Assembly (NCBI GenBank): GCA_022446815.1
Contig: JAKVCD010000005.1
Location: 64,522 to 128,521 of the forward strand
Length of the DNA stretch: 64,000 bases
Reading direction: 5' to 3'
Source of the DNA: Planctomycetota bacterium
GTDB taxonomy: Bacteria; Planctomycetota; UBA1135; GCA-002686595
The position numbers were made by a program, and so were the translations under genes. The notes under the pieces are model-generated. The model was not told the origin of the DNA and made no database searches. It worked only from the letters and a program-made list of their open reading frames with translations. Positions 1 through 64,000 of this stretch are shown in pieces; the stretch's first letter is position 1; every line of letters begins with the position of its first letter.

Positions 1-1252
1 GGATCGATTGGACCCCGAAGCCTAGGTAGACCATCCCGTCGATGAGGCCCACCGCGAGGCCCGCGTTCTTGCGTCCGCCGAAGTCCATGCTGGCTGTGCC
101 AGAGAGCATGCCGTGGACGCCGATCACGCTCAGGATGCCGAACAACACCAGCACCCCCGCCAGCGGGGAGGCGATCATGGCGGCACCACCTGCGACGCTC
201 ACCGTGGTGAGGGCGTAGAGGATGACCGCCGAGGGGCCCCGTCGAGACTGGAAGACACGGTCTGAGATCACGCCGGCGAAGACGCCGCCCAAGATCCCAG
301 CGATGCAGAGGAAGACCCCCCAGTTTTCTGACAGCCAGCTCTGGCCGGTCTCCTTCGCGAAGATGAAGCCCCACTTCATGATGCCGCCACGGATGTATCC
401 GCTGCAGGTCTCGATCAGGATGATCGTGAGGATGACGGGGTGGCTGATCATGCGCTTGGCCATCGCGGCCACTCCGATCCGCTCTCCCTCTTCGGAGAGC
501 TTCGCATCGCCGGGGTCGAAGTCATCGTGTCCGGCGTCGCTCGGCTTGTCGAAGACCAAGAAGTAGTCGATCCCTGCGAAGAGCAAGAGGATCGCGGTCG
601 GGGCGTAGAAGGCCCACTGCGCGCCGTAGGCGTCGGCGATGGGACCCCCCCAGTCATAGGCGAAGTAGAGGCCGAGTGAGATGAGGATGCCGAAGATCCC
701 GCCGAAGGTGCCGCGCTCTTTCACGTGGAACCAGTGCGCGTTCACCTTCACGATGGAGACCGCGCCGAAGCTCTGGAAGTACATGTTGAGGGCGTAGAGG
801 AAGCCGAAGGGGCCGACCAGGCTCCCCTCATAGCCAGAGTCGAGGACCCAACCCATTCCGAAGTTAGCCACCGCAGCACCGAGGGCGGCAGCGAGGATTG
901 TCTTTCTCCCGCCGAAGCGGTCGGTCAAGGGGCCGTTGATGAGGAAGGCCACCGCGTAGGTCGTCGTGCCGATCACTGTGATCAGGCCGAGGTCTGCCTT
1001 CGTCATGAGGGCAAGCCCCGTCTCCGGGTCCGTCATCGTCTTCGCGACGTTGATGTTGTACCGACCCATGTAGAGGAAGGCATACGTGAGGCCGAGCGGG
1101 AGCCAGTTCATGACCCGGCGCCGCCTATAGGCGGTGGAGTGAGTCACGTCACTCTTCGGGAGCACGTAAAGGACGATGGAGATCGCCACGAGGAGGAGGG
1201 CGATCGGCCAGAACTTTTCGAGCCAGGGGGGGAGCGCGGCGAGGGTATGCAT
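1..1252 (-). CDS. MFS transporter, organophosphate:phosphate antiporter (GlpT/UhpC-like), 3' end missing
   Basis: An open frame on the minus strand begins at ATG 1252 and runs off the window at position 1 with no stop, so about 417 residues are seen. It starts MHTLAALPPWLEKFW, followed by a membrane segment (ALLLVAISIVLYVLP) and then many further hydrophobic segments. The stretch YMGRYNINVAKTM, and DRFGGRK at the first cytoplasmic loop, match the major facilitator fold and resemble the glycerol-3-phosphate/hexose-phosphate antiporters. AAAGGA lies 7 nt before the ATG, a good ribosome site. It diverges from the HAD phosphatase gene, which fits import of a phosphorylated sugar or glycerophosphate, but the substrate is inference. 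Confidence 0.85.
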   Translation of the reverse strand, partial: MHTLAALPPWLEKFWPIALLLVAISIVLYVLPKSDVTHSTAYRRRRVMNWLPLGLTYAFLYMGRYNINVAKTMTDPETGLALMTKADLGLITVIGTTTYAVAFLINGPLTDRFGGRKTILAAALGAAVANFGMGWVLDSGYEGSLVGPFGFLYALNMYFQSFGAVSIVKVNAHWFHVKERGTFGGIFGILISLGLYFAYDWGGPIADAYGAQWAFYAPTAILLLFAGIDYFLVFDKPSDAGHDDFDPGDAKLSEEGERIGVAAMAKRMISHPVILTIILIETCSGYIRGGIMKWGFIFAKETGQSWLSENWGVFLCIAGILGGVFAGVISDRVFQSRRGPSAVILYALTTVSVAGGAAMIASPLAGVLVLFGILSVIGVHGMLSGTASMDFGGRKNAGLAVGLIDGMVYLGFGVQSI

Positions 1253-1285
1253 GGGGTGTCCTTTGAGCGGGGGTGCGGTGCCCGT

Positions 1286-1291
1286 TATCCT
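1286..1291 (+). promoter_or_regulatory. -10-like hexamer TATCCT placed for a leaderless transcript
   Basis: TATCCT lies 6 nt before the HAD gene's ATG (1298), so a transcript would begin at about the A of the start codon. No Shine-Dalgarno sequence precedes that ATG. One of seven similar placements in the window. Confidence 0.4.
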
Positions 1292-1297
1292 GCCCGA

Positions 1298-2017
1298 ATG
1301 TTACGCGCCGTGCATGAATCTGTTCGAGAGGTCTCGGAGAGGGGCGCTCTGCCGGTCCTCGTCTTCGACCTAGACTCGACCCTCTTCTCGACCTGCCCCC
1401 GTAATCTGAAGATCCTCGAGGACTTCGTCACAGCTCGCGGAGAGGAGCACCCTCTCCTAAAGGAGATCTGGCCCACCCTCACCGAGGAGGACATGGGCTG
1501 GAACGTCCATGAGAGCCTCCAGGAGCGCGGGGTCGAGGATGAGGAGCTCCTCGCAGACCTCCGCAAGTTTTGGGCCGCGCGCTTCTTCACGGACGATTTC
1601 TGCGAGATCGACACCCCCGTCCCGGGCGCGCCAGAGTTCGTCTCGGCCTGCCACGACGCCGGCGCCTTCATCTACTACCTCACGGGGCGGCACGTGCACG
1701 GGATGGAGAAGGGCACCGTGAACGGCCTCGTGAAGCACGGCTTCCCGCTCTTCACGGGGAAGGCTACCTGCCAGCTGAAGCCTGACTTCTACGCCAACGA
1801 TAAGGAGTTCAAGACCGCCGCTCTCGACGCGGTCCGCTCCCTAGATGGCGAGGTCGTCGCGACCTTCGAGAACGAGCCTGGGAACGCGAACCTCTTCATG
1901 CGGGCCTTCCCAGAGGCCAAGCACTACCTCCTCGACACCGTCCACTCGCCAGAGGCTGAGGCGCCCGACCCCTCCCTCATCGTGATGGACGACTTCACGA
2001 GCTTCCAAGCCGATTGA
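1298..2017 (+). CDS. HAD-superfamily hydrolase
   Basis: The 239-residue protein begins MLRAVHESVREV and carries HAD motif I as VFDLDSTLF (residues 22-30; nucleophile and acid/base Asp in DxD). A serine/threonine motif sits in YYLTGRH, a lysine in the TGKATCQLKPD region, and a C-terminal acidic patch in the expected order. It is therefore a cytoplasmic phosphatase or phosphohydrolase of unknown substrate. The frame is open upstream to 725, but that part is antisense to the transporter. ATG 1298 is preferred because a TATCCT hexamer lies 6 nt upstream. The DUF6807 gene follows after 6 nt. Confidence 0.85.
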   Translation: MLRAVHESVREVSERGALPVLVFDLDSTLFSTCPRNLKILEDFVTARGEEHPLLKEIWPTLTEEDMGWNVHESLQERGVEDEELLADLRKFWAARFFTDDFCEIDTPVPGAPEFVSACHDAGAFIYYLTGRHVHGMEKGTVNGLVKHGFPLFTGKATCQLKPDFYANDKEFKTAALDAVRSLDGEVVATFENEPGNANLFMRAFPEAKHYLLDTVHSPEAEAPDPSLIVMDDFTSFQAD

Positions 2018-2023
2018 GTCGCT

Positions 2024-2953
2024 GTGCGCCTCATCGCCTCACTCCTCTTCGCCTGCGCGCTCTCCTGTCACGCTCCAGAGCCGCCCCTCGGCTCCTCAGA
2101 GGTGAGCCCCTCTGGGCCTCTGCGGATGGAGGAGGACGCGGACTCCCTCCGCGTCTTCATCGGCGAAGAGCTCTTCTGCGCCTATGACCGCAGGAACGAG
2201 CGACGCCCGATCCTCTGGCCGGTCAACGGCCCAGCAGGAGCTGCCGTCACTCGAGCCTACCCTCAAGCTGAGGCAGCGCCCGGCGAGGCCTCCGATCACC
2301 CGCACCATCAAGCGGTCTGGTTCGGCCACGGCGCTGTGAACGGGCACGACTTCTGGCACGCAGGGCACGGCGAGCGCGTCGTCGACCTCGGCGAGCTGGA
2401 GGTCGAAGGACCAGCGGAGCAGGGCGTCCTCGCAAAGGGCTTCCTCATGAGCTGGCAGGTGCAAGGGGAGGAGCTCTGCCAGGAGGAGCGCGTGATGCGC
2501 TTCCGAGGGACGAGCGAAGAGCGCTGGGTCGACTTCGAGCTCACCCTCCACGCTAACCAGGGGGACCTGACCTTCGGTGACACGAAGGAGGGGACCTTCG
2601 CGATCCGTCTCGCTCCGACCTTGCGCCTGAGAGGCGCGGTGGCTGAGGGGAGCATCCGGAACTCAGCTGGCGAGAGCGACGGGGCTGTGTGGGGGAAGCG
2701 CGCCGCGTGGGTCGAGTACTCAGGCCCCGTCGGAGGTGAGACCGTCTACGTCTCTCTTCATGACCACCCGGAGAACCTCCGCCACCCCACCTGGTGGCAC
2801 GCGCGGGACTACGGCCTCTTGGCCGCGAACCCCTTCGGGATCCATGACTTCGAGCGAAAGGCGGCCGGGACAGGAGACTTTACGCTGACAAAGGGCGAGC
2901 GCCTGACCCAGCGCTACTCCTTGCGCGTCGCGAGGACTCCCTACGGGAACTGA
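2024..2953 (+). CDS. DUF6807 (PmoA-family) lipoprotein
   Basis: A GTG-started 309-residue protein with an N-terminal signal peptide ending in a lipobox-like CALSC (residues 11-15). The body has the features of the DUF6807/PmoA family: paired histidines in DHPHHQAVWFGHG and VNGHDFWH near residues 90-112, and the C-terminal DHPENLRHPTWWHARDYGL followed by NPFG. Members are common in Planctomycetes beside Gfo/Idh/MocA genes and are thought to act on sugars; the reaction is not established. It sits 6 nt after the HAD gene and its last 13 nt overlap the convergent DUF1080 gene. Confidence 0.88.
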   Translation: MRLIASLLFACALSCHAPEPPLGSSEVSPSGPLRMEEDADSLRVFIGEELFCAYDRRNERRPILWPVNGPAGAAVTRAYPQAEAAPGEASDHPHHQAVWFGHGAVNGHDFWHAGHGERVVDLGELEVEGPAEQGVLAKGFLMSWQVQGEELCQEERVMRFRGTSEERWVDFELTLHANQGDLTFGDTKEGTFAIRLAPTLRLRGAVAEGSIRNSAGESDGAVWGKRAAWVEYSGPVGGETVYVSLHDHPENLRHPTWWHARDYGLLAANPFGIHDFERKAAGTGDFTLTKGERLTQRYSLRVARTPYGN

Positions 2954-3684
2954 GTCGTGTCGGGCCGCTTGAACGGCTCGCGGGCGCCAGGGAAGGGCTC
3001 GACGTCCTCAGGGGCCCACACCTTCACGTTGGCGAAGCGCCCAGTGTCGTCGAAGGAGCCGAAGCCGATGAGCCCCCAGTTGATCGTCTCGTTCTTCGCA
3101 GAGAGCACAGGGGTCTGCATGTCATCGAAGTAGACCTCTGTAGTCCCAGCCTCGACGACTCGTTTGAGTCGGACCTTGTGCCAGACCCCGGTGCCCCAAT
3201 CGACGCCGCGCGCGCCCACCGGCGCGGTCTTTATGCGCGGCGCCTCATCGACGATGAAGATGTTGTGCGCGTGATCATCTGGCGTTGAGGCCATGTGCAC
3301 GTAGTGGAACTTCTCTGGGTTCTGAAAGCCGAAGAAGAGGCACAGGTCGCGGTGCCCGTACTCCTCACCTGTCTGCATCAGGTCAGCTTCGAGGATGAAG
3401 CTCTGATAGACGCGCCCGTGCAAGAGCGCGATACAGTAGGGCGAGCGGTGCTTCGGTCTGTAGAAGCTCTCGCCTGCGAGCTCGAGCGCGCCAGGGACGC
3501 CCTGCGTGGGCGGCGACCAACGCCATGCGCGGTGATCGCTGAAGGAGAACTCCTCGAGGGACTCGCCCGCCGCGAAGTCCTGCGAGTAGACCAAGGGCCA
3601 AGCATCCTCAGGCCTCTCGACGACCTCCTCCGTGCTGGAGCAGGCGGCGAGCGAGAGGACGAGGGCCCAGAGGTGGCGTGACAT
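2941..3684 (-). CDS. DUF1080 (3-keto-disaccharide hydrolase-type) lipoprotein
   Basis: A 247-residue protein with a lipoprotein signal peptide (LSLAACSS lipobox, Cys15) and a jelly-roll/LamG-like body. Segments such as SFILEADLMQTGEEYGHRDL, FHYVHMAS, WHKVRLKR and the closing GLIGFGSFDDTGRFANVKVW are those of DUF1080 domains. The family includes hydrolases of 3-keto-glycosides, made by Gfo/Idh-type 3-dehydrogenases. Its ATG overlaps the stop of the upstream Gfo/Idh gene (ATGA at 3684), so the two are translationally coupled and likely act on one substrate outside the cytoplasm. Confidence 0.9.
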   Translation of the reverse strand: MSRHLWALVLSLAACSSTEEVVERPEDAWPLVYSQDFAAGESLEEFSFSDHRAWRWSPPTQGVPGALELAGESFYRPKHRSPYCIALLHGRVYQSFILEADLMQTGEEYGHRDLCLFFGFQNPEKFHYVHMASTPDDHAHNIFIVDEAPRIKTAPVGARGVDWGTGVWHKVRLKRVVEAGTTEVYFDDMQTPVLSAKNETINWGLIGFGSFDDTGRFANVKVWAPEDVEPFPGAREPFKRPDTTQFP

Positions 3685-5162
3685 CAGACGTAGGTCGGGA
3701 CCTTGTAGGGCCGGCGGTACTCGCGATCGACGAGCAAGTTCGCCTCTTCGTCACCGACGAAGGTCTCTGTGGCGGGGTCGAGCTCAAGGCGACGGCCTAG
3801 GGTGAGGGGGGTCGCCTTCACGTCGACCTCGTTCGCGTCGAGGTGAGCGAGCATGCGCTCTACCGACTCAGCGAAGTGCGGATGATCTTCGGCCATCGCC
3901 TCACGGATTTCTTCGACGCTAGCCTCTCCACCGAGGGTGTGGGAGACGACGCCCATGTGGCAGCAGGCGCTCGAGAGGTGCCCCTCGATGATGTCGCCGT
4001 TCAGCTCGTCGACCTTCCTGCTGCGGACGCAGTCGATGAAGTTTTGGAAGTGAGAGACGCCGCCGCCTGTGAAGCTGCGGAGCTCTTTGTCGTCGTTGTC
4101 GTAGGCGTGGATCGGACCGCCGGTGCCGTTGAAGCGCACCCAGCCATCCTCGCAGTGGGCGACGACGCCGATGCTGGTGCCCATGTAGCGGTCCATGCTG
4201 CCGCCGTTCCAGTTGGCTTGAGAGGCCTTGTCCTTAGGCAGGCCACGCACCTCGAAGATGAGGGGCACGCCGTCGAAGTCGAGCATCACCACCTGCGTGT
4301 TCGGCGTGTCGCCGTCGTCGTCGTAGCCGAGGCGGCCCCCGACAGAGAGGACGCCGCTGGGGAGCTTGTCGGCGCCGAGGACCCAGCGGGCCACGTCCAT
4401 CTGGTGGATGCCCTGGTTGCCGACGTCACCGTTTCCAGTCTCAGAGACCCAGTGCCAGTCGTAGTGGAGGCGCTTGCGCATCAGGGGCTTAAGCGGCGCA
4501 GGGCCAGTCCACATCTCATAGTCCACGCTCGAGGGGACGCCGCTGGGGCCGTCCACCTTGCCGATGCTCCTGCGCGGCTTGTAGCAGGTGCCGTGCACGG
4601 CCAGGACCTTGCCGAGGTTTCCAGAGCGGATCCAGCTCACGGCCTCTTGTGTGGCGGCATGGGATCGAGACTGGGTCCCGGACTGACAGATGCGGTTGTA
4701 CTTGCGCGCGGCGCGCACGAGCTGCCTGCCCTCCCAGATGTTGTGCGACACGGGCTTCTCGACGTAGACGTCTTTACCCGCTTGGCATGCCCAGATGCCC
4801 TGCAGGGAGTGCCAGTGGTTCGGCGTCGCGATGGCGACGGCGTCGAGGTCCTCGCGCATGAGGAGGTCGCGCATGTCGGTGTAGGTCTCGAGCGAGTCAC
4901 CCTTGGCCTCGTACTCGGCCTTTCGACGCTCGAGGACCTCCTCGTCGACGTCGCATAAGGCGACGAGCTTCACGTTCGGCAGGCGACGGAGCTCGTTGGC
5001 GTGACCGTTTCCGCGGCCGTTCAGGCCTACGACGGCCACGCGGACCTCATCCGTCGCGGCGCGCGGCGGGGTCACCGGCGTGGTCTGACAAGAGGTGAGC
5101 TGTGCGGCGAGGCCGCCTGCGGCGGCGCCCTTAAGGAGGTCACGACGGCGGAGTTCGGTCAT
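3684..5162 (-). CDS. Gfo/Idh/MocA family oxidoreductase with Tat signal
   Basis: From ATG 5162 the 492-residue protein begins MTELRRRDLLKGAAAGGLAA, a twin-arginine signal (RRxxL), then a lipobox-like LTSC. A Rossmann domain follows (VAVVGLNGRGNGHANEL, then LCDVD), with the family's catalytic EKP in YVEKPVSHN and GNQGIHQMDVARW. This marks an exported NAD(P)-dependent sugar oxidoreductase. The open frame extends to 5339, but that extension lies over the divergent promoter region and has no signal character, so 5162 is chosen. It is coupled to the DUF1080 lipoprotein, suggesting extracytoplasmic oxidation of a glycoside followed by cleavage. Confidence 0.93.
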   Translation of the reverse strand: MTELRRRDLLKGAAAGGLAAQLTSCQTTPVTPPRAATDEVRVAVVGLNGRGNGHANELRRLPNVKLVALCDVDEEVLERRKAEYEAKGDSLETYTDMRDLLMREDLDAVAIATPNHWHSLQGIWACQAGKDVYVEKPVSHNIWEGRQLVRAARKYNRICQSGTQSRSHAATQEAVSWIRSGNLGKVLAVHGTCYKPRRSIGKVDGPSGVPSSVDYEMWTGPAPLKPLMRKRLHYDWHWVSETGNGDVGNQGIHQMDVARWVLGADKLPSGVLSVGGRLGYDDDGDTPNTQVVMLDFDGVPLIFEVRGLPKDKASQANWNGGSMDRYMGTSIGVVAHCEDGWVRFNGTGGPIHAYDNDDKELRSFTGGGVSHFQNFIDCVRSRKVDELNGDIIEGHLSSACCHMGVVSHTLGGEASVEEIREAMAEDHPHFAESVERMLAHLDANEVDVKATPLTLGRRLELDPATETFVGDEEANLLVDREYRRPYKVPTYV

Positions 5163-5245
5163 GGTTCCGGGAGGTTGGAGCTGTGGTGGAGCGCGCCGCA
5201 GCGCGCAGCGCGGGACATACTGTACGCTCTCAAGATGCCCCTGCC

Positions 5246-6151
5246 ATGGGGCAGCAGCCCATGACGGATTCACAGCGAGCCATGATCCAGATCGCGCGCC
5301 TCGGTCGTGAGGGCGGGGACGAAGAGGGGATGCAGGCACTCGCGGAGGCCTTCGCTGCGCGAAACCCAGGCTACTTCATTAAGTCGGCAGCGGCGCTCAG
5401 CTCGATGGAGCCCTGCGAGGGCGCGAGAGCTGTCTTCATTACATGCGGGGAGGCGCAAGCCAAGGTCAGCGCGCCGGAGGTGGGTGAGCGCTCATCAGAG
5501 CTCAGCGTGGGAGACCTCATGTGGCTCCGTGGCGGAGAGTCACTCTCCCTAGACCGACCTTGTGACGTCGTCGTCTTTACGGTCCCTAGCGAGCTCCCTG
5601 TGCCGCTCCCGACCTTCATTCGACCTGACCACGACCCGAAGATCACGGACACGCCTGGCGGCTGCGCTGAGGAGGAGCGCGCCTATCGGCGCATCCTCGT
5701 CACCTGGCTCGCTGAGAATGGGCCCTACACCTACGAGGGCTTAAACGCTCACCGCGTGCGGATGTGGAACTCATTCAGCCACTATCACCCGCCCTCAGGC
5801 GGTTTCGACGAGCTCTACATCATTCAAGATGTAGAGGAGGGCGGCCACGTCTACATCAGCCTCGCGCGAGAGCAGATTGAGTCGGCTGAGACCGTCTCTG
5901 CTGAGGACGCGGCTGGGCTGATTCAGGCGTTCACTCCCGAGGTGGGTGACCTCATGTACATCCCACGCGGTGTGATCCATCGCGCTGTCGGCGGTGTGCT
6001 CGCGCAAGTCGTCACGGTCCCAGGCTTCAAGCCTGGCTTTGAGGTCGGAGTGGATCACCACCTGCGCGCGATCAACGAGCGCTTAGGCCTCGAAGGCGAA
6101 GACGCGCTGCCTCTCCAGCAATCCTCTTCCGTTGGCCCGGTCATCAAGTGA
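5246..6151 (+). CDS. Cupin-domain protein (two cupin folds)
   Basis: The protein is about 301 residues from ATG 5246; ATG 5261 (MTDSQRAM) is equally possible, and a GTG at 5183 is less likely because it runs through the divergent promoter. The C-terminal half has a cupin metal site: SHYHPPSGGFDELYII supplies His, His and Glu, and IPRGVIHRAV the last His. The N-terminal half looks like a second, degenerate cupin without the histidines. No signal peptide is seen, so it should be cytoplasmic. It is divergent from the Gfo/Idh gene and ends 4 nt before trmL. Substrate unknown; sugar isomerase-like or dioxygenase roles are both possible. Confidence 0.75.
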   Translation: MGQQPMTDSQRAMIQIARLGREGGDEEGMQALAEAFAARNPGYFIKSAAALSSMEPCEGARAVFITCGEAQAKVSAPEVGERSSELSVGDLMWLRGGESLSLDRPCDVVVFTVPSELPVPLPTFIRPDHDPKITDTPGGCAEEERAYRRILVTWLAENGPYTYEGLNAHRVRMWNSFSHYHPPSGGFDELYIIQDVEEGGHVYISLAREQIESAETVSAEDAAGLIQAFTPEVGDLMYIPRGVIHRAVGGVLAQVVTVPGFKPGFEVGVDHHLRAINERLGLEGEDALPLQQSSSVGPVIK

Positions 6152-6155
6152 TCTG

Positions 6156-6701
6156 ATGGAGCTCGTCCTCGTACATCCGGAGATCCCGCACAACACCGGC
6201 TGCGCTGCTCGGCTCGGGGCGGCGCTCGGGCTGCCGCTGCACTTAGTGGAGCCCCTCGGCTTCACGCTCGAGGACCGCTACTTAAAGCGCGCAGGCCTCG
6301 ACTACTGGCCCAACGTCGAGCTCTGTGTTCATAAGGACTGGGAGGCCGCGCGGGAAGCGATCGCGGCAGGCTCTGCGCGACCCATCGCTGAGCGGCTCAG
6401 GCTCTTCACCGCGCGGGGCGGAGAGTCTCTCTTCGAAGCCTCCTTCGCCGAGGACGACGTCTTGGTCTTTGGGAGTGAGAGCGCAGGCCTCCCTCCTGAG
6501 CTCCTCGCCGAGCATGAGGGGGGGAGGGTTTACATCCCGATCGAGCCCTCCGTGAGGAGCCTGAACCTCGCGAACGTGGTCTGCCTCGCTGCCTACACGG
6601 CCCTAGACCGCGCAGGGGTGCCCATGCCCGACAATGACGGCGGCTTCGAGCCGCACCCAGAGGCTGGCAAGATCTCTCCTAGAGAGCGGGTCCGGGAGTG
6701 A
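6156..6701 (+). CDS. trmL: tRNA (cytidine(34)-2'-O)-methyltransferase
   Basis: A 181-residue SPOUT methyltransferase starting MELVLVHPEIPHNTG. The family motifs are in order: PHNTGCAARLGAALGL near the N terminus, FGSESAGLP around residue 107, and the knotted SAM site YIPIEPSVRSLNLANVV. Length and motifs fit TrmL, which 2'-O-methylates the wobble position of tRNA-Leu. A TTG 24 nt upstream is in frame but overlaps the cupin stop; ATG 6156 begins at the conserved first strand. It follows the cupin gene by 4 nt, so they are probably co-transcribed. Confidence 0.9.
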   Translation: MELVLVHPEIPHNTGCAARLGAALGLPLHLVEPLGFTLEDRYLKRAGLDYWPNVELCVHKDWEAAREAIAAGSARPIAERLRLFTARGGESLFEASFAEDDVLVFGSESAGLPPELLAEHEGGRVYIPIEPSVRSLNLANVVCLAAYTALDRAGVPMPDNDGGFEPHPEAGKISPRERVRE

Positions 6702-6765
6702 GCCGCGAGAAAGCAGGGGATCTCGAGGCCCCTCTGTGGCTCGGCGCGTTACAACGCCGGAGATC

Positions 6766-8091
6766 ATGAGCGCGACGAGCGAGAGTCCGGTGACCACACG
6801 TCAGATCTTCACGGCGTGGTGGCCTTTGGCAGCGAGCTGGCTGCTCATGGGGGCAGAGATGTCCCTCGTGAGCGCTGCGGTCGCACGACTAGCGGACGCC
6901 AAGTTTCACCTCGCGGCCTTCGGAGGGATCGTCTTCCCGCTCTCGCTGCTGATCGAGGCTCCCATCATCATGATGCTGGCTGCGTCCACCGCCCTCTCGG
7001 TGGACAAGGACTCCTTCAGGCGACTCAAGCGCTTCACGACGTACAGCGGCGCGGGGCTCTCTGTGCTGCACGCGCTCGTGGCCTTCACTCCGCTCTACGA
7101 CCTCCTCGTCATCCCGATCCTCGACCCCCCGACGGAGGCCATCGAGCCTGGGCGGCTCGGGCTCATGTTGATGACGCCTTGGAGCTGGGCGATCGCTGAT
7201 CGTCGCTTTCACCAAGGCCTCTTGATTCGCTTCGATCGCTCGAAGGCGGTTGGGACTGGGACGATCGTGCGGCTGATCGTCACGTGCTCGATCTTAGGCG
7301 CGGGCGTCATCCACGGCGGCTTCCCCGGGATCGCGGTGGCGGGCGTCGGCTTGAGCTGCGGTGTCACGGCTGAGCTCATCTCGGCGCGGCTCTTCGCGCG
7401 CTCAGTGATCAGCGGCCCGCTCGAGCGTGCGCCGCTAGCCGAGCCGCTCACCCTCTCGCGGCTGCTCAAGTTCTATGTGCCCTTGGCCCTGACCCCGCTC
7501 CTCAACCTGCTGGTTCAGCCCATCGGCTCAGCCTCTATCTCGAGGATGCCGGTGCCCCTCGAGAACCTCGCCGCTTGGCCGCCCGTGAGCGGCCTGATCT
7601 TCATGTCACGCTCGACGGGCGTGGCCTTCAACGAGGTCGTCGTGAGCCTCTCGGGGCGGTCAGGCGCGAAGCCCGCGCTCCAGCGCTTCGCCCTCTGGCT
7701 CGCGGTCGGCCTGTGCGCGCTCCTCGCTCTCATCTCGCTGACGCCGCTCTCCTCGCTCTGGTTCAACGGGATCTCAGGCCTCAGCCCCGACCTCGTCGAG
7801 ATCGCGCGCTTGGCTGTGCCGCTAGGGATCCTCCTGCCGGCCATGACCGTCTACCAGAGCCTCCACACGGGCTACCTCGTCAACGCTCACAAGACGCGAG
7901 CAGTCCCCGAGTCCGTCGGGCTCTTCCTCCTCGTGACGACGGCTTGTCTCTCCATCGGCGCATGGACTGACGCGCTCCCAGGGGTGAAGGTGACGCTGCT
8001 CTCGATCACCGCTGGCGCGGCGGCCCAGAACCTCTGGCTCTGGTATCGGCAGCGAGCTCTCAGTGAGCCAGACGCTCCGGTGAAGGCTTAG
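6766..8091 (+). CDS. Polytopic membrane protein of the MATE/flippase (MOP) type, possibly ANKH-like
   Basis: A 441-residue protein from ATG 6766 with about 12 predicted membrane segments. It begins MSATSESPVTTRQIF, then WWPLAASWLLMGAEMSLV; the second half repeats the pattern (LLKFYVPLALTPLLNLLVQP). The internal duplication with WWPLA/FYVPLALT at each half start, plus SRSTGVAFNEVVVS, resembles bacterial relatives of the progressive-ankylosis protein in the MOP superfamily more than typical MATE pumps. GGAG lies 4 nt before the ATG. The reading frame extends to 6634 inside trmL, but the conserved part begins at 6766. Transported substrate unknown. Confidence 0.7.
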   Translation: MSATSESPVTTRQIFTAWWPLAASWLLMGAEMSLVSAAVARLADAKFHLAAFGGIVFPLSLLIEAPIIMMLAASTALSVDKDSFRRLKRFTTYSGAGLSVLHALVAFTPLYDLLVIPILDPPTEAIEPGRLGLMLMTPWSWAIADRRFHQGLLIRFDRSKAVGTGTIVRLIVTCSILGAGVIHGGFPGIAVAGVGLSCGVTAELISARLFARSVISGPLERAPLAEPLTLSRLLKFYVPLALTPLLNLLVQPIGSASISRMPVPLENLAAWPPVSGLIFMSRSTGVAFNEVVVSLSGRSGAKPALQRFALWLAVGLCALLALISLTPLSSLWFNGISGLSPDLVEIARLAVPLGILLPAMTVYQSLHTGYLVNAHKTRAVPESVGLFLLVTTACLSIGAWTDALPGVKVTLLSITAGAAAQNLWLWYRQRALSEPDAPVKA

Positions 8092-9707
8092 GGCTGCTCT
8101 CGCAGGGCGCGCTCCCAGTAGGCGCGCGCTCTGGCGGTGTCCTCGGTGTAACGGAGGAGCAGCGGGCTGCCGTCATCGCCAAGCGGCGCGACCTCAGGGA
8201 TGCAAGAGTCCCTGAGCACATCGTCACGAGAGTCTCCCGCGATGACGTTGCGCATCACGAGGGCTGCGGCTTCACGCGCGGCGAACTCGTCAACTGAGCT
8301 CAAGGGGCGCTTCACGGCGCGAGCGGCGAACCAGGTCGGCGCGCGGTCGAGAGGCGGACGGAGGAAGCGCTGCCTCGAGACTCTCCGCTCGTGTCCAGCG
8401 CTGCGTCCGGGGACGCGCACAGCGACGCGCATCACCTCAGGGTCGATGAGCCCGTTGCGGTCATGGATCCGGATGCCGGACTCGTAGCCGATCGCGCCGA
8501 TCGCGCCGAGGACGATGCTGTCACCTTCCTGCGCGTGCTCTCTCAGGGCGCGGCCGATCATCCGCCAAGTTGGAATGTTGCGGCGAGCTTTCTCGAGGCG
8601 CTGAAGCTCGGTCTCGTAGCCGTCCTTGAAGCCTCGGAAGTCGAGGGCGACGCGCGCCTGAGCGGGGAGGAGGTGGAGGCCGAAGGCGCTCAGGCAGCCG
8701 AGGAGGGGGAGGGCTGTGCGCCAGCCAGCGCGCCCGTCTCTCCCGTGCAGGCCCGCCGCGATGAGGACCGCGAGGAAGGGGACGGTCGGGGCGAGGAAGC
8801 GGAAGAAGGGCATCCAGTCTCCGCCGGAGAGGAGAGCGAAGAGCACGCCACCGTCGACGAGCACGCCAGCAGAGAGCGCGAGCTTGGCAGCAGGGGAGCG
8901 CAGCGCGCGGAGAGCGAGGATCGTCGCGATGAGCGGCGTGATGGAGACCACGAACCAGCTCGCGATGTATCGGAGCCCGCGGCTCAGAGTCTCACCGTCC
9001 ATTCCGGCTTTGGCGTGCACGGTGTTGGGCAGCAGCTCACCAAAGGTGTACATGCGCCAGGTCAGCACCAGCGCGAAGACCATGAGCCCGGGGAAGATGA
9101 GCTGCAGGTGGCTCCGCCAGCGCTGCCTGTCAGCGACCGTGACCGCGAAGAAGACACCGACCAACCAGAGGACACCCTCAGCGCGCGCGCTCACCAAGAG
9201 GCCACCAAAGAGCGCCGCGAGGGCTGCTCCGCCGCCGTCGCGGGTGAGCTCACGCCAGAGACCGAAGAGCGCGAGGGTAAAGAGCGCTGTCTCTAGGCCC
9301 CCCGTGGTCCAGGCTGCGAGGTCCGCGGAGAGGCCGACGCTGAGCGCGCCTCCGTAGCGGGCGGCCTTGGAGATCGGCAGTCGCGCGAGGACGTCTGCTG
9401 CGAGGGCTGTGGTCGCCAAGGTGCAGAGGCCTGAGAGGAGGTGCGCGCTCGCGTCGAGGGGCGCGCCGAGGCGAGCGGCGAGGCTCATGAGGAGGACCCA
9501 GGCGAGGTCACTGAAGCCCTCGACGAGCTCGCCCTCGTGATAGACCGGGCCGAGCCCGTTGGCCCAGTTCTCCGCGTAGCGGAAGACGATGAAGGCGTCG
9601 TCTACGAAGAAGCGCAGGTGCCATGCCAGGAAGGCGAGGGGGAGGATCGCAGCTGCGAAGAGCGGCGCGGCGCGTCCAGGGGGCGTGGCTGTGGCAGGCG
9701 AGGTCAT
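8088..9707 (-). CDS. GT-C-type integral membrane glycosyltransferase
   Basis: A 539-residue protein with some 10-11 membrane segments. Its first external loop reads FFVDDAFIVFRYAENWANG, then YHEGELVEGFSDLAWV. The DDAFI / RYAxNxxxG / GExVEGFS-x-LW signature is that of lipid-phospho-sugar-dependent GT-C enzymes such as actinobacterial arabinofuranosyltransferase AftB; the acidic pair is the expected catalytic site. It would add a sugar at the outer face of the membrane from a polyprenyl-phosphate donor. Its stop overlaps the convergent MOP-type gene by 4 nt, and a TACGTT hexamer precedes the start by 7 nt. Confidence 0.75.
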   Translation of the reverse strand: MTSPATATPPGRAAPLFAAAILPLAFLAWHLRFFVDDAFIVFRYAENWANGLGPVYHEGELVEGFSDLAWVLLMSLAARLGAPLDASAHLLSGLCTLATTALAADVLARLPISKAARYGGALSVGLSADLAAWTTGGLETALFTLALFGLWRELTRDGGGAALAALFGGLLVSARAEGVLWLVGVFFAVTVADRQRWRSHLQLIFPGLMVFALVLTWRMYTFGELLPNTVHAKAGMDGETLSRGLRYIASWFVVSITPLIATILALRALRSPAAKLALSAGVLVDGGVLFALLSGGDWMPFFRFLAPTVPFLAVLIAAGLHGRDGRAGWRTALPLLGCLSAFGLHLLPAQARVALDFRGFKDGYETELQRLEKARRNIPTWRMIGRALREHAQEGDSIVLGAIGAIGYESGIRIHDRNGLIDPEVMRVAVRVPGRSAGHERRVSRQRFLRPPLDRAPTWFAARAVKRPLSSVDEFAAREAAALVMRNVIAGDSRDDVLRDSCIPEVAPLGDDGSPLLLRYTEDTARARAYWERALREQP

Positions 9708-9714
9708 CGTCGGA

Positions 9715-9720
9715 AACGTA
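9715..9720 (-). promoter_or_regulatory. -10-like hexamer TACGTT placed for a leaderless transcript
   Basis: On the minus strand TACGTT is followed by 7 nt and then the ATG of the glycosyltransferase gene at 9707. There is no Shine-Dalgarno sequence. Confidence 0.35.
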
Positions 9721-9772
9721 CGTCTCCAAAGTTCTCATCGGTAGGGAAACCACAGCGAAGTTCATCGGGTGC

Positions 9773-9778
9773 TAGGCT
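9773..9778 (+). promoter_or_regulatory. -10-like hexamer TAGGCT placed for a leaderless transcript
   Basis: TAGGCT is followed by 7 nt and the ATG at 9786 of the RNA methyltransferase gene. There is no Shine-Dalgarno sequence. Confidence 0.4.
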
Positions 9779-9785
9779 CTGCGCC

Positions 9786-11186
9786 ATGGACACCGTCGCG
9801 AGGAGGCCGAAGAAGGGTGAGGAGGTCGAGGTCGCGGTCGAAACGATCGACCGCCGCGGCCGCGCTCTCGGTGAGACTGGAGGCCATCCGATCGCGCTCC
9901 CGCGGGGTCTACCGGGTGACAATTTGCGGGTGCGAGTGACCCGGCGGCGGCGCAAAGAGCTCTATGGCGTACCCCTAGAGGTGCTAGAGCGCGGGCCTGA
10001 TCACGTCGACGCGCGCTGCGCCCACGCGGGGAGCTGCGGCGGCTGCCGCTTCCAGGACCTCGCCTACGAGGCGCAGCTTGAGCTGCTTCGAGGGCACATC
10101 AGCGAGTCTCTAGCGGAGGCCCTCGTCCCGATCGCGGAGGTCGACCCTGTCATCGGCTGCCCGGAGCCATGGTCTTATCGCAACAAGATGGAGCTGAGCT
10201 TCGGAGCCATCCGCTGGGTGGAGGAGGACGAGCCTGAGGGCGTGGACCGTGACTTCGCGCTCGGCTTTCACGCCCCTGGTCGCTTCGACCGAGTGCTCGA
10301 TGTCCATGAGTGTCACCTCATCTTCGATGGCGGCATTGAGCTCGTGCGCACAGCGCGCACGCTGGCTAAAGAGCTCGAGCTGACGGCTTGGAATCAACAC
10401 ACGCACGAGGGCTGCCTGCGTCACCTCGTCTTGAGGCACGGCTTTCACACGGGAGAGACCCTGGCCTACTTGGTGACCTCGCGGGACGGCGCTGACGTGG
10501 ACGAGTTCCTAGCGCGCTTCGCTGAGCTCCACCCTGAGCTCACAACTCTCGTCCACGGAGTGAACTCTGGCGTGGCCGACGTCGCGCGGGCCTCAGAGAG
10601 ACGACTCCTCCGAGGAGATGGGTGGATCACAGAGCGACTCCACGGCGTCGAGTTTCGCATCTCGCCAGAGAGCTTCTTCCAGACAAACACCCTCCAAGCA
10701 GAGCGGCTCTTCGAGGTCGTACTCGAGGAGGCCTGCGCCGAGGGCGCTGAGCTTGTCCACGATCTCTACTGTGGAGCGGGGAGCATCTCGCTTCTCCTCG
10801 CGAGGTCTGCTGGGCATGTAAGAGGCTTCGAGCTCTCAGGTGAGGCCGTCGCTGACGCTGAGGCCAACGCGCACAGGAACCAGATCTCGAACGTGAGCTT
10901 CGTCGCGGGTGACCTCGCGGAGACGATCGGAGAGGTGAGCGAGACGCCTGAGGTCTTGGTGTGTGATCCGCCGCGTGCTGGGATGCATGATCGGGTTGTG
11001 GAGAGGATGATTGAGCTGGCTCCTCCGAAGGTCGTCTACGTCTCGTGCAACGTTCACACGGCTGCGAGAGATCTTGGACGTCTCGTCCAAAGTGGCTATG
11101 AGCTAGTGCGCGCGAGACCCGTGGATCTCTTCCCTCACACGCCGCATGTAGAGTGCGTCTTCACCCTCGAGCGGAGCGAGTCATGA
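9786..11186 (+). CDS. 23S rRNA (uracil-C5)-methyltransferase, RlmD/RumA/TrmA family
   Basis: A 466-residue class I SAM-dependent methyltransferase. Residues 10-65 form a TRAM RNA-binding domain (VEVAVETIDRRGRALGE ... VLERG). A 4Fe-4S motif follows in CAHAGSCGGCRFQDL near residues 79-90. The SAM-binding motif is DLYCGAGSISLLLA, then DPPRAG, and VYVSCNVHT holds the nucleophilic Cys. It should methylate C5 of a uracil in rRNA, m5U1939 if truly RlmD. The frame is open back to 9441 over the antisense glycosyltransferase; ATG 9786 begins the TRAM domain and has a TAGGCT hexamer upstream. The next small gene overlaps its stop (ATGA). Confidence 0.9.
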   Translation: MDTVARRPKKGEEVEVAVETIDRRGRALGETGGHPIALPRGLPGDNLRVRVTRRRRKELYGVPLEVLERGPDHVDARCAHAGSCGGCRFQDLAYEAQLELLRGHISESLAEALVPIAEVDPVIGCPEPWSYRNKMELSFGAIRWVEEDEPEGVDRDFALGFHAPGRFDRVLDVHECHLIFDGGIELVRTARTLAKELELTAWNQHTHEGCLRHLVLRHGFHTGETLAYLVTSRDGADVDEFLARFAELHPELTTLVHGVNSGVADVARASERRLLRGDGWITERLHGVEFRISPESFFQTNTLQAERLFEVVLEEACAEGAELVHDLYCGAGSISLLLARSAGHVRGFELSGEAVADAEANAHRNQISNVSFVAGDLAETIGEVSETPEVLVCDPPRAGMHDRVVERMIELAPPKVVYVSCNVHTAARDLGRLVQSGYELVRARPVDLFPHTPHVECVFTLERSES

Positions 11187-11362
11187 CCGGCCTTTGCCCT
11201 GGCTGTACGCACGTGCGTGTCATCGAGAGCGCGAGCGGCTCGCGCTTCTTGATGTGCCGCTTGGCGAAGGAGGATCCGCGCTTCGCGAAGTATCCGCCGC
11301 AGCCTGTGGTGCGCTGCAGGGGGCATGAGGCGGCTAGTGCGCCTGAGGGGCCGAAGGCATGA
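11183..11362 (+). CDS. Small Cys-containing protein (59 residues) of an uncharacterised family
   Basis: It starts at an ATGA overlap with the methyltransferase stop and ends in an ATGA overlap with yqgE. The product begins MTGLCPGCTHVRV, continues GSRFLMCRLAKEDPRFAKYPPQP and VVRCRGHE. A CPGC pair plus two later cysteines suggest a tiny zinc ribbon. Similar short proteins with C-x-x-C, GSRFL-x-C, and RF-x-KYPxxPV-x-x-C are widespread, to my knowledge without assigned function. The overlaps on both sides argue for real, coupled translation. Confidence 0.75.
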   Translation: MTGLCPGCTHVRVIESASGSRFLMCRLAKEDPRFAKYPPQPVVRCRGHEAASAPEGPKA

Positions 11363-11925
11363 CTGAGCTTCGCGCCGCGCGAGGGACAGTGCTCGCGGCC
11401 TCGCCGGATCTTCCGGACTCGAGCTTCTCCCACTCAGCGATAGTGATGTGTGAGCACTCGAAAGAGGGAGCCTTTGGGCTGGTCTTCAACCGTCCCGCGG
11501 GGCTCGCTCTGCGGCAGCTCTTTCCAGAGCATCCGCTCCTCGCCTCCTCTGAGCACACGGTCTATTGGGGAGGGCCGGTCGGGATGGACAGCGTCCAGTT
11601 CCTCCATCGCGCGCCTGAGCTGATCCAAGGGGGTGAAGAGCTAGCGAGCGGTGTGCACCTCGGAGGTGATTTTGAGCAGGCCGCGCTGCTCATCCATGAT
11701 GACCCTCTGCGCGCCACCTCGTGCGTGCGGGTCTTCGTGGGTTACTCGGGCTGGGGCGACGGACAGCTCGAGGAAGAGCTCTCTAGCGGCTCTTGGTTAC
11801 CAGCGGTCTTAGACCCCTCGCTCCTCTTTGGAGAGGGGGAGGAGTCCACATGGCGCGCTGTGATCAGATCGATCAACGGCCTGGACAGCCTCTCGCACCA
11901 GCCGCCCGATTCGAGCTGGAACTGA
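11359..11925 (+). CDS. YqgE/AlgH family protein
   Basis: A 188-residue cytoplasmic protein with the family landmarks: GTVLAASPDLPDSSFSHSAIVMCEH, then GAFGLVFNRPAG, VYWGGPVG, and a C-terminal RVFVGYSGWGDGQLEEEL. The family is structurally defined, but its biochemical role is unsettled; transcription or redox-linked functions have been proposed. Its ATG overlaps the stop of the small Cys protein, so methyltransferase, small protein and YqgE form a three-gene coupled unit. Confidence 0.92.
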   Translation: MTELRAARGTVLAASPDLPDSSFSHSAIVMCEHSKEGAFGLVFNRPAGLALRQLFPEHPLLASSEHTVYWGGPVGMDSVQFLHRAPELIQGGEELASGVHLGGDFEQAALLIHDDPLRATSCVRVFVGYSGWGDGQLEEELSSGSWLPAVLDPSLLFGEGEESTWRAVIRSINGLDSLSHQPPDSSWN

Positions 11926-11935
11926 AGCGCGCTGC

Positions 11936-13513
11936 TCAGCTGCCGTATTGGTAAGCGCCCAAGTCAGAGCCGTTCTCTGCGGCTCCGCGCGCCGGGGAGA
12001 GCGCTCTGAGGCGCATGTCTCCGCCCTGTGCATCTACGAATCGCGGGTCGGCGTCAAAGTTGTTTGTGCCAGGCCAGCCGCCTTCGATGTTCGTGAAGGT
12101 AACGCTGGTGGTGTTGGGGCCGGTGCCAGGGATCTCGCTCCCGATCACGAGGACGATCTCTGCGCCGATGTCGCCCCACATGATGCTGTTCTTGATCCTC
12201 GGCATAGAGAGGTTGCGGCCGTAGATCGCAGAGCTCTCAAACTGCCCGCCGTTCAGGGTGAAGGTGCAGTAGTTGATGAATGGAGAGGTCGACTCCAAGT
12301 GGAAGGCGCCACCCCTGCCGCTGTTTGCGAAGTTCTTCGCGAAGCCGCATCTCAAGAAGCTGGAGTTGGAGCAGTTCACCGCGTAGATCCCGCCGCCGTC
12401 ATAGCGGGCCATGTTGGTGAGGAACTTGCAGGTGTCGATCAAGAGGTTGTCTACAGAGTCCATGTAGATCGCACCCCCGTGGCAGCCCTTGCTGTGGTTG
12501 CGCCGGAACAAGGACTGGTAGATGTCGATCTCTGCGCCGTTGATCGCGACCATCCCGCCGCCGTTCCTCCCACAAGAGTTTTGGATCAGGTGGCTTCGAT
12601 GCGCGGACAGCTGAGCTGCGCTGATCAGGGTGCCGCCGCCGTCGCGCATAGCCCTGTTCCCTTGAATCCGTACCTCAAAGAGCTCGACGACGCTCCCGTT
12701 CTGGATCGAGAGCCCGCTGCCGTCTCTACCAGAGAAGTTTCTACGGATGGCGCACTTACGCGCGTCGAGGGCGGAGTCATTGAGGTAGACCCCGGCCCCG
12801 TCCTGATAGAGCGTGTCGTTCCAAGAGATCTCGCAGCCGCTGAGCTCAGCCTGCACGTCGTTGCGCAAGTAGATCCCGCCGCCGTTGTCTGTGGCGTGAT
12901 TCGACGTGACGTCGGTTGAGCGCAACACGAGCGCGCCAGTCTCTTGGAAGAGGCCGCCCCCGTCGATAGCGCTGGAGTTCAGCATGACAGTGCAGCTCTC
13001 GAGGGTCACGGCTGAGTGATTACGCGCGTAGAGGCCGCCGCCACGCCCGATGGTGTGGTTGTTCGTGATGACACAATGAGTGAGCGTGGGTGAGGAGCCG
13101 TCCACATGGACGCCGCCTCCGCGCTGCTCAGTGCCAGAGCCGCCGGTGAGTGTGAAGCCTTCTACTAGTGGAGAAGTACCCGCGCCGTTGCTGAAGCGCA
13201 GCGCGCTACCCTGGCCGCCGGCGTCGATGGTGGTCGAGAGCGAGCCACCGGTCGCGATGATAGAGATATCCTTCCCGTCGATGAGGACGCGCTCGTTGTA
13301 GACCCCAGCTGAGACATGGATGACGTCTCCGCTCGCCGAGGCTTGCACCGCGTCCTGGATCGTGCAGAAGGGATCCCTCGCGGTGCCGGTGCCAGGGCAA
13401 GCCGGGTTTGAGTGATCTACGTAGAGATCCTCGGCGAATCCAGGGTGGGAGAGCGCACATAGAGCGAGCGCAATCAGCGCGACGCTCCGTGAGCGGCGGT
13501 TCTCTTTGGTCAT
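11936..13513 (-). CDS. Secreted right-handed parallel beta-helix protein
   Basis: A 525-residue protein from ATG 13513, with signal peptide MTKENRRSRSVALIALALC...GFA. Next comes LYVDHSNPACPGTGTARDPFCTIQDAV, typical of DUF1565-like/pectate-lyase-fold proteins, then about 12 coils with the repeated pattern GGGL-x-x-x-x-x-x-x-L-x-C-x-I-x-x-N. No catalytic residues of known lyases are evident. A longer frame to 13687 adds a basic segment with no export signal, and GAAGGAGAAG precedes 13513 by about 7 nt. Probable surface adhesin or polysaccharide-binding protein. Confidence 0.82.
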   Translation of the reverse strand: MTKENRRSRSVALIALALCALSHPGFAEDLYVDHSNPACPGTGTARDPFCTIQDAVQASASGDVIHVSAGVYNERVLIDGKDISIIATGGSLSTTIDAGGQGSALRFSNGAGTSPLVEGFTLTGGSGTEQRGGGVHVDGSSPTLTHCVITNNHTIGRGGGLYARNHSAVTLESCTVMLNSSAIDGGGLFQETGALVLRSTDVTSNHATDNGGGIYLRNDVQAELSGCEISWNDTLYQDGAGVYLNDSALDARKCAIRRNFSGRDGSGLSIQNGSVVELFEVRIQGNRAMRDGGGTLISAAQLSAHRSHLIQNSCGRNGGGMVAINGAEIDIYQSLFRRNHSKGCHGGAIYMDSVDNLLIDTCKFLTNMARYDGGGIYAVNCSNSSFLRCGFAKNFANSGRGGAFHLESTSPFINYCTFTLNGGQFESSAIYGRNLSMPRIKNSIMWGDIGAEIVLVIGSEIPGTGPNTTSVTFTNIEGGWPGTNNFDADPRFVDAQGGDMRLRALSPARGAAENGSDLGAYQYGS

Positions 13514-13712
13514 CCTCGATCTTCTCCTTCTCGGTCGAGCGCTCTCGCTCTCTGTTCGGCGTGCAGATGAACTGCGAACGGCCGAAAATCCTATGGGCGT
13601 TCCAAGGAAACGTCTAGAAATCAGCAAAATAAGCCTATATGCCGGATCCCCCGCTGTGCTGGGTAGTCCCCTCAAGAGCTCGCTCACAGCTTGAGAGGTG
13701 GCCCCCTAGGCG

Positions 13713-13718
13713 TATCCT
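13713..13718 (+). promoter_or_regulatory. -10-like hexamer TATCCT placed for a leaderless transcript
   Basis: TATCCT is followed by 7 nt and the ATG at 13726. It is the same hexamer as before the HAD gene, again without a Shine-Dalgarno sequence. Confidence 0.4.
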
Positions 13719-13725
13719 TGTGGCT

Positions 13726-14436
13726 ATGGAGCGTTCCCCTAGCAGGCGAGTCTCATTCGACATAGAGATCGCGAACATCTTCGAGCTTGGGCCGGGTGAG
13801 GATCTCGATCAGTACGGCCCCTTCGACATCTCTTGTGCGGCTGCTGCAGATGATCAGGGAGAGGTCACGCACTGGACCAGCCTCGCCCCGAACGGTTCTT
13901 ACGCTGAGCACTTAGACCCTGCGACGGCCCATGAGCTACTCGCCTGGTTGCGTGAGGAGCAGCTCGCTGGCTCCAGGCTCTTCGCTTGGAACGGACTCTC
14001 CTTCGACCTGCGCTGGATCGGGGTCGCAGCTCAGGACGTAGCGCTCGCGGCAGAGGTCGCTCTGGACCTCTACGACCCCATGTTTCAGTTCTTCGTCCAA
14101 CGGGGCTTCCCCGTGGGCCTCGCTAAGGTCGCGGGAGGGCTCGGAGTCCAGGAGACCAAGCTGATGGACGGCGCCGACGCGCCCCAGCAATGGGCAGACG
14201 GGAACTTCGAGCTCGTCCTTGAATACGTAGCTGGGGATTGCCGCATCACCGACGCCGTCGTGGCGCGGATCGAAGAGACAGGCGGCGTGACGTGGAGGAC
14301 CAGTCGAGGCTCACTCTCGACCGAGCCGATGCCTAGGCTGCTGCAAGTCAAAGACCTCCTAGACGCGCCCGAGCCTGACACCTCTTGGATGGACGCGCCC
14401 TTGCCGCGCTCCAAGTTTACGAGCTGGCTCCCCTGA
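13726..14436 (+). CDS. DnaQ-like (DEDDy) 3'-5' exonuclease domain protein
   Basis: A 236-residue protein beginning MERSPSRRVSFDIEIANI. DxE of exonuclease motif I is in FDIEIA, motif II in FAWNGLSFDL (residues ~85-94), and motif III in YVAGDCRITDAVV. These are the ribonuclease H-fold exonuclease residues in the layout of family-B-polymerase-like proofreading domains found as stand-alone bacterial proteins. Role in DNA or RNA end processing is inferred. The frame is open to 13639, but ATG 13726 directly precedes motif I and has the TATCCT hexamer. Confidence 0.8.
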   Translation: MERSPSRRVSFDIEIANIFELGPGEDLDQYGPFDISCAAAADDQGEVTHWTSLAPNGSYAEHLDPATAHELLAWLREEQLAGSRLFAWNGLSFDLRWIGVAAQDVALAAEVALDLYDPMFQFFVQRGFPVGLAKVAGGLGVQETKLMDGADAPQQWADGNFELVLEYVAGDCRITDAVVARIEETGGVTWRTSRGSLSTEPMPRLLQVKDLLDAPEPDTSWMDAPLPRSKFTSWLP

Positions 14437-14443
14437 GGGCGCG

Positions 14444-15127
14444 CTAGCGCTGCAGCTCAGGCTTGTCCTCTGCTGCTGCCTCGGCCGAGTGCTTTCGCAG
14501 GCCGCGGTGCATCGCCTCGAAGCCGACGCTCGAGGGACGGTTGAGATAGTCGAGCTCAGGCTGGATCCGCTCGACGCCGCCCAGCTCTAGGACGCGGTCG
14601 ATGAGCCTGATGCGCTCTTGCATGGAGAGGGAGTCCACGGGGATGTAAGGGACCTCGAAGAACTCGAGCATGAACTTCACCATCCCGTCGATCCGCAAGA
14701 CCTCTTCCCAGGAGACGCCGGCGCGCACGCCGTCATCGCTGAGGAGCTCCTTGTGAGGGCGTAGGTAGAACACGACGCCACCCGTGAGGGACTGCATATA
14801 AGTCTTCAGACGTTCATCCTTCGCGACCTGTCCCAAGATCGTCGCGTGGTGCGCGGCATAGGCTAGGTTGCAGAAGGCACGGTCAGAGACGAAGGAGCCC
14901 TCTTGTTGCATCTCCGCCGAGATCTGCCTCAGGTAGACCTCGGTCTGGTAGTGGTTGACCAGGTCTACGTTCGTGCGCAGGGAGTCGAGCTGAGCCTCCA
15001 TCTCACTCAGGACGCCACGGGCGACCTCAGCGATCATCGGAAGTCCGTAGCGGTCACGGACCCAGCGGGCCATGGTGGTCTTGCCCGTGGAGTGGGCGCC
15101 GACGAAGTAAATGCGGTCTTGGCTCAT
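14444..15127 (-). CDS. P-loop ATPase/kinase of the AAA_28 (NadR-kinase-like) type
   Basis: A 227-residue cytoplasmic protein from ATG 15127, MSQDRIYFVGAHSTGKTT, with Walker A GAHSTGKT near residue 10. Further on, FVSDRAFCNLAYA resembles the DR motif and YLRPHKELLSDDGVRA the lid region of nucleoside kinases. It lacks AAA+ sensor motifs, so a small-molecule or (deoxy)nucleoside kinase is more likely than a remodeller. GAGGAGAAG lies 5-6 nt before the ATG. Two NrdR-like palindromes sit immediately upstream of a TATGCT -10-like hexamer, which points to dNTP metabolism. Substrate not shown. Confidence 0.78.
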   Translation of the reverse strand: MSQDRIYFVGAHSTGKTTMARWVRDRYGLPMIAEVARGVLSEMEAQLDSLRTNVDLVNHYQTEVYLRQISAEMQQEGSFVSDRAFCNLAYAAHHATILGQVAKDERLKTYMQSLTGGVVFYLRPHKELLSDDGVRAGVSWEEVLRIDGMVKFMLEFFEVPYIPVDSLSMQERIRLIDRVLELGGVERIQPELDYLNRPSSVGFEAMHRGLRKHSAEAAAEDKPELQR

Positions 15128-15159
15128 GTCTCTTCTCCTCTGTGGGAGCGGGGAGCATA

Positions 15160-15205
15160 CCACATGTTGTGGTGTCACGCCGGGGCGACTCACCACATGT
15201 TGTGG
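15160..15205 (-). promoter_or_regulatory. Two tandem NrdR-like boxes, with an overlapping DnaA-box sequence
   Basis: The 13-mer CCACATGTTGTGG occurs twice, at 15160-15172 and 15193-15205, 33 bp apart (about three helical turns). On the minus strand each reads CCACAACATGTGG, close to the right- and left-half pattern of the NrdR box (aCACwAtATaTwGTGt). TATGCT, a -10-like hexamer, adjoins the first box on the minus strand. TGTGGATAA at 15201-15209 is also an exact DnaA-box sequence. The pair lies upstream of the P-loop kinase gene. Confidence 0.55.
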
Positions 15206-15238
15206 ATAACCTGTGGAGATCGGAAGGCGAAGCGCCCC

Positions 15239-16354
15239 CTAAAAGGTCTCTAGGAGCTCGTGAATCCGGGCCAATCCACGCTCTAGAAGGTCTGTGTCTT
15301 CTCCGTAGCCGACGCGCAGCCAGCCGTCCATCCCGAAGTGATCACCTGGGACCAAGAGGAGGTCCTTCTCCACTCTAAGACGCTCTGCGAGCTCGCTGGA
15401 GTTCATCTGGTGGTCGTACTCCATCATGAGGAAGGCGCCGGCTTTCGGGCGGATGGCCTTGAGGTGAGGGTCGGCGTCGACCCAGCTCATGGTGAGGTCG
15501 AGGTTGTGCGTAAGGAGCTCCTTCGTGCGCTCCAGGATTCGCGGTCGGACCTCATCAGAGAGGGCGAAGATGCCCAGGTCATTTGAGAGTGAGCCGGGAC
15601 CGATCGTCATGTAGTCGTGCTGGCTCCAACAGTCCGCGATGGTCTCAGCAGGCGCGAGGATCCAACCGAGCCGCAGGCCGGGGAGTCCATAGGTCTTGGA
15701 GAAGCTGTTCGTGATGACGACCTTGTCATGCCGGCCCCACATTGTGGGGGTCGGCGTCCCGTCCTGTTCGGTCCCGTGGTAGATCTCGTCCACGAGGACC
15801 CACGCATCGTGCTTGGCGGCGATGGCGGCGACGCGGTCGAGGGCGGCGGCGTCCATGATCGATCCCGCGGGGTTGTTCGGATTGCAGAGGCAGATCATCT
15901 TCGTCTTGGGACCCACGAGCGCCTCCAGCTCGTCCATGTCCGAGCTCCAGTCGCCTGCCTCATGATCTGGAAGGAGCTTCCAGGGCTTCACCTCTGCGCC
16001 TACGCCGCGAAGCATCCCCCATAGCTGCATGTAGTTGGGGATCTGCATCACTACTTCATCGCCCGGCTGAACGATGGTCCAAGCAGCGACGAAGTTGGCC
16101 TCTGCGCCGCCGTTTGTGGCCTCGACGTTTGCCTCCGTCGCGCCCTCATATAAGCGCGCAATGGCGTCTCGCAGAGGCCTGGTGCCGTTTGACTGGGTAT
16201 AGACGAGCCTGTGGCTCATGAGCTCTGGTACGCCGGCTTCGCTCACGAGCTCTCCGATGGTCATCGGAGACACGCCTGAGTCAGAGAGGTTGATCTCCAC
16301 CTCATTCTCGTAGGTGGATTGCCAGCGTTCCATTCGGAAGGGTTCTATGCGCAT
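15239..16354 (-). CDS. PLP-dependent aminotransferase, class I/II
   Basis: A 371-residue fold-type I enzyme. It has CNPNNPAGS (cofactor ring contact), LVDEIYHG with the Asp for the pyridine nitrogen, and NSFSKTYGLPGLRLGW with the Schiff-base Lys. C-terminal GWLRVGYGED carries the carboxylate-binding Arg. The start MRIEPFRMERWQSTYENEV fits relatives that open with a conserved MERWxSxYEN. Only 20 bp separate its ATG from the divergent dehydratase GTG. Amino donor and acceptor are unknown, but it faces a dehydratase and an imine/cyclodeaminase gene, suggesting shared amino-acid metabolism. Confidence 0.88.
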   Translation of the reverse strand: MRIEPFRMERWQSTYENEVEINLSDSGVSPMTIGELVSEAGVPELMSHRLVYTQSNGTRPLRDAIARLYEGATEANVEATNGGAEANFVAAWTIVQPGDEVVMQIPNYMQLWGMLRGVGAEVKPWKLLPDHEAGDWSSDMDELEALVGPKTKMICLCNPNNPAGSIMDAAALDRVAAIAAKHDAWVLVDEIYHGTEQDGTPTPTMWGRHDKVVITNSFSKTYGLPGLRLGWILAPAETIADCWSQHDYMTIGPGSLSNDLGIFALSDEVRPRILERTKELLTHNLDLTMSWVDADPHLKAIRPKAGAFLMMEYDHQMNSSELAERLRVEKDLLLVPGDHFGMDGWLRVGYGEDTDLLERGLARIHELLETF

Positions 16355-16362
16355 ACGCCCTC

Positions 16363-16368
16363 TATACT
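16363..16368 (+). promoter_or_regulatory. -10-like hexamer TATACT placed for a leaderless transcript; shared with divergent start
   Basis: TATACT is followed by 6 nt and the GTG at 16375. The same bases read TATAGA on the minus strand, 6 nt before the aminotransferase ATG at 16354, so both divergent genes may use this 20-bp gap. Confidence 0.45.
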
Positions 16369-16374
16369 CTTCGC

Positions 16375-17328
16375 GTGCGCTTTCCCCAAGACGTGACCGC
16401 CGCTGCGGAGCGAATATCTGCTCATATCCGCCGCACGCCAGTTGAGCGCTCCCCGGCTCTCGAGGGCAGCTCTGGGGCCCGCGTCTGGCTGAAGCTCGAG
16501 AACCTCCAAGAGACAGGGTCTTTCAAGCTCCGGGGGGCTTACCACAAGCTGCTCACGCTCACAGAGGAGGAGCGGGGGCGCGGTGTGGTGGCAGCTTCGA
16601 CAGGGAATCACGGCGCTGGGGTCGCAGCGGCGGCTTCTAGCTTGGGTGTGGAGGCCACCATCTACGCGCCGCTGACCGCAGAGCCGGGAAAGCTAGAGGG
16701 GATTCGCCGGCGCGGCGCCTCCGTCAAACAGGTCGGGCAAGACTGCCTAGAGGCGGAGTCGGCGGCGCGTCAGGAGGCGGAGGCGAGCGGGCGCAGCTAT
16801 GTGTCGCCCTATAACGACCCGGACGTAGTCAGCGGACAAGGCACCCTCGGATGGGAACTCCTTGAAGACATCGCGGAGCTCGACGCGGTCTTCATCGCAG
16901 TCGGCGGAGGCGGCCTCATCGGTGGTGTCGGTAGCTACCTCAAGTCCGTTCGACCTGACGTCGAGGTCATCGCTTGCTCCCCTGAGAACTCCTGCGTCAT
17001 GCACCAGTCGCTAGAGGCTGGGGAGCTCTTGGACTTGCCCTCTCTCCCGACGCTCTCGGATGGGACCGCGGGCGGCGTGGAGTCGGGTTCGATCACGTTT
17101 GAGCTCTGCCAGGGCTGCGTGGACAGGTCAGTCACCGTCACAGAGGAGGAGATCGCGAGCGCCATGAAGGCTGTCATCTCAGCACATCACACCTGCATCG
17201 AGGGCGCGGCTGGGGTTGCCGCGGCGGCCTTCCTTCGCGAGCCTGAGCGCTACTCCGGGATGAACGTCGCCGTGGTGCTGTGCGGAGCGAACGCCTCACT
17301 CGAGGTCCTCCGGGAGGTCCTCTCATGA
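16375..17328 (+). CDS. Threonine/serine (or beta-hydroxyaspartate) dehydratase, PLP fold type II
   Basis: A 317-residue enzyme from GTG 16375. NLQETGSFKLRGAYHKL holds the PLP lysine, STGNHGAGVA the substrate loop, and VGGGGLIGGVGSYL the phosphate-binding glycine loop. It lacks the C-terminal ACT regulatory domain of biosynthetic IlvA. The catabolic family includes threonine dehydratase TdcB, threo-3-hydroxyaspartate dehydratase and EutB of ectoine breakdown; sequence alone does not separate them here. It overlaps the ornithine cyclodeaminase-like gene by ATGA, so the two are one operon. Confidence 0.87.
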   Translation: MRFPQDVTAAAERISAHIRRTPVERSPALEGSSGARVWLKLENLQETGSFKLRGAYHKLLTLTEEERGRGVVAASTGNHGAGVAAAASSLGVEATIYAPLTAEPGKLEGIRRRGASVKQVGQDCLEAESAARQEAEASGRSYVSPYNDPDVVSGQGTLGWELLEDIAELDAVFIAVGGGGLIGGVGSYLKSVRPDVEVIACSPENSCVMHQSLEAGELLDLPSLPTLSDGTAGGVESGSITFELCQGCVDRSVTVTEEEIASAMKAVISAHHTCIEGAAGVAAAAFLREPERYSGMNVAVVLCGANASLEVLREVLS

Positions 17329-18272
17329 GCAGCATCGTCACTTGGAGGGAGATAGAGCCGACTCTCCGAGGCATCGACCTCCTTGAGGAGATGTCTCTAG
17401 GCTTCCAGGCCTACTCCTCAGGTCGTTGCGTCGTCCCGCCCGTCGGTGAGCTCCTCCTGGACCAGAGCCGGGGCGAGGTCCACATCAAGTACGGATATGT
17501 CCGTGGCGAGGAGCACTACGTGATCAAGGTCGCCTCAGGCTTCCCAGGGAACCCTGCGCTCGGGCTGCCGGTGGGGGACGGGCTGATGCTCCTGTTCCGC
17601 CAAGACAACGGTGCGCTCGCGCGGGTTCTCTTAGACGAGGGGCACTTGACGGACGAGCGGACCGCCGCCGCTGGGGCGCTCGCATCGAAGATTCTCGCGC
17701 CTCCCGCTGTTGAGGGAGTCGGGATCTTGGGCACCGGAGTGCAAGCGCGCCTCCAGGCGGCGCATCACGCGTGCGTCTTTCCAGAGGCTGAGTTCCTCAT
17801 CTGGGGGAGGAATCTGGAAAAGAGCGTGGCCTGCCAGGCGGAGCTGAGTGAGATGGGCTTGCGGGCCCGGGCTGTGCAAGACGTGGAGTCTCTCTGCAAG
17901 GAGAGCCAGGTGATCGTCACGACCACTGCTGCTAAGGAGAGCGTGCTCGCCTCTGACTGGGTCCAAGCAGGGACACACGTGACGGCCGTAGGCTCAGACA
18001 CGCCTGAGAAGCAGGAGTTAGAGATCGGGCTCCTCACGCGGGCAGACAAGGTCGCCTGCGACAGCCTCGATCAATGCCGGCTACGGGGCGAGGTCTCGCA
18101 GGCGCTCCGCGCAGGAGCCATCGGAGAGGAGGATGTCGTCGAGCTCGGTGCGATCCTGAGCGGCGATGCCGATGGGCGTGGAGGCCCTGAAGAGGTCACG
18201 ATCTGTGACCTAACTGGCGTCGCGGTGCAGGACCTTCGGATCGCTGAGGCGGTCCACAGGGCCTTAGCTTAG
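17325..18272 (+). CDS. Ornithine cyclodeaminase / mu-crystallin family protein
   Basis: A 315-residue NAD(P)-binding protein beginning MSSIVTWREIEPTL at an ATGA overlap. Landmarks are VHIKYGYVRGEEHYVIKVASGFPGN with the substrate lysines, ILGTGVQARLQAAHHACVFP (Rossmann glycine loop), and GTHVTAVGSDTPEKQEL with the catalytic Asp position of the family. Members deaminate ornithine or reduce cyclic/iminosuccinate imines. A dehydratase plus OCD pair occurs in ectoine degradation (EutBC) and in the beta-hydroxyaspartate cycle (BhcB/BhcD). Other genes of those pathways are not present here, so the substrate is open. Confidence 0.87.
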   Translation: MSSIVTWREIEPTLRGIDLLEEMSLGFQAYSSGRCVVPPVGELLLDQSRGEVHIKYGYVRGEEHYVIKVASGFPGNPALGLPVGDGLMLLFRQDNGALARVLLDEGHLTDERTAAAGALASKILAPPAVEGVGILGTGVQARLQAAHHACVFPEAEFLIWGRNLEKSVACQAELSEMGLRARAVQDVESLCKESQVIVTTTAAKESVLASDWVQAGTHVTAVGSDTPEKQELEIGLLTRADKVACDSLDQCRLRGEVSQALRAGAIGEEDVVELGAILSGDADGRGGPEEVTICDLTGVAVQDLRIAEAVHRALA

Positions 18273-19282
18273 GCCTCTGTGGTTGACGTGAGCCCGAGGG
18301 CCTCCCTCGCGGCGCGCTCGCCCTCCGCGATCAGCTCGGGTGTGCGATGGAAGTCGAACATCCCGACACCCTGCATGCGAGGGACGATCATGAGGTCCGG
18401 TGGCGTGAGCGCGCGCTGGCAGGCAGCGAGCTGATGCATCATGTTGATCGCGACGTCAGTGAGGGAGTCGACCATGCCCGGGGGACGAGGTGGATCCTCC
18501 GTTTGCTCAGGCATGATGCGCTCCCGAACGCGCTGCACCTCCATAGCGATCCGCTCGCTCGCTGCCGTGCCCCGAGAGCGCACGCTCTCTGCGAACTCAT
18601 GCAGCGCGGGGTGGAGGTTCTCTGCCGCGAGGATGCGGTCGAGCGTACCTGGGGAGGCCTCGACCTCTGCGGCCTCTGACTGAGCAGCCTGGCCCTCAGG
18701 GGGACCGTGGCTCTGGTCGTTCACATCGACGGCGATCACAGGCAGCTCACCGAGCGCTGCTGCAGCTGCGAAGGGGACAGGGCTGCAGACGCCACCGTCG
18801 ATGAGCCAGCGACCGTCGTGATGAACTGGTGTGAAGACTCCCGGGATAGAGCCAGATGTTCGGATAGCGTGTACGAGGTCTCCGTCACGGAGCCAGACCT
18901 CTTCGCCGCCCTTTAAGGTCGCCGCGACCGCGATATAGGGGAGCTCGCAGTCCTCGATGCGCGCCTCTCCTAGGATCTCACGCAACAGCTCTGTGATCTT
19001 CGTTCCAGCGAAGAGTCCTGAACGAGGCACGACAGGGTCGAGGAGAGAGAGCACCCCCTTGCGGGTCAAGCTCCTCATCTGTTCCTCATATTGAGAGAGC
19101 TTCCCTGCAGCGAGGACTCCACCCACTGCTGATCCAATGCTCGTCCCTGCGACGCCAGCTACCTCAATGCCCTGCTCTTCGAGGACATGGCAGACGCCGA
19201 TGTGGGCCATCCCCCGAGCCGCTCCCCCGCCGAGGGCGAGGAGGACTCGGTCGCCGCGCCTGAACGGCGCGCCCTGGGTCAA
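18269..19282 (-). CDS. Patatin-like phospholipase
   Basis: A 337-residue serine hydrolase from TTG 19282. LALGGGAARGMAHIG is the oxyanion-hole loop, AGTSIGSAVGG the GxSxG nucleophile, and LIDGGVCSPVPF the catalytic Asp (DGG). The body covers RssA/YlbK-type patatins, and an acidic, Pro-rich helix-rich tail follows. The frame is open to 19417 inside cyaY, but TTG 19282 overlaps the cyaY stop as TTGA and is preceded by GAGGTAAGG, a good ribosome site for coupled translation. No signal peptide. It overlaps the convergent OCD gene by 4 nt. Confidence 0.85.
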   Translation of the reverse strand: MTQGAPFRRGDRVLLALGGGAARGMAHIGVCHVLEEQGIEVAGVAGTSIGSAVGGVLAAGKLSQYEEQMRSLTRKGVLSLLDPVVPRSGLFAGTKITELLREILGEARIEDCELPYIAVAATLKGGEEVWLRDGDLVHAIRTSGSIPGVFTPVHHDGRWLIDGGVCSPVPFAAAAALGELPVIAVDVNDQSHGPPEGQAAQSEAAEVEASPGTLDRILAAENLHPALHEFAESVRSRGTAASERIAMEVQRVRERIMPEQTEDPPRPPGMVDSLTDVAINMMHQLAACQRALTPPDLMIVPRMQGVGMFDFHRTPELIAEGERAAREALGLTSTTEA

Positions 19283-19593
19283 AGCCTTACCTCGCGCCCG
19301 ATCTTCTCCGAGATCGAGCTCGAGACGCTCTCTGTGAGCGCGTGCCCGTCCCGGTCGCAGACCCAAGCGCTCCCATCCCAGTTGTAATGCCACGCGCGCG
19401 CTCCAGCAGCGAACCACATCTGTGATGCAGCGGTCTGACGGTTCAGCACGTAGCGGGTGCCGTCAGCGAACTCGATGGTGAGCACGCCGTCTGTGCAGGA
19501 GAAGTCGACTTCGTCAGGGTCGAAGTCTTCGAGTGCGGCGGCGAAATGCTCGAGGCAGGCGTCAGCTAGTTGAAGAAATTCCTGTTGGTCCAT
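19279..19593 (-). CDS. cyaY: Frataxin-like iron donor protein CyaY
   Basis: A 104-residue protein, the usual CyaY length. It has an acidic first helix (FAAALEDFDPDEVDFSC) for iron binding, then VLTIEFADGTRYVLNRQTAASQMWFAA and WHYNWDGSAWVCD, the sheet of the frataxin fold with its invariant NRQ and W. It regulates or feeds Fe-S cluster assembly on IscS. It lies between nth (an Fe-S-type glycosylase family) and the patatin gene, all on the minus strand. A TAGACT hexamer precedes the ATG by 8 nt. Confidence 0.9.
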   Translation of the reverse strand: MDQQEFLQLADACLEHFAAALEDFDPDEVDFSCTDGVLTIEFADGTRYVLNRQTAASQMWFAAGARAWHYNWDGSAWVCDRDGHALTESVSSSISEKIGREVRL

Positions 19594-19601
19594 TGGTGAT
19601 C

Positions 19602-19607
19602 AGTCTA
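19602..19607 (-). promoter_or_regulatory. -10-like hexamer TAGACT placed before cyaY
   Basis: On the minus strand TAGACT starts 3 nt after the nth stop codon and is followed by 8 nt and the cyaY ATG. It could give a nearly leaderless internal transcript, but nth read-through is also possible. Confidence 0.25.
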
Positions 19608-19609
19608 CA

Positions 19610-20269
19610 TCAGCGGCGCGCCTCTTCGGCGATGCGCTTGGCCGTCGCTGCCCAGCTACAGATGGGACAGGCCTTGAGGTCGTGCCCTCGAGCGGGGCAG
19701 TGCTCCCTCCCAAAATAGATGATCTGAAGGTGCAGCTTGATCCATGTTTCCCGTGGGAAGACGCGCTTAAGGTCCCTCTCCGTATGCTCGACGCTCTTGC
19801 CCTTCGACAGTCCCCAACGGGCAGCGAGGCGGTGAATGTGAGTGTCTACAGGGAAGGCTGGGACGCCGAAGGCTTGGATCATGACCACACTCGCGGTCTT
19901 GTGACCGACGCCGGGCAAGGCCTCGAGGGCGTCGATGTCTTCAGGGACTACGCCGTCGTGTCGCTCGACGAGGAGCTCTGAAAGGCGGCGGATGTTCTTG
20001 GCCTTGGTGGGGGCGAGGCCGACGGTCCGGATCTCTTTCAGGATGTCCTCGACAGAGACCTGCGCCATCTCGCGCGGGGTGCTCGCCAAGGCGAAGAGCC
20101 CCGGCGTGACCATGTTCACGCGCTCGTCTGTGGTCTGCGCAGAGAGCAGCACTGCGACGAGTAAGGTGAAGGGGTCGTCGTGATCGAGCGGCACCGGGGG
20201 GTCAGGGTAGAGCTCGTTCAACTGCTCTAGGATTCGCTCCGCCTTCTCAGCCCGCTTCATGTTGGGCAT
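19610..20269 (-). CDS. nth: Endonuclease III
   Basis: A 219-residue DNA glycosylase/AP lyase. The helix-hairpin-helix is LEALPGVGHKTASVV with the catalytic Lys, followed by FPVDTHIHRLAARWG with the catalytic Asp. It should excise oxidised pyrimidines. The C-terminal iron-sulfur region reads EHCPARGHDLKACPICSW, giving Cys-x9-Cys-x2-Cys and no fourth Cys, unlike the classical Cys-x6-Cys-x2-Cys-x5-Cys. Cluster binding is therefore doubtful. ATG 20269 (MPNMKRAEKAER) is chosen; ATG 20260 is the alternative. The frame extends upstream over the divergent gene. Confidence 0.9.
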   Translation of the reverse strand: MPNMKRAEKAERILEQLNELYPDPPVPLDHDDPFTLLVAVLLSAQTTDERVNMVTPGLFALASTPREMAQVSVEDILKEIRTVGLAPTKAKNIRRLSELLVERHDGVVPEDIDALEALPGVGHKTASVVMIQAFGVPAFPVDTHIHRLAARWGLSKGKSVEHTERDLKRVFPRETWIKLHLQIIYFGREHCPARGHDLKACPICSWAATAKRIAEEARR

Positions 20270-20303
20270 GGTACCTAGGCCGTGCGGAGAGCAGAATGTC
20301 ATC

Positions 20304-20711
20304 GTGGAAGAGAGAGCACTGATTGAAGACTTCTTGAGCGGAGAGGTGTACGTCGTCGCTGGCGCATCGACGGACCGCAGCAAGTACGGGAACAAGGTCC
20401 TGCGCTGCTATCAGCAGGCCGGCCGTCGCGTGATCCCTCTCAACCCGCGCGCCTCGGAGGTGGAGGGGCTCCCCTGCATTGCAGAGCTTTCGGAGCTCGA
20501 AATCGAGGTCCACGGGCTCTCCATTATCACCCCTCCAGGGGTGACCGAAGGGGTCATTGAGGCTGCTGCTAGGCAGGGGATCGAGCGAGTCTGGGTGCAG
20601 CCTGGGGCCGAATATCAGGGAATGGAGGAGCGCTGTGCTGAGCTAGGGCTCTCATGCATCTCTGGAGGAGCGTGCCTGCTCGTGGTCTTGGGGTTCTCGG
20701 AGAAATTGTAA
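20304..20711 (+). CDS. CoA-binding domain protein (YccU-like)
   Basis: A 135-residue single Rossmann domain from GTG 20304 (VEERALIEDFLSGEVY). VVAGASTDRSKYGNKVLRCYQQAGRRVIPLNPRA is the nucleotide-binding core and VWVQPGAEYQGM the conserved C-terminal loop of YccU-type proteins, which bind CoA; their physiological role is unclear. An ATG at 20259 is in frame but lies over the divergent nth start. The usual family length (about 135-140) supports 20304. Confidence 0.82.
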   Translation: MEERALIEDFLSGEVYVVAGASTDRSKYGNKVLRCYQQAGRRVIPLNPRASEVEGLPCIAELSELEIEVHGLSIITPPGVTEGVIEAAARQGIERVWVQPGAEYQGMEERCAELGLSCISGGACLLVVLGFSEKL

Positions 20712-20759
20712 AGGCCTCCTTACAGGCGACTAGGACCGCGTTTTTTTCTGCTCGTGATA

Positions 20760-20793
20760 GGCTTTGAGTCCCCCTTGAGGTCGACTCCAAGCC
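20760..20793 (+). promoter_or_regulatory. 11-bp stem-loop in the leader of the CotH gene
   Basis: GGCTTTGAGTC (20760-20770) can pair with GACTCCAAGCC (20783-20793) with one mismatch and a 12-nt loop. It lies 31 nt before the CotH start and 49 nt after the CoA-binding gene, and a run of seven T (20741-20747) precedes it. It may be a leader element or an atypical terminator. Confidence 0.3.
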
Positions 20794-20823
20794 TCCTCAG
20801 GGCTCAATCAGAGCAGAAGAATC

Positions 20824-23226
20824 ATGCGCCTCACCACCTTAGCTGCCCTCGCACTCCTCTCACCGTCGGCTCTCTCGCAGGATCCCGTTATCTCGGAGTT
20901 CTTAACGAGTAACGACAACGGAATCGTCGACTTCGAAGGTGACTCCTCTGACTGGATCGAGATCCATAACCCAGGGAACAGCGTGATCGACCTGGGCGGC
21001 TGGCACCTCACCGATGACCCCGCTGCTAGGACCAAGTGGACCTTCCCTGGGACGACCTTCATCGCGCCAGGTGGTTTCCTCATCGTCTTCGCCTCCTCCA
21101 AAGACCTCACGAACCCCGCCGAAGAGCTTCATACGAACTTCAAGCTGGCATCCTCCGGCGAGTTCTTAGGGCTCTACGATCCGACCGCGAGCTTCGCGTC
21201 AACCTCCTTCGACAGGGCATACCCGGAGCAATTCGAGGACGTCTCCTATGGCTTTGAGTTCACCCCGAATATCACCAGTAACGAGTACTACTTTTTCACG
21301 CCTACGCCTGGGTCGCAGAACGTCTCCCCGGGCCCGCTCCTGAACGACGTAAGCCACTTCCCCGAGCTGCCGAGCGATAACGATGACGTGGTCGTCACGG
21401 TGCGCCTCGTTGGCTCCCTAGGCGCAACGGGCTTCGTACAGCTCGACTATAGGGTGATGTACAACGGCGCCCTGAGCCTGCAGATGCTCGATGACGGCGT
21501 CGCTCCGGACGCTGTAGCAGGAGACAACATCTACACGGCCGCGATCCCTGCTTCGGCCAGCGCGCCAGGTGAGATGCTGCGTTGGTCGTTAACCGCACTT
21601 GATGCGAACTGGAACGGCACCCGAGAGCCGCCCTTCATCGACCCAGAGCGAGACCCGGAATACTTCGGGACTATCGTGGAAGACCCCTCGATCGCGACAT
21701 CGTTACGCACCTATCACTGGTACGTGCAGAACACCGCGGCGGCGAACTCCACAGCTGGCACGCGCGCTTCCCTCTGGTTCGAGGGGCGCTTTTACGACAA
21801 CGTCCGCTGCAACGCCCGCGGAGGGAGCTCACAGACTTACCCGAAGAAGAGCTACAAGTTCGACTTCAACCCTGGCGATCGCTTCTTCCTCGAGGAGAGC
21901 GAGCGCAAGGTCGATGAGTTCAACCTGAACACGACCTGGGGGGACAAGTCTTTCATCAGGCAGGAGCTCTGCTATGAGCTTTACGCGGCTTGCGGTGCCA
22001 AGGGTGGCCTCTCCCACATGGCTCGTCTCCACCAGAACGGTGAGTTCTTCAGCGTCTGCGCCTTCATCGAAGAGCCCGACGAGGACTACCTAGCCCGTCT
22101 GGATCTCGACCAAGACGGCGCCCTGTACAAGATGTACAACGCCGCCACGAGCGGCAGCTCGAGCGTAGAGAAGATCACCCGTGTGGATGAGGACACCTCT
22201 GACTTGGAGAGCTTCATCAACGGGATCCAGCTCACGAACTCAAACCGCCGCAGGAATGTCTTCGATACGGTCGACATCCCGGCGGTGATCAGCTACCTCG
22301 CCGCGACCGCGATCATGTTCGACAACGATCACGTCGCGAAGAACTACTACCTGTACAGGGACACGGATGGGGACGGCGAGTGGCGTTTCTTACCTTGGGA
22401 TAAAGACCTCACGTTGGGGCGCAACTACACGGTCGGTGGTGGTGTGTTGAACGACTCGATGTTCGCGGTACAGGACCCGCTCTGCCATCCGCTCTTCGGC
22501 GACCGCTTCCGTCCGAAGAATGACGGGCCTTGGAACAGGCTGATTGATGCCATGTACAGCGAGCCTGACATCGTCGAGATGTATGGCCGCCGCCTGCGTA
22601 CGCTCATGGATCAACTCTTACAGCCGCCGGGGACTCCGGTGAGTGAGCGAGTCCTAGAGAGCTATCTCGACCAAAAGGTGGCACAGCTCAGCGGTGACAT
22701 CGCCCTCGACGTCGCGCGCTGGGGGATCCCGTCTTGGGGTACGAGCTACAACTTCACGGACAGCATCGCGCGCATCAAATCACAGTACCTGACCCCCCGT
22801 CGCACACACTTCTACGTGACCCATAACGTCTCGAATGGCGGGATCATTCCTGATGCCGCGATCCCTGCGCGGGTGAAGATTCGGTACATCGAGGGGAGCC
22901 CTGCGTCTGGCATCCAGGATGAAGAGTTCATCGTCCTGCACAACCCTAACCCCTTCGCTGTTGACCTCTCTGGATGGACTCTAAGCGGTGGTATCGAGTT
23001 CACCTTTGACCCGGGGACAGTCATCGTCTCGGACGGGACGCTCTACGTCTCACCAAACCTTGCGACCTTCAGGGCACGCCCGACGGGTCCCTCGGGTGGT
23101 CAGGAGCTCTTCGTTGTTGGACCTTATGACATGCACGTGGGCATCGGCGAAGAGGTGATCCTCTCTAACCCGACTGGGAGAGTTGTACATCGTCGAAGCT
23201 TCGGTCCCTTCAGCTCAGGAAACTAA
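20824..23226 (+). CDS. Secreted CotH-kinase-domain protein with lamin-tail domains
   Basis: An 800-residue protein with signal peptide MRLTTLAALALLSPSALSQ. Residues ~20-150 form a lamin-tail domain (VISEFLTSND, DWIEIHNPG, DLGGWHLTDD). A CotH kinase domain follows: KKSYKFDFN and FIRQELCYELY near residues 340-390, then DNDHVAKNYYLYRDTDGDGEWRFLPWDKDLTLGRNY. A second lamin-tail domain closes the protein (FIVLHNPNPFAVDLSGWTLSGG). CotH proteins are atypical protein kinases; this one would act at the surface or outside. The GH13 gene follows after 5 nt. Confidence 0.88.
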   Translation: MRLTTLAALALLSPSALSQDPVISEFLTSNDNGIVDFEGDSSDWIEIHNPGNSVIDLGGWHLTDDPAARTKWTFPGTTFIAPGGFLIVFASSKDLTNPAEELHTNFKLASSGEFLGLYDPTASFASTSFDRAYPEQFEDVSYGFEFTPNITSNEYYFFTPTPGSQNVSPGPLLNDVSHFPELPSDNDDVVVTVRLVGSLGATGFVQLDYRVMYNGALSLQMLDDGVAPDAVAGDNIYTAAIPASASAPGEMLRWSLTALDANWNGTREPPFIDPERDPEYFGTIVEDPSIATSLRTYHWYVQNTAAANSTAGTRASLWFEGRFYDNVRCNARGGSSQTYPKKSYKFDFNPGDRFFLEESERKVDEFNLNTTWGDKSFIRQELCYELYAACGAKGGLSHMARLHQNGEFFSVCAFIEEPDEDYLARLDLDQDGALYKMYNAATSGSSSVEKITRVDEDTSDLESFINGIQLTNSNRRRNVFDTVDIPAVISYLAATAIMFDNDHVAKNYYLYRDTDGDGEWRFLPWDKDLTLGRNYTVGGGVLNDSMFAVQDPLCHPLFGDRFRPKNDGPWNRLIDAMYSEPDIVEMYGRRLRTLMDQLLQPPGTPVSERVLESYLDQKVAQLSGDIALDVARWGIPSWGTSYNFTDSIARIKSQYLTPRRTHFYVTHNVSNGGIIPDAAIPARVKIRYIEGSPASGIQDEEFIVLHNPNPFAVDLSGWTLSGGIEFTFDPGTVIVSDGTLYVSPNLATFRARPTGPSGGQELFVVGPYDMHVGIGEEVILSNPTGRVVHRRSFGPFSSGN

Positions 23227-23231
23227 CAGCC

Positions 23232-25433
23232 TTGACCGCTCAAAAGGTTTTCCTCGTAGCCCTCTGCCTGACAGGACTCTGCGTTGAGGGCTGGGCTCAG
23301 AAGACGGCTGTGGGTGCAGGGCCTCAGGTGCTCGCCCCCGGACGGGTCCAGTGGAAGATGGACCACTACGCGATGGAGGCGCGCGACTGGGACTGGGTCC
23401 TGCAGATCGACACGACCCAAGGAGTCGGCGCCTATGCAGACCTCTACGTGCGCTTTGGTGCGCCGCCGACCCGGAGTGAGTACGACTTCGCGAGTCTGAA
23501 CAGCGGCACGAGCACTGAATCCATAACTATCAACGCGCAGACGACTCCGCCTGTGGAGAGCGGGACGTGGCACATCGGTGTCTGGCGACCTGAGGGGACG
23601 AGCTACAACATCCTCTACTCGCGTGGACCGGGATCCTCTGTTCACGCCGGGATGGGGGCGAACGTCTATGAAAAGGGGCCCGCTGGCTCGCCCGGGACCT
23701 CCTTCCGAGTCTGGGCACCTAACGCGAGCGCTGTGCACCTGGTCGGGGAGTTCAACGGGTGGTCTGGCGCGAGCTCGCCGATGGTCCGGGATCTGGCCGG
23801 CAACTTCTCACTAGACGTGCGCGGTCTAGGGCACGACGCGCCCTACAAGTTCGCGATCACGAACGGGGAGAGCACCAGCTGGAAGAACGACCCGCGAGCC
23901 CGCGCTGTCTCTAGCTCCGTCGGTCACAGCATCGTCCAAGATACCGAGCTGGTGCACGGGGGAGACCCAGGCTTTCAGATGCCTGCTTGGAACGAGCTTG
24001 TGATCTACGAGATGCACATCGGGACCTTCAATGACCAGCCCGGCGGGGGGCCGGGGACCTTCGCGAGCGCGGAGCAGATGCTCCCTTACCTCGCAGACTT
24101 AGGCGTGAACGCTGTGGAGCTGATGCCTATCTCTGAGTTCGCTGCTGACTTCTCCTGGGGCTACAACTACGCCCACCCATATGCGGTTGAGACCGCCTAT
24201 GGTGGTCGTGAGGCCTTCGCCTCCTTTGTCAGCGCAGCTCATGCGCAGGGCATCGCGGTCTTCTTGGACGTGCTCTACAACCACTGGGGCCCCTCAGATA
24301 TGGACTTGTGGCGCTTTGACGGCTGGTCACAAGGGCCTTGGGGTGGCATCTACTTCTACAACGACGACAGGGCATACACCCCTTGGGGTGACTCTCGCCC
24401 AGACTTCGGCCGCGGCGAGGTGCGCTCATATATCCGCGACAACGTCTTCGCTTGGCTCGCTGAGTGTCGGGTTGATGGCTTGCGTTGGGACTCAACCTCC
24501 ACGATTCGAAGAGACCCCTCTACGGGCTTCGACAACGGAGATGGTTGGAATCTGATGCAGTGGTGCAATGACGAGGTCAACGCGACTCAGCCCTGGAAGA
24601 TCCAGATCGCTGAGGATATGTACAACGCCCCGAATGACTGGCTCACCAAAGACACGGGCGCTGGTGGCGCCGGCTTTGACGCCCAGTGGGACGCGATGTT
24701 TATTCATCCTGTGCGCGCTGCGGTCGAGACTCCTAGCGACTTCGACAGGAACATGTTCGCTGTGCGAGACGCGATCCTGCACTCCTACAACGGAGACGCC
24801 TTCGAGCGTGTCATCTACACCGAGTCCCATGACGAGGTAGCGAACGGTCGCTCGCGTGTGCCTGAGACGATCTGGCCTGGGAACGCGTCCAGCTGGTACT
24901 CCAAGAAGCGCTCGACCCTCGCGGCGGCGATCGTGATGACCTCTCCTGGTATCCCGATGCTCTTCCAAGGGCAAGAGATCCTAGAGGACGGCTGGTTTGA
25001 TGATCAGGACCCTGTCGACTGGAGCAAGCTGCTCACCTATGGAGGGATCCACGACCTCTACCGAGACCTGATCCGGCTGCGACGGAACTGGTGGAACAAC
25101 ACCCGCGGTCTGCGTGGGCAGAGCACCAGCGTGCACCACGTCAACAACTCAGCGAAGGTCATCGCCTATCACCGCTGGGACCAGGGCGGCCCCGGTGATG
25201 ACGTCATCGTCGTTGCCAACTTCTCGGGCACGCCCTTCGACAACTACACTATCGGGCTGCCGCAATCAGGCACCTGGTATGTGCGCTTCAACAGTGATTG
25301 GGCTGGCTATGACTCGAGCTTCGGCGACCACCCTGCATGGGACATCTCTGCTCAGTCTGGCGCTTACGATGGCATGCCGCATAACGGGACCCTCTCGATA
25401 GGGCCTTACAGCGCTGTCATCCTCACCCAATGA
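23232..25433 (+). CDS. Secreted GH13 alpha-glucan enzyme (branching-enzyme-like) with CBM48
   Basis: A 733-residue protein from TTG 23232 with signal peptide MTAQKVFLVALCLTGLC...WA. Residues ~30-130 look like a pre-peptidase C-terminal-type sandwich and ~150-230 a CBM48 (FRVWAPNASAVHLVGEFNGW). The GH13 barrel follows: region I DVLYNHWG, region II VDGLRWD (nucleophile Asp420), region III IAEDMY (Glu461), region IV ESHDE (Asp534), all present. The layout resembles glycogen branching enzymes or glycosyltrehalose hydrolases, but export argues for extracellular alpha-glucan use. It is probably co-transcribed with the CotH gene 5 nt upstream. Confidence 0.88.
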   Translation: MTAQKVFLVALCLTGLCVEGWAQKTAVGAGPQVLAPGRVQWKMDHYAMEARDWDWVLQIDTTQGVGAYADLYVRFGAPPTRSEYDFASLNSGTSTESITINAQTTPPVESGTWHIGVWRPEGTSYNILYSRGPGSSVHAGMGANVYEKGPAGSPGTSFRVWAPNASAVHLVGEFNGWSGASSPMVRDLAGNFSLDVRGLGHDAPYKFAITNGESTSWKNDPRARAVSSSVGHSIVQDTELVHGGDPGFQMPAWNELVIYEMHIGTFNDQPGGGPGTFASAEQMLPYLADLGVNAVELMPISEFAADFSWGYNYAHPYAVETAYGGREAFASFVSAAHAQGIAVFLDVLYNHWGPSDMDLWRFDGWSQGPWGGIYFYNDDRAYTPWGDSRPDFGRGEVRSYIRDNVFAWLAECRVDGLRWDSTSTIRRDPSTGFDNGDGWNLMQWCNDEVNATQPWKIQIAEDMYNAPNDWLTKDTGAGGAGFDAQWDAMFIHPVRAAVETPSDFDRNMFAVRDAILHSYNGDAFERVIYTESHDEVANGRSRVPETIWPGNASSWYSKKRSTLAAAIVMTSPGIPMLFQGQEILEDGWFDDQDPVDWSKLLTYGGIHDLYRDLIRLRRNWWNNTRGLRGQSTSVHHVNNSAKVIAYHRWDQGGPGDDVIVVANFSGTPFDNYTIGLPQSGTWYVRFNSDWAGYDSSFGDHPAWDISAQSGAYDGMPHNGTLSIGPYSAVILTQ

Positions 25434-25445
25434 CTCCAAGATTCA

Positions 25446-25468
25446 CCCTTCAAGGTAGGCTTGAGGGG
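25446..25468 (+). terminator. Possible hairpin terminator after the GH13 gene
   Basis: CCCTTCAAG (25446-25454) pairs with CTTGAGGGG (25460-25468), with one G-T wobble and a 5-nt loop, 12 nt after the stop codon. No T-run follows, so intrinsic termination is uncertain. Confidence 0.3.
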
Positions 25469-25529
25469 CAACACTTCCCTAGAAAACACAATCCACGAAC
25501 GACTCTCGGTAAAAATAGGACTTATTAAG

Positions 25530-26738
25530 ATGCGCTGTATATCCAAGCTCTCTGTAGCCCTTTTGTCTCTCTCTGCTGCGGCCAGCGCGCAGGTCCAGCT
25601 CTGTGAGGACTCCTTCGATTATCCGGCTGGTAGCTCCATGCACGCTCAGGCTGGCGGCACCGGTTGGGTAGAGCCCTGGTGGAGCAGCCCGACTGGCGTG
25701 AGCGGCATGGACGTCTTCGCTCCTGGCATGGACGGAGTCGGTAACAAGGTGCAGGTCGTCTTTGAGGGCGAAGGCGCTTACAGGAAGCCTGACACCGCCT
25801 TAGCGCCGGACCTCGAGGAGAACGGTCTGCTTGGTAAGGACGGCGGCGCGCTCTGGGTCTCCTTCCAGTGCGTCCGGCCCGCTGGCTGCCTAGAGCAGTT
25901 CGGTGGGATCTCTCTCTACGAGCAGTTCGTTGGAGAGAAGCTCTTCATTGGCTCGCCCTGGGCCACAGGCCAGTGGGGCCTCGGCGTTCCCGGTGTTGGA
26001 GACTTTCCTATCGTAGGCACCTCCTGTGATGTTCAGGCCAACCTTGTCGTGCGCATCGACTTCCTCCCCGGAGATGAGCGTGTGAGACTCTATGTCGACC
26101 CCGCCGGACCTTATCCGCAGACGGGGGAGGTCCTCGATATAACCGTCCCTGACTTCCGCATGAACGAGATCGGTCTGCGCTCTGGCGGGACGACCTTCGC
26201 TGGCGGAACTTTCAACGGCGGCTTCGAGTTTGATGCCCTCACCCTCAGCTCTGGTGGGCCTTCGCCTGTGGTCGGTGTCCCTTACTGTGACGGCGCTGGC
26301 GGCATCTGCCCTTGCGGAAATGACAACGACGGCTCGCTCGGTGTAGCGGGCTGCGCCAACGGCTTTGCTGCTAGCGGCAGCTCTCTCAGAGGCATGGGGA
26401 CGAACTCTGTCTCCGCAGGTGACCTTGTCCTAGAGGCAGAGGGCATGGTCCCTTCGCAGCCTGGCCTCCTCTTCCAGGGGAACAACGCCATCAACTCTGG
26501 CAACGGCAACCCGTTTGGTGACGGCTTACGCTGCGCTGGCGGCGGCGTCGTGCGCCTGCAGGTGATCTTCGGAGCGCCGGACGGCACGGGCTCTAGCTCG
26601 GTCAACGTCGCCTCAAAGGGCGGCTGCGCTGCTGGTGACACGAGGCGTTATCAGCTCTGGAGTCGCGATCCCCTCACCAGCCCCTGCGGCGCAGACTTCA
26701 ACCTCTCCAACGGGTTGGAGATCACCTGGGACGCTTAG
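25530..26738 (+). CDS. Secreted protein with planctomycete Cys-rich C-terminal domain
   Basis: A 402-residue protein from ATG 25530 with signal peptide MRCISKLSVALLSLSAAASA. Residues ~20-255 look like a concanavalin/LamG-type sandwich (CEDSFDYPAGS ... DALTLSSGG). The last ~140 residues hold VPYCDGAGGICPCGN, GCANGFAASG, GDGLRCAGGGVVRLQ, then RRYQLWSRDP and FNLSNGLEITW, a module I recall as recurrent in secreted planctomycete proteins, with paired cysteines. No catalytic motif is seen. It follows the GH13 gene by 96 nt and its stop overlaps the convergent acpS by 4 nt. A role in surface binding is inference. Confidence 0.8.
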   Translation: MRCISKLSVALLSLSAAASAQVQLCEDSFDYPAGSSMHAQAGGTGWVEPWWSSPTGVSGMDVFAPGMDGVGNKVQVVFEGEGAYRKPDTALAPDLEENGLLGKDGGALWVSFQCVRPAGCLEQFGGISLYEQFVGEKLFIGSPWATGQWGLGVPGVGDFPIVGTSCDVQANLVVRIDFLPGDERVRLYVDPAGPYPQTGEVLDITVPDFRMNEIGLRSGGTTFAGGTFNGGFEFDALTLSSGGPSPVVGVPYCDGAGGICPCGNDNDGSLGVAGCANGFAASGSSLRGMGTNSVSAGDLVLEAEGMVPSQPGLLFQGNNAINSGNGNPFGDGLRCAGGGVVRLQVIFGAPDGTGSSSVNVASKGGCAAGDTRRYQLWSRDPLTSPCGADFNLSNGLEITWDA

Positions 26739-27130
26739 TCCTCAGGCGTTGACTCAGCGACGACGAAGGCCAGCGCTAGGCCTGCGTCGTGGGTGATCGT
26801 CAGGTGCCAGCGGGCGATCCCTCGCTCGCTGGCAAGCTCGCTCGTGCGCCCGTGCAGCTTGATTCGGGGAGCCTCCCCGGGCTCTCGTAGAGTCTCGATG
26901 TCGACCCAACGAACCCCGCTGCGCCAGCCTGTTCCGAGCGCCTTCATCACGGCCTCTTTCACGGCGAAGCGCCCCGCGTAGTGGCTGGGACGCGCGGCCT
27001 GCCTGCGGTCGCAGTAGGCCCGCTCTGCATCCGTGAAGACACGCGCGCAGAAGCGCTGGCCGCGCCGCTCGAGCACGTCAGCGACGCGCGAGATCTGGCA
27101 CAGGTCGCTGCCGATAGAGACGATTGCCAT
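26735..27130 (-). CDS. acpS: Holo-[acyl-carrier-protein] synthase
   Basis: A 131-residue phosphopantetheinyl transferase. It has the magnesium motif GSDLCQISRVADVLER near the N terminus and YAGRFAVKEAVMKALGTG with the second metal ligand, and ends with WHLTITHDAGLALAFVVAE. Length and motifs fit AcpS, which moves 4'-phosphopantetheine from CoA to apo-ACP. TGAGGAACGAGA precedes the ATG as ribosome site. It lies 12 nt after the acyl-CoA carboxyltransferase gene, so the pair forms a fatty-acid/acyl-CoA operon. Confidence 0.93.
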   Translation of the reverse strand: MAIVSIGSDLCQISRVADVLERRGQRFCARVFTDAERAYCDRRQAARPSHYAGRFAVKEAVMKALGTGWRSGVRWVDIETLREPGEAPRIKLHGRTSELASERGIARWHLTITHDAGLALAFVVAESTPED

Positions 27131-27142
27131 GAGTCTCGTTCC

Positions 27143-28873
<1,731 letters not shown>

Positions 28874-28981
28874 AGTCGTGGTAGTAGGGGGTCCTCGAGG
28901 GGGGAGAGAGTATCACTCCTTGGCCCCCGCATCGTTGCGCGCCTAGGGTGTCGTGTCCGAAACTCATAGACGACCCCAGTC

Positions 28982-30889
28982 ATGACACTCTCCGTCCTCT
29001 CTCTCACCCTCGCGCTATGCGCTCCGAGCGAGCTCGCGGCCGCTGATGATCTCGCGGCGCTGACCTCGCCGGACGCGGGAGCGCGAGAGCTCGCGACCCG
29101 GCGACTGTGCGGCAGCCTCTCTGCTAGTCAGCGAGCAGCGCTGTTAGAGCTCTCGGTGGGAGCCGACTTCGAGCTCGAGCGGCGCATCACCCGCATCGTA
29201 GCGGCCGAAGAGGAGCGTCTAGGCCTGGCCGTCACGCTCCTGGGCTCTCGTGACAAGCGCGCCCGCGCGATCGGCCGTGCGAGCTTCCACGAGCTGCTCG
29301 TCAGGTGGAAGCCGGACTACGATGATCCTCCGCTCCCGTCGCACAAAGCCAACGCACTCCTGCGCGAGTCCCAGCTAGGGCTCTTCTTCGTGCCTCCTTG
29401 CGAGGGGGAGAACATCGCCCTCCTTGAGCGCCTTGCTGAAGGAGTCAACTTAGGAGCGCCGCTTGTCATCGACCCGAGCGTCGATGGCCGTGAGGGGTCG
29501 TGGGGAAGCGCGAAGGGGTCACCGCTAGAGCACTTGAAGCGCATGTGCCTCGACGGTGGGCTGAGCTATGAGTTGCGCGGGCCAGAGAGCGTCGACGGGG
29601 TGGTTCACCCTGCCCTCGGCCACTGGCTCAGGCTCTGCAGCGCGCGGGATGCTACGGGCGCACCGACCCTAGAGGTGTTGATCTCTTGGGCGCTCGAGGT
29701 CTCTTCCGGGGGAGCGGACGGGGCACGCGCCGCGAGGGCGCTCGCGACGACAGGCTGGACCGCGCCGCTGGCGTGGTTCGAGGAGCGCTGGCGCAGCGAG
29801 CGTGACCCCGTCGCGCTCTCTGGGCTCTTGGCTGCCGCAGCGCGCGGAGAGGTCTCGCTCGCGCTGAGTGAGGCTGGCGCTCATGTAGAGGCGCGCGCGC
29901 TGCTGGAGCGGGTCGCGGGCTCAGCGTGGGAGGTCGAGCGGATCGCTAGAGGGATGGCCGAGGCGCGCGCGCTCGCGCCTGGGGGTGAAGCCCCCAGCGC
30001 TGCCTGGGAGGCAGAGGGTGCCTCGAGCGAGCGCTCTGTGCAGTGGGCGCGTCTGCTCGTGCTCGAAGGTCATAGCCGCGGCGATAGATCGCTCGCGCGA
30101 GAGGTGCTCAGCGGTGAGGAATTCTCGGATCCCTTGCTTTGGCGGAGAGCGCTCAGGGCCTACGCCTCAGACCCTGAGCGCGCTCCGCTTGAGCTCTCTG
30201 TAGAGGGTGTCGGGCTCGCTGTGAGGGGTGCACATCAGGACGGCCTCGCGCGCACGCTCTACCTCGCAGGGCTGCGGGCCAGTGAGCTCAAAGGGCTTGA
30301 GGGCGCAGAGCTGCTGAAGGCCGAGCTGAGCTTGCGGGCTGGTGATGACGAGCTCAGCGCGGCGAGCTTCTTGGAGGCTTGGCGGGCAGAGCTTTGGCCT
30401 GTGATGGAGCTCGAGGCGTTGCTCTCGAGCTGGTGCAGCGAGCTCGGGCGCGCGAGGGTCGCCTTAGCCCTAAGTGGGGTGAGCCTTGAGGGCGAAGAGC
30501 GCGGCGCTTGGATACGACTCCTAGAGCTCGCCGGAGTGCTCGAGCCTGGGGCCTCTGGAGCGAGCGTCGATGACCTTGAGCTCATTGCATGCAGGGCAGG
30601 TCAGCGGGAGGGAGCGCTGGTGAGGAGCCTCCTCCTAGAGGAGCTAGAGGTCCTAGATCTAGAGGACACGGGACGCCTCGAAGAGTTCGCTAGGGCTTGG
30701 CAGCGAGTCGGTTGGGCCTTGCAAGAGGCCGGTGATGCGGCTGCCCTGAAGTCCTTCGGAGCTCAAACACGCCTCATCGTGCGTCAGGCGGAGGCTCAAG
30801 AGCTCCTGCTAGGCCAGTTCCCGCCGTCGCCTCGTGGGCTCATCACGCCCCTCGATGTAGGCCTCCTCAGAGTCGATGCGCCCCGCTGA
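28982..30889 (+). CDS. Large exported alpha-helical protein of unknown function
   Basis: A 635-residue protein with a signal peptide (MTLSVLSLTLALCAPSELAAA). The rest is Ala/Leu/Glu-rich helices without recognisable catalytic motifs. The first ~110 residues resemble HEAT-type paired helices (LAALTSPDAGARELATRRL, the pattern of armadillo-like repeats). It is divergent from the carboxyltransferase gene. I do not recognise a family; an extracytoplasmic helical scaffold is a guess. Confidence 0.65.
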   Translation: MTLSVLSLTLALCAPSELAAADDLAALTSPDAGARELATRRLCGSLSASQRAALLELSVGADFELERRITRIVAAEEERLGLAVTLLGSRDKRARAIGRASFHELLVRWKPDYDDPPLPSHKANALLRESQLGLFFVPPCEGENIALLERLAEGVNLGAPLVIDPSVDGREGSWGSAKGSPLEHLKRMCLDGGLSYELRGPESVDGVVHPALGHWLRLCSARDATGAPTLEVLISWALEVSSGGADGARAARALATTGWTAPLAWFEERWRSERDPVALSGLLAAAARGEVSLALSEAGAHVEARALLERVAGSAWEVERIARGMAEARALAPGGEAPSAAWEAEGASSERSVQWARLLVLEGHSRGDRSLAREVLSGEEFSDPLLWRRALRAYASDPERAPLELSVEGVGLAVRGAHQDGLARTLYLAGLRASELKGLEGAELLKAELSLRAGDDELSAASFLEAWRAELWPVMELEALLSSWCSELGRARVALALSGVSLEGEERGAWIRLLELAGVLEPGASGASVDDLELIACRAGQREGALVRSLLLEELEVLDLEDTGRLEEFARAWQRVGWALQEAGDAAALKSFGAQTRLIVRQAEAQELLLGQFPPSPRGLITPLDVGLLRVDAPR

Positions 30890-31016
30890 GGCCCTCCTAC
30901 AGCAGGGCTGAGTCCCGTGAGAGCATTTTTAGGGGGCTGGAGGCTGAAATCTCCTCCCAAGTTGACCCTAGAACTGCCGAAAGGACATGTGGCGAGACAC
31001 ATCCACACACTTCCCT

Positions 31017-31736
31017 ATGGCCAAAAAGACCACACGTCCCCAAGCACTCACACCCGCAGCCCCTGACGAGGGCCGCAAGGTGCCTATTGAGCGAGACGAG
31101 ATCGCGCTCGTGAAGGACCCCCGCGGACGAGTCGCGGAGCAGTTTCGTGGGCTGAGGAACTCGATCATCGCGCTCAACCCAGAGGGGGCGCCTCGCTCTG
31201 TCGTCCTGACCTCTTCGTCGCGCGGCGAAGGGAAGACGGTCGCCACGATCAATCTAGGGCTCGCCCTCGCCGAGCTACCGGGGACTGAGGTGCTCATCAT
31301 CGACGCCAACCTCCACAGCCCAGGCGTCGAAGGCTACCTCGGGCTGGAGTCTCGACAAGGTCTCGCAGACGTGCTCTCAGGCAGCTGTGACCTCGACTCC
31401 GCGATCAGGCCGACCTCTGTCCCTGGCGTGCAGGTCATGGGCGCAGGCACTCTCCCGGACAATCCTTCCCAACTCCTCGGCTCGGAGCGCATGCGCACCG
31501 TACTAGGGACTCTCAAGCGCGGCTTCTCTTACGTCCTGATCGACACCCCTGAGGCCCTGCGGATCTCTGACGCTAGCCTCCTCGGCGGGATCGCGGATGG
31601 CATCGTCCTTGTCGTCCGCCTCGGTCTCACGCCGCGTCACCACGTCGAGCAGACGCACAACACCCTCGAGGCCTTGGGCGGGAACGTCCTCGGCACCTGC
31701 CTCACGGGCGCCGAGGAAGACGGCGGCTTCGACTAG
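31017..31736 (+). CDS. CpsD/CapB-type P-loop ATPase (BY-kinase-like), no tyrosine tail
   Basis: A 239-residue protein from ATG 31017; ATG 30987 adds 10 residues and cannot be excluded. EQFRGLRNSI, the Walker A SSSRGEGKTVATINLG, Walker A' VLIIDANLHSPGV and Walker B YVLIDTPE match bacterial tyrosine kinases of polysaccharide export. The tail ends AEEDGGFD with no tyrosine cluster, and the Wzc-like membrane activator is not adjacent. It may work in envelope polysaccharide assembly or as a general ParA-like switch. Confidence 0.83.
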   Translation: MAKKTTRPQALTPAAPDEGRKVPIERDEIALVKDPRGRVAEQFRGLRNSIIALNPEGAPRSVVLTSSSRGEGKTVATINLGLALAELPGTEVLIIDANLHSPGVEGYLGLESRQGLADVLSGSCDLDSAIRPTSVPGVQVMGAGTLPDNPSQLLGSERMRTVLGTLKRGFSYVLIDTPEALRISDASLLGGIADGIVLVVRLGLTPRHHVEQTHNTLEALGGNVLGTCLTGAEEDGGFD

Positions 31737-31738
31737 GT

Positions 31739-32506
31739 TTAGCTCCTGAAGAGGCCTCTGCGCAGCGGCTTCCCCGTGCGCGCGGAGCGGATGAGGCGGT
31801 CTAGGTTTTTACGCTCCCACGCTGTCGCTCGCTCGAAGTCAGGGTGTGCGCGCTCTCTGGCGCGGAACTCTGGCCCGTGGTGAATCAGCCGTCTGCCGAC
31901 GCGCCTTGATGGGATCAGGGCGTGCAAGAGCTCGTGGTAGATCACGAAGGCGACGACCCACTCAGGTACGGCCTCCTGGTCGAGGACCGGGTGGATACGC
32001 ACGAGGTCGCGAGAGCTGTCGTAGCTCCCGAGGCGCAGCCCGCGGCGGGCAGTGCTTCGCTTCCGTGCGGCCCAGGTGATGACAGGGGGCTCGCGCTCGA
32101 TGAACTCTCCAGGGAGGTGCTCCGCGATCACGGCAGCGCTCAAGCGCGGGAGCAGATGGTGATCGCCAGGGTGCCCCGCTTGGACTCGACCTGGCGCTGG
32201 ATCAGCGCGCAGCCCATCTAGCCAGGCGTCGAGTCTCTGGCATGCCTTGCGCGCGCGGCGCCCGGCGCGGAGCCACTTGACGAGGTCCTCCCAGACGACC
32301 GGGTCTGCCCTCTGGAAGCGCTCATGCAGAACGAGGACGCGCCCTCCCTCGAGTCGAGGCTCTCGAGCGAGCTCCGTCGCCGTAGGCCCCCGCGCCACGA
32401 CTGGCTGGGAGCCCGAGCGGCCATAGCGGAGCTTTATGGGGACGCCGAGAGCGCGCTCGAGCTCCTCCTGGCGCTCGGGATTGGAGAGGGGGAACAGGTA
32501 GGACAC
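31739..32506 (-). CDS. SprT-like zinc metallopeptidase domain protein
   Basis: A 255-residue protein from GTG 32506. The C-terminal half contains VIYHELLHALI, an HExxH zinc site, and then LIHHGPEFRARERAHPDF with the third ligand typical of SprT/WLM-like families. The N-terminal ~120 residues show no known domain. No signal peptide, so probably cytoplasmic. It converges on the CpsD-like gene with a 2-nt gap. Target proteins unknown. Confidence 0.75.
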   Translation of the reverse strand: MSYLFPLSNPERQEELERALGVPIKLRYGRSGSQPVVARGPTATELAREPRLEGGRVLVLHERFQRADPVVWEDLVKWLRAGRRARKACQRLDAWLDGLRADPAPGRVQAGHPGDHHLLPRLSAAVIAEHLPGEFIEREPPVITWAARKRSTARRGLRLGSYDSSRDLVRIHPVLDQEAVPEWVVAFVIYHELLHALIPSRRVGRRLIHHGPEFRARERAHPDFERATAWERKNLDRLIRSARTGKPLRRGLFRS

Positions 32507-32631
32507 GAGAGCACTCTAGCAAGGTGGCGGCAGCGGGCGTGGACCTCCTATAGACCTCTCGGGGAGCCTTCGGTGGCATACTGATCCCTGCAAGGATGAG
32601 GGCTGTCGATGAGCGCTCGCCCCCCACAGCG

Positions 32632-33684
32632 ATGAAGGATCGAGACCAGAGCCCAGAGACCCTCCCTCCGAGCGCGATAGAGAGCGCCGCGGAGAACGTC
32701 AGCGATCTCTTGCGAGAGGCGCTGCGCTACAGCCCTGGAGACGCCGCCCTAGTCGTCTCGGACGCCCAGTCCCCGCTCGCTGTCGCGCTCACAGAGGCTT
32801 ATCGCCGCAGCCTCCCAGACGGCCGCTTCATTGACTTCGACAGCGTCCCTCCAGAGCAGGTCCTCAGCGCCTTTGAGGACCTCAGGCCAGGAGCGCTGGT
32901 CGTCCTCATTCAATCCACGAGCTTTCGGCTCGCGGCCTTCAGGATCCGCTTGGAGCTATTCAAGCGCTCCATCAAGGTCATCGAGCATCCGCACCTCGCG
33001 CGGAGTCGAGGCGTGGAGAGCTTGGTCTACATCGACTCCCTAGCGTATGACGCCGCCTACTTCCGTGGCGTCGGTCACGCTCTGAAGCGGCGCATCGACG
33101 CTGCTTCAGGCGGCGTCGTGCTGAGTGGCGGTGAAGAGCTCGTATTCAACGCAGCTTTCGAGACCGCCAAGCTCAACATCGGCGACTACACCGGCATGAC
33201 GAACATTGGTGGACAGTTCCCGATCGGTGAGGTGTTCACCGAGTCGAAGGAGCTCGAGGCTGTGAACGGGCGCGTGCAGATCGCGCTCTTCGGCGACCTC
33301 TCTTACAGCATCAACCGACCTCCACATCCGATCACTCTGGTGGTCAAGAGCGGGCGCGTAGTGGCTGCGGAGGACTCTACGCCTGAGTTTGATCAAGTCC
33401 TCGAGAGCATTCGGGCTGATGAAGGAGAGGTCTGGATGCGGGAGCTGGGCTTCGGCATGAACCGCGCGTTCAGCTTTGAGCGCACCGTCAGCGATGTAGG
33501 CGCGTTCGAGCGAATGTGCGGCGTGCACCTCTCCTTAGGGGCGAAGCACATGAGCTACAACAAGCCGAACATCAAGAAGCGCGCGGCTCGCCAGCACGTA
33601 GACGTCTTTGTCTACACGGACTCGGTCACTCTCGACGGTGAGGTGATCTACCAGGGCGGGGCCTGGACGGTCCCGTTCGAGTGA
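32632..33684 (+). CDS. M29-like aminopeptidase family protein
   Basis: A 350-residue protein from ATG 32632 (MKDRDQSPETLPP); ATG 32596 is an in-frame alternative. The C-terminal half carries the M29-type metal ligands: NIGGQFPIGEVFTE with a Glu, RELGFGMNRAF with another acid, and VHLSLGAKHMSYN with a His. No signal peptide. M29 enzymes are two-metal cytoplasmic aminopeptidases; this one is a somewhat divergent member, so peptide hydrolysis is likely but not certain. Confidence 0.72.
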   Translation: MKDRDQSPETLPPSAIESAAENVSDLLREALRYSPGDAALVVSDAQSPLAVALTEAYRRSLPDGRFIDFDSVPPEQVLSAFEDLRPGALVVLIQSTSFRLAAFRIRLELFKRSIKVIEHPHLARSRGVESLVYIDSLAYDAAYFRGVGHALKRRIDAASGGVVLSGGEELVFNAAFETAKLNIGDYTGMTNIGGQFPIGEVFTESKELEAVNGRVQIALFGDLSYSINRPPHPITLVVKSGRVVAAEDSTPEFDQVLESIRADEGEVWMRELGFGMNRAFSFERTVSDVGAFERMCGVHLSLGAKHMSYNKPNIKKRAARQHVDVFVYTDSVTLDGEVIYQGGAWTVPFE

Positions 33685-33710
33685 AGAGGGGGCTCGGAGC
33701 GGAGGACAGC

Positions 33711-35681
33711 TCAGCCGCCGATGCGCATGTCGATCTTCGCCTCTTGCCCTTCGCGGACGCTGACGCGCTGCTCGCTGCGCTGCTGATCGACGAGGCCGCC
33801 GAAGACGTCATCGCCAGGGTCCGCGCGCATCGCCATGACCTTGTAGTTTCCGGCTGGCACGTTCGCGAAGGTGTACTTGCCGCCACCCGATGACTTGGTC
33901 TCACGGGGCTCAAAGACTGAGACGGGGCGCCCGTCCACGCGCAGGGTGACGCGCGCTCCGACGATGGGCTGACCAGCTTGATCGACGACGAGGCCTGAGA
34001 CGGCGCCGCCAGCCACCATGCGGATGGTGCCAAGGTCCGTGTCGCGACCTTCGCCCACCAGGACGTCTGTCTTGATGAAGCGAGAGTGTCCAGAGGCTTG
34101 GATGCGAAGCTGGTAGTTCTCTGGGGTGAGCCCGTCGATCTTGAAGCGACCGTTCTTGTTGCTGCGCACCTTCTTCGCCGTGGCGTTCGTGGGGAAGAGG
34201 TCGCCAAGCGCGCGGGTGAACGCGTCGTCGGTCCAGGTGTTGTCGTGGGTCGAGACAAGCGCTCCTTGAATGGGATTGCCGTCTGAGTCCACGATGCGGG
34301 CTTTGATAGAGCCGCCCTTGCCGGCCTCGACGGTGATCCCAGAGAGCGACTGACCCTGTGAGACCGTGAAGCGCTGTGAGAAGGAGGCTGCGAAGCCTTG
34401 GGCCGACGCCTCAACGACGTAGGTCCCAGGGGGCACGTCGGTGAGGGTGTACTCGCCAAGCGGGCTACGGAAGTCTTCGCGGATGTCTGTCGGGCTCGTC
34501 ACCTCTGTGTTGTCGTAGGCGGTCCGGAGGACGCAGGTGAAGGTGACGAGGGGTTCACCGGTGATCTTAGAGACCACCCGGCCTGAGACGCTCGCTTGAG
34601 GCGTGAGCTCAAGGACCAAGCCGGTGCTACCAGTCGCGACGCGCTGCGCGCGCTCAGGGCGGAAGCCCTTCGCTGAGACAGCGATGGTGTACTGACCAGG
34701 GTTCAGGCGCTCGAGGCAGAACTGTCCGTCAGCGTCCGTCTCGATGAAGTCTCTGCACTGGGTGTTACCAGTGGAGTAGGAGAGAGCGATCACCTCAGCG
34801 CCCTGGATGGGGGTGTTACTTGAGTCGATCACGCGGCCGCAGATCATCTCAGCGACCTCCAAGGTCACGTTACGCTCGATCTCGCGGCTCTTCTTCCCGT
34901 GGATTCTGATGCCTGCGATCAGGACGCTGCCGTAGCCCTCTGCTGAGACGAGGAGGGTGCGCTGACCGTTAGGGCAGTTCGTGAACTCATAGCGTCCAAA
35001 GTTATCGGACTGGGTGCTCATGCGGTCAGGGCTGGGCTTGTTGCCGAGTCCTGCGAGCATCCCGTCTAGGTGGACTGTCGCGCCCGGTACTGGGTTCCCA
35101 CCTGAGTCAGAGATGAGGCCGCTCAGGCGCGTGCCCTGAGTCAGCGTGATGGGGGGCTCTTCAAAGGTCCCTGTGACGCCGACGCGGACGCTGCCGACCT
35201 CTTTGCGAGAGTACTCGGGGTGGTCGATGATGAGCGTGTAGTTCTCGTAGGCCTCGATGCGCACGAAGCGGAAGGCACCCTCGCTGCTCGTGACGCTCTG
35301 GATGTCTCCGCTGCGGTCGACGGTGTCATTCACGAAGGCCATCGCTTGCAACGGGCGCCTGCTGAGCGTGACAGTCGCTCCAGCGATGGGCTCCCCGCCC
35401 TCGCTCCGAACCATCCCTATGAGCTCGTTCTCGTAGAGGGCGACCTCACCATCCATGGTCTGCTCTGCTGCGCCCTGAGTCCCATCCGTCGTGGGGGCTG
35501 CGGTGCGCTCAGAGTTGCTCTCTGAGGGGAGGGCAGAGATGTCCGGCCCAGAGTCACTTGAGACCTGAACGGGGGCGCTTGTGATGTCCTCAGGGGTGTT
35601 TGGGTCGTCTTGATTGACGAGGACGAGGACGAGGGCCGTGACGGCGGCGAGAACCAGCAGGATGACGGCTGAGGGCTTCAT
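33711..35681 (-). CDS. Membrane-anchored protein with repeated carboxypeptidase-regulatory-like domains
   Basis: A 656-residue protein from ATG 35681, with an N-terminal anchor MKPSAVILLVLAAVTALVLVL and a short Ser/Thr/Pro linker. Then come about six CarboxypepD_reg-like/Ig-like modules, each with the pattern G-x-V-x-D-x-x-G-x-P-I-x-G-A-x-V and a later GxYxF/FRFxxL-x-PG-x-Y-x-L-x-V (for example QPIVGARVTL, GKYTFANVPAGNYKV). The domains fold outside the cytoplasm and usually serve adhesion or scaffolding. A longer frame to 35855 has no signal. Conserved cysteines occur in the middle modules. Confidence 0.85.
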   Translation of the reverse strand: MKPSAVILLVLAAVTALVLVLVNQDDPNTPEDITSAPVQVSSDSGPDISALPSESNSERTAAPTTDGTQGAAEQTMDGEVALYENELIGMVRSEGGEPIAGATVTLSRRPLQAMAFVNDTVDRSGDIQSVTSSEGAFRFVRIEAYENYTLIIDHPEYSRKEVGSVRVGVTGTFEEPPITLTQGTRLSGLISDSGGNPVPGATVHLDGMLAGLGNKPSPDRMSTQSDNFGRYEFTNCPNGQRTLLVSAEGYGSVLIAGIRIHGKKSREIERNVTLEVAEMICGRVIDSSNTPIQGAEVIALSYSTGNTQCRDFIETDADGQFCLERLNPGQYTIAVSAKGFRPERAQRVATGSTGLVLELTPQASVSGRVVSKITGEPLVTFTCVLRTAYDNTEVTSPTDIREDFRSPLGEYTLTDVPPGTYVVEASAQGFAASFSQRFTVSQGQSLSGITVEAGKGGSIKARIVDSDGNPIQGALVSTHDNTWTDDAFTRALGDLFPTNATAKKVRSNKNGRFKIDGLTPENYQLRIQASGHSRFIKTDVLVGEGRDTDLGTIRMVAGGAVSGLVVDQAGQPIVGARVTLRVDGRPVSVFEPRETKSSGGGKYTFANVPAGNYKVMAMRADPGDDVFGGLVDQQRSEQRVSVREGQEAKIDMRIGG

Positions 35682-35791
35682 AGAGGGATCTTTGGGGCGA
35701 GTTACCAGAGGTCTTCTGTGAGACAAAGACGCCGGAGGCAGCCAGGGATTCCCAAGAGTTGGGAACTTCGCATGCTCGGCGCTCTGTTGAG

Positions 35792-36328
35792 TCAGGCGGT
35801 CGTGGTGCGTGTTTGGGTGTCGTGAATATCTTCGATGAGCGGCCCAGGCCACCAAGACTCAACGCGTGTGAGGTGGCTGAGGAACAGGGCAAAAATTACG
35901 ACTTCGAAGTCCATCCTTCTAAAGACGTCGATTTCCCCTTCTTTTCCCAGTCGAACTTGGGCCATTTGGCCTGTCTTGGGGGCGTGAAGCGCCCAGCCAG
36001 CGCAGAAGCCTGGTAGCGGAATGAGGCGCATGGGGCGGGTGCCGGTCGAGAGGTCGACCTCTCGCCCAATGAAGGACCAGCGCAGAGAGGCTCCAAGCCA
36101 CTCACGCCCCTCACTCCAGAGGGAAAATTGGCTTCTCAGGATGCCTGGATCACGCCTGATCTCGAGCTTTTCGCCCTTCTCAGGGGTGTAGGCAGCGCTC
36201 ACTACCATGCCCCAGCGGTTTCTAGAAACCTTCAGGACGCCGACGTCACCGTCAGGGCCTGAAATGTGGATGACAGGGCTCCAGAAGCCCTTCGCGTGGA
36301 TCTGATAGCTGGCAGTGGGGACGGGCAT
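35792..36328 (-). CDS. Uncharacterised protein, possible scramblase/LURP-like beta fold
   Basis: A 178-residue product starting MPVPTASYQIHAKGFWSP. The first ~140 residues are strand-rich and repeat a 'GP-DG-x-x-GVL-x-x-x-x-x-R' and 'IRRD-x-G-x-L-R-x-x-F-x-L' pattern, which vaguely recalls scramblase/LURP-one-related barrels. A hydrophobic stretch VVIFALFLSHL lies near the C terminus. Codon use matches the neighbours, and overlapping frames give nothing better. No Shine-Dalgarno sequence. Not recognised as a named family. Confidence 0.55.
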   Translation of the reverse strand: MPVPTASYQIHAKGFWSPVIHISGPDGDVGVLKVSRNRWGMVVSAAYTPEKGEKLEIRRDPGILRSQFSLWSEGREWLGASLRWSFIGREVDLSTGTRPMRLIPLPGFCAGWALHAPKTGQMAQVRLGKEGEIDVFRRMDFEVVIFALFLSHLTRVESWWPGPLIEDIHDTQTRTTTA

Positions 36329-36395
36329 GAGTTTGTGGGAGGGAGCCGCAGACTCCCTTGTTCCCGAACTATCGGGTCTCTATGCCGCCCGCCTT

Positions 36396-36422
36396 TGGAC
36401 CTTTCCAGATCCCAAAGGTCCA
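36396..36422. repeat. Perfect 9-bp inverted repeat upstream of the 178-residue protein
   Basis: TGGACCTTT (36396-36404) and AAAGGTCCA (36414-36422) form a perfect dyad with a 9-bp spacer. It lies 68 bp before the start at 36328, so an operator or short hairpin is possible. Confidence 0.35.
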
Positions 36423-36563
36423 TTGCCCGCTTTGGATACTCCTAGCTGGAAAGTGGAGCGAGGGCATCTACAGGCTGCTCGGGGGCGCTGATCACCCAAA
36501 TTTGAGTGAATGGAGCTAGAAAAGACCGCTCAGCACCTCGGGGAGGCACTTTCCAGGCTTCTC

Positions 36564-36989
36564 CTAGGGCTCGCAGTCGTTGTTGTGCGGATCTGGGGTG
36601 ACCTCTGAATCTTCGCACTCCCTGAGCTTCTCAGTTGCTGAATCAGGCTTCGTCATCTGGCATTCGAGCTGCTCCATGCGGCTGCGGAGGAGCCCCTGCT
36701 CGCCTTCGTGGTCCGACTCACGCGCTCCATCAGCTCCGAGCGCTGGTCGTATTGGCTCTGGTCCTTGATCAGCCCACCGATCTCATCGAGCGTCAGCCCG
36801 AGCTCCTGCAGGTTCCCCGAATCAAGGAGTTCGGTTGAGGTCCTCGCGCCTGTAGTACCTGAAGCGCCCCTGAGAGCGGGCCACAGGGCTCAAGAGCCCG
36901 ACCTCTTCGTAGTACCGGAGGGTCCTCAGCTTGGTCTTGGCGTGCTCCGCGAAGAGGCCGATCCTGAGCAGTTCGTGAGTCTCAGTCAT
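36564..36989 (-). pseudogene. MerR-family transcriptional regulator broken by frameshifts
   Basis: ATG 36989, with AGGAGG 11 nt upstream, starts MTETHELLRIGLFAEHAKTK then LRTLRYYEEVGLLSP and FRYYRREDLNRTP, a MerR helix-turn-helix with wing. It stops at TGA 36822-36824. The continuation NLQELGLTLDEIGGLIKDQ is in another frame from about 36830. A second shift near 36720 is needed to read GLLRSRMEQLECQMTKPD and the end at TAG 36564-36566. Together the three pieces restore a MerR regulator of about 140 residues with a C-terminal helix. Either it has decayed or the assembly has indels (a GGGG run lies at the first break). Confidence 0.8.
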
Positions 36990-37030
36990 GAGGAAGTGAG
37001 CCTCCTCATCTCGTTTGGGATTTTATGGCC

Positions 37031-37074
37031 ACTTCCCGCCCTAGCCTCTCTTCGGGCTGAGAGGGACGGGAAGT
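37031..37074. promoter_or_regulatory. Nested stem-loop between merR remnant and pgi
   Basis: ACTTCCCG (37031-37038) pairs with CGGGAAGT (37067-37074). Inside, CCTCTC (37045-37050) pairs with GAGAGG (37059-37064). It lies 42 bp upstream of the MerR remnant and 142 bp before pgi. A MerR-type operator, an RNA leader or a bidirectional terminator are all possible. Confidence 0.35.
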
Positions 37075-37216
37075 TCTGCCTGCCCCTCTATGGTGCTGTT
37101 CGTGTAGTTTTTTGGCGCGTGCAGGCCACCGCATTGGCGGTATCTGCAGTGGAGCTTGAAGGCCTGGTTCCACCGGCTCAGGGAGAGTCGCAGTCTCAGG
37201 CTGCTCAGGAGGAGAC

Positions 37217-38608
37217 ATGGACAGAATCACCCTCGACCTCACAAACGCGACCTCCGACGCCATCGGAGCAGAACACGGAGTCAGCTCCGAAGAGCTCGCA
37301 GACCTCCGAGATGCTGCGGTCCAAGCTCAAGCCGCCGTGGAGGCGCGTCGGACAAAGGACCTGCGCTGGATGGATCTTCCCTACGCACACGAGGTGCATG
37401 ACGAGGTCCTCGAATACGCGGGCTCCGTCGCTGGGCGCTTCAAGAACGTCGTCGTCCTCGGGATCGGAGGATCCGCGCTAGGAAACACCGCGCTGCACGC
37501 CGCCCTCTCGAGCCCATTCCATGACCTCGCTCCTCCGAGCGGGCTGCCGCGTCTCTTTGTCTTAGACAACGTCGACCCTGACCTGGTGGGCGAGTGGTTT
37601 GACCACTTCGACCCTGCGGAGACGCTCTTCAACGTCATCTCTAAGTCCGGAGGCACTGCCGAGACGATGAGCCAGTTCTTGCTCTTCCGCGATCGCCTCA
37701 TCGAGGTCTTAGGAGAGGAAGGGCACCGTGAGCACATCGTCGTCACGACGGATGCTGAGAAGGGCATCTTGCGGGAGATCGTCGAGCGTGATGGCTACCA
37801 ATCCTTCGTCGTCCCGGACGGCGTGGGTGGGCGCTTCAGCGTGCTCTCGCCCGTAGGGCTGCTCTCGTCTGCCCTCGTCGGGATCGACATCAAGGGAGTG
37901 CTCGCTGGCGCGGCCTCAATGGATGAGCACTGCAAGTCTGCGCCCTTTGAGGAGAACCCCGCCCTCACCTACGCCTGCTTGCAGTACTTGATGCAGGAGA
38001 AGAAGGGCAAGAACGTCGCCGTGACGTTCTCTTACAGCCACCGCCTGCGCGCCCTCGCGGACTGGTACGCCCAGCTCCTCGCGGAGTCGATCGGCAAGCG
38101 CGTGAGCCGGAGCGGTGAGGTCGTTCACGCTGGGCCGACCCCCGTCCGCGCTGTCGGCGTGACCGATCAGCACTCACAGGTTCAGCTCTATGTAGAGGGC
38201 CCCTTCGACAAGTGGTTCACCCTGCTCTCCGTCGCGCAGCCTGACCACGCTGTCCCGCTCCCCTCTGCCTACCCCGACCTCGAGGGCGCTGAGTATCTCG
38301 CCGGCAGGGACCTCGGGGAGCTCTTCGCGGCAGAGCGCGAGGGCACCAAGGTCGCGCTCACGGAGGCCGGGAGACCCAACGTCTCTGTGGTCTTCCCCCG
38401 AGTCGACGCCCGCAGCGTCGGGCAGTACCTCATGATGATGGAGCTCGCGGTCGCGGTGATGGGCGAACTCTATGACGTCGACGCCTTCGATCAGCCGGGT
38501 GTCGAGGCGGGCAAGGTCGCCGCCTACGCGCTCATGGGGCGCGCAGGCTATGAGTCTCGGCGCGCTGAGATCGAGGGCGCGGGTCCTTCAGAGCGGAAGA
38601 CCATTTGA
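37217..38608 (+). CDS. pgi: Glucose-6-phosphate isomerase
   Basis: A 463-residue two-domain isomerase. LGIGGSALGNTALHAAL is the sugar-phosphate (SIS) motif, and NVISKSGGTAETMSQF binds the phosphate. FVVPDGVGGRFSVLSPVGL is a PGI signature, with catalytic Glu in the LLAESIGKR region. It interconverts glucose-6-phosphate and fructose-6-phosphate in the cytoplasm. GGAGGAGA lies 3-4 nt before the ATG. The next gene starts within its stop (TGATG). Length fits the shorter bacterial PGI group. Confidence 0.95.
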   Translation: MDRITLDLTNATSDAIGAEHGVSSEELADLRDAAVQAQAAVEARRTKDLRWMDLPYAHEVHDEVLEYAGSVAGRFKNVVVLGIGGSALGNTALHAALSSPFHDLAPPSGLPRLFVLDNVDPDLVGEWFDHFDPAETLFNVISKSGGTAETMSQFLLFRDRLIEVLGEEGHREHIVVTTDAEKGILREIVERDGYQSFVVPDGVGGRFSVLSPVGLLSSALVGIDIKGVLAGAASMDEHCKSAPFEENPALTYACLQYLMQEKKGKNVAVTFSYSHRLRALADWYAQLLAESIGKRVSRSGEVVHAGPTPVRAVGVTDQHSQVQLYVEGPFDKWFTLLSVAQPDHAVPLPSAYPDLEGAEYLAGRDLGELFAAEREGTKVALTEAGRPNVSVVFPRVDARSVGQYLMMMELAVAVMGELYDVDAFDQPGVEAGKVAAYALMGRAGYESRRAEIEGAGPSERKTI

Positions 38609-38931
38609 TGACGGAGACGCCGGAAGAGCTGCCCGGGGAGTCCTCCTCGTCTGACGAGAGGTCTGGCCTGCGCGACAAGGTCAAGGGGAAGATGAAGGAC
38701 TCCATCGTCTCTCTCGCGACCTCTTCCTACGACGCGAGGGCTGACGACCTTGAGGAGCGCGCCGTGCGTGCCATGCGGCGCGCGATCCAGGAAGAGGGCG
38801 AGCGAATCCGTGAGCTGCTGGAGCACTCGCTCGTAGTGAAGCGTCGTGAGGTGCGGCTCTCTCTGCTGGTGATCCTCGTCGCTAACCTCCTCTACCTCGC
38901 GGTCTGGTGGTTCGTACGAGGTGACATGTGA
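38608..38931 (+). CDS. Small membrane protein with charged helix and C-terminal anchor
   Basis: A 107-residue protein from ATG 38608, overlapping the pgi stop. Residues 1-85 are charged and helical (DDLEERAVRAMRRAIQEEGERI), likely a coiled coil. VRLSLLVILVANLLYLAVWWFV (about residues 82-103) is a single membrane segment near the end, so the helix faces the cytoplasm in a tail-anchored way. Not recognised. It is coupled to the next small membrane gene by a GTGA overlap. Confidence 0.65.
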   Translation: MTETPEELPGESSSSDERSGLRDKVKGKMKDSIVSLATSSYDARADDLEERAVRAMRRAIQEEGERIRELLEHSLVVKRREVRLSLLVILVANLLYLAVWWFVRGDM

Positions 38932-39185
38932 GCTATCTCCCTGATCCCGTCTATGTCTGCCGCGTCACCACGATCTCGCTCTTCCTCTACTGGAGCTTTC
39001 GCGGCTGGCTGCACTTAGGTCGCTTTATCCGCGGCCTTGAGGCGAGCGCGCGGGAGTTCGGCGTCGCGCCGCGTGAGGTCCGCAAGCAGATGCGCCGCCT
39101 TGCGGTCTGCGCCACCGTAGGCGACCCGGTGAACGCGCTCCTCATGTGCGTGATCGCTTGGTTGTGGACCGCGCCGCGTCTGTAG
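38928..39185 (+). CDS. Small two-segment membrane protein
   Basis: An 85-residue protein from GTG 38928. The first segment (VTTISLFLYWSFRGWLHLG) and last (DPVNALLMCVIAWLWTA) are hydrophobic, flanking a basic cytoplasmic-looking helix with RKQMRRLAVC. No family recognised. It is translationally coupled to the preceding coiled-coil membrane protein and converges on the aldolase gene with 4 nt between, so the pair may form one complex. Confidence 0.6.
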   Translation: MSYLPDPVYVCRVTTISLFLYWSFRGWLHLGRFIRGLEASAREFGVAPREVRKQMRRLAVCATVGDPVNALLMCVIAWLWTAPRL

Positions 39186-39189
39186 GAGG

Positions 39190-39918
39190 CTAGCCCTCCC
39201 CGTCCAGCCCGCACTGATTCTCGAGCGTGTTGAGCGTCGAGAGCCCGAGGGCGTTGCGCGTCTCTAAGAGCTTCTGCACTGCCTCGTCGGGTAGCGGGTC
39301 GATGCCGCCGCGCACGGCGTGGGCGAGCCAGAGGATCCGCGCCGTGTGCTCAATCATGTCGAGTTTTTTGTAGGCGTCGAGGAGGTTCGTCCCGAGGGTG
39401 ACGGAGCCGTGATTCTTCATCACCAAGGTGTCTGAGCAGCGGACGACATCGCGGATGGAGTCGGGCAGCTCGTCCGTTCCAGGGGTCGCATAGGGAGTCG
39501 TCGGGATCCCACCGATCGTCACGACGATCTCCGGGATGATCGGGACCTGCAGGTCGATCCCTGCGACGGTCATGGCGACACAGTGCGGCGGGTGGCAGTG
39601 TAGGACGGCCTTCATCTCCGGCCGCTCCTCATAGCTCACGATGTGAATCCCGACCTCTGAGGAGCACTTCGGTCCGTCATCTACGATCTCGCCTTGCATG
39701 TCTACGTGAGCGAGGTTGCGTGGGGTGAGGAAGCCCTTCATCGCGCCGGCGGGCGTGATGATCAGGGTGCCGTCTGAGAGCCTGCCCGAGATGTTTCCGT
39801 CGGCGCCGACGATGTAGTTGCGTTGATAACAGAGGCTGCCGATCTCGCAGATCGCGTTCCGAAGTCGCGCCTCTTCGTCGCTCCATCCGAAGCGCTCAGC
39901 CATCTCTTGGATGCTCAC
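39190..39918 (-). CDS. Class II aldolase/adducin family protein (fuculose-phosphate aldolase-like)
   Basis: A 242-residue protein from GTG 39918. The N-terminal DGNISGRLSDGTLIITPAGAMKG binds the phosphate, and LHCHPPHC holds two zinc histidines. VMKNHGSVTLG gives a third, with the catalytic acid near EIVV. Such enzymes cleave L-fuculose/rhamnulose 1-phosphate to lactaldehyde and DHAP. In planctomycete microcompartments, lactaldehyde is processed behind a protein shell. It overlaps the third pentamer gene (GTGA), so it belongs to the shell operon. Confidence 0.9.
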   Translation of the reverse strand: MSIQEMAERFGWSDEEARLRNAICEIGSLCYQRNYIVGADGNISGRLSDGTLIITPAGAMKGFLTPRNLAHVDMQGEIVDDGPKCSSEVGIHIVSYEERPEMKAVLHCHPPHCVAMTVAGIDLQVPIIPEIVVTIGGIPTTPYATPGTDELPDSIRDVVRCSDTLVMKNHGSVTLGTNLLDAYKKLDMIEHTARILWLAHAVRGGIDPLPDEAVQKLLETRNALGLSTLNTLENQCGLDGEG

Positions 39919-40223
39919 GTGCTCACCCCCTCACAGTGGTCATAGACGCTCTCCCCGCCGACCTCGACGTGATCAATCACGCCTACGATCAGGGTCTTCA
40001 CCGGGGCATCCGGAGCGCCAAGGATTTGGCGCCCCGAGTTTCCCTCATCGATCATAAGGACCCTGTCGCCCTCGCCCGCGCCGACCGTATCGATCGCGAT
40101 CCGCGCGTTACCGCTAGGAGACCCTTCTGGCGTGAGGGGTTGGATGAGGAGCAAGGTCCGACCATTGAGTGAGTCGACCTGTATCGGGCTTGTGACATTT
40201 CCCACGACCTCGGCAATGAGCAT
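39915..40223 (-). CDS. EutN/CcmL-type microcompartment pentamer (third copy)
   Basis: A 102-residue protein beginning MLIAEVVGNVTSPIQVDSLNG and containing LLLIQPLTPEG, IAIDTVGAGEGDRVLMIDEGNSGRQILG and IVGVIDHVEVGGESVYD, the full EutN/CcmL beta-barrel. Five subunits cap a vertex of a polyhedral shell. Its ATG overlaps the stop of the second copy, and its stop overlaps the aldolase GTG, so vertices and enzyme are translated in a chain. Confidence 0.92.
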   Translation of the reverse strand: MLIAEVVGNVTSPIQVDSLNGRTLLLIQPLTPEGSPSGNARIAIDTVGAGEGDRVLMIDEGNSGRQILGAPDAPVKTLIVGVIDHVEVGGESVYDHCEGVST

Positions 40224-40525
40224 CAGCCACCTCCTGCGATGGAGCCTGAGATGACCTGTCCTGCGTTCGTCGCCTCTTCGACCACACCCATGATGGTCGC
40301 GTCGACGGGGACGAAGGTCTCTGGGCAAGCGATGGCGGCCTCTCGGCCATCGATGAAGTGGACCGTGTCGCCAGGGCCTGAGGGCACGACAGCGCACGCT
40401 ACCAAGCTCGCGCCGGCGTCTTGCCCGCTCGCGTCGAGGGGCTGCACCAGCTGGAGCGGGACCCCTTCGAGGCCTGGATAGCGGTGGGTGGCGACGAGGC
40501 GCCCGATCACGCGGCCGAGGTGCAA
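40223..40525 (-). CDS. EutN/CcmL-type microcompartment pentamer (second copy)
   Basis: A 100-residue protein from TTG 40525, where AAGGAGG lies 6 nt upstream, a strong ribosome site supporting the rare start. It starts LHLGRVIGRLVATHRYPGLEG and has LQLVQPLD, AVVPSGPGDTVHFIDGREAA and the closing VVEEATNAGQVISG; the C-terminal barrel strand is more divergent than in its neighbours. It may build a heteromeric or specialised vertex. Confidence 0.9.
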   Translation of the reverse strand: MHLGRVIGRLVATHRYPGLEGVPLQLVQPLDASGQDAGASLVACAVVPSGPGDTVHFIDGREAAIACPETFVPVDATIMGVVEEATNAGQVISGSIAGGG

Positions 40526-40535
40526 GCTCTCCTCC

Positions 40536-40829
40536 TTAAGACCACTTCTCGTAGACGTTCTCGCCGCCGAGGTCCCAGGAGTCCACCACGGCCATGGCGA
40601 CGGCGTCGCAGGGCCTGTCCTGAGTCAGCTCGGTCTGGCGCGCGCTCGACCCGGTCGCATAGAGCACGAGATCTCCCGTGCCAGCGCCGATCGCGTCTAC
40701 AGCGACGACGTACTGTTCCTTGGGCTTGTTGGCGTGGTCGTGGACCTGAAGGACGAGGAGCTTCCGGTCGGCGATGCCCGGGTCCTTCTGAGTGGCGACG
40801 ACGCTTCCGACGACTTTGGCGATCAGCAT
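40536..40829 (-). CDS. EutN/CcmL-type microcompartment pentamer (first copy)
   Basis: A 97-residue protein starting MLIAKVVGSVVATQKDPGIA, with LLVLQVHD, VAVDAIGAGTGDLVLYATGSSARQTE and MAVVDSWDLGGENVYEK. It is the most canonical of the three pentamers and the first gene of the operon. It is separated from the second copy by 10 nt. A TAGGCT hexamer about 40 nt upstream (40870-40875, minus strand) could be its -10 element. No hexamer (BMC-H/T) gene is nearby. Confidence 0.92.
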   Translation of the reverse strand: MLIAKVVGSVVATQKDPGIADRKLLVLQVHDHANKPKEQYVVAVDAIGAGTGDLVLYATGSSARQTELTQDRPCDAVAMAVVDSWDLGGENVYEKWS

Positions 40830-40910
40830 GGTGTGTGAGGGGCGACGCTGCGGCGCGCCCAGGAACAGAGCCTAGCGCTTGGTTGAGAGTGGCGCACGGC
40901 TCAGCTGCCT

Positions 40911-42299
40911 TCAGCCCTGCTTCCCTTGAGAGATGGTGACCTCGGAGGGCTTCAGGGTGTCCTCAACGAAGCGCCTGCGCATGTCTTGGCGGACTTGTTG
41001 GACCATGAGCTCCCAGGCTGGCGCAGGTCGCCGCGAGCTGAGCCACAGGAGGACGCAGCCCTTGGGGGTTCGGGTGGGGCCTAGGAGCCGCTGTTTCGGG
41101 TCCTCTGGCAGCTCCGTGAGTCCTCCCCAGCGATCGAAGGCGGCCGCCACGAGGTCTGAGCGCACCTGCTTATCTAGCTTGGGCATCCAGTGCAGCGCTC
41201 CCTTGGCTAGCTCGCCTTGCGCCTCAGAGCGCGCCTGGCTCACCGCGAGGAACTCCTCCTCGCTCTCCAGGACAGAGAGCATCTGCTGCATGTCTGCCTC
41301 TGCCTTGTCAAAGGTGCGCGGGATGAAGTCGTTTGTGAAGCGCGCCGCGCGCAGGAAGAGCACGCGCACGCCCAGCGCTTCGCCGTAGTTCCCGTCGAAG
41401 TAGTCTCTGTCCGTGTTGTAGGCCGCTCGCAGCCCGTCCTCTCCGTAGACGCGGTCCACATAGAGGCCAGAGAGGGCCGCGATTAAGACCGAGGGGTCCT
41501 TCGCGAGGGAGGCAGGCGTCAGACCTTGAGAGGCCAGCAAGCGCTCGAAGGAGACGCCAGCGTAGCTCGGGTCAGCCTCTGCCTCAGATCTTCGGCGGGC
41601 GACCTCGGCCTCGATCGCGCGCGCGATCTCTGCAGGCGAGAGGTCTGGGAGGCGCCCCCGCACTCGCTTAGCGAGGAGAAGGTGATAGCAGGCCTCCTTG
41701 AGCTCCTCAGGCGGGAGCTGGGAGCGTAGGTGGGCGAGAAACTCCGGGGTTTTGATCTGAATCGGTGGGCAGGTCAAGACGACCCCCCGCTGGAAGGGAG
41801 GCTCTTCTTCTGTGACTCCGCGCTCGGCGATCTCGCCCTCCAACCACGCGCGCTGCTGCTCACCTGTGACGTTTGTGCCCTCGGGGATCCCGACCGAGAG
41901 GCGGGTCAGCTGCTCCTGCAGGACCGCGAGTCGCATGTACTCGTAGAACATCACTTGGTCGACCCCGCTCGCCTTGAGGTAAGCCTCGAGGCTCTCAGCC
42001 TCTCCGCTCCGCTTGACCTGCTCTTCGAGGGTGTCTACGCGTGCCTTCAGCTCTTCTTCTCTCACGCGGACGTCGCGCTCAGCGGCGATCGCGTCGACCA
42101 TGCGGCCCTCGAGGAGGTGCTGGAGGATCTCTCGCCCGCGCGGAGAGCGCCCGTGCCTCAGGATGAGGAGCTCATCCAACTCGAGCTCGGTGAGCTCAGT
42201 CCCGCGCCCTGCCGCGCAGATGGCAGGCTCCTCCACCGAGGGCGCCTGGAGCGGCTGGAAGAGCGCGATGAGGGGCAGGATGAGAGGGGCTAGGCTCAT
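40911..42299 (-). CDS. SurA/PpiC-like peptidyl-prolyl isomerase domain protein, exported
   Basis: A 462-residue protein beginning MSLAPLILPLIALFQPLQA, a probable signal peptide. It has a SurA-N-like helical region (ILQHLLEGRMVDAIAAERDVRVREEELKARV, residues ~55-160), a middle helical repeat, and a C-terminal parvulin-like domain (GVRVLFLRAARFTND, then GALHWMPKLD and GCVLLWLSSRRPAP). A periplasmic folding helper for outer-membrane or secreted proteins is likely, although the parvulin active-site residues look eroded. A TAAGAT hexamer precedes the start by 7 nt. Confidence 0.65.
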   Translation of the reverse strand: MSLAPLILPLIALFQPLQAPSVEEPAICAAGRGTELTELELDELLILRHGRSPRGREILQHLLEGRMVDAIAAERDVRVREEELKARVDTLEEQVKRSGEAESLEAYLKASGVDQVMFYEYMRLAVLQEQLTRLSVGIPEGTNVTGEQQRAWLEGEIAERGVTEEEPPFQRGVVLTCPPIQIKTPEFLAHLRSQLPPEELKEACYHLLLAKRVRGRLPDLSPAEIARAIEAEVARRRSEAEADPSYAGVSFERLLASQGLTPASLAKDPSVLIAALSGLYVDRVYGEDGLRAAYNTDRDYFDGNYGEALGVRVLFLRAARFTNDFIPRTFDKAEADMQQMLSVLESEEEFLAVSQARSEAQGELAKGALHWMPKLDKQVRSDLVAAAFDRWGGLTELPEDPKQRLLGPTRTPKGCVLLWLSSRRPAPAWELMVQQVRQDMRRRFVEDTLKPSEVTISQGKQG

Positions 42300-42306
42300 G
42301 TGAGAG

Positions 42307-42312
42307 ATCTTA
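42307..42312 (-). promoter_or_regulatory. -10-like hexamer TAAGAT placed for a leaderless transcript
   Basis: On the minus strand TAAGAT is followed by 7 nt and the ATG at 42299. There is no Shine-Dalgarno sequence in between. Confidence 0.4.
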
Positions 42313-42421
42313 CGCGGTCTAGACAGCGAGTAGGATCTGGCAACGGACTGATCCGCTATCTTTGCCTCCTAAGACAGGACGCACGTCCATTCAAAGCGGC
42401 CTCGCAACTAGAACAAGACTT

Positions 42422-43039
42422 ATGAAGCACACCACAAAGACCCTCTCTATCGCCACGCCTCTCCTCGCGCTCCTCTGCCTGATGCCCTCGAGCCTCAGGA
42501 CGCCCTCAGCTCCTCAGCCTGCGGCGGCCGAGAGCTACACGGTCGACTTGGTGCACTCGACGCTGCTCTTTAAGGTCAATCACCTCGGGATCTCCAACGC
42601 CTACGGTCGCTTCAACAAGTTCTCGGGCGACATCGAGTGGGCACCTGAGGATCTCGGTGCGACCTCCGTCAGCTTCGAGGTGGATGCCTCGAGCGTCGAC
42701 AGCAACCACGAGGGCCGGGATGACCACCTGCGCGGTCCCGACTTCTTCAGCGTGAAGGAGTTCCCGACCTGGAGCTTCACCTCGAAGGAGGTCAAGTCAC
42801 TCGGTGAGGATCGCTACTCCGTCACAGGCGAGATCACGGTGCGGGGTAAGACCCAAGAGCTCAGCTTTGAGATGGGGAAGACCGGTGAGGGGGAGTCTGA
42901 GCGCTTCGGAAAGAAGGTCGGCTTCGAGGCGATGTTCACGGTCAAGCGGTCAGAGTTTGGAATGAGCTACGCGACCCCGGGGATCGGTGATGAGGTCCAC
43001 GTGACGCTCAGCATCGAGGCCAACCTGGCCAAGGACTAA
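42422..43039 (+). CDS. YceI family periplasmic protein
   Basis: A 205-residue protein from ATG 42422 with an N-terminal signal peptide (TKTLSIATPLLALLCLMPSS). The lipocalin-like YceI domain follows: ESYTVDLVHSTLLFKVNHLGISNAYGRF, then SVDSNHEGRDDHLRGPDFFSVKEFPTWSF. The family binds isoprenoid or fatty-acid chains in the periplasm. A TAGAAC hexamer 7 nt upstream weakly resembles the leaderless motif. The membrane gene downstream starts 20 nt after the stop. Confidence 0.93.
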   Translation: MKHTTKTLSIATPLLALLCLMPSSLRTPSAPQPAAAESYTVDLVHSTLLFKVNHLGISNAYGRFNKFSGDIEWAPEDLGATSVSFEVDASSVDSNHEGRDDHLRGPDFFSVKEFPTWSFTSKEVKSLGEDRYSVTGEITVRGKTQELSFEMGKTGEGESERFGKKVGFEAMFTVKRSEFGMSYATPGIGDEVHVTLSIEANLAKD

Positions 43040-43059
43040 CGCTGGACCTCATCAGGGAG

Positions 43060-43869
43060 GTGATCTTGCCTGCGCTCGCGCCGGCGTTTGTCGGTGGCGC
43101 GGTGATGCTCTGCGCGCGGCGCGTGGGCGCCGTGCTGGCGTCGCTTGCGGGCTCCTTGGGGTACCTCGCTGCGCATGTCGCGCTGCTAGGGCTGCCCGAG
43201 CTCTCACCCGTCGCAGCGGTCGAGCGACTGCCGTACGTCTTGCTGGGCATCGGCGTGGTCGTCGCTCTCTGCGGGGCCCGTACGAGCGCCCTCGCCGACG
43301 CCGCCCTCTTGAGCGCTTGTCTCGGCGCCTCTTGGTGGCTGACCGAGAGCGCCCGGGCTAACGAGCTCGCAGGGACTCCCGGAGTGTTGGTGCTTGGTGG
43401 GCTAGCCCTAGTCGGCTTCGGCACAAGCCAGCTCCTCGGAGCGGTCTCAAGGGCCGGCGAGGCGTGGGTAGCGCCGCTCCTCGTCGCTGTCCTCGCCCTC
43501 GCCCTCGCCCCGGCGCTCATCATGGGGCGGTCTGGCTCCCTCGCGCAGCTCGCAGGCGCCCTCTGCGCCGCCTCCTCCGCGGCAGCGGTGCTCTGCTGGC
43601 GTGGGAGTTCAAAGGAGGAGGGGATGATGATGGCGAGGGGCGTGGCCCCGGCGCTCTCCCTCCTCGCCGTCTGCGGCGCCCTCTACGCGTACTTGGACCC
43701 GTGGGCTGCTGCTTGTCTGGCACTCGCGCCGCTGCTCTCTGGCTTCGGCTTGCGCAAGGATGAGGAGTGGTCCTTGAGCCGCGGCTTCATCGCTAGCTCG
43801 CTGTGTGCGCTGCTCGGGCTCTGGCTCGCCTACCAGGGGATGCCTGCTCCTTCCCCCTACGACTATTAA
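43060..43869 (+). CDS. Polytopic membrane protein, unknown
   Basis: A 269-residue Ala/Leu-rich protein from GTG 43060 with about eight predicted membrane segments (for instance YVLLGIGVVVAL, LLVAVLALALAPALIM). It has a charged loop SSKEEGMMMARG and ends APSPYDY. No conserved motif is visible. It follows YceI by 20 nt and overlaps the convergent MATE gene by 4 nt. The start is uncertain, because no clear ribosome site separates it from YceI. Confidence 0.6.
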   Translation: MILPALAPAFVGGAVMLCARRVGAVLASLAGSLGYLAAHVALLGLPELSPVAAVERLPYVLLGIGVVVALCGARTSALADAALLSACLGASWWLTESARANELAGTPGVLVLGGLALVGFGTSQLLGAVSRAGEAWVAPLLVAVLALALAPALIMGRSGSLAQLAGALCAASSAAAVLCWRGSSKEEGMMMARGVAPALSLLAVCGALYAYLDPWAAACLALAPLLSGFGLRKDEEWSLSRGFIASSLCALLGLWLAYQGMPAPSPYDY

Positions 43870-45230
43870 GCGCCGCTCGCGCTCGCTAAGTCTCGGGTCG
43901 CCAAGGCCGGGCCCCGGCGCTTGAGGTAGATGCAGACTCCGACAGCGACGAAGAAGAGGCTCACAGCCAGACCCCACCAGATCCCTGGCAAGCCGTGCCC
44001 GAGGTGGAAGGCGAGATACCAGCTGAGTGGCAGCCCGATCCCGTAGTAGCCGAAGAAGTTGAGCCAAGCGATGGCCTTAGGGGTGGCCATGCCGCGGAGG
44101 ATTCCGCCGCCGATCACTTGGAGGCCGTCGAAGACCTGGAAGGCAGCCGCGATGGGGAGGATCAGCGCCGCCAGCATGGCTACTTCAGGCTCTGCGCCGT
44201 AGAGCGCAGGGAGCTGGTGGCGTAACAAGACGAACAGGCCAGCGAAGCAGGCCATGGCGCTCGCGCCCATACCTAAGGCGGTCCATGCGGAGCGCTGCGC
44301 GTCCTCTGGACGTTTGGCGCCGATGAGGTTTCCGACCCGTGTCGAGGCCGCGATCGCTACACCGAGCGGGACCATGAAGGTGATAGAGCACAGGTTGAGG
44401 ACGACTGTGTGAGCCGCTAGAGAGGTGATGGACAGCAGGCCCGAGGCGAAGGTGGAGAATTGGAAGGCGAAGATCTCAAGCCCGAGCTGAGCGGCGATGG
44501 GGAAGCCGATCAACAGGACCCGCGCGAAGCCCTGCAGCTTGAGCGCATCGAGTGACCAGCCGGTCCAGCCGCCGCGTCCGAGTCTCGCGCTCTTGATGAT
44601 CATGAGCAGGGCAGCGAGCATCGCCCATGAGGTGCAGCTCGTCGCGATGCCAGCGCCCTGCACGCCGAGCTCTGGCAGGCCTAGATTTCCGAAGATGAGG
44701 CCGTAGTTCGCGACCGCGTTCACCACGTTCCCGACGAGCGCTGTCATCAGCGCCGGTCGTACGATGCCGCGCCCTTGCAGCCAAGCCCTAAGCGTGGCGA
44801 AGACGTAGAAGGGCAGCATGCCTGGGATCCGGGCGGTGGCATAAGCCTGCGCGCGCTCAAAGAGGACGGGGTCCTGTCGGATGAGCTCGAGGAGCTCTGC
44901 GGTCCAGAGCGCGAGGGGCGTGGCGAGGAGCGCGGCGACGCCGGCCAAGATCAGCCCACGCTGCAGCGCGAGGGACACTCCGCGCTTGTCGTGTGCGCCG
45001 TGCGCTTGGCTCACGAGCGGATCGATCCCAAACAAGAAGCCTTGCAGTACGAGCTGACAGCCGGTGATCCAAGAGTTCGCCAGCGCCGCGGCTCCGAGGG
45101 CCTCTTTGCCGACGTGGCCGAGCATCAACATGTCCACGACGCCCATCGCCATGAGGGCGAGCTGAGTGACGGCGACCGGGACAGCGAGCCGGGTCAGGAC
45201 CGAGAGTTCACGGCGGAGGGGGGTGGACAT
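43866..45230 (-). CDS. MATE family efflux transporter
   Basis: A 454-residue protein from ATG 45230 (GTG 45236 is possible). It has 12 membrane segments in two homologous halves. VDMLMLGHVGKEALGAAALAN and GFLFGIDPLVSQAHGAHD in the first half, and PLGVAIAASTRVGNLIGA in the second, are NorM/DinF-type MATE signatures. It would export cationic compounds by Na+ or H+ antiport. It is separate in type from the MOP protein at 6766. Confidence 0.9.
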   Translation of the reverse strand: MSTPLRRELSVLTRLAVPVAVTQLALMAMGVVDMLMLGHVGKEALGAAALANSWITGCQLVLQGFLFGIDPLVSQAHGAHDKRGVSLALQRGLILAGVAALLATPLALWTAELLELIRQDPVLFERAQAYATARIPGMLPFYVFATLRAWLQGRGIVRPALMTALVGNVVNAVANYGLIFGNLGLPELGVQGAGIATSCTSWAMLAALLMIIKSARLGRGGWTGWSLDALKLQGFARVLLIGFPIAAQLGLEIFAFQFSTFASGLLSITSLAAHTVVLNLCSITFMVPLGVAIAASTRVGNLIGAKRPEDAQRSAWTALGMGASAMACFAGLFVLLRHQLPALYGAEPEVAMLAALILPIAAAFQVFDGLQVIGGGILRGMATPKAIAWLNFFGYYGIGLPLSWYLAFHLGHGLPGIWWGLAVSLFFVAVGVCIYLKRRGPALATRDLASASGA

Positions 45231-45299
45231 GGTCACGCGCCGGGCGAAGCGGCCTCGGCATAGCGCGGAGATCCTACGCCGTAGCGGCGCGCGAGGGGG

Positions 45300-46607
45300 T
45301 TAGTCTTCGAGCTCGAAGTAGAGCTCCCCTGCCTGAACGCGAACGCGCACCATTTGATCCGCGCAGGGCTGCTCGGAGAGGAGCAGGGCAGCCAGCCTAG
45401 GCTCGACCTCGCGCTGGATGACGTGCCTGATCTCGCGGGCGCCGTTCTCCGGGTTGAAGCCTCGCTCTGTGACCCAGCGCGCGACCGAGGGCGTGAAGGC
45501 CACGATGGTGCCGGTCCTGCGAGCGCGGACAGCGAGGTCCGCGAGGCGCGCTTGGGCGATGCGGCGCGCGGTGTCTTGGTCGAGGTCCTCGAAGAGCACG
45601 GTCTCATCCACTCGCCCGAGGAACTCAGGGGTGAAGGACTCGCGCAGCGCAGACTGGGTGAGCTCAAGGCGGCTCTCCCTCGTCACAGGGCTGCTGCGAT
45701 CGAAGCCTACTGCGCGCGCTGCGGCTTGGACGTCTTGTGCGCCTGCGTTCGAAGTGAGGATGATGATCGCGCGCTCAAAGCTCACGCGCTGGCCGCGGCC
45801 GTCGGTGAGCGCGCCCTCCTCTAAGACTTGCAAGAGGAGGTTGTGCATGCGGGGGTGAGCCTTCTCGATCTCGTCGAAGAGGACCACCGACTCTGGGTTG
45901 GCTTGGATAGCCTCAGTGAGTTGGCCGCCAGACTCATGCCCGACGTAGCCTGGCGGTGCGCCTGTGAGCTTGCTGGCTTCGTGCGGCAGGCCCATCTCGG
46001 AGCAGTCGATTCGTATGAGTCCGTTGTGGGACTCCGTCCCGTAGAGCTCGCGACTGAGCGTGCGAGCGAGCTCGGTCTTGCCAGTGCCGGTGCGACCGAC
46101 GAAGAGGAAGCAGCCCAAGGGCCTCCCCTCGGTGGAGAGCCCGACGGATGCCTTCGCTACGGACTGCGAGAGCGCGGTGACAGCCTCATCCTGTCCAAAG
46201 ACTTGGCGCAGGAGGCGACCTTCGAGGCTGCGCTGTTTAGAGCGCAGGCGCTTCAGAAAGTCTGTGTAGGAGTCGGTATCAGGTTGGAGGGCAGTGGATG
46301 TGCCTCCAGATGTGGAGGTGATAGAGACTTTGTGGATCGCGAGCTGCGGATTCACATCGACGCAGAGCTGGTAGAGGAGATCCTCAGCGAGGAGCGGGTC
46401 TTCAGGGAAGAGCGTCGAGATCCGGTCACCCGGGTCCGTGTCAAACTCCGGCAGGCAGGTTGAGAGGACGAGCTGTCTGTAGGTGCTACGGTCGAGGCTC
46501 TTCGGCGAGTTGAGTTCGAGGCCGTCGCCACCAAGCTCACGCACCTCCACGAAGGAGTCGGCAAGCTCGAAGTAGCGGTGGACAGTGCGGGGTTGGAACG
46601 GCTTCAC
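45300..46607 (-). CDS. Single-module Clp/Hsp100-like AAA+ ATPase
   Basis: A 435-residue protein from GTG 46607. Residues 1-130 match no known Clp N-domain. Then the AAA_2 module: VFGQDEAV, Walker A GRTGTGKT (171-178), PPGYVGHESGGQLTEAI (pore-loop GYVG), VVLFDEIEKAH (Walker B), LTDGRGQRVSFERAIIILTSNAG (sensor 1), FTPEFLGRVDE and a ClpB D2-small domain with ENGAREIRHVI (sensor 2). Only one AAA ring is present, unlike ClpA/ClpB, and no ClpP-binding IGF loop is evident. It may unfold a specific partner. It is divergent from the Ser/Thr kinase. Confidence 0.82.
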   Translation of the reverse strand: MKPFQPRTVHRYFELADSFVEVRELGGDGLELNSPKSLDRSTYRQLVLSTCLPEFDTDPGDRISTLFPEDPLLAEDLLYQLCVDVNPQLAIHKVSITSTSGGTSTALQPDTDSYTDFLKRLRSKQRSLEGRLLRQVFGQDEAVTALSQSVAKASVGLSTEGRPLGCFLFVGRTGTGKTELARTLSRELYGTESHNGLIRIDCSEMGLPHEASKLTGAPPGYVGHESGGQLTEAIQANPESVVLFDEIEKAHPRMHNLLLQVLEEGALTDGRGQRVSFERAIIILTSNAGAQDVQAAARAVGFDRSSPVTRESRLELTQSALRESFTPEFLGRVDETVLFEDLDQDTARRIAQARLADLAVRARRTGTIVAFTPSVARWVTERGFNPENGAREIRHVIQREVEPRLAALLLSEQPCADQMVRVRVQAGELYFELED

Positions 46608-46764
46608 GGGGAGAGGAGGTCTGTGGTGGCTTCCTTCCTTCTCGGAATCCCTACCCTCTGAACTTGATGCCTTGGGGCCTTCTTGAGCCCTTGTGGTGGT
46701 CCAACTTGGGTCTAGGATCGGGTAATCTCAGGCCCCTGCGGGTGCCGCAGGGAGCTCTCTAGCG

Positions 46765-47844
46765 ATGTCCACTCAAGACGACATTCAGTTTCTCGCCAAG
46801 CTGGTTCATAACGGCCACCTAAAGCAGGAAGACGCAAAAAGGCTCTTGCCGAGTTTGCAGAGCGGAGAGGGCTTGGATGCGCTCTTGGTGCAGGTCCTGG
46901 ATTGGGACTCTCGCGAGGTCGAGCGGCTGCGTCGAACCAATGCGGGCGAGATCCCGGAGGTCCCTGGCTACCAAATCTTGGGCAATTTGGGCACGGGCGG
47001 GACCGCCGACGTCTGGCGAGCGAAGGAGAAGAAGACGGGTAAGACCTACGCGCTGAAGTTTCTGAAGCCCGCGGCGCAGGCCATCCCAGCGACCCTGAAG
47101 GGCTTCATCTACGAGGCCAAGCTCCTGAAGGAGCTCTCCCACGAGGGCCTTGTGGGCTGCGAGGGGGTCGCGAAGTACGAGCTCTTGAGCGGTGCTGGGA
47201 AGTTCGCCTACTTCAGCAAGCTCGAGCTCATTGAGGGGTCGACCCTGCAAGAGGTCCTAGACAGCGGCAGCCCCTTCAAGGAGAGCGACGCCCTGAGGAT
47301 CATCCTCCAAGTCGCGGAGGTCTTGCGCTACCTCTCAAGCGAGCAGATCGTCCACCGTGACGTGAAGCCTGCCAACGTGATGTTCACGAGTGATCACAGC
47401 GTGAAGTTGATTGACCTAGGGTTCGCGGCAGAGGACGGCTCGCAGGCCTCGGCTGAGGGTATGGCTGCGGGGACGAAGGAGTACCTCTCGCCAGAGCAGG
47501 CGCTCGGCGGCGCCTCAGCGGACGAGCGCTCGGACATCTACAGCCTCGGGGTGACGCTCTTTCAGCTCGTGCTAGGTCGCTTGCCTTTCGAAGAGAGCGA
47601 TGACCAAGACCTCTTGCGGGCGCACATCATGGATAAGCTCTCCTCGCCAGAGCTGAAGACCCAAGGCTTCTCGCCCCACCTCCAGTACTTCATCCAGAAG
47701 ATGATGACCAAGAAGATGGAGGATCGATATCAGGGCTTCGGTGAGCTCATCGAGGCGGTGAAGGCTCAGCTCACAGGCTTCGAGCGCCTCGACTACTCCA
47801 AGCCCTCGCCCAAGGGGCCGGTCCGTCGCCCGCGGAAGCGCTGA
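46765..47844 (+). CDS. Serine/threonine protein kinase, cytoplasmic
   Basis: A 359-residue Hanks-type kinase. A ~65-residue N-terminal helical domain precedes the glycine loop LGTGGTADVW. Lys98 is in YALKF, the catalytic loop HRDVKPANV has Asp199, and IDLGF (Asp217) replaces the usual DFG. GTKEYLSPEQ is the activation-segment end. No membrane segment or PASTA repeats follow, and the tail is basic (GPVRRPRKR). It differs from most planctomycete kinases, which are membrane-bound. It shares a promoter region with the AAA+ gene. Confidence 0.93.
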   Translation: MSTQDDIQFLAKLVHNGHLKQEDAKRLLPSLQSGEGLDALLVQVLDWDSREVERLRRTNAGEIPEVPGYQILGNLGTGGTADVWRAKEKKTGKTYALKFLKPAAQAIPATLKGFIYEAKLLKELSHEGLVGCEGVAKYELLSGAGKFAYFSKLELIEGSTLQEVLDSGSPFKESDALRIILQVAEVLRYLSSEQIVHRDVKPANVMFTSDHSVKLIDLGFAAEDGSQASAEGMAAGTKEYLSPEQALGGASADERSDIYSLGVTLFQLVLGRLPFEESDDQDLLRAHIMDKLSSPELKTQGFSPHLQYFIQKMMTKKMEDRYQGFGELIEAVKAQLTGFERLDYSKPSPKGPVRRPRKR

Positions 47845-47847
47845 GCG

Positions 47848-48678
47848 ATGACGTATCACGAGACGGACCCCGGCCTAGAAGGGGTAGTGCCCTTCACCTT
47901 TGACTGTCACCGGTGTGGGCACTGCTGCTCCGGCGGTAGCGGCTTCGTCTGGTTAGAGGAGGGAGAGCTAGGTGACCTCGCGAGTGCAGCTGGGATGGAG
48001 GAGCAGGCCTTTGTCGATCGCTACGTGAGGCGAACCCCGGATCCACGGACGGGCGAGCTGCGCTTGAGCCTCCTAGAAGAGGGTGGGCGCTGCGCTTTGC
48101 TGGTCGGTGCGAACGAGTGCTCGGTTTACACCTCTCGACCCAAGCACTGCAGTCAGTTTCCTTACTGGCCGAGCGTCTTGAGTGAGCCCGAGGCCTTTGA
48201 GGCGGCGAGAGAGACTTGCCCGGGGATCGCTGTGGAGGTGCCAGAGGAGGTCAAGGCACGCGCCTTTGCGGCCCTCGAGGCCCTCTATGCGGAGGTGGAT
48301 GCCTTCGTGGAGCGGGCACGCCCTGTCTGTATTCAGCGCGGGGTCTGCTGTCGCTTCGAGGAGGCGGGGCATGAGCTCTTCGCGACCGCCCTCGAGGCAG
48401 ACTATGCGGCAGCGCACGCTCCTCTGGCCGAATCGCCTGAGGAGTCAGGGCGCTGCCCCTATCACTCTGGAGGCAAGTGCACCGCCCGCGCGGCGCGCGC
48501 GCTCGGCTGCAGGACCTACTTTTGTGACAAAAACACTGAGGGAGTCTTGGCCGAGGCACACGAGCACTTCCTCGCACGGGTACGTGGGATTGAGCGGGAG
48601 ACTGGCTACCCTGCGGCCTACGGCCGCTTCCCCGCGCTCTTGGCTGCCCGTGGAGTCGGTGCGGAGGGAGGGCAGTGA
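47848..48678 (+). CDS. YkgJ-family cysteine-cluster protein with two clusters
   Basis: A 276-residue protein. The first half has FDCHRCGHCCSGGSGFVWL, later NECSVYTSRPKHCSQFPYWP. The second half repeats the plan with CIQRGVCCRFEEAGHELF, GRCPYHSGGKC and CRTYFC. Each half gives the Cys-x2-Cys-x2-CC-type metal cluster of YkgJ (CxxCxxCC), so this looks like an internal duplication or fusion. The family is thought to bind zinc or iron-sulfur; function unknown. It follows the kinase by 3 nt and overlaps the next gene (GTGA). Confidence 0.82.
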   Translation: MTYHETDPGLEGVVPFTFDCHRCGHCCSGGSGFVWLEEGELGDLASAAGMEEQAFVDRYVRRTPDPRTGELRLSLLEEGGRCALLVGANECSVYTSRPKHCSQFPYWPSVLSEPEAFEAARETCPGIAVEVPEEVKARAFAALEALYAEVDAFVERARPVCIQRGVCCRFEEAGHELFATALEADYAAAHAPLAESPEESGRCPYHSGGKCTARAARALGCRTYFCDKNTEGVLAEAHEHFLARVRGIERETGYPAAYGRFPALLAARGVGAEGGQ

Positions 48679-49844
48679 GCGGCCTGCGCGCTTGGGGCCT
48701 TGCTCTGCTCCTGCTCGGGGCAGGGGTCGCTTGGCGGCTCTGGCCACGGGAGGTTGCGCCGCCCGCCCTCCCCCCGGAGGTCACGCCTCCCGTCATTGAG
48801 CGTGGCGTCCGACGTGCTGCGGTCGCTCCGCCAGCACAGCGCGTTGAGGATGTGTGGACTCAGAAGAACAGGCGCGCAATCGAGCTGTTGGAGGCGGGTG
48901 ATCTTGAGGCCGCGGTCGAGCTCTTCGCAGAGTGCGTCGCAGGAGACCCAGCAGAGGGCGTCTTCCGTGGCAACCTCGCCGAGGCCCTAGCGCGCCTCGC
49001 GCGCGCTGAGTACGAAGATGTGGAGACCAGACCCGAGGCGATCGAGCACCTCACTCGAGCAGTGGAGCTAGCGCCCGAGCGCGATCAGCTCACCGAGCTG
49101 CTCGCGCGCTGGAGAGCTGAAGCTGCTGTCGAGGGGAACTTTTGGACTGATCGCTCACTCCACTTTCGGCTCTCGTATGACGGCGACAGAGGAGAGCTTT
49201 TGGAGGGTGGCTATGACCTGGTGCTGCGTACGCTTGAAGACGCCTACGGTGAGTTCGCAGACCTCTTCGGCGTGCGTCCCGCCGAAGGCGACGCTCCTCC
49301 TATTGAAGTCGTTCTCTTGGAGCGCGAAGAGTTCAGCGAGCTGACCGGGTTGGGGCATTGGGCTGGCGGCGCATACGACGGCCGCATCCGAGTCCCGGTC
49401 GTCGACCTCTCTAAGGAGGAGCGCCAGCTCGTGCGGGTCCTTCGGCATGAGCTTGTGCACGCCTTCGTCCAGGAGGCCGGTGGACGCGGCGTCGCAGGAT
49501 GGCTCAACGAGGGGATCGCTGAGTACTTGGAGCAGCCTGCGGGCGCTGCGCGCGAGGCAGCGGTCCGTGAGGCGCGCGCGCTCGCGGCAGAGCTAAAGCT
49601 CCGCTCTCTTGATGAGCTTGGTGGAACCCTCGCCTCACTTGGGAGCGTGGAGGAGATCCGCGCGGCCTACGTCCAATCTCTGGCATTCGTAGGGTGGATC
49701 GAGCATTGGTATGGAGAGCAGGTGCTGTTCCATATGGTCAGCGGCTGCAGCAAGGGAGTGAGCCTAGAGGCGAGCTTCGAGGCTCACACCCGCGTGCCCT
49801 TGGCTAGCGCCCTCGAGGACCTCTCCCTCGACCTCAAGCGCTGA
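48675..49844 (+). CDS. Membrane-anchored TPR-plus-gluzincin peptidase (Peptidase_MA-like)
   Basis: A 389-residue protein from GTG 48675. MSGLRAWGLALLLLGAGVAW is an anchor, and TPR-like helices follow at ~60-150 (AIELLEAGDLEAAVELFAECVAGDPA). The C-terminal half has RHELVHAFV (HExxH) and WLNEGIAEYLE with the third zinc ligand in NExxAEY, the gluzincin pattern. The active domain is probably outside the cytoplasm. It completes a kinase, YkgJ, peptidase operon of three overlapping genes. Confidence 0.82.
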   Translation: MSGLRAWGLALLLLGAGVAWRLWPREVAPPALPPEVTPPVIERGVRRAAVAPPAQRVEDVWTQKNRRAIELLEAGDLEAAVELFAECVAGDPAEGVFRGNLAEALARLARAEYEDVETRPEAIEHLTRAVELAPERDQLTELLARWRAEAAVEGNFWTDRSLHFRLSYDGDRGELLEGGYDLVLRTLEDAYGEFADLFGVRPAEGDAPPIEVVLLEREEFSELTGLGHWAGGAYDGRIRVPVVDLSKEERQLVRVLRHELVHAFVQEAGGRGVAGWLNEGIAEYLEQPAGAAREAAVREARALAAELKLRSLDELGGTLASLGSVEEIRAAYVQSLAFVGWIEHWYGEQVLFHMVSGCSKGVSLEASFEAHTRVPLASALEDLSLDLKR

Positions 49845-49857
49845 GCACAAATGGAAC

Positions 49858-49889
49858 GGGCGGCCGTCGCTCGAGAGCGGCGGCCGCCC
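49858..49889. terminator. Strong GC-rich hairpin after the peptidase operon
   Basis: GGGCGGCCGTCGCTC (49858-49872) and GAGCGGCGGCCGCCC (49875-49889) pair with one mismatch around a 2-nt loop. It starts 13 nt after the stop at 49844. No T-run follows on either strand, so it may block or pause rather than terminate intrinsically. Confidence 0.5.
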
Positions 49890-49932
49890 AGAAGGCTCCA
49901 CACACAAGAAAGTCCCCCAGCGGCATTTGGAG

Positions 49933-50013
49933 AGACGGCGAACCGTCTATCCGGATCCGCTGGCCGGATTCGGTTGGGGCTTCGGCTCCTTGATTAGGAG
50001 CGTCCGAAGGCCC
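49933..50013. ncRNA. Cluster of RNA-like stem-loops (structured RNA candidate)
   Basis: AGACGG/CCGTCT (49933-49948) closes a CGAA loop, TTCG on the other strand. ATCCGG/CCGGAT (49949-49969) follows with no gap. At 49977-50013, GGG+CTTCGG+CTCC pairs with GGAG+CCGAAG+CCC with two bulges. It lies in a region with no recognised long coding gene. Strand and function are unknown, and it overlaps the end of the small minus-strand frame at 49994-50095. Confidence 0.25.
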
Positions 50014-50095
50014 TGTAAGAGAGAAGGAAGAGAGCTGTTTCCGTAACCCAGACGCCAGAGAGGAAGAGGATGATTCCGTAGAGCCAGTCGGGCAT
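49994..50095 (-). CDS. Possible 33-residue single-pass membrane peptide
   Basis: ATG 50095 opens MPDWLYGIILFLSGVWVTE, then TALFLLSYRAFGRS and TAA at 49994-49996. One clear hydrophobic span (WLYGIILFLSGVWV) is flanked by an acidic start and a basic end, as in bacterial small membrane proteins. No ribosome site is visible and coding bias cannot be judged at this length. The stop lies inside a stem-loop. Plausible but unproven. Confidence 0.35.
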   Translation of the reverse strand: MPDWLYGIILFLSGVWVTETALFLLSYRAFGRS

Positions 50096-50512
50096 GGGTG
50101 GGTGGGGTTTTGTGGAAGCGGGCTCTGTGAGCAGCACTCGCGTTCCTTGTTTTGTCCTATCGGCTCAAGTTCGCCCTCCTTGCCCTGAACTGAGTTTTCT
50201 CGGGGACTTTGTCGACGAGGCGGGAATTTGCCTCACTCAGAGGCCACTTGAAGATGTGGACTGGCTCACAAAGCGGCCTTTAGGGGTCGGGACCGCTCAG
50301 GGGAACACAGACAGAATCGGAGCAGCTCAGGGTCCGACGTGCGCCCGGCGCTCCGATGTAGGCGTGGTGAGGGGTGCCAGCTTTCAAAATGTCCGTGTCA
50401 CCGACTTGTGCGAATTTACCAGCTTGGCTAGCCTTTGTAGGAAGTCGCAAAACGGCGTAGCGCGCGCTGTGGGTTCGACCGGGAGATTTAGGACAGGAGG
50501 CCTAGGAGGCTG
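50096..50512. other. Non-coding stretch before the ABC/DUF3299 operon
   Basis: A 139-residue plus-strand frame (50094-50513) covers this stretch but is low-complexity, lacks any family pattern and has no ribosome site, so I do not call it. The stretch ends with AGGAGGCTG directly before the ATG at 50513, a good ribosome site. No tRNA, recognisable riboswitch or repeat was seen. Confidence 0.4.
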
Positions 50513-51190
50513 ATGAGCGGGACGGAGAGTTCAGCGGTGACGCCGTTGCAGACGGACTGGATGAGGCATGGGTTCAACCTGTGCCTCATGGGTCTAGTGC
50601 TGTTCATTTCCTTAGGCCTTACCGGTTTAGTGCTACAGAGGGTCGCGGCGAGCGCGAGCAGTCCTGAGGCATCTTCCTCTTCACGGGGCGTGGCTGGGTC
50701 AGAGCCCCTCGTTTTGGCTTGGACTGCATCTGAAGCTGTTGAGCCTGTCCATGTGTCACTCACGGTATCGGAGTCACAGTACTCGAGCCCTCTCGCCCTC
50801 GTCGCAGAGGGCCTTTCGAGCTTTGAGCTCGCGAGCAGGCCTGACCATTGGCTCGTTTTAGAGCCAGACGGGAGCCTACGAACCGAGGGGGAGGGAGCTC
50901 TCGTCGGCTTTTTGCACGGAGGAGTCGCTCTGACCATAGGAGACAAACTCCCTGGTCCAGGGCTCATGAGCTTTCACCTCTTGCACCACGACGCTTGGAT
51001 TTCCGAAGACGTCTCGATTCCAATCGTGGAGTCGGACGGCGCTGGCGCTTGGATCGTCATTGAGCAGCGCCGCTTTGAGGTCAGGGTCAGCCGTGAGCTC
51101 CAGCCCGCTCATTCGACTGAGGCAGGTGAGCTCAGGTTGCACTCGCGAACAGGCCTCCCGACTGTATCTCTAGCCTCTAAGGGCGTGTAA
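50513..51190 (+). CDS. Membrane-anchored unknown protein, first gene of the ABC/DUF3299 operon
   Basis: A 225-residue protein from ATG 50513 with AGGAGG just upstream. A charged N terminus is followed by LCLMGLVLFISLGLTGLVLQ (residues ~24-43) and a Ser-rich linker. A strand-rich extracytoplasmic domain follows, containing HLLHHDAW, a possible metal-binding His cluster. No family recognised. It precedes the ABC ATPase by 87 nt. Its position suggests a substrate- or metal-binding helper, but that is inference. Confidence 0.65.
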   Translation: MSGTESSAVTPLQTDWMRHGFNLCLMGLVLFISLGLTGLVLQRVAASASSPEASSSSRGVAGSEPLVLAWTASEAVEPVHVSLTVSESQYSSPLALVAEGLSSFELASRPDHWLVLEPDGSLRTEGEGALVGFLHGGVALTIGDKLPGPGLMSFHLLHHDAWISEDVSIPIVESDGAGAWIVIEQRRFEVRVSRELQPAHSTEAGELRLHSRTGLPTVSLASKGV

Positions 51191-51250
51191 CAGTAACTTA
51201 CCTAGGATTGACGAGCATCGGCGTCGAGTAGTTCGTAGCCTTGCAATCAA

Positions 51251-51304
51251 ATGGCAATCCTAGAGCTAAATGACTAAATGGCACTCCTAGAGTTAAAAGA
51301 TCTC
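51251..51304 (+). repeat. Tandem 27-bp duplication of the ABC ATPase start region
   Basis: Copies at 51251-51277 and 51278-51304 match at 20 of 27 positions. The first reads ATG + seven codons + TAA (MAILELND, stop) directly in frame with the second, which begins MALLELKD, the real gene start. The copies are adjacent, so the stop immediately precedes the ATG at 51278. Confidence 0.9.
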
Positions 51305-51961
51305 CTTAAGCACTACCCGTCACCCGAGGGCGGGAGAAGCACAGTCCTCGACGTGCCGGAGTTCACGTTGCAAGCTGGCGAGCAGGTCGCGCTTGAGGGT
51401 GCGAGCGGGAGCGGTAAAACGACCCTGTTGCATATCGTGGCGGGCATCCTTACGCCTGACTCCGGGAGCGTGTCCCTCGCAGGGAACCAGCTGAATACGC
51501 TCTCTGAGTCAGCTGTAGATCGCGTGCGCGCCGAGCACATCGGATACGTCTTCCAAACCTTCAACCTGCTTCAGGGATACACCGCGCTTGAGAACGTGCT
51601 CCTCGGGATGGCCTTCAGCGCGGGGCAAGACGTCGGCAGGGCGCATCAGCTGCTCGAGCGGGTTGGTATCGCTGACAAAGCGAACCACCTCCCGAGCCAG
51701 CTCTCGGTCGGTCAGCAGCAGCGCGTGGCGATCGCTCGCGCTATCGCGAATCGTCCCTCCCTGCTCCTCGCCGACGAACCTACGGGGAACCTTGACGCCG
51801 ACATGGCGCAGCAGGCGCTCACGCTCCTACGTGAGGCATGCGAAGAGGTCGACGCCGCGATCCTCCTCGTGAGTCATGACCCTGCAGTGCTTGGAGCTTT
51901 CGAAGATCGCCGTTCACTCACCGAGCTAAACCGAGCCGCCAAAGTGGGAGGTGCAGCATGA
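51278..51961 (+). CDS. ABC transporter ATP-binding protein (LolD/MacB-like)
   Basis: A 227-residue ATPase. Walker A is GASGSGKTT, the Q-loop is in YVFQTFNLL, the signature LSVGQQQR, Walker B LLLADEPTGNLD, and the switch His in VSHDPAV. The LxxGY-loop and short length are typical of the MacB/LolD/FtsE group that pairs with FtsX-type permeases. ATG 51278 lacks a clear ribosome site, and the duplicated leader frame just before it may substitute. Its stop overlaps the permease start (ATGA). Confidence 0.93.
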   Translation: MALLELKDLLKHYPSPEGGRSTVLDVPEFTLQAGEQVALEGASGSGKTTLLHIVAGILTPDSGSVSLAGNQLNTLSESAVDRVRAEHIGYVFQTFNLLQGYTALENVLLGMAFSAGQDVGRAHQLLERVGIADKANHLPSQLSVGQQQRVAIARAIANRPSLLLADEPTGNLDADMAQQALTLLREACEEVDAAILLVSHDPAVLGAFEDRRSLTELNRAAKVGGAA

Positions 51962-53211
51962 AGACGATCATCATGATCGCTAAGAAGTCTCTTGCGAGAC
52001 ACAAGCTCTCGACAAGCGTGACCGCGGGTTCGCTCGCCCTCGCTTGCGGCCTCGTGATTGGCGTCTTCTCTATTCAAGAGCAGTCTTATCAGGCATTCAC
52101 GACAGGCGCGCCTGGCTTCGATGCGGTCCTCGGAGCGCGCGGTAGTCAGCTCCAGCTCGTCATGAACAGCGTGCTGCACCTAGACACCTCACCAGGGAAC
52201 ATTCCCTACAAGGCCTACACTGAAATGCGCGATGATCCGCGCGTGAAGCTGGCGGTCCCCTACGCGGTCGGAGACAACTACAGAGGCTACAGGGTCGTAG
52301 GGACGACCCCCGAGCTGCTGACTGAGTTCGAGCTCTCCGACGGCGTCGGCTACCAGATCATGCCCGGCGGCCGGGTCTTTGATGACCTCAAGATGGAGGC
52401 CGTAGTCGGGAGTCAGGTGGCGCGAAAGACAGGGCTTCGCGTCGGCTCACATTTGCACTTTGAGCACGGCGTCGAGGAAGAGATGGGGCATGACCACGAG
52501 GACGAGTACATCGTGGTTGGCATCCTTGAGCCGACGAACACCCCGGCAGATAAGGTGATCTGGTGCCCGCTCGAGGGTATGTATCGCTTGGATGGGCACG
52601 TCCTGCGAGGGGGCGGAGAGGTCTACATAGCGAAGCCGGACGAGGAGATTCCTGACGAAGTGAAAGAGGTGAGCGCCGTGATGTTGGCCTTCAAGAGCCC
52701 CCAGGCCGGCTTCCAGTTCTCTCAGCAGATTAACGGCGGTAAGGACATGACCCTCGCTTGGCCCATCGCGCGTGCCATGGCGCAGCTCTTCGACAAGATC
52801 GGCTGGGCACACAAAGTCCTGAGCCTGGTGGCCTACCTTGTCTGCGTCGTGGGTGCTGCCTCGATCCTTGCGAGCCTTTACAACGCGATGAACGAGCGCC
52901 GGAGGGAGTTCGCTATCTTGCGTGCTCTAGGTGCACGTCGCTCGACGGTCTTTGGCGCGATCCTCACTGAGTCCACAGCGATTGCTGCCCTTGGTGGCCT
53001 CATGGGGCTCCTCGTCTATGGCCTAGTGTTCACGATCGCAGCTCAGGTGATCCGAGCTGAGGCCGGGATCGTCTTGGACATTTGGCAGCTACACTCGAGC
53101 ATGTGGTTAGCGCCCCTAGGAGTCACCTTGCTAGGCGCCCTCGCTGGGATCGTCCCCGCGATGAAGGCCTACCGCACTGATGTCGCCACCCACATCGTTG
53201 CTCACTCCTGA
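51958..53211 (+). CDS. ABC transporter permease, MacB/FtsX/LolCE type
   Basis: A 417-residue protein with one N-terminal membrane segment, a periplasmic MacB-PCD-like domain (residues ~45-270) and three C-terminal segments (VAYLVCVVGAASILASLYNAMNERR opens the FtsX core). NERRREFAILRALGARRSTV is the coupling-helix signature. The periplasmic domain contains HFEHGVEEEMGHDHEDEY, a His/Asp/Glu-rich patch that could bind metal. TGATG overlap with the first DUF3299 gene. Mechanotransmission rather than pumping is typical of the class. Confidence 0.92.
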   Translation: MKTIIMIAKKSLARHKLSTSVTAGSLALACGLVIGVFSIQEQSYQAFTTGAPGFDAVLGARGSQLQLVMNSVLHLDTSPGNIPYKAYTEMRDDPRVKLAVPYAVGDNYRGYRVVGTTPELLTEFELSDGVGYQIMPGGRVFDDLKMEAVVGSQVARKTGLRVGSHLHFEHGVEEEMGHDHEDEYIVVGILEPTNTPADKVIWCPLEGMYRLDGHVLRGGGEVYIAKPDEEIPDEVKEVSAVMLAFKSPQAGFQFSQQINGGKDMTLAWPIARAMAQLFDKIGWAHKVLSLVAYLVCVVGAASILASLYNAMNERRREFAILRALGARRSTVFGAILTESTAIAALGGLMGLLVYGLVFTIAAQVIRAEAGIVLDIWQLHSSMWLAPLGVTLLGALAGIVPAMKAYRTDVATHIVAHS

Positions 53212-53780
53212 TGAGGAAGCTAACAGCTAGCTTTACGGTCCTTCTGCTAGCCTCATGTGGTGAAGATCTCTCCAAGGTTGATGGGCCTCCGCCGGAGGGA
53301 GCTTCGCTCCGAGGGAACAGCGTGGTCGCGTCCATCGAGCCGAAGGAGCCCGAGCCGGAGCCGGAGCCCTTCGATGAAGAGGGCTATGAAACCATCAACT
53401 TCGATCTCCTTGGCGAGTTCGAATACCCGGTCTATGTGAAGATCAAAGAGGGAGAGGAGCTTCCGGAGATCCCGGAAGAGGTCCGGACCCAAAACGGTAA
53501 GAAGATCAAGATCACGGGCTTCATGAATCCTGTGCGCTTTGATCGAGAGGGTGTCAGCGAGTTCTTGCTCGTGAAAGACATCCTCGGCTGCTGCTTTGGC
53601 GCGACCCCGAAGATGAACCACTGGATCCGTGTTCGGATGAAGGAGGGGGAGCGCGCCAAGTTCTATGCCTACGACCAGTTGACGGTCCTCGGGGAGTTCG
53701 AGGTTTCTGAGGAGGTCGAAGACGGCTACGTCATGAGCATTTACCGCATGACGGTCGATCACCTCACGAGGGAGGAGTAG
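53211..53780 (+). CDS. DUF3299 lipoprotein (first copy)
   Basis: A 189-residue protein with lipobox VLLLASCG (Cys16) and an acidic Pro/Glu-rich linker. The DUF3299 core follows: KIKITGFMNPVRFDREGVSEFLLVKDI and LGCCFGATPKMNHWIRVRM, with a conserved CC pair. C-terminal VMSIYRMTVDHL closes the fold. DUF3299 occurs next to MacB-like ABC transporters in other phyla, in some cases zinc-linked, to my recollection. It is the ATG-overlapping partner of the permease and 4 nt before the second copy. Confidence 0.9.
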   Translation: MRKLTASFTVLLLASCGEDLSKVDGPPPEGASLRGNSVVASIEPKEPEPEPEPFDEEGYETINFDLLGEFEYPVYVKIKEGEELPEIPEEVRTQNGKKIKITGFMNPVRFDREGVSEFLLVKDILGCCFGATPKMNHWIRVRMKEGERAKFYAYDQLTVLGEFEVSEEVEDGYVMSIYRMTVDHLTREE

Positions 53781-53784
53781 GGCC

Positions 53785-54432
53785 TTGCGCCTCGCCTTCA
53801 CAGCTGTCGCTCTCGTCGGCGTGGGTCTGGCCGCCCGCTTCAGCCTCGCATCCGAGGACATCGGCGCGCCTCTCGTTCCTTTGGATGAGCTCGAGGGGAA
53901 TGCACTCCGGCGGGAGCCGAGCGAGCTCACTCTTTTGGAGGGAGAGAGCTCTGGGGAGCTCGTCCCTGAAGAGGCTGAGGCAGCCTCCGGTGTCGTACTC
54001 GAGGGTGGCTACTTACCTGACGAGATCGAGGAGCAGTACGAATGGCTAGAATTCAGCTTCCTAACGAGCTTTGAATATCCGGACCTCGTCGAGCTTGATG
54101 CAGAGGAGGCCCCTCCGGAGCTGCCTGCGGACGTGGCAGAGCTCGATGGCTTGATGATCGCGATTGAGGGCTTCATGAACCCTCTCGCCTTTGACCGTGA
54201 GGGTGTGAGCCAGTTCGCCCTCGTTAACGACCCCTTGAACTGCTGCTTCGGTAATACGCCGAACATGAACCACTGGATCGACGTCACCCTGCCGGAGGGC
54301 GAGCGCACAGCCTTCTACTCCCTGGATCCGGTCGCTGTATATGGCCGACTGGAGGTCGGAGAGGCCTATGAGGACGGCTTCGTCGTCAGCCTCTTCAGGA
54401 TGCGCGCGGATCACGTGATAGGGGACTTCTAG
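53785..54432 (+). CDS. DUF3299 exported protein (second copy)
   Basis: A 215-residue protein from TTG 53785, preceded by GGAGGAG. It has signal peptide MRLAFTAVALVGVGLAARFSLA, not a lipobox. The core is IAIEGFMNPLAFDREGVSQFALVNDPLNCCFGNTPNMNHWIDV and FVVSLFRMRADHV, clearly a paralogue of the first copy including the CC pair. The ~90-residue acidic N-terminal linker is longer. Two tandem copies of the domain are unusual. A hairpin follows the stop. Confidence 0.88.
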   Translation: MRLAFTAVALVGVGLAARFSLASEDIGAPLVPLDELEGNALRREPSELTLLEGESSGELVPEEAEAASGVVLEGGYLPDEIEEQYEWLEFSFLTSFEYPDLVELDAEEAPPELPADVAELDGLMIAIEGFMNPLAFDREGVSQFALVNDPLNCCFGNTPNMNHWIDVTLPEGERTAFYSLDPVAVYGRLEVGEAYEDGFVVSLFRMRADHVIGDF

Positions 54433-54456
54433 GCCTGCTGAGCGGCTCTCGTTGAT

Positions 54457-54477
54457 TCAGGGCAAAAACGCCCCTGA
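54457..54477 (+). terminator. Hairpin after the DUF3299 operon
   Basis: TCAGGGC (54457-54463) pairs with GCCCCTGA (54470-54477) with one bulged base and an AAAAAC loop, 24 nt after the stop codon. There is no following T-run, so terminator assignment is tentative. Confidence 0.35.
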
Positions 54478-54631
54478 CTCATCCCGGATTGGACTCTAGG
54501 ATGGTCCCTCGGCTACCTGCCAGAAGGCGTCAGCAAGGCGCTTTGGCGGGGTTACTCTGTCCCACCCTAGGGGTAGGCCAAGCGGCCGACTCCTCCGCCC
54601 CACTCCAGCCCCCTCCGTACTCAGATCACCC

Positions 54632-56500
54632 ATGAGCTCTCGCTTCTCCCTGCGCATCACCTCGGGTGTTCACGATGGTGAGCAGCACGAGCTAGAGGGA
54701 CCGCGGGTGACCGTCGGCCGCAAGCCAGGAAACAGTCTCTGTCTTGAGGAGAGCTCGGTCTCTGGGACCCACGCAGAGCTCTTGATCGAGGGCGGGACCG
54801 TGACCCTCCGAGACCGCAACAGCACCAACGGCACAAAGGTGGGCGGGTCAGCGATTGATGAGCGCGTCTTGGCGCACGGCGACCAGGTCACCTTCGGCTC
54901 CGTGCAGGCACTCTTTGAGGACGCAGAGGTCGGCGGAGCAGCGAGCGAGGCTGAGGCTGATGCTGTCGGCTCTTTGAGCGCCGCTGCGCTGGCGGACAGC
55001 GGCAAGCGCTCGCGCTCGGGCTTCCTCATCGTCGTCGCGGGCATCCTCCTCCTCGGCGCCGGCGTCTGGGTCGGGCTCGGGATGCTGGATGGTGAGGGTG
55101 GCGGCAGCGCGCTCCCTGTCGCAACGGTCGAGGGCGACCTCCTAGATGGCAGCGGAGCCTTTGAGGGAGAGAGCAGCGCTTGGACCAACGACGGAGCTGC
55201 CTCTGTGGAGTTCTTTAACTCCAGGCAGGCCGCCGCGACGGGACTGAATGGGATGAACGCAGAGCTGATCTCTGGTGAGCAGGCATGCCTCTTGAGTCCT
55301 AACGTCAGCACTCGTGGAGGTACGAAGATGGTCGCGCGGGTGAGCGCTGACGCTGACATGGCGGTCGGCGCGCGGCTGGGTGTTCGCTTCTCCAGAGGTG
55401 ACGGGGATCAGGGGACGGTGGCTTGGAGCGCAGTCATGGACGGCAGCGGAGAGGTCATGGTCGAGGCTGTGACTCCCGCTGGTTACGACAGCGCGCAGGT
55501 CATCATCGAAGCGCGAGCCTCAGGTGATGGCGCTGTGAGCGTCGATGACGCCAGCCTCACGAGCGCGGGGACAGGCCAAGGCGCACAGGAGCTCGGCGGC
55601 TACGCCTTCCACCTGCTTGGTGAGCCTGCCCAGAGCGTCTGCCTCACGAAGATCAGCGCGCTCTCCTTAGGAGGCCTTGAGGTAGAGGGCGCCACCCTCA
55701 CCGGCGCGCTCATAGAGAAGGGTATGGACCTCAGCGCGAGCCAGGCTGGCGCGCTCAGCTTGAGCGTCGATGCCGCCCTCGTTTCGAAGGGAGTCGCTAG
55801 CATCGGCGAGAGCGGGCACCAAGTACACGGCGCGGAGTTTGAGCGCGAGGGAGTGACCAGCGTTCTCCTCGGCGAGGGCAACGACCTCGTCGCCATCCAC
55901 TGGGAGAGCCCGGCTCAGGTGCGCGCTCGCAGAGAGGGGGAGGGGATGGGCTTAGAGGTCTCTCTCATAGACACCTCCTTCAGGCTCCAAGTCGACTTCA
56001 AGGAGGAGCGCGTCCACGCAGGCGACCTCGCCTACGCAGCGCGGGGTGCAGAGCGAGAGGGACAGCTCGGTGACTGCCTCGGCTCGTGGGCCGAGCTCCT
56101 CGAGCGCTACCCCTACCAAGAGGCGCTCGTAGTGGAGGCCGAGGGTGCGCGCGGCCGGCTGGTCCAAGCGGGCATGCTGGAGCTGCAAGAGGTGCGCGCG
56201 GAGCTCGAGAGAGCCTCCTTCTTCCGCCTCGTGGAGCTCTATCGCGCCTGCAGGTCGCAGGCCGCTGCGGTTGGCGAACGGTACGCGGGGAGCGAAGTAC
56301 AAGAAGAGGCTGACGCCTTGGTTGAGGCCGTCGAAGCAGAACTGACCCTCCTCGAGGTCGACCTCGATGCTGGCGAGGTCTCTCGCCTCCAAGCGATCCA
56401 CGCCGTGCTCAAAGCGAGCGATTCACCGAAGCTCGCCGGCGAGGTCGCGAGCTATCTTGAGAGCGAGTTCAGCGCGCCCGCTGATGGGGGAGGCGAGTAG
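54632..56500 (+). CDS. FHA-domain single-pass membrane protein
   Basis: A 622-residue protein. Residues 1-95 are an FHA domain (VTVGRKPGNSLCL, SVSGTHAELL, DRNSTNGTKV, with the Gly-Arg, Ser-x-x-His and Asn-Gly residues of phosphothreonine binding). A membrane segment LIVVAGILLLGAGVWVGLG lies at ~128-147. The ~470-residue outside part is strand-rich, then helical near the C terminus. It begins a gene series through the pseudopilins and directly abuts the PilM-N gene. It could link the Ser/Thr kinase system to pilus/secretion assembly. Confidence 0.85.
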   Translation: MSSRFSLRITSGVHDGEQHELEGPRVTVGRKPGNSLCLEESSVSGTHAELLIEGGTVTLRDRNSTNGTKVGGSAIDERVLAHGDQVTFGSVQALFEDAEVGGAASEAEADAVGSLSAAALADSGKRSRSGFLIVVAGILLLGAGVWVGLGMLDGEGGGSALPVATVEGDLLDGSGAFEGESSAWTNDGAASVEFFNSRQAAATGLNGMNAELISGEQACLLSPNVSTRGGTKMVARVSADADMAVGARLGVRFSRGDGDQGTVAWSAVMDGSGEVMVEAVTPAGYDSAQVIIEARASGDGAVSVDDASLTSAGTGQGAQELGGYAFHLLGEPAQSVCLTKISALSLGGLEVEGATLTGALIEKGMDLSASQAGALSLSVDAALVSKGVASIGESGHQVHGAEFEREGVTSVLLGEGNDLVAIHWESPAQVRARREGEGMGLEVSLIDTSFRLQVDFKEERVHAGDLAYAARGAEREGQLGDCLGSWAELLERYPYQEALVVEAEGARGRLVQAGMLELQEVRAELERASFFRLVELYRACRSQAAAVGERYAGSEVQEEADALVEAVEAELTLLEVDLDAGEVSRLQAIHAVLKASDSPKLAGEVASYLESEFSAPADGGGE

Positions 56501-58147
56501 ATGGCACGTCAGGTCACAGGGGTCGATGTCGGGACGCGCTCCGCGCGCTTCTTGAAGGGCTACTACAAGGGCAACACCTTTCACGCTACGGGCTTCAGCG
56601 TCTCCGACGACCCCGGAGGCTCCATCGACTCCACCTGGGAGTCGGCAGAGCCTGAGTTCAAGCCGACCGCTGCGCGCGTGGGGATCACAGGCCGGGAGAT
56701 GAACTTGCGCTACACGCGCGTCCCTCGCGTCCCTGATTGGCAGCTGCGGCGCCTGATGCGCTTCGAGGTCGAGGAGGTGGGTGGCTCCTCCGGAGCGGCG
56801 GTAGCGAGCGACTTCAACCTCTTGCCGGACCTGCCTGAGGTCGAGGGGGAAGACGTCGTCCTCCTCGCGATGGCTCGTGAGGACCTCCTCGAGACACACG
56901 CAGACAACTTGGCTGATGTGGGCGGGACCCTCGACAGCTTCGCCCCCGCGAGCCTAGGCCTCTACAACGCCTGGCTCCGCTACGGAGTCATCGAAGACGA
57001 CACGGTCCTCCTCGCGAACATCGGCCACGAGAACATCGACGTCGTGATCTGCCGCGGACCGGATCTCGTCTTTGCTCGCAACCTCTCGGGCGGCTCAGAG
57101 CTCTTTGACTCTGTCCTAGCCGCGCAGTTTGGTGTCAGCCCCCGCAAGGCTGAGGACTTGAAGAAGCGCCTCGTTGACCTCACACCGGGCGCTCAGTTCG
57201 CCGACTCAAACCACGAGAAGGCCAGCCGCGCCGCGCTCGCGCCGGCGGGCCAGCTGCTCTCGCTCTTGCAGTCCACGGTCCTCTTCTCGAAGGGTCAGCT
57301 CAAGATCCCGAATCTCAAGGTCGACCGCGTCCTGCTCTGCGGCGGTGGCGCAGCGCTGGAGGGACTCTGCCCGTACCTCGGACAGGGCATGGGCGTGCCG
57401 GTCGAGCTCTTTGACCCCTTCCGGGTCGTTGAGACAGAGGGGCTCTCGCCTGAAGAGTCGGACCTGCTCGAGGAGTATCAACTCGAGTCCGTCGTCGCAT
57501 TAGGCCTCGCTACTATGGCCTCGGACCCCGAGGGCTATTCGATCGAGATCCTCCCGGAGTCCGTCAAGAAGCGCCGTGACCTGATGAACGGGACGGCCTT
57601 CCTCGCTGCGGCGGTCGTCTTCGCTCTCGCCTACCTCGGCTGGAGCGCGATGAGCTTGTCTAGCAGCCTCGGCGAGCTCGAAGGAGACGTGCGGGTGGCT
57701 TCGAGGAAGCTGCAAGACGCCAAGCGCACAGAGAAGCAGGCCTTTGATCTGCAGGAGCGGAGCGAGGTCTTGAGCGGCTACGCCGATGAGTTGATGACCA
57801 CTCTAGGTACGGGAGAGCAGCTCGCCCGCAGCCTCGAGGCGCTGCACAAGAGCTTGCCCGAGGAGTTCTGGCTGACCAACCTTGAGACGAGGATAGGGGA
57901 AGACAAGGACCTCCTCGATGAGAAGGAGGCGCAGCCCTTCCTGCGCGTCGAAGGACGCGCCCGCGAAGGGACTCGCTCTATGTCTGTCCTGTATGAGCAG
58001 TTCCTCGCGCGGCTGCGCGCCGAGCTCCCGATGGCGCGCATTACAGCCTCACCCAACGTGCGGGGGACGCAGTTCGAGCTGGCGCTGACCTTGTTTGGCG
58101 GTCCGCCCCAAGGGGACGCCGCGATCACGATAGGGGAGGACGCCTGA
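56501..58147 (+). CDS. PilM-PilN fusion protein (type IV pilus/T2SS inner-membrane platform)
   Basis: A 548-residue protein. Residues ~1-345 are a PilM/GspL-like actin-fold ATPase (GVDVGTRSARFLKG, LANIGHENIDVVIC, VLLCGGGAALEGL). A membrane segment FLAAAVVFALAYLGW follows at ~367-385, then a PilN/GspL-C-like coiled coil and ferredoxin-type fold (residues ~390-535). In most organisms PilM and PilN are separate genes, so this fusion resembles GspL. ATG 56501 directly follows the FHA stop. Confidence 0.85.
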   Translation: MARQVTGVDVGTRSARFLKGYYKGNTFHATGFSVSDDPGGSIDSTWESAEPEFKPTAARVGITGREMNLRYTRVPRVPDWQLRRLMRFEVEEVGGSSGAAVASDFNLLPDLPEVEGEDVVLLAMAREDLLETHADNLADVGGTLDSFAPASLGLYNAWLRYGVIEDDTVLLANIGHENIDVVICRGPDLVFARNLSGGSELFDSVLAAQFGVSPRKAEDLKKRLVDLTPGAQFADSNHEKASRAALAPAGQLLSLLQSTVLFSKGQLKIPNLKVDRVLLCGGGAALEGLCPYLGQGMGVPVELFDPFRVVETEGLSPEESDLLEEYQLESVVALGLATMASDPEGYSIEILPESVKKRRDLMNGTAFLAAAVVFALAYLGWSAMSLSSSLGELEGDVRVASRKLQDAKRTEKQAFDLQERSEVLSGYADELMTTLGTGEQLARSLEALHKSLPEEFWLTNLETRIGEDKDLLDEKEAQPFLRVEGRAREGTRSMSVLYEQFLARLRAELPMARITASPNVRGTQFELALTLFGGPPQGDAAITIGEDA

Positions 58148-58920
58148 TGGACCTCAACGACTACTGGCAGGAGAACAAGAACTTTGTCCTGTGTGTCGCC
58201 GCAGGTTTCCTCGTGTTCTTCATCGGCAACGGCCTCATCCAGAGCAACATCGGCGCAGACGTCACGGCAGCGCGTGGGCGGATCAACTCCACCCAGCGTG
58301 AGCTCGGGAAGATCACCCTTACCAAGGCCGACCTGAGGGAGGCGGAGCGAGAGAACGAAGAGCTCCGCATGGCTGTCGGAGAGCTCGTGGAGCGCGTGGG
58401 CTTTAAAGCCCGCCCCGATTTCACCCTCGACCCCTCGAGAGGCTCTGCGAGCAACCAATACTTTGCTCAGGTCTCTACCATCCGCGAGGAGCTCTCGCGC
58501 GAGGCGGGCCGCCTCGGGGTGGTCATCCCTGACGACCTCGGCTTGCCCACCCTCGCGCCGACACGAGAAGACGAGCTCGCGCGCTATCTCGAGGCCTTCG
58601 ACCTCGTTGAGCGTGTCGTCCGTCTCTCGTTCGACGTCGGCGTCCGCAAGGTCGACAAGATCAAGATCAGCCTCGACCCCAAGCTGCGCGGGCCCAAGGG
58701 CCTCGAGTCCATCGAGAAGACGCGGGTGAAGGTCAACTTCGCTGGGAACTCCGGCGCCTTGGTGCAGCTCCTCGCTGCGTGCCAGGACATCTCCCAGGGG
58801 CAAGTGCTCCTCGTGCAAGATTGCGAGCTCACGCCTGAGCGCGCACGCCCCACGGAGGCGCTCATGGAGATCAACTTCATCGTCGCCCGACCGCGCCTCG
58901 AGCTAGAGGAGGACGCCTGA
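58147..58920 (+). CDS. PilO/GspM-like protein
   Basis: A 257-residue protein beginning MDLNDYWQENKNFVLCVAAG, one membrane segment (residues ~14-33), a coiled coil, then a strand-helix domain ending LQDCELTPERARPTEALMEINFIVARP. Position after PilM-N, size and layout match PilO, the alignment-complex partner of PilN, although sequence similarity is weak. ATG 58147 overlaps the PilM-N stop (TGATG), and its own stop overlaps the next start. Confidence 0.72.
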   Translation: MDLNDYWQENKNFVLCVAAGFLVFFIGNGLIQSNIGADVTAARGRINSTQRELGKITLTKADLREAERENEELRMAVGELVERVGFKARPDFTLDPSRGSASNQYFAQVSTIREELSREAGRLGVVIPDDLGLPTLAPTREDELARYLEAFDLVERVVRLSFDVGVRKVDKIKISLDPKLRGPKGLESIEKTRVKVNFAGNSGALVQLLAACQDISQGQVLLVQDCELTPERARPTEALMEINFIVARPRLELEEDA

Positions 58921-61676
58921 TGAACATCCGCCAAGAGCAAGTCATCTTCCTCGTCGCCGCTCTGATCCTAGGGGTCATGGTCTACGGCGACATCAGCAGT
59001 GACACCTCTGGTCAGCGGAGCCGCACCCGCCGCAGCTCCGGCGCGCAGGGTGTGGATCCGATGAGCTTTCCGGCTCCGGACCTAGCGCTGGTCACAGCCC
59101 CTGAGCGAGATCCCAGCGCCTTGAGCCGCTCCCTCTTCGAGCCTCCGCGGGACACGCGACCGCTCCCGTTGCTTGCGTTCTCGCTGCCGCCCCGTCCTGC
59201 GCTGCCTGGACTCACCCCGCCCACTGAGCCCGGCCCTGCGCCCAAGCTCTACGGCGCGCACCTCCGGCGTCAGCCGAGCGAGGTCGACCCGACGCCTGGG
59301 CTCTTCGATGAGACCGGCGCAGCTGAGGGCGCGATCGATGAGTTTGAGATCCTCGAGGATCCCTTTGCGGATCCAGAGCCCTTCGAGGAAGCCTCAGGGC
59401 TCGGTAGCTCTGGCGGCCTAGGCGCGGACGAAGGGCTGCCCCTCGACACCGACCTCTTCACAGCCGACGAGATCGCCGAGCGGATCGCGAGCTATCAAAA
59501 GCTCTATGACTGGATTCGTCTCGAGAGCCTCCGCTTCGGCCACATTCAGAACAAGGACCGCTTCTCCCTCGCCTCTCGCCCGAACGAGCCTATCGAGTTC
59601 ATGGAGCTCGACATGGCGACGGGTAAGCCGCGCTATCCGGGGCAGGGCGCGATCTCCTTCGAGCGCGATCGCGTCGAGGAGTTCTCCTTCGCGCAGACGG
59701 TCCCGAACGAGATCGAACAGAAGCGCTTGCAGTTCACTGGTGAGCTGCGCACTGGCCAGTATGTGGACCTCCTCGCCTTCGCGGACTGGTGTGTCTCGCA
59801 GCGGCTCGAGACTCCTCGCGCTCTCGAGGTCGCCGAGGAGATGTACACCGCGGCGATCTCGATCTCTGGCGGTGAGCCGGAGCCCCGACTCGGCCTCGCT
59901 CGTTGCTATGAGGCAGGCTTCCGCTTCGAGGAGGCCTTCGCTGTCTACACAGAGCTCCTCGAGGGTGGCCTTGACACTCACCCTGCAGTGCTCGCTCGCC
60001 TCGGGGGCCTAGAGCGTCGCTTCCGTATGTACGAGCGTGCACGCGTTCACCTCACTGAGGCAGAGCGCTTCGGCCGTACGAGCTGGGAGGCTCAGTGGGG
60101 CTTAGGGAGCTTCCTCCTCGAACAGGGCGAAGAGGAGACGGCGAACGCTCACCTCGAGCTTGCCGCGCGCTTCGAGCCCTCAGCTCCTGATCTCAAGCAG
60201 ACCCGGGCTGCTATCCGCTTTGACTACGGCCGGGGCCTGATCGCCGCCGGTCGCATCCGCGAGGCGCAGAACTGGTTCTCTAAGTCTGTGCAGGCTGACC
60301 CTGAGTTCGCCGCAGGCGACGCGGGCGTCTTGGCCTGTTCGCTGCTCCTCGGCGAGGTCGACGCGCTAGAGGTCGGTCGAACGAGCACCTTTGAGGGGCT
60401 GCTCAACTCCGGACTCGCCGCCGCGATGGACGGCGACTGGACCTCTGCGAAGGAGCAGTTCACCCTCGCCGCCTCAGCTGACCCGCTGCGGGCCGGAGAG
60501 GCCTGGCGCGCGCTGTCGTGGGTCGCGGGCCGCACCGGCTATCCGGAGGAGGCGCTGAGCTTCATAGAGCTCGCCTACGAGAACGATCCGACGGACGTGT
60601 GGACGCTTTACCATCGCGGGCGAGTGCTCGCGGAGCGAGATGATCTCGAGGGCGCACAGGACTCTCTGCAGGCTGCCCTGGACCAAGAGCTCATGCTGCC
60701 CGACGCCCTCGCGCTCCTCGGTGACCTCGCGTTCCGGCAGGAGAACCACGAGGCGGCCGAGCGCTACCTCGAGCGGGCGGTGATGCTCGACGATGAGGTC
60801 GCCGCCTTCCATGAGCTGCGCGGTATGAACCTCCTCAGGCTCGGTCGAATCATGGATGCGCGCGACTCCCTTGAGCGCGCGCTCGAGCTGGACCGCTCAC
60901 GAACTGCGGCACGCAGCTCGCTCGCATGGACCTTCTACGCCAACGGTAACTCCCAAGAGGCGATCACCCGCCTCCGCGAGTTGGATGATCAGCTCCGCGA
61001 TCGCACCGAAGAGGACCCTGAGCGCCTCTACGCGCAAGGCCAGATTGACCGCATTGTCGCGCACGAGGAGAAGGTCGCTTGGACGGACCGCTTCGAGCGC
61101 CGTGAGCTCCGCAACGGGTGGATCACGGATGAGAACGCCGGCCCGCTGGTGAGAATGGCTGACGGCGGCGTCGTGATCGATGGCTCCTTCACGAAGCGCG
61201 GCCGAGCGAGGGTCTTCCGCGAGGAGCTCGCGGGGAACTTCGTGTCCTTCGAGAGCACCGTCACGATCGAGCCCGGCGCCCTCTGCCGCGTCGGCGTCTT
61301 CGTTAGCCGCGAGCGCTCGCGCCGCGGCTCTTTAGACGTCCAGAACGAGGTCGCGGTGGCGCGCCATCACGACGGCAGCCTGCAGACGCGGGTCCTGAAA
61401 CGCTCGGAGGGTGAGCAAGAGTGGACCGATGTCTCCGTGATCAACTGGGAGACGGGGCAGCCCACCATCCTGCGCATCGAGCGCCTCGGGGAGAGTACGA
61501 AGACGACCTTCCGCCTTTTAGTAGACGGTGTGCCTGTTGCAGATGGCCTACGGGTGCCTGGGATCGGCGCGACGACTGAGCAGCTGCGCTTTGGCGTCTT
61601 CGTCGAGGGCGAGCCTGGCCGCTCCGCGAGCGTGCGTGTCGACGACGTCGAGTTCATCTATAAGGATCGCGGCTGA
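58920..61676 (+). CDS. 918-residue anchored TPR protein with C-terminal LamG-like domain
   Basis: A short N-terminal segment, EQVIFLVAALILGVMVYGD, is followed by a Pro-rich ~120-residue region (RSLFEPPRDTRPLPLLAF, reminiscent of GspC/PilP linkers). Then about ten TPR-type helix pairs between residues ~270 and 690 (FEEAFAVYTELLEGG, AAERYLERAVMLDD, ARDSLERALELDRS). The last ~200 residues are a strand-rich LamG/DUF1080-type sandwich. I know no standard pilus protein with this layout. Its place between PilO and pseudopilin genes suggests an outer-face scaffold. Confidence 0.75.
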   Translation: MNIRQEQVIFLVAALILGVMVYGDISSDTSGQRSRTRRSSGAQGVDPMSFPAPDLALVTAPERDPSALSRSLFEPPRDTRPLPLLAFSLPPRPALPGLTPPTEPGPAPKLYGAHLRRQPSEVDPTPGLFDETGAAEGAIDEFEILEDPFADPEPFEEASGLGSSGGLGADEGLPLDTDLFTADEIAERIASYQKLYDWIRLESLRFGHIQNKDRFSLASRPNEPIEFMELDMATGKPRYPGQGAISFERDRVEEFSFAQTVPNEIEQKRLQFTGELRTGQYVDLLAFADWCVSQRLETPRALEVAEEMYTAAISISGGEPEPRLGLARCYEAGFRFEEAFAVYTELLEGGLDTHPAVLARLGGLERRFRMYERARVHLTEAERFGRTSWEAQWGLGSFLLEQGEEETANAHLELAARFEPSAPDLKQTRAAIRFDYGRGLIAAGRIREAQNWFSKSVQADPEFAAGDAGVLACSLLLGEVDALEVGRTSTFEGLLNSGLAAAMDGDWTSAKEQFTLAASADPLRAGEAWRALSWVAGRTGYPEEALSFIELAYENDPTDVWTLYHRGRVLAERDDLEGAQDSLQAALDQELMLPDALALLGDLAFRQENHEAAERYLERAVMLDDEVAAFHELRGMNLLRLGRIMDARDSLERALELDRSRTAARSSLAWTFYANGNSQEAITRLRELDDQLRDRTEEDPERLYAQGQIDRIVAHEEKVAWTDRFERRELRNGWITDENAGPLVRMADGGVVIDGSFTKRGRARVFREELAGNFVSFESTVTIEPGALCRVGVFVSRERSRRGSLDVQNEVAVARHHDGSLQTRVLKRSEGEQEWTDVSVINWETGQPTILRIERLGESTKTTFRLLVDGVPVADGLRVPGIGATTEQLRFGVFVEGEPGRSASVRVDDVEFIYKDRG

Positions 61677-62317
61677 TGAGACGCACCCTGCACGCCTCGC
61701 AAAAGAGCGGCTTCACGCTCATCGAGCTCCTCGCTGTGATCGTGATCCTTGGGATCTTGCTCGCCTTCCTCCTCCCGCGCCTCGGCCAGCAAGAGGACAT
61801 CATCAAGGCGGGCCTCACAGAGAAGCGCCTGCATGAGATCGCTGTGGCGATCTCCTCCTATGAGCAAGACTACGGCGACTGGCCAGCGAGCTCTTGGCAA
61901 GGGGAGTGGGGTCCTGTGCCTGACACGACCAACCTCGGCGTCGAGTGCCTCGTGATTCAGCTTTGGTCACCTGATGTGGGCGGCGCGATCCTCTCAGAGG
62001 ACTACCTCGACAACGCTGACGGTGACTCTGCGCGGAAGAGCCTCACGGTCTTCCCTAACAGGCAGTGCCTTGAGCTCGTCGACATGTGGCAAAACCCCAT
62101 CGCCTACCTGCACAACCGCGACTACACCCGCGAGGACGTCTACACCACCTTTGACCTCGTGACGGGGGAGCTCCTTGAGACCAAGGTGAAGGGCTGGGAG
62201 AACCCGCTCACCGGCGCGCCTTACAACCCTCGCAAGTTCCAGCTCATCTCTGCTGGGATCGACGGTGCGTTTGGGACGGAAGACGACATCACCAACTTCA
62301 AGCGCCAAGACAGGTAG
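61676..62317 (+). CDS. GspG-like major pseudopilin
   Basis: A 213-residue protein with prepilin motif QKSGFTLIELLAVIVILGIL (cleavage after Gly, Phe+1, Glu+5). The conserved C-terminal region reads VDMWQNPIAYLHN, then PYNPRKFQLISAGIDGAFGTEDDI with the calcium-type GxDGxxGTxDD loop of T2SS GspG. It is longer than usual GspG (~140) because of a middle insertion. ATG 61676 overlaps the TPR-protein stop. It would be the main fibre subunit of this secretion system. Confidence 0.88.
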   Translation: MRRTLHASQKSGFTLIELLAVIVILGILLAFLLPRLGQQEDIIKAGLTEKRLHEIAVAISSYEQDYGDWPASSWQGEWGPVPDTTNLGVECLVIQLWSPDVGGAILSEDYLDNADGDSARKSLTVFPNRQCLELVDMWQNPIAYLHNRDYTREDVYTTFDLVTGELLETKVKGWENPLTGAPYNPRKFQLISAGIDGAFGTEDDITNFKRQDR

Positions 62318-62324
62318 GCCTCTG

Positions 62325-63353
62325 GTGCATGGTGCGAAGCTCAAGCTCGGGGGGGAGAGCGCGGCGCGGAGCGGGATGACTCTGATCGAGCTCCTCGTCG
62401 TCATGGGGCTCATCGCGCTGGTCCTCGGAGCAGGCCTCGGCGCGCTCGCTGGGATCGAGACCGGAAGCGGGCCCGCGGTCGCTGTCGTGAACTCGAGCCT
62501 GCGCTCTGCGAACAATTGGGCCGTCGCTCGCCGCGCGCCGGCGCGCGTCACCTTTGACGCGGAGACGAACACCATTCACGCCGAGGGCTTGGACGTCATC
62601 GGCACCTGGCACTTCGAGACCGTGCCGCCGCGCGGCGCCTTCGGCCTCAACGGGAGCATGGACAACATCGACCTGCACCCTGATGGATACCTCGGTAAGG
62701 CGATGGACCTCGAGAACGCAGTCTCTGGCGGCGGATACTTCGTGCCGGTGCAAAGCAGCCCGACCTTCGACTTGTCCTCAGGCTTTCAGATCGCCTTCGC
62801 CGCCATGCCTACAGACGATGGCTCTGGGCGAGTCCTCTCGATCGGTGAGTCCGTCGGCGTGGAGTTGACCTCCTCCGGGGCGGTCAAGGCGCACTTCATG
62901 GGCGAGCTCCGTGACGAGAACGGCGCCGTGACGCCGACCGGCAAGGTGCAGGCGGAGACCTCTCCCGGACTGCTGCGGGTCGGGAGCTGGAGCCGAATCC
63001 TCGTGAGCTACGACCAGTCCGAGCTCGTGATCTTTGTCGAGGGCGTCCCCGCAGCGCGCACCCCCGACGTCGCCTGGGTGGTGAAGGTGGAGGGCCCCTT
63101 AGTCGTCGGAGGTGCGCGCCGCCAGTGGCCCGGGCGCATCGACTCGCTCGTGGTGAGCGCGGTCGCGGCAGAGGAGGAGGTGCAGCTGCCTGAGGGCGTG
63201 AGCTTCACCGAGACCGCGCCGAAGGAGGTGGTCTTCGCCGCGGGCGGTGGGCTGGACCGCAGGGTCCACTCCGAGCCCGTCCGCTTCTCGTTGGAGTTCG
63301 CCGACTCCACGACTGAGGTGATCGAGGTCGGCGTCTACGGGACGGTCCAGTAG
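62325..63353 (+). CDS. Pseudopilin fused to a LamG/concanavalin-like domain
   Basis: GTG 62325, 7 nt after gspG-like, gives VHGAKLKLGGESAARSGMTL then IELLVVMGLIALVLGAGLG, so 17 residues before the Gly-Met cleavage site (Met+1, Glu+5). Residues ~35-100 resemble the GspH head, then ~110-330 form a LamG-like sandwich (FDLSSGFQIAFAAMPTDDGSGRVLSIG, WSRILVSYDQSELVIFVEG, IDSLVVSAV). Total 342 residues, far longer than typical GspH (~170). The tip-like fusion would place a carbohydrate-binding-type domain on a pseudopilus. Confidence 0.82.
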   Translation: MHGAKLKLGGESAARSGMTLIELLVVMGLIALVLGAGLGALAGIETGSGPAVAVVNSSLRSANNWAVARRAPARVTFDAETNTIHAEGLDVIGTWHFETVPPRGAFGLNGSMDNIDLHPDGYLGKAMDLENAVSGGGYFVPVQSSPTFDLSSGFQIAFAAMPTDDGSGRVLSIGESVGVELTSSGAVKAHFMGELRDENGAVTPTGKVQAETSPGLLRVGSWSRILVSYDQSELVIFVEGVPAARTPDVAWVVKVEGPLVVGGARRQWPGRIDSLVVSAVAAEEEVQLPEGVSFTETAPKEVVFAAGGGLDRRVHSEPVRFSLEFADSTTEVIEVGVYGTVQ

Positions 63354-63366
63354 GGGACAGGTCGGG

Positions 63367-64000
63367 ATGATCATTCAGAGAGCAAGGCATACACAGGAGA
63401 CCAGCGGGCTCGCGCTCGTGACGGTCATCCTCGTGCTCGCTGCGCTCCTCGTGATGGTGACGCCTTTCCTCCTCACCTCCCGCAACGCAGATCGCGCGAG
63501 CGCGCAGCTTTTCGACCGCGTCCAAGCGGGGACGGCTCTTGATAGCGCGCGCAACCACGCCCGCGCGGTCTTGGAGTCCACGCACTCCTTGCACGACAGC
63601 ACCCCTTGGTTCGACTCGGTAGAGGAGCTCCAAGTTACGAACGACTTCGCCGCGGACTTCCTCAACGCCAACGATGACCGTGGCGTGATGTGGGACCTCA
63701 GGGTTGAGGACCTCGCCGGGCGAATCGACCTCAACTCCGCAGGGGTCTACGCGATGGCGAACCTCCTGCAGTCCACCGCGCGCTTCTCGGAGGTCGTTCA
63801 GGGCGACATGGAGGAGCTCCCGATCTCTGGAGGCACCTTGCCGGATCAAGGCTTCGTCTGGTCCCGCGGCGAGCTCATCGGCTATACGGGTATCGAAGAT
63901 GGCAACCTCACGGGCCTGGTCCGCGGCCTGGGCGCTCAGTTCGACGAGGACGGGAACTCACTTGCAGGGCCGCGTCCGGCCTCCTCGCACGGCATCGGAG
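63367..64000 (+). CDS. GspK/PilX-like membrane protein, 3' end missing
   Basis: From ATG 63367, GSGGGATG-like spacing of 13 nt after the LamG pseudopilin stop. Residues 1-40 are MIIQRARHTQETSGLALVTV then ILVLAALLVMVTPFLLTSRNA, a prepilin-like membrane helix in which Glu+5 is absent, as in GspK and PilX. MWDLRVEDLAGRIDLNSAGV is the GspK core signature. The frame is open to the window end (211 residues seen). Minor pseudopilin-type tip protein of the same operon. Confidence 0.78.
   Translation, partial: MIIQRARHTQETSGLALVTVILVLAALLVMVTPFLLTSRNADRASAQLFDRVQAGTALDSARNHARAVLESTHSLHDSTPWFDSVEELQVTNDFAADFLNANDDRGVMWDLRVEDLAGRIDLNSAGVYAMANLLQSTARFSEVVQGDMEELPISGGTLPDQGFVWSRGELIGYTGIEDGNLTGLVRGLGAQFDEDGNSLAGPRPASSHGIG

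Follow-up and report, generated by a model that had tools for sequence, protein, structure and literature searches.

A conserved planctomycete operon of the type IV filament superfamily combines an FHA protein, a PilM-PilN fusion and pseudopilins with predicted lectin-type modules

Analysis of a 64-kb stretch of planctomycete DNA (the window; positions 64522–128521 of contig C40, in a genome of 3.25 Mb that is 92% complete) revealed an operon that belongs to the type IV filament superfamily and is conserved as a unit through much of Planctomycetota. It is located at 54632–64000 (window numbering) and appears to be undescribed as a unit. In our view there is about an even chance that it encodes the platform and the tip of a third filament machine of the type IV kind in this genome, one that would obtain its motor and pore in trans and would bind glycans.

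The operon includes seven ORFs in the window, all co-directional on the + strand (Table 1). Their intergenic gaps are 0, −1, −1, −1, 7 and 13 nt, in line with the initial annotation, which had described seven genes in one direction, touching or at most 13 nt apart. The anatomy given there was also reproduced by domain matches to FHA, PilM, TPR, N-methyl, Laminin_G_3, GspG and GspK families. GC3 was 0.77–0.88 for the six genes that are complete within the window. The operon runs on past the window end: the GspK-like gene is 5.2 kb long and lies mostly outside (it continues to L007:7063), and beyond it are two class III pilins in the J and then the I position, assigned from the N-methyl motif and gene order. 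Pseudopilins G, H, I, J and K are all present in the operon. The pilins are followed by a 518-aa protein, a SurA/PpiC-like protein, ScpB and a PpiD-like protein, of which ScpB and the PpiD-like protein were named by eye. Just upstream of the operon, after an FtsX-like permease, two adjoining DUF3299 proteins were observed (53211–54432) that are probably unrelated to it. A search for sigma-54 promoters gave 13 matches, below chance expectation, and a sigma-70 and terminator scan of the gap upstream of the operon gave no result. Among named relatives, the closest is a Planctomycetota bacterium sampled at station ALOHA, whose PilM-N protein is 92% identical.

Table 1. Genes of the operon in the window (window numbering).
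Feature	Length (aa)	Position	Strand	Evidence
FHA protein	622	54632–56500	+	Pfam FHA 2.7e-15; TM from hydropathy
PilM-PilN fusion	548	56501–58147	+	Profile matches to PilM and M. xanthus PilN
PilO/GspM-position protein	257	58147–58920	+	Position, length, topology
TPR-lectin protein	918	58920–61676	+	TPR 1.1e-22; AF2 C-terminal sandwich (predicted)
GspG-like pseudopilin	213	61676–62317	+	N_methyl 1.7e-7; TIGR01710 GspG 3.2e-13
GspH-like pseudopilin with inserted LamG (predicted)		62325–63353	+	Laminin_G_3 4.6e-7; N_methyl; AF2, Foldseek
GspK-like gene, 5' part		63367–64000 (window end)	+	T2SS_GspK 1.3e-7; Laminin_G_3 6.3e-5 (under curated cut-off)

The FHA protein has a cytoplasmic FHA domain (residues 8–98), one transmembrane segment (~131–149) and then a periplasmic part. 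Residues R30, S44, H47, S64, T65, N66 and G67 are shared without exception by all 21 genomes compared, which represent 8 families, and the canonical phosphothreonine-binding Arg, Ser and Asn/Thr-Asn-Gly are all present, which agrees with the phosphothreonine-reading head claimed earlier. Such a head suggests kinase control of filament assembly, and 13 Hanks-type kinases scored over the cut-off in the genome. The periplasmic residues ~170–323 gave a profile match to the hyaluronate lyase CBM 4d0q (4e-6), by which this part resembles a CBM70-type carbohydrate-binding module. The protein also matched YscD_cpl (8e-13). Besides, an FHA-GAF-sigma54-activator-Fis gene was observed next to the operon in nine loci (L076, L077, L078, L080, L082, L088, L089, L093 and L095) that belong to other planctomycete classes; this regulator is absent from the window, and it suggests that in those classes a second FHA domain is tied to sigma-54 control.

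The proposed PilM-PilN fusion was recovered by profile as two parts of one chain. An actin-like PilM part (residues 1–~341; PilM match 1.6e-24 over 1–341) is followed by the linker YSIEILPESVKKRR, a transmembrane segment at ~366 and a PilN-like periplasmic part, with Myxococcus xanthus PilN matched over positions 348–466 (5.1e-4). GspL was not among the profile matches of this protein. The linker at the PilM/PilN join lines up with the INLLP motif of PilN from the same genome (hhalign, 6% probability), an alignment that is illustrative only. The Amuc_1101 family was matched by all 21 PilM-N members (best 3.5e-40), the window protein at 99 bits, far under the 650-bit equivalog cut-off. The next protein has an N-terminal transmembrane segment (~13–31) and then a periplasmic region, and its position, length and topology are conserved across loci. 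These features fit the PilO-like label of the initial annotation, but neither the family search nor the PDB profile search gave a significant match to PilO or GspM families. Similarly, hhalign against PilO of the same genome and against a GspM gave no result, and an Amuc_1100 match was seen for one of 20 members only at an insignificant level (0.034).

The TPR protein is composed of an N-terminal transmembrane segment, a proline-rich linker, a TPR array and a C-terminal domain at residues 712–918. Its linker contains a conserved R-x-x-F-x-x-P...PLPxL motif, which we take to be reminiscent of PilP/GspC. The C-terminal domain was modeled as a beta sandwich (AlphaFold2 pLDDT 90) with legume lectins, the Emp47p CRD and GH16 as top Foldseek matches (TMq ~0.6), and its best PDB profile match, PilC 7oa7, was insignificant (0.43). 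The C terminus of the 918-residue protein, where a LamG-type domain had been noted, is thus predicted to be a concanavalin/L-type-lectin sandwich.

The GspH-like pilin, which has a likely GTG start at 62325 (the longest frame is from 62265), has a modular-pilin layout, with a class III prepilin N terminus (N_methyl) and a grafted Laminin_G_3 module that scored over the curated cut-off. Its profile matched pilins across the N terminus and laminin LG across the middle (9.5e-9). Numbered along the 337-aa frame that was analyzed, the AF2 model (pLDDT 89.9) consists of a helix, two strands, a sandwich at ~92–277 and three closing strands, and Foldseek returned concanavalin-type folds. Many of the top entries were near-identical copies of one clostridial binding domain (TMq ~0.4); at the level of the model these matches speak to the concanavalin fold only and say nothing on function. 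Also, in homologue L092 the GspH C-terminal match comes after LamG. Structure prediction against LamG families therefore yielded sandwiches in both this pilin and the TPR protein, but the pilin module had been placed C-terminally, and in the model it is inserted within the GspH-type fold (residues ~92–277). LamG was detected in the H-like pilin of 8 of 10 distant homologues. The GspK-like protein (1724 aa) was recognized by T2SS_GspK and in other searches by GspK (5.9e-6) and T2SSK (0.0073), so that it and the GspG-like pseudopilin (GspG 3.2e-13) retain the family assignments originally given to them. It has its own LamG-like segment at residues 651–759, with a score under the curated cut-off; of 7 K homologues that were checked, 2 gave a detectable LamG match.

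We found the same gene order (FHA/PilM-PilN/PilO-position/TPR-lectin/GspG-like/GspH-LamG/GspK-like) in all 20 loci from the window's own order, which represent 8 families including that of the window. A right-size ORF occupied the TPR slot in each of them, with detectable similarity in 18. Each of the 154 genomes tested from the class contains the FHA protein. Outside the class, most of the 20 loci analyzed (~17 other families) keep the FHA, PilM-N, PilO, TPR, G, H, K order. Exceptions were L083 and L086 (f20, f56) and L090 and L091 (f30), in which H and K are absent, L084, which has no detectable FHA protein, and L080, which has no K; L085 is truncated where its contig stops, and L094 represents a second, divergent copy. 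Of 149 genomes sampled across the phylum, 88 (~60%) were marked by the PilM-N protein (profile at E ≤ 1e-40), and several near-complete genomes of this sample have no operon. PilM-N members group by family in the tree, which fits mainly vertical descent. The neighborhood search for the FHA + PilM-N + TPR + LamG combination thus showed that the layout recurs within and beyond the order, and this recurrence of gene order and content across families indicates that it is not a chance arrangement. The presence of the FHA protein in all tested genomes of one class and of PilM-N in ~60% of sampled Planctomycetota suggests that the operon probably has a basic role in these bacteria.

No ATPase, platform protein or secretin is located next to the operon, and GspD/GspE/GspF, PilB, PilT, PilC and PilQ were not found within the loci of the 8 and ~17 families. 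Six GspE-family matches and five secretins are present in the genome, none near the operon and the nearest on other contigs. The expectation that the D/E/F genes lie outside the window was therefore correct, and none of them adjoins the operon beyond 64000. A complete T4P is encoded on contig C7. GspD-E-F-G-H-I-J genes are found on C41, with D, E and F best matched by T2SS families, a GspL-GspM pair on C1 (L133:6315–8608) adjoining a ribBA-type gene, and a GspK-like gene on C36. A GspL-GspM pair beside a ribB-type gene was likewise noted at L167:266–4620. The T2SS of this genome is scattered over three contigs, and GspL-GspM sits apart from D-to-J. With separate K, L and M genes in the genome, this T2SS appears complete without the operon. 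In addition, C39 contains an E-T-E-F cassette (ATPase/PilT-like/ATPase/platform) with two extension-type ATPases. Such cassettes are conserved across the phylum (L138, L143, L147, L148, L152, L153 and C39 itself) and are sometimes trailed by several GspG-like pilins. Since they occur also in genomes that have no operon, the case for C39 as an exclusive partner is weakened. Because the MAG is not complete, missing genes could also reflect a gap.

Several other secretin and GspE loci were observed. C5-type secretins are close upstream of the operon only in family f15 and for this reason were not counted as evidence. On C5 (L074:8480–19901), a pair of large secretin-like proteins (~900 aa) encloses two short ORFs together with additional ORFs, which by eye include ExbD/ExbB-type energizers plus TPR proteins, an unusual secretin/energizer cluster. 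Secretin-containing ORFs of 1426–1579 residues beside GspE/F (L171:670–5409 and L172:2242–6522) may be unusually large GspD proteins. In G207, G226 and G287 (f52), the match to T2SS-type GspE begins only at ~residue 61–67 of the query, a pattern that looks like absence or divergence of the N-terminal GspL-docking domain; in the single f52 operon examined, no FHA gene was detected.

In the machine that we propose, the PilM-PilN fusion and the PilO-position protein would form an inner-membrane ring or platform, and the TPR protein would serve as a GspC/PilP-like connector towards the secretin. Pseudopilins G, H, K, J and I would assemble into a short filament that binds glycan through lectin-type modules on the H- and K-like subunits at its tip, and the CBM- and lectin-like periplasmic modules of the FHA and TPR proteins may receive or check the same ligand. 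The FHA head would gate assembly via a threonine-phosphorylated partner. The ATPase motor, platform protein F and secretin would be supplied in trans; by elimination, the C39 cassette is the first candidate for the motor and a shared T2SS motor the second. Such a machine would be distinct from both the ordinary T4P (C7) and the T2SS (C41, C1 and C36) of this genome. Glycan binding, tip location, gating, partner motor and direction are the elements of the scheme that we infer. With regard to direction, uptake or capture is favored over secretion by the number of sugar-binding-type modules and by the precedent of Akkermansia MUL2, while the glycan-binding reading has against it that LamG folds are not all lectins. 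The more specific idea of an FHA-gated glycan-uptake pseudopilus, forming a distinct Planctomycetota branch of type IV filaments and the counterpart of the Akkermansia glycan pilus, is in our opinion unlikely to hold in full. If true, the pseudopilus would pull polysaccharide through the secretin into the periplasm, a possible basis of polysaccharide uptake by planctomycetes.

It is also possible, if rather doubtful, that the operon provides the T2SS of this genome with an accessory or alternative platform and pseudopilus, which would share the secretin and motor of that system and secrete glycan-active enzymes, with the lectin modules recognizing cargo or docking the machine. T2SS-type GspE was found in 77 of the 88 PilM-N genomes and in 22 of the other 61, a co-occurrence that is confounded by phylogeny. 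Families that have lost the H and K pilins (f30; f20 and f56) have a broken D-to-J locus as well, which makes at least two separate events and points to shared machinery. In some operon-negative genomes, including G274 and G208, K, L and M come after D-to-J. However, the T2SS analyzed here has its own L-M pair (C1) and K-like gene (C36), and in the operon-bearing genome G158 an L-M pair orthologous to that on C1 (26% identity, 6e-22) is located with a ribB-type gene behind D-to-J; in G234, K, L and M adjoin the D-to-J locus. The L-M pair and K-like gene of this genome and the L-M pair of G158 also led us to reject the possibility that the operon represents a K-L-M module displaced from the D-E-F-G-H-I-J T2SS. 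That possibility had been attractive because D-to-J ends at J in about a dozen operon-bearing families, while K-L-M follows J in some operon-negative genomes.

Another reading, which we judge improbable, is that the sandwich domains do not bind sugar and act as structural spacers in the ordering of the assembly. The conserved LamG positions are mainly glycine, tryptophan and a G-x-x-D turn, so that the invariant residues look structural, and some distant H-like pilins have no detectable LamG match. On the other hand, the operon contains four separate sandwich- or CBM-like modules, in the FHA, TPR, GspH-like and GspK-like proteins; four independent domains of carbohydrate-binding type, one of them CBM70-like by profile, exceed what a generic spacer would need. 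We give the lowest probability to a dynamic type IV pilus that has a lectin at its tip, serves in surface adhesion or twitching and not in glycan uptake, and is powered by the C39 cassette with its PilT-like retraction ATPase: the homology to PilM/PilN and not GspL, the orphan state of this cassette and the adhesion mediated by the lectin pilins of S. sanguinis (PMC9934059) are consistent with it, but C39-type cassettes serve pilin-rich loci in operon-negative genomes, pilins of the GspG/H/I/J/K type usually make short pseudopili, and a complete T4P is already encoded on C7.

The proposed third machine, with glycan-binding tip subunits, was compared with what is known of planctomycetes and of related systems. 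No description of the operon layout or of the full combination was found in the open-access literature, and searches there for LamG with pseudopilin and for FHA with GspL gave no result; in particular, we found no account of this layout as a standard planctomycete T2SS. Lectin modules on pilins and PilM-type glycan loci of Verrucomicrobiota are known; the full combination appears to be new, as we have not found it described. Dextran-binding fibers have been seen in Planctopirus and Gemmata (PMC5394234), which may be without this operon; given that near-complete genomes exist in which it is absent, the operon need not correspond to these fibers. T2SS-type systems were reported to be rare outside Proteobacteria on the basis of locus-based detection (PMC4793230), and a machine split over several loci would escape such detection.

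Several known systems have the same cytoplasmic FHA, transmembrane and periplasmic arrangement as the operon FHA protein, namely YscD of T3SS, TagH of T6SS and GltG. In contrast to them, the operon protein keeps all phosphothreonine-binding residues and its periplasmic part is CBM-like. With the T2SS (GspC-M) the operon has in common the G, H, K, J and I-type pseudopilins, a single-chain PilM-like plus PilN-like protein, as in GspL, and a small bitopic protein in the place of GspM. It differs in that D, E and F are absent from it, the fusion matches PilM/PilN but not GspL, the FHA, TPR and lectin modules are no T2SS parts, and the genome has a separate T2SS. The PilM fold, the PilN-like part with an INLLP-like motif and the bitopic protein that follows recall PilMNOP of T4aP, as does the PilP/GspC-like linker motif of the TPR protein. 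However, PilM and PilN are fused in the operon, no PilQ, PilB, PilT or PilC is present in the locus, and pseudopilins are found where T4aP has one major pilin.

The initial annotation considered LamG domains on pilus parts to be beyond textbook T2SS and T4P. This holds for the full combination but not for the modules themselves: PF13385 ranks within the 15 most frequent architectures of modular pilins (PMC8179133), and PilC of S. sanguinis is a proven glycan-binding modular pilin (PMC9934059). PilC carries a concanavalin-type module, as does the GspH-like pilin, whereas the operon module lies within a GspH-type pilin and is accompanied by such modules on several further proteins. Similarly, the PilM-PilN fusion has a known relative in Akkermansia Amuc_1101, the best curated match to it. 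Amuc_1101 is encoded in MUL2, a locus of four genes (Amuc_1099–1102) with the secretin Amuc_1098, in which a PilM-type protein and a pilin function both in attaching to complex glycans and in taking them up (PMC13174399). The FHA protein, TPR-lectin protein, LamG pilins and K/J/I set of the operon are not described there. The planctomycete operon may help the bacteria grip or take up polysaccharides, and, if its lectin modules bind glycans, it would represent a concrete apparatus for the handling of large polysaccharides by planctomycetes that is linked to the Akkermansia glycan pilus.
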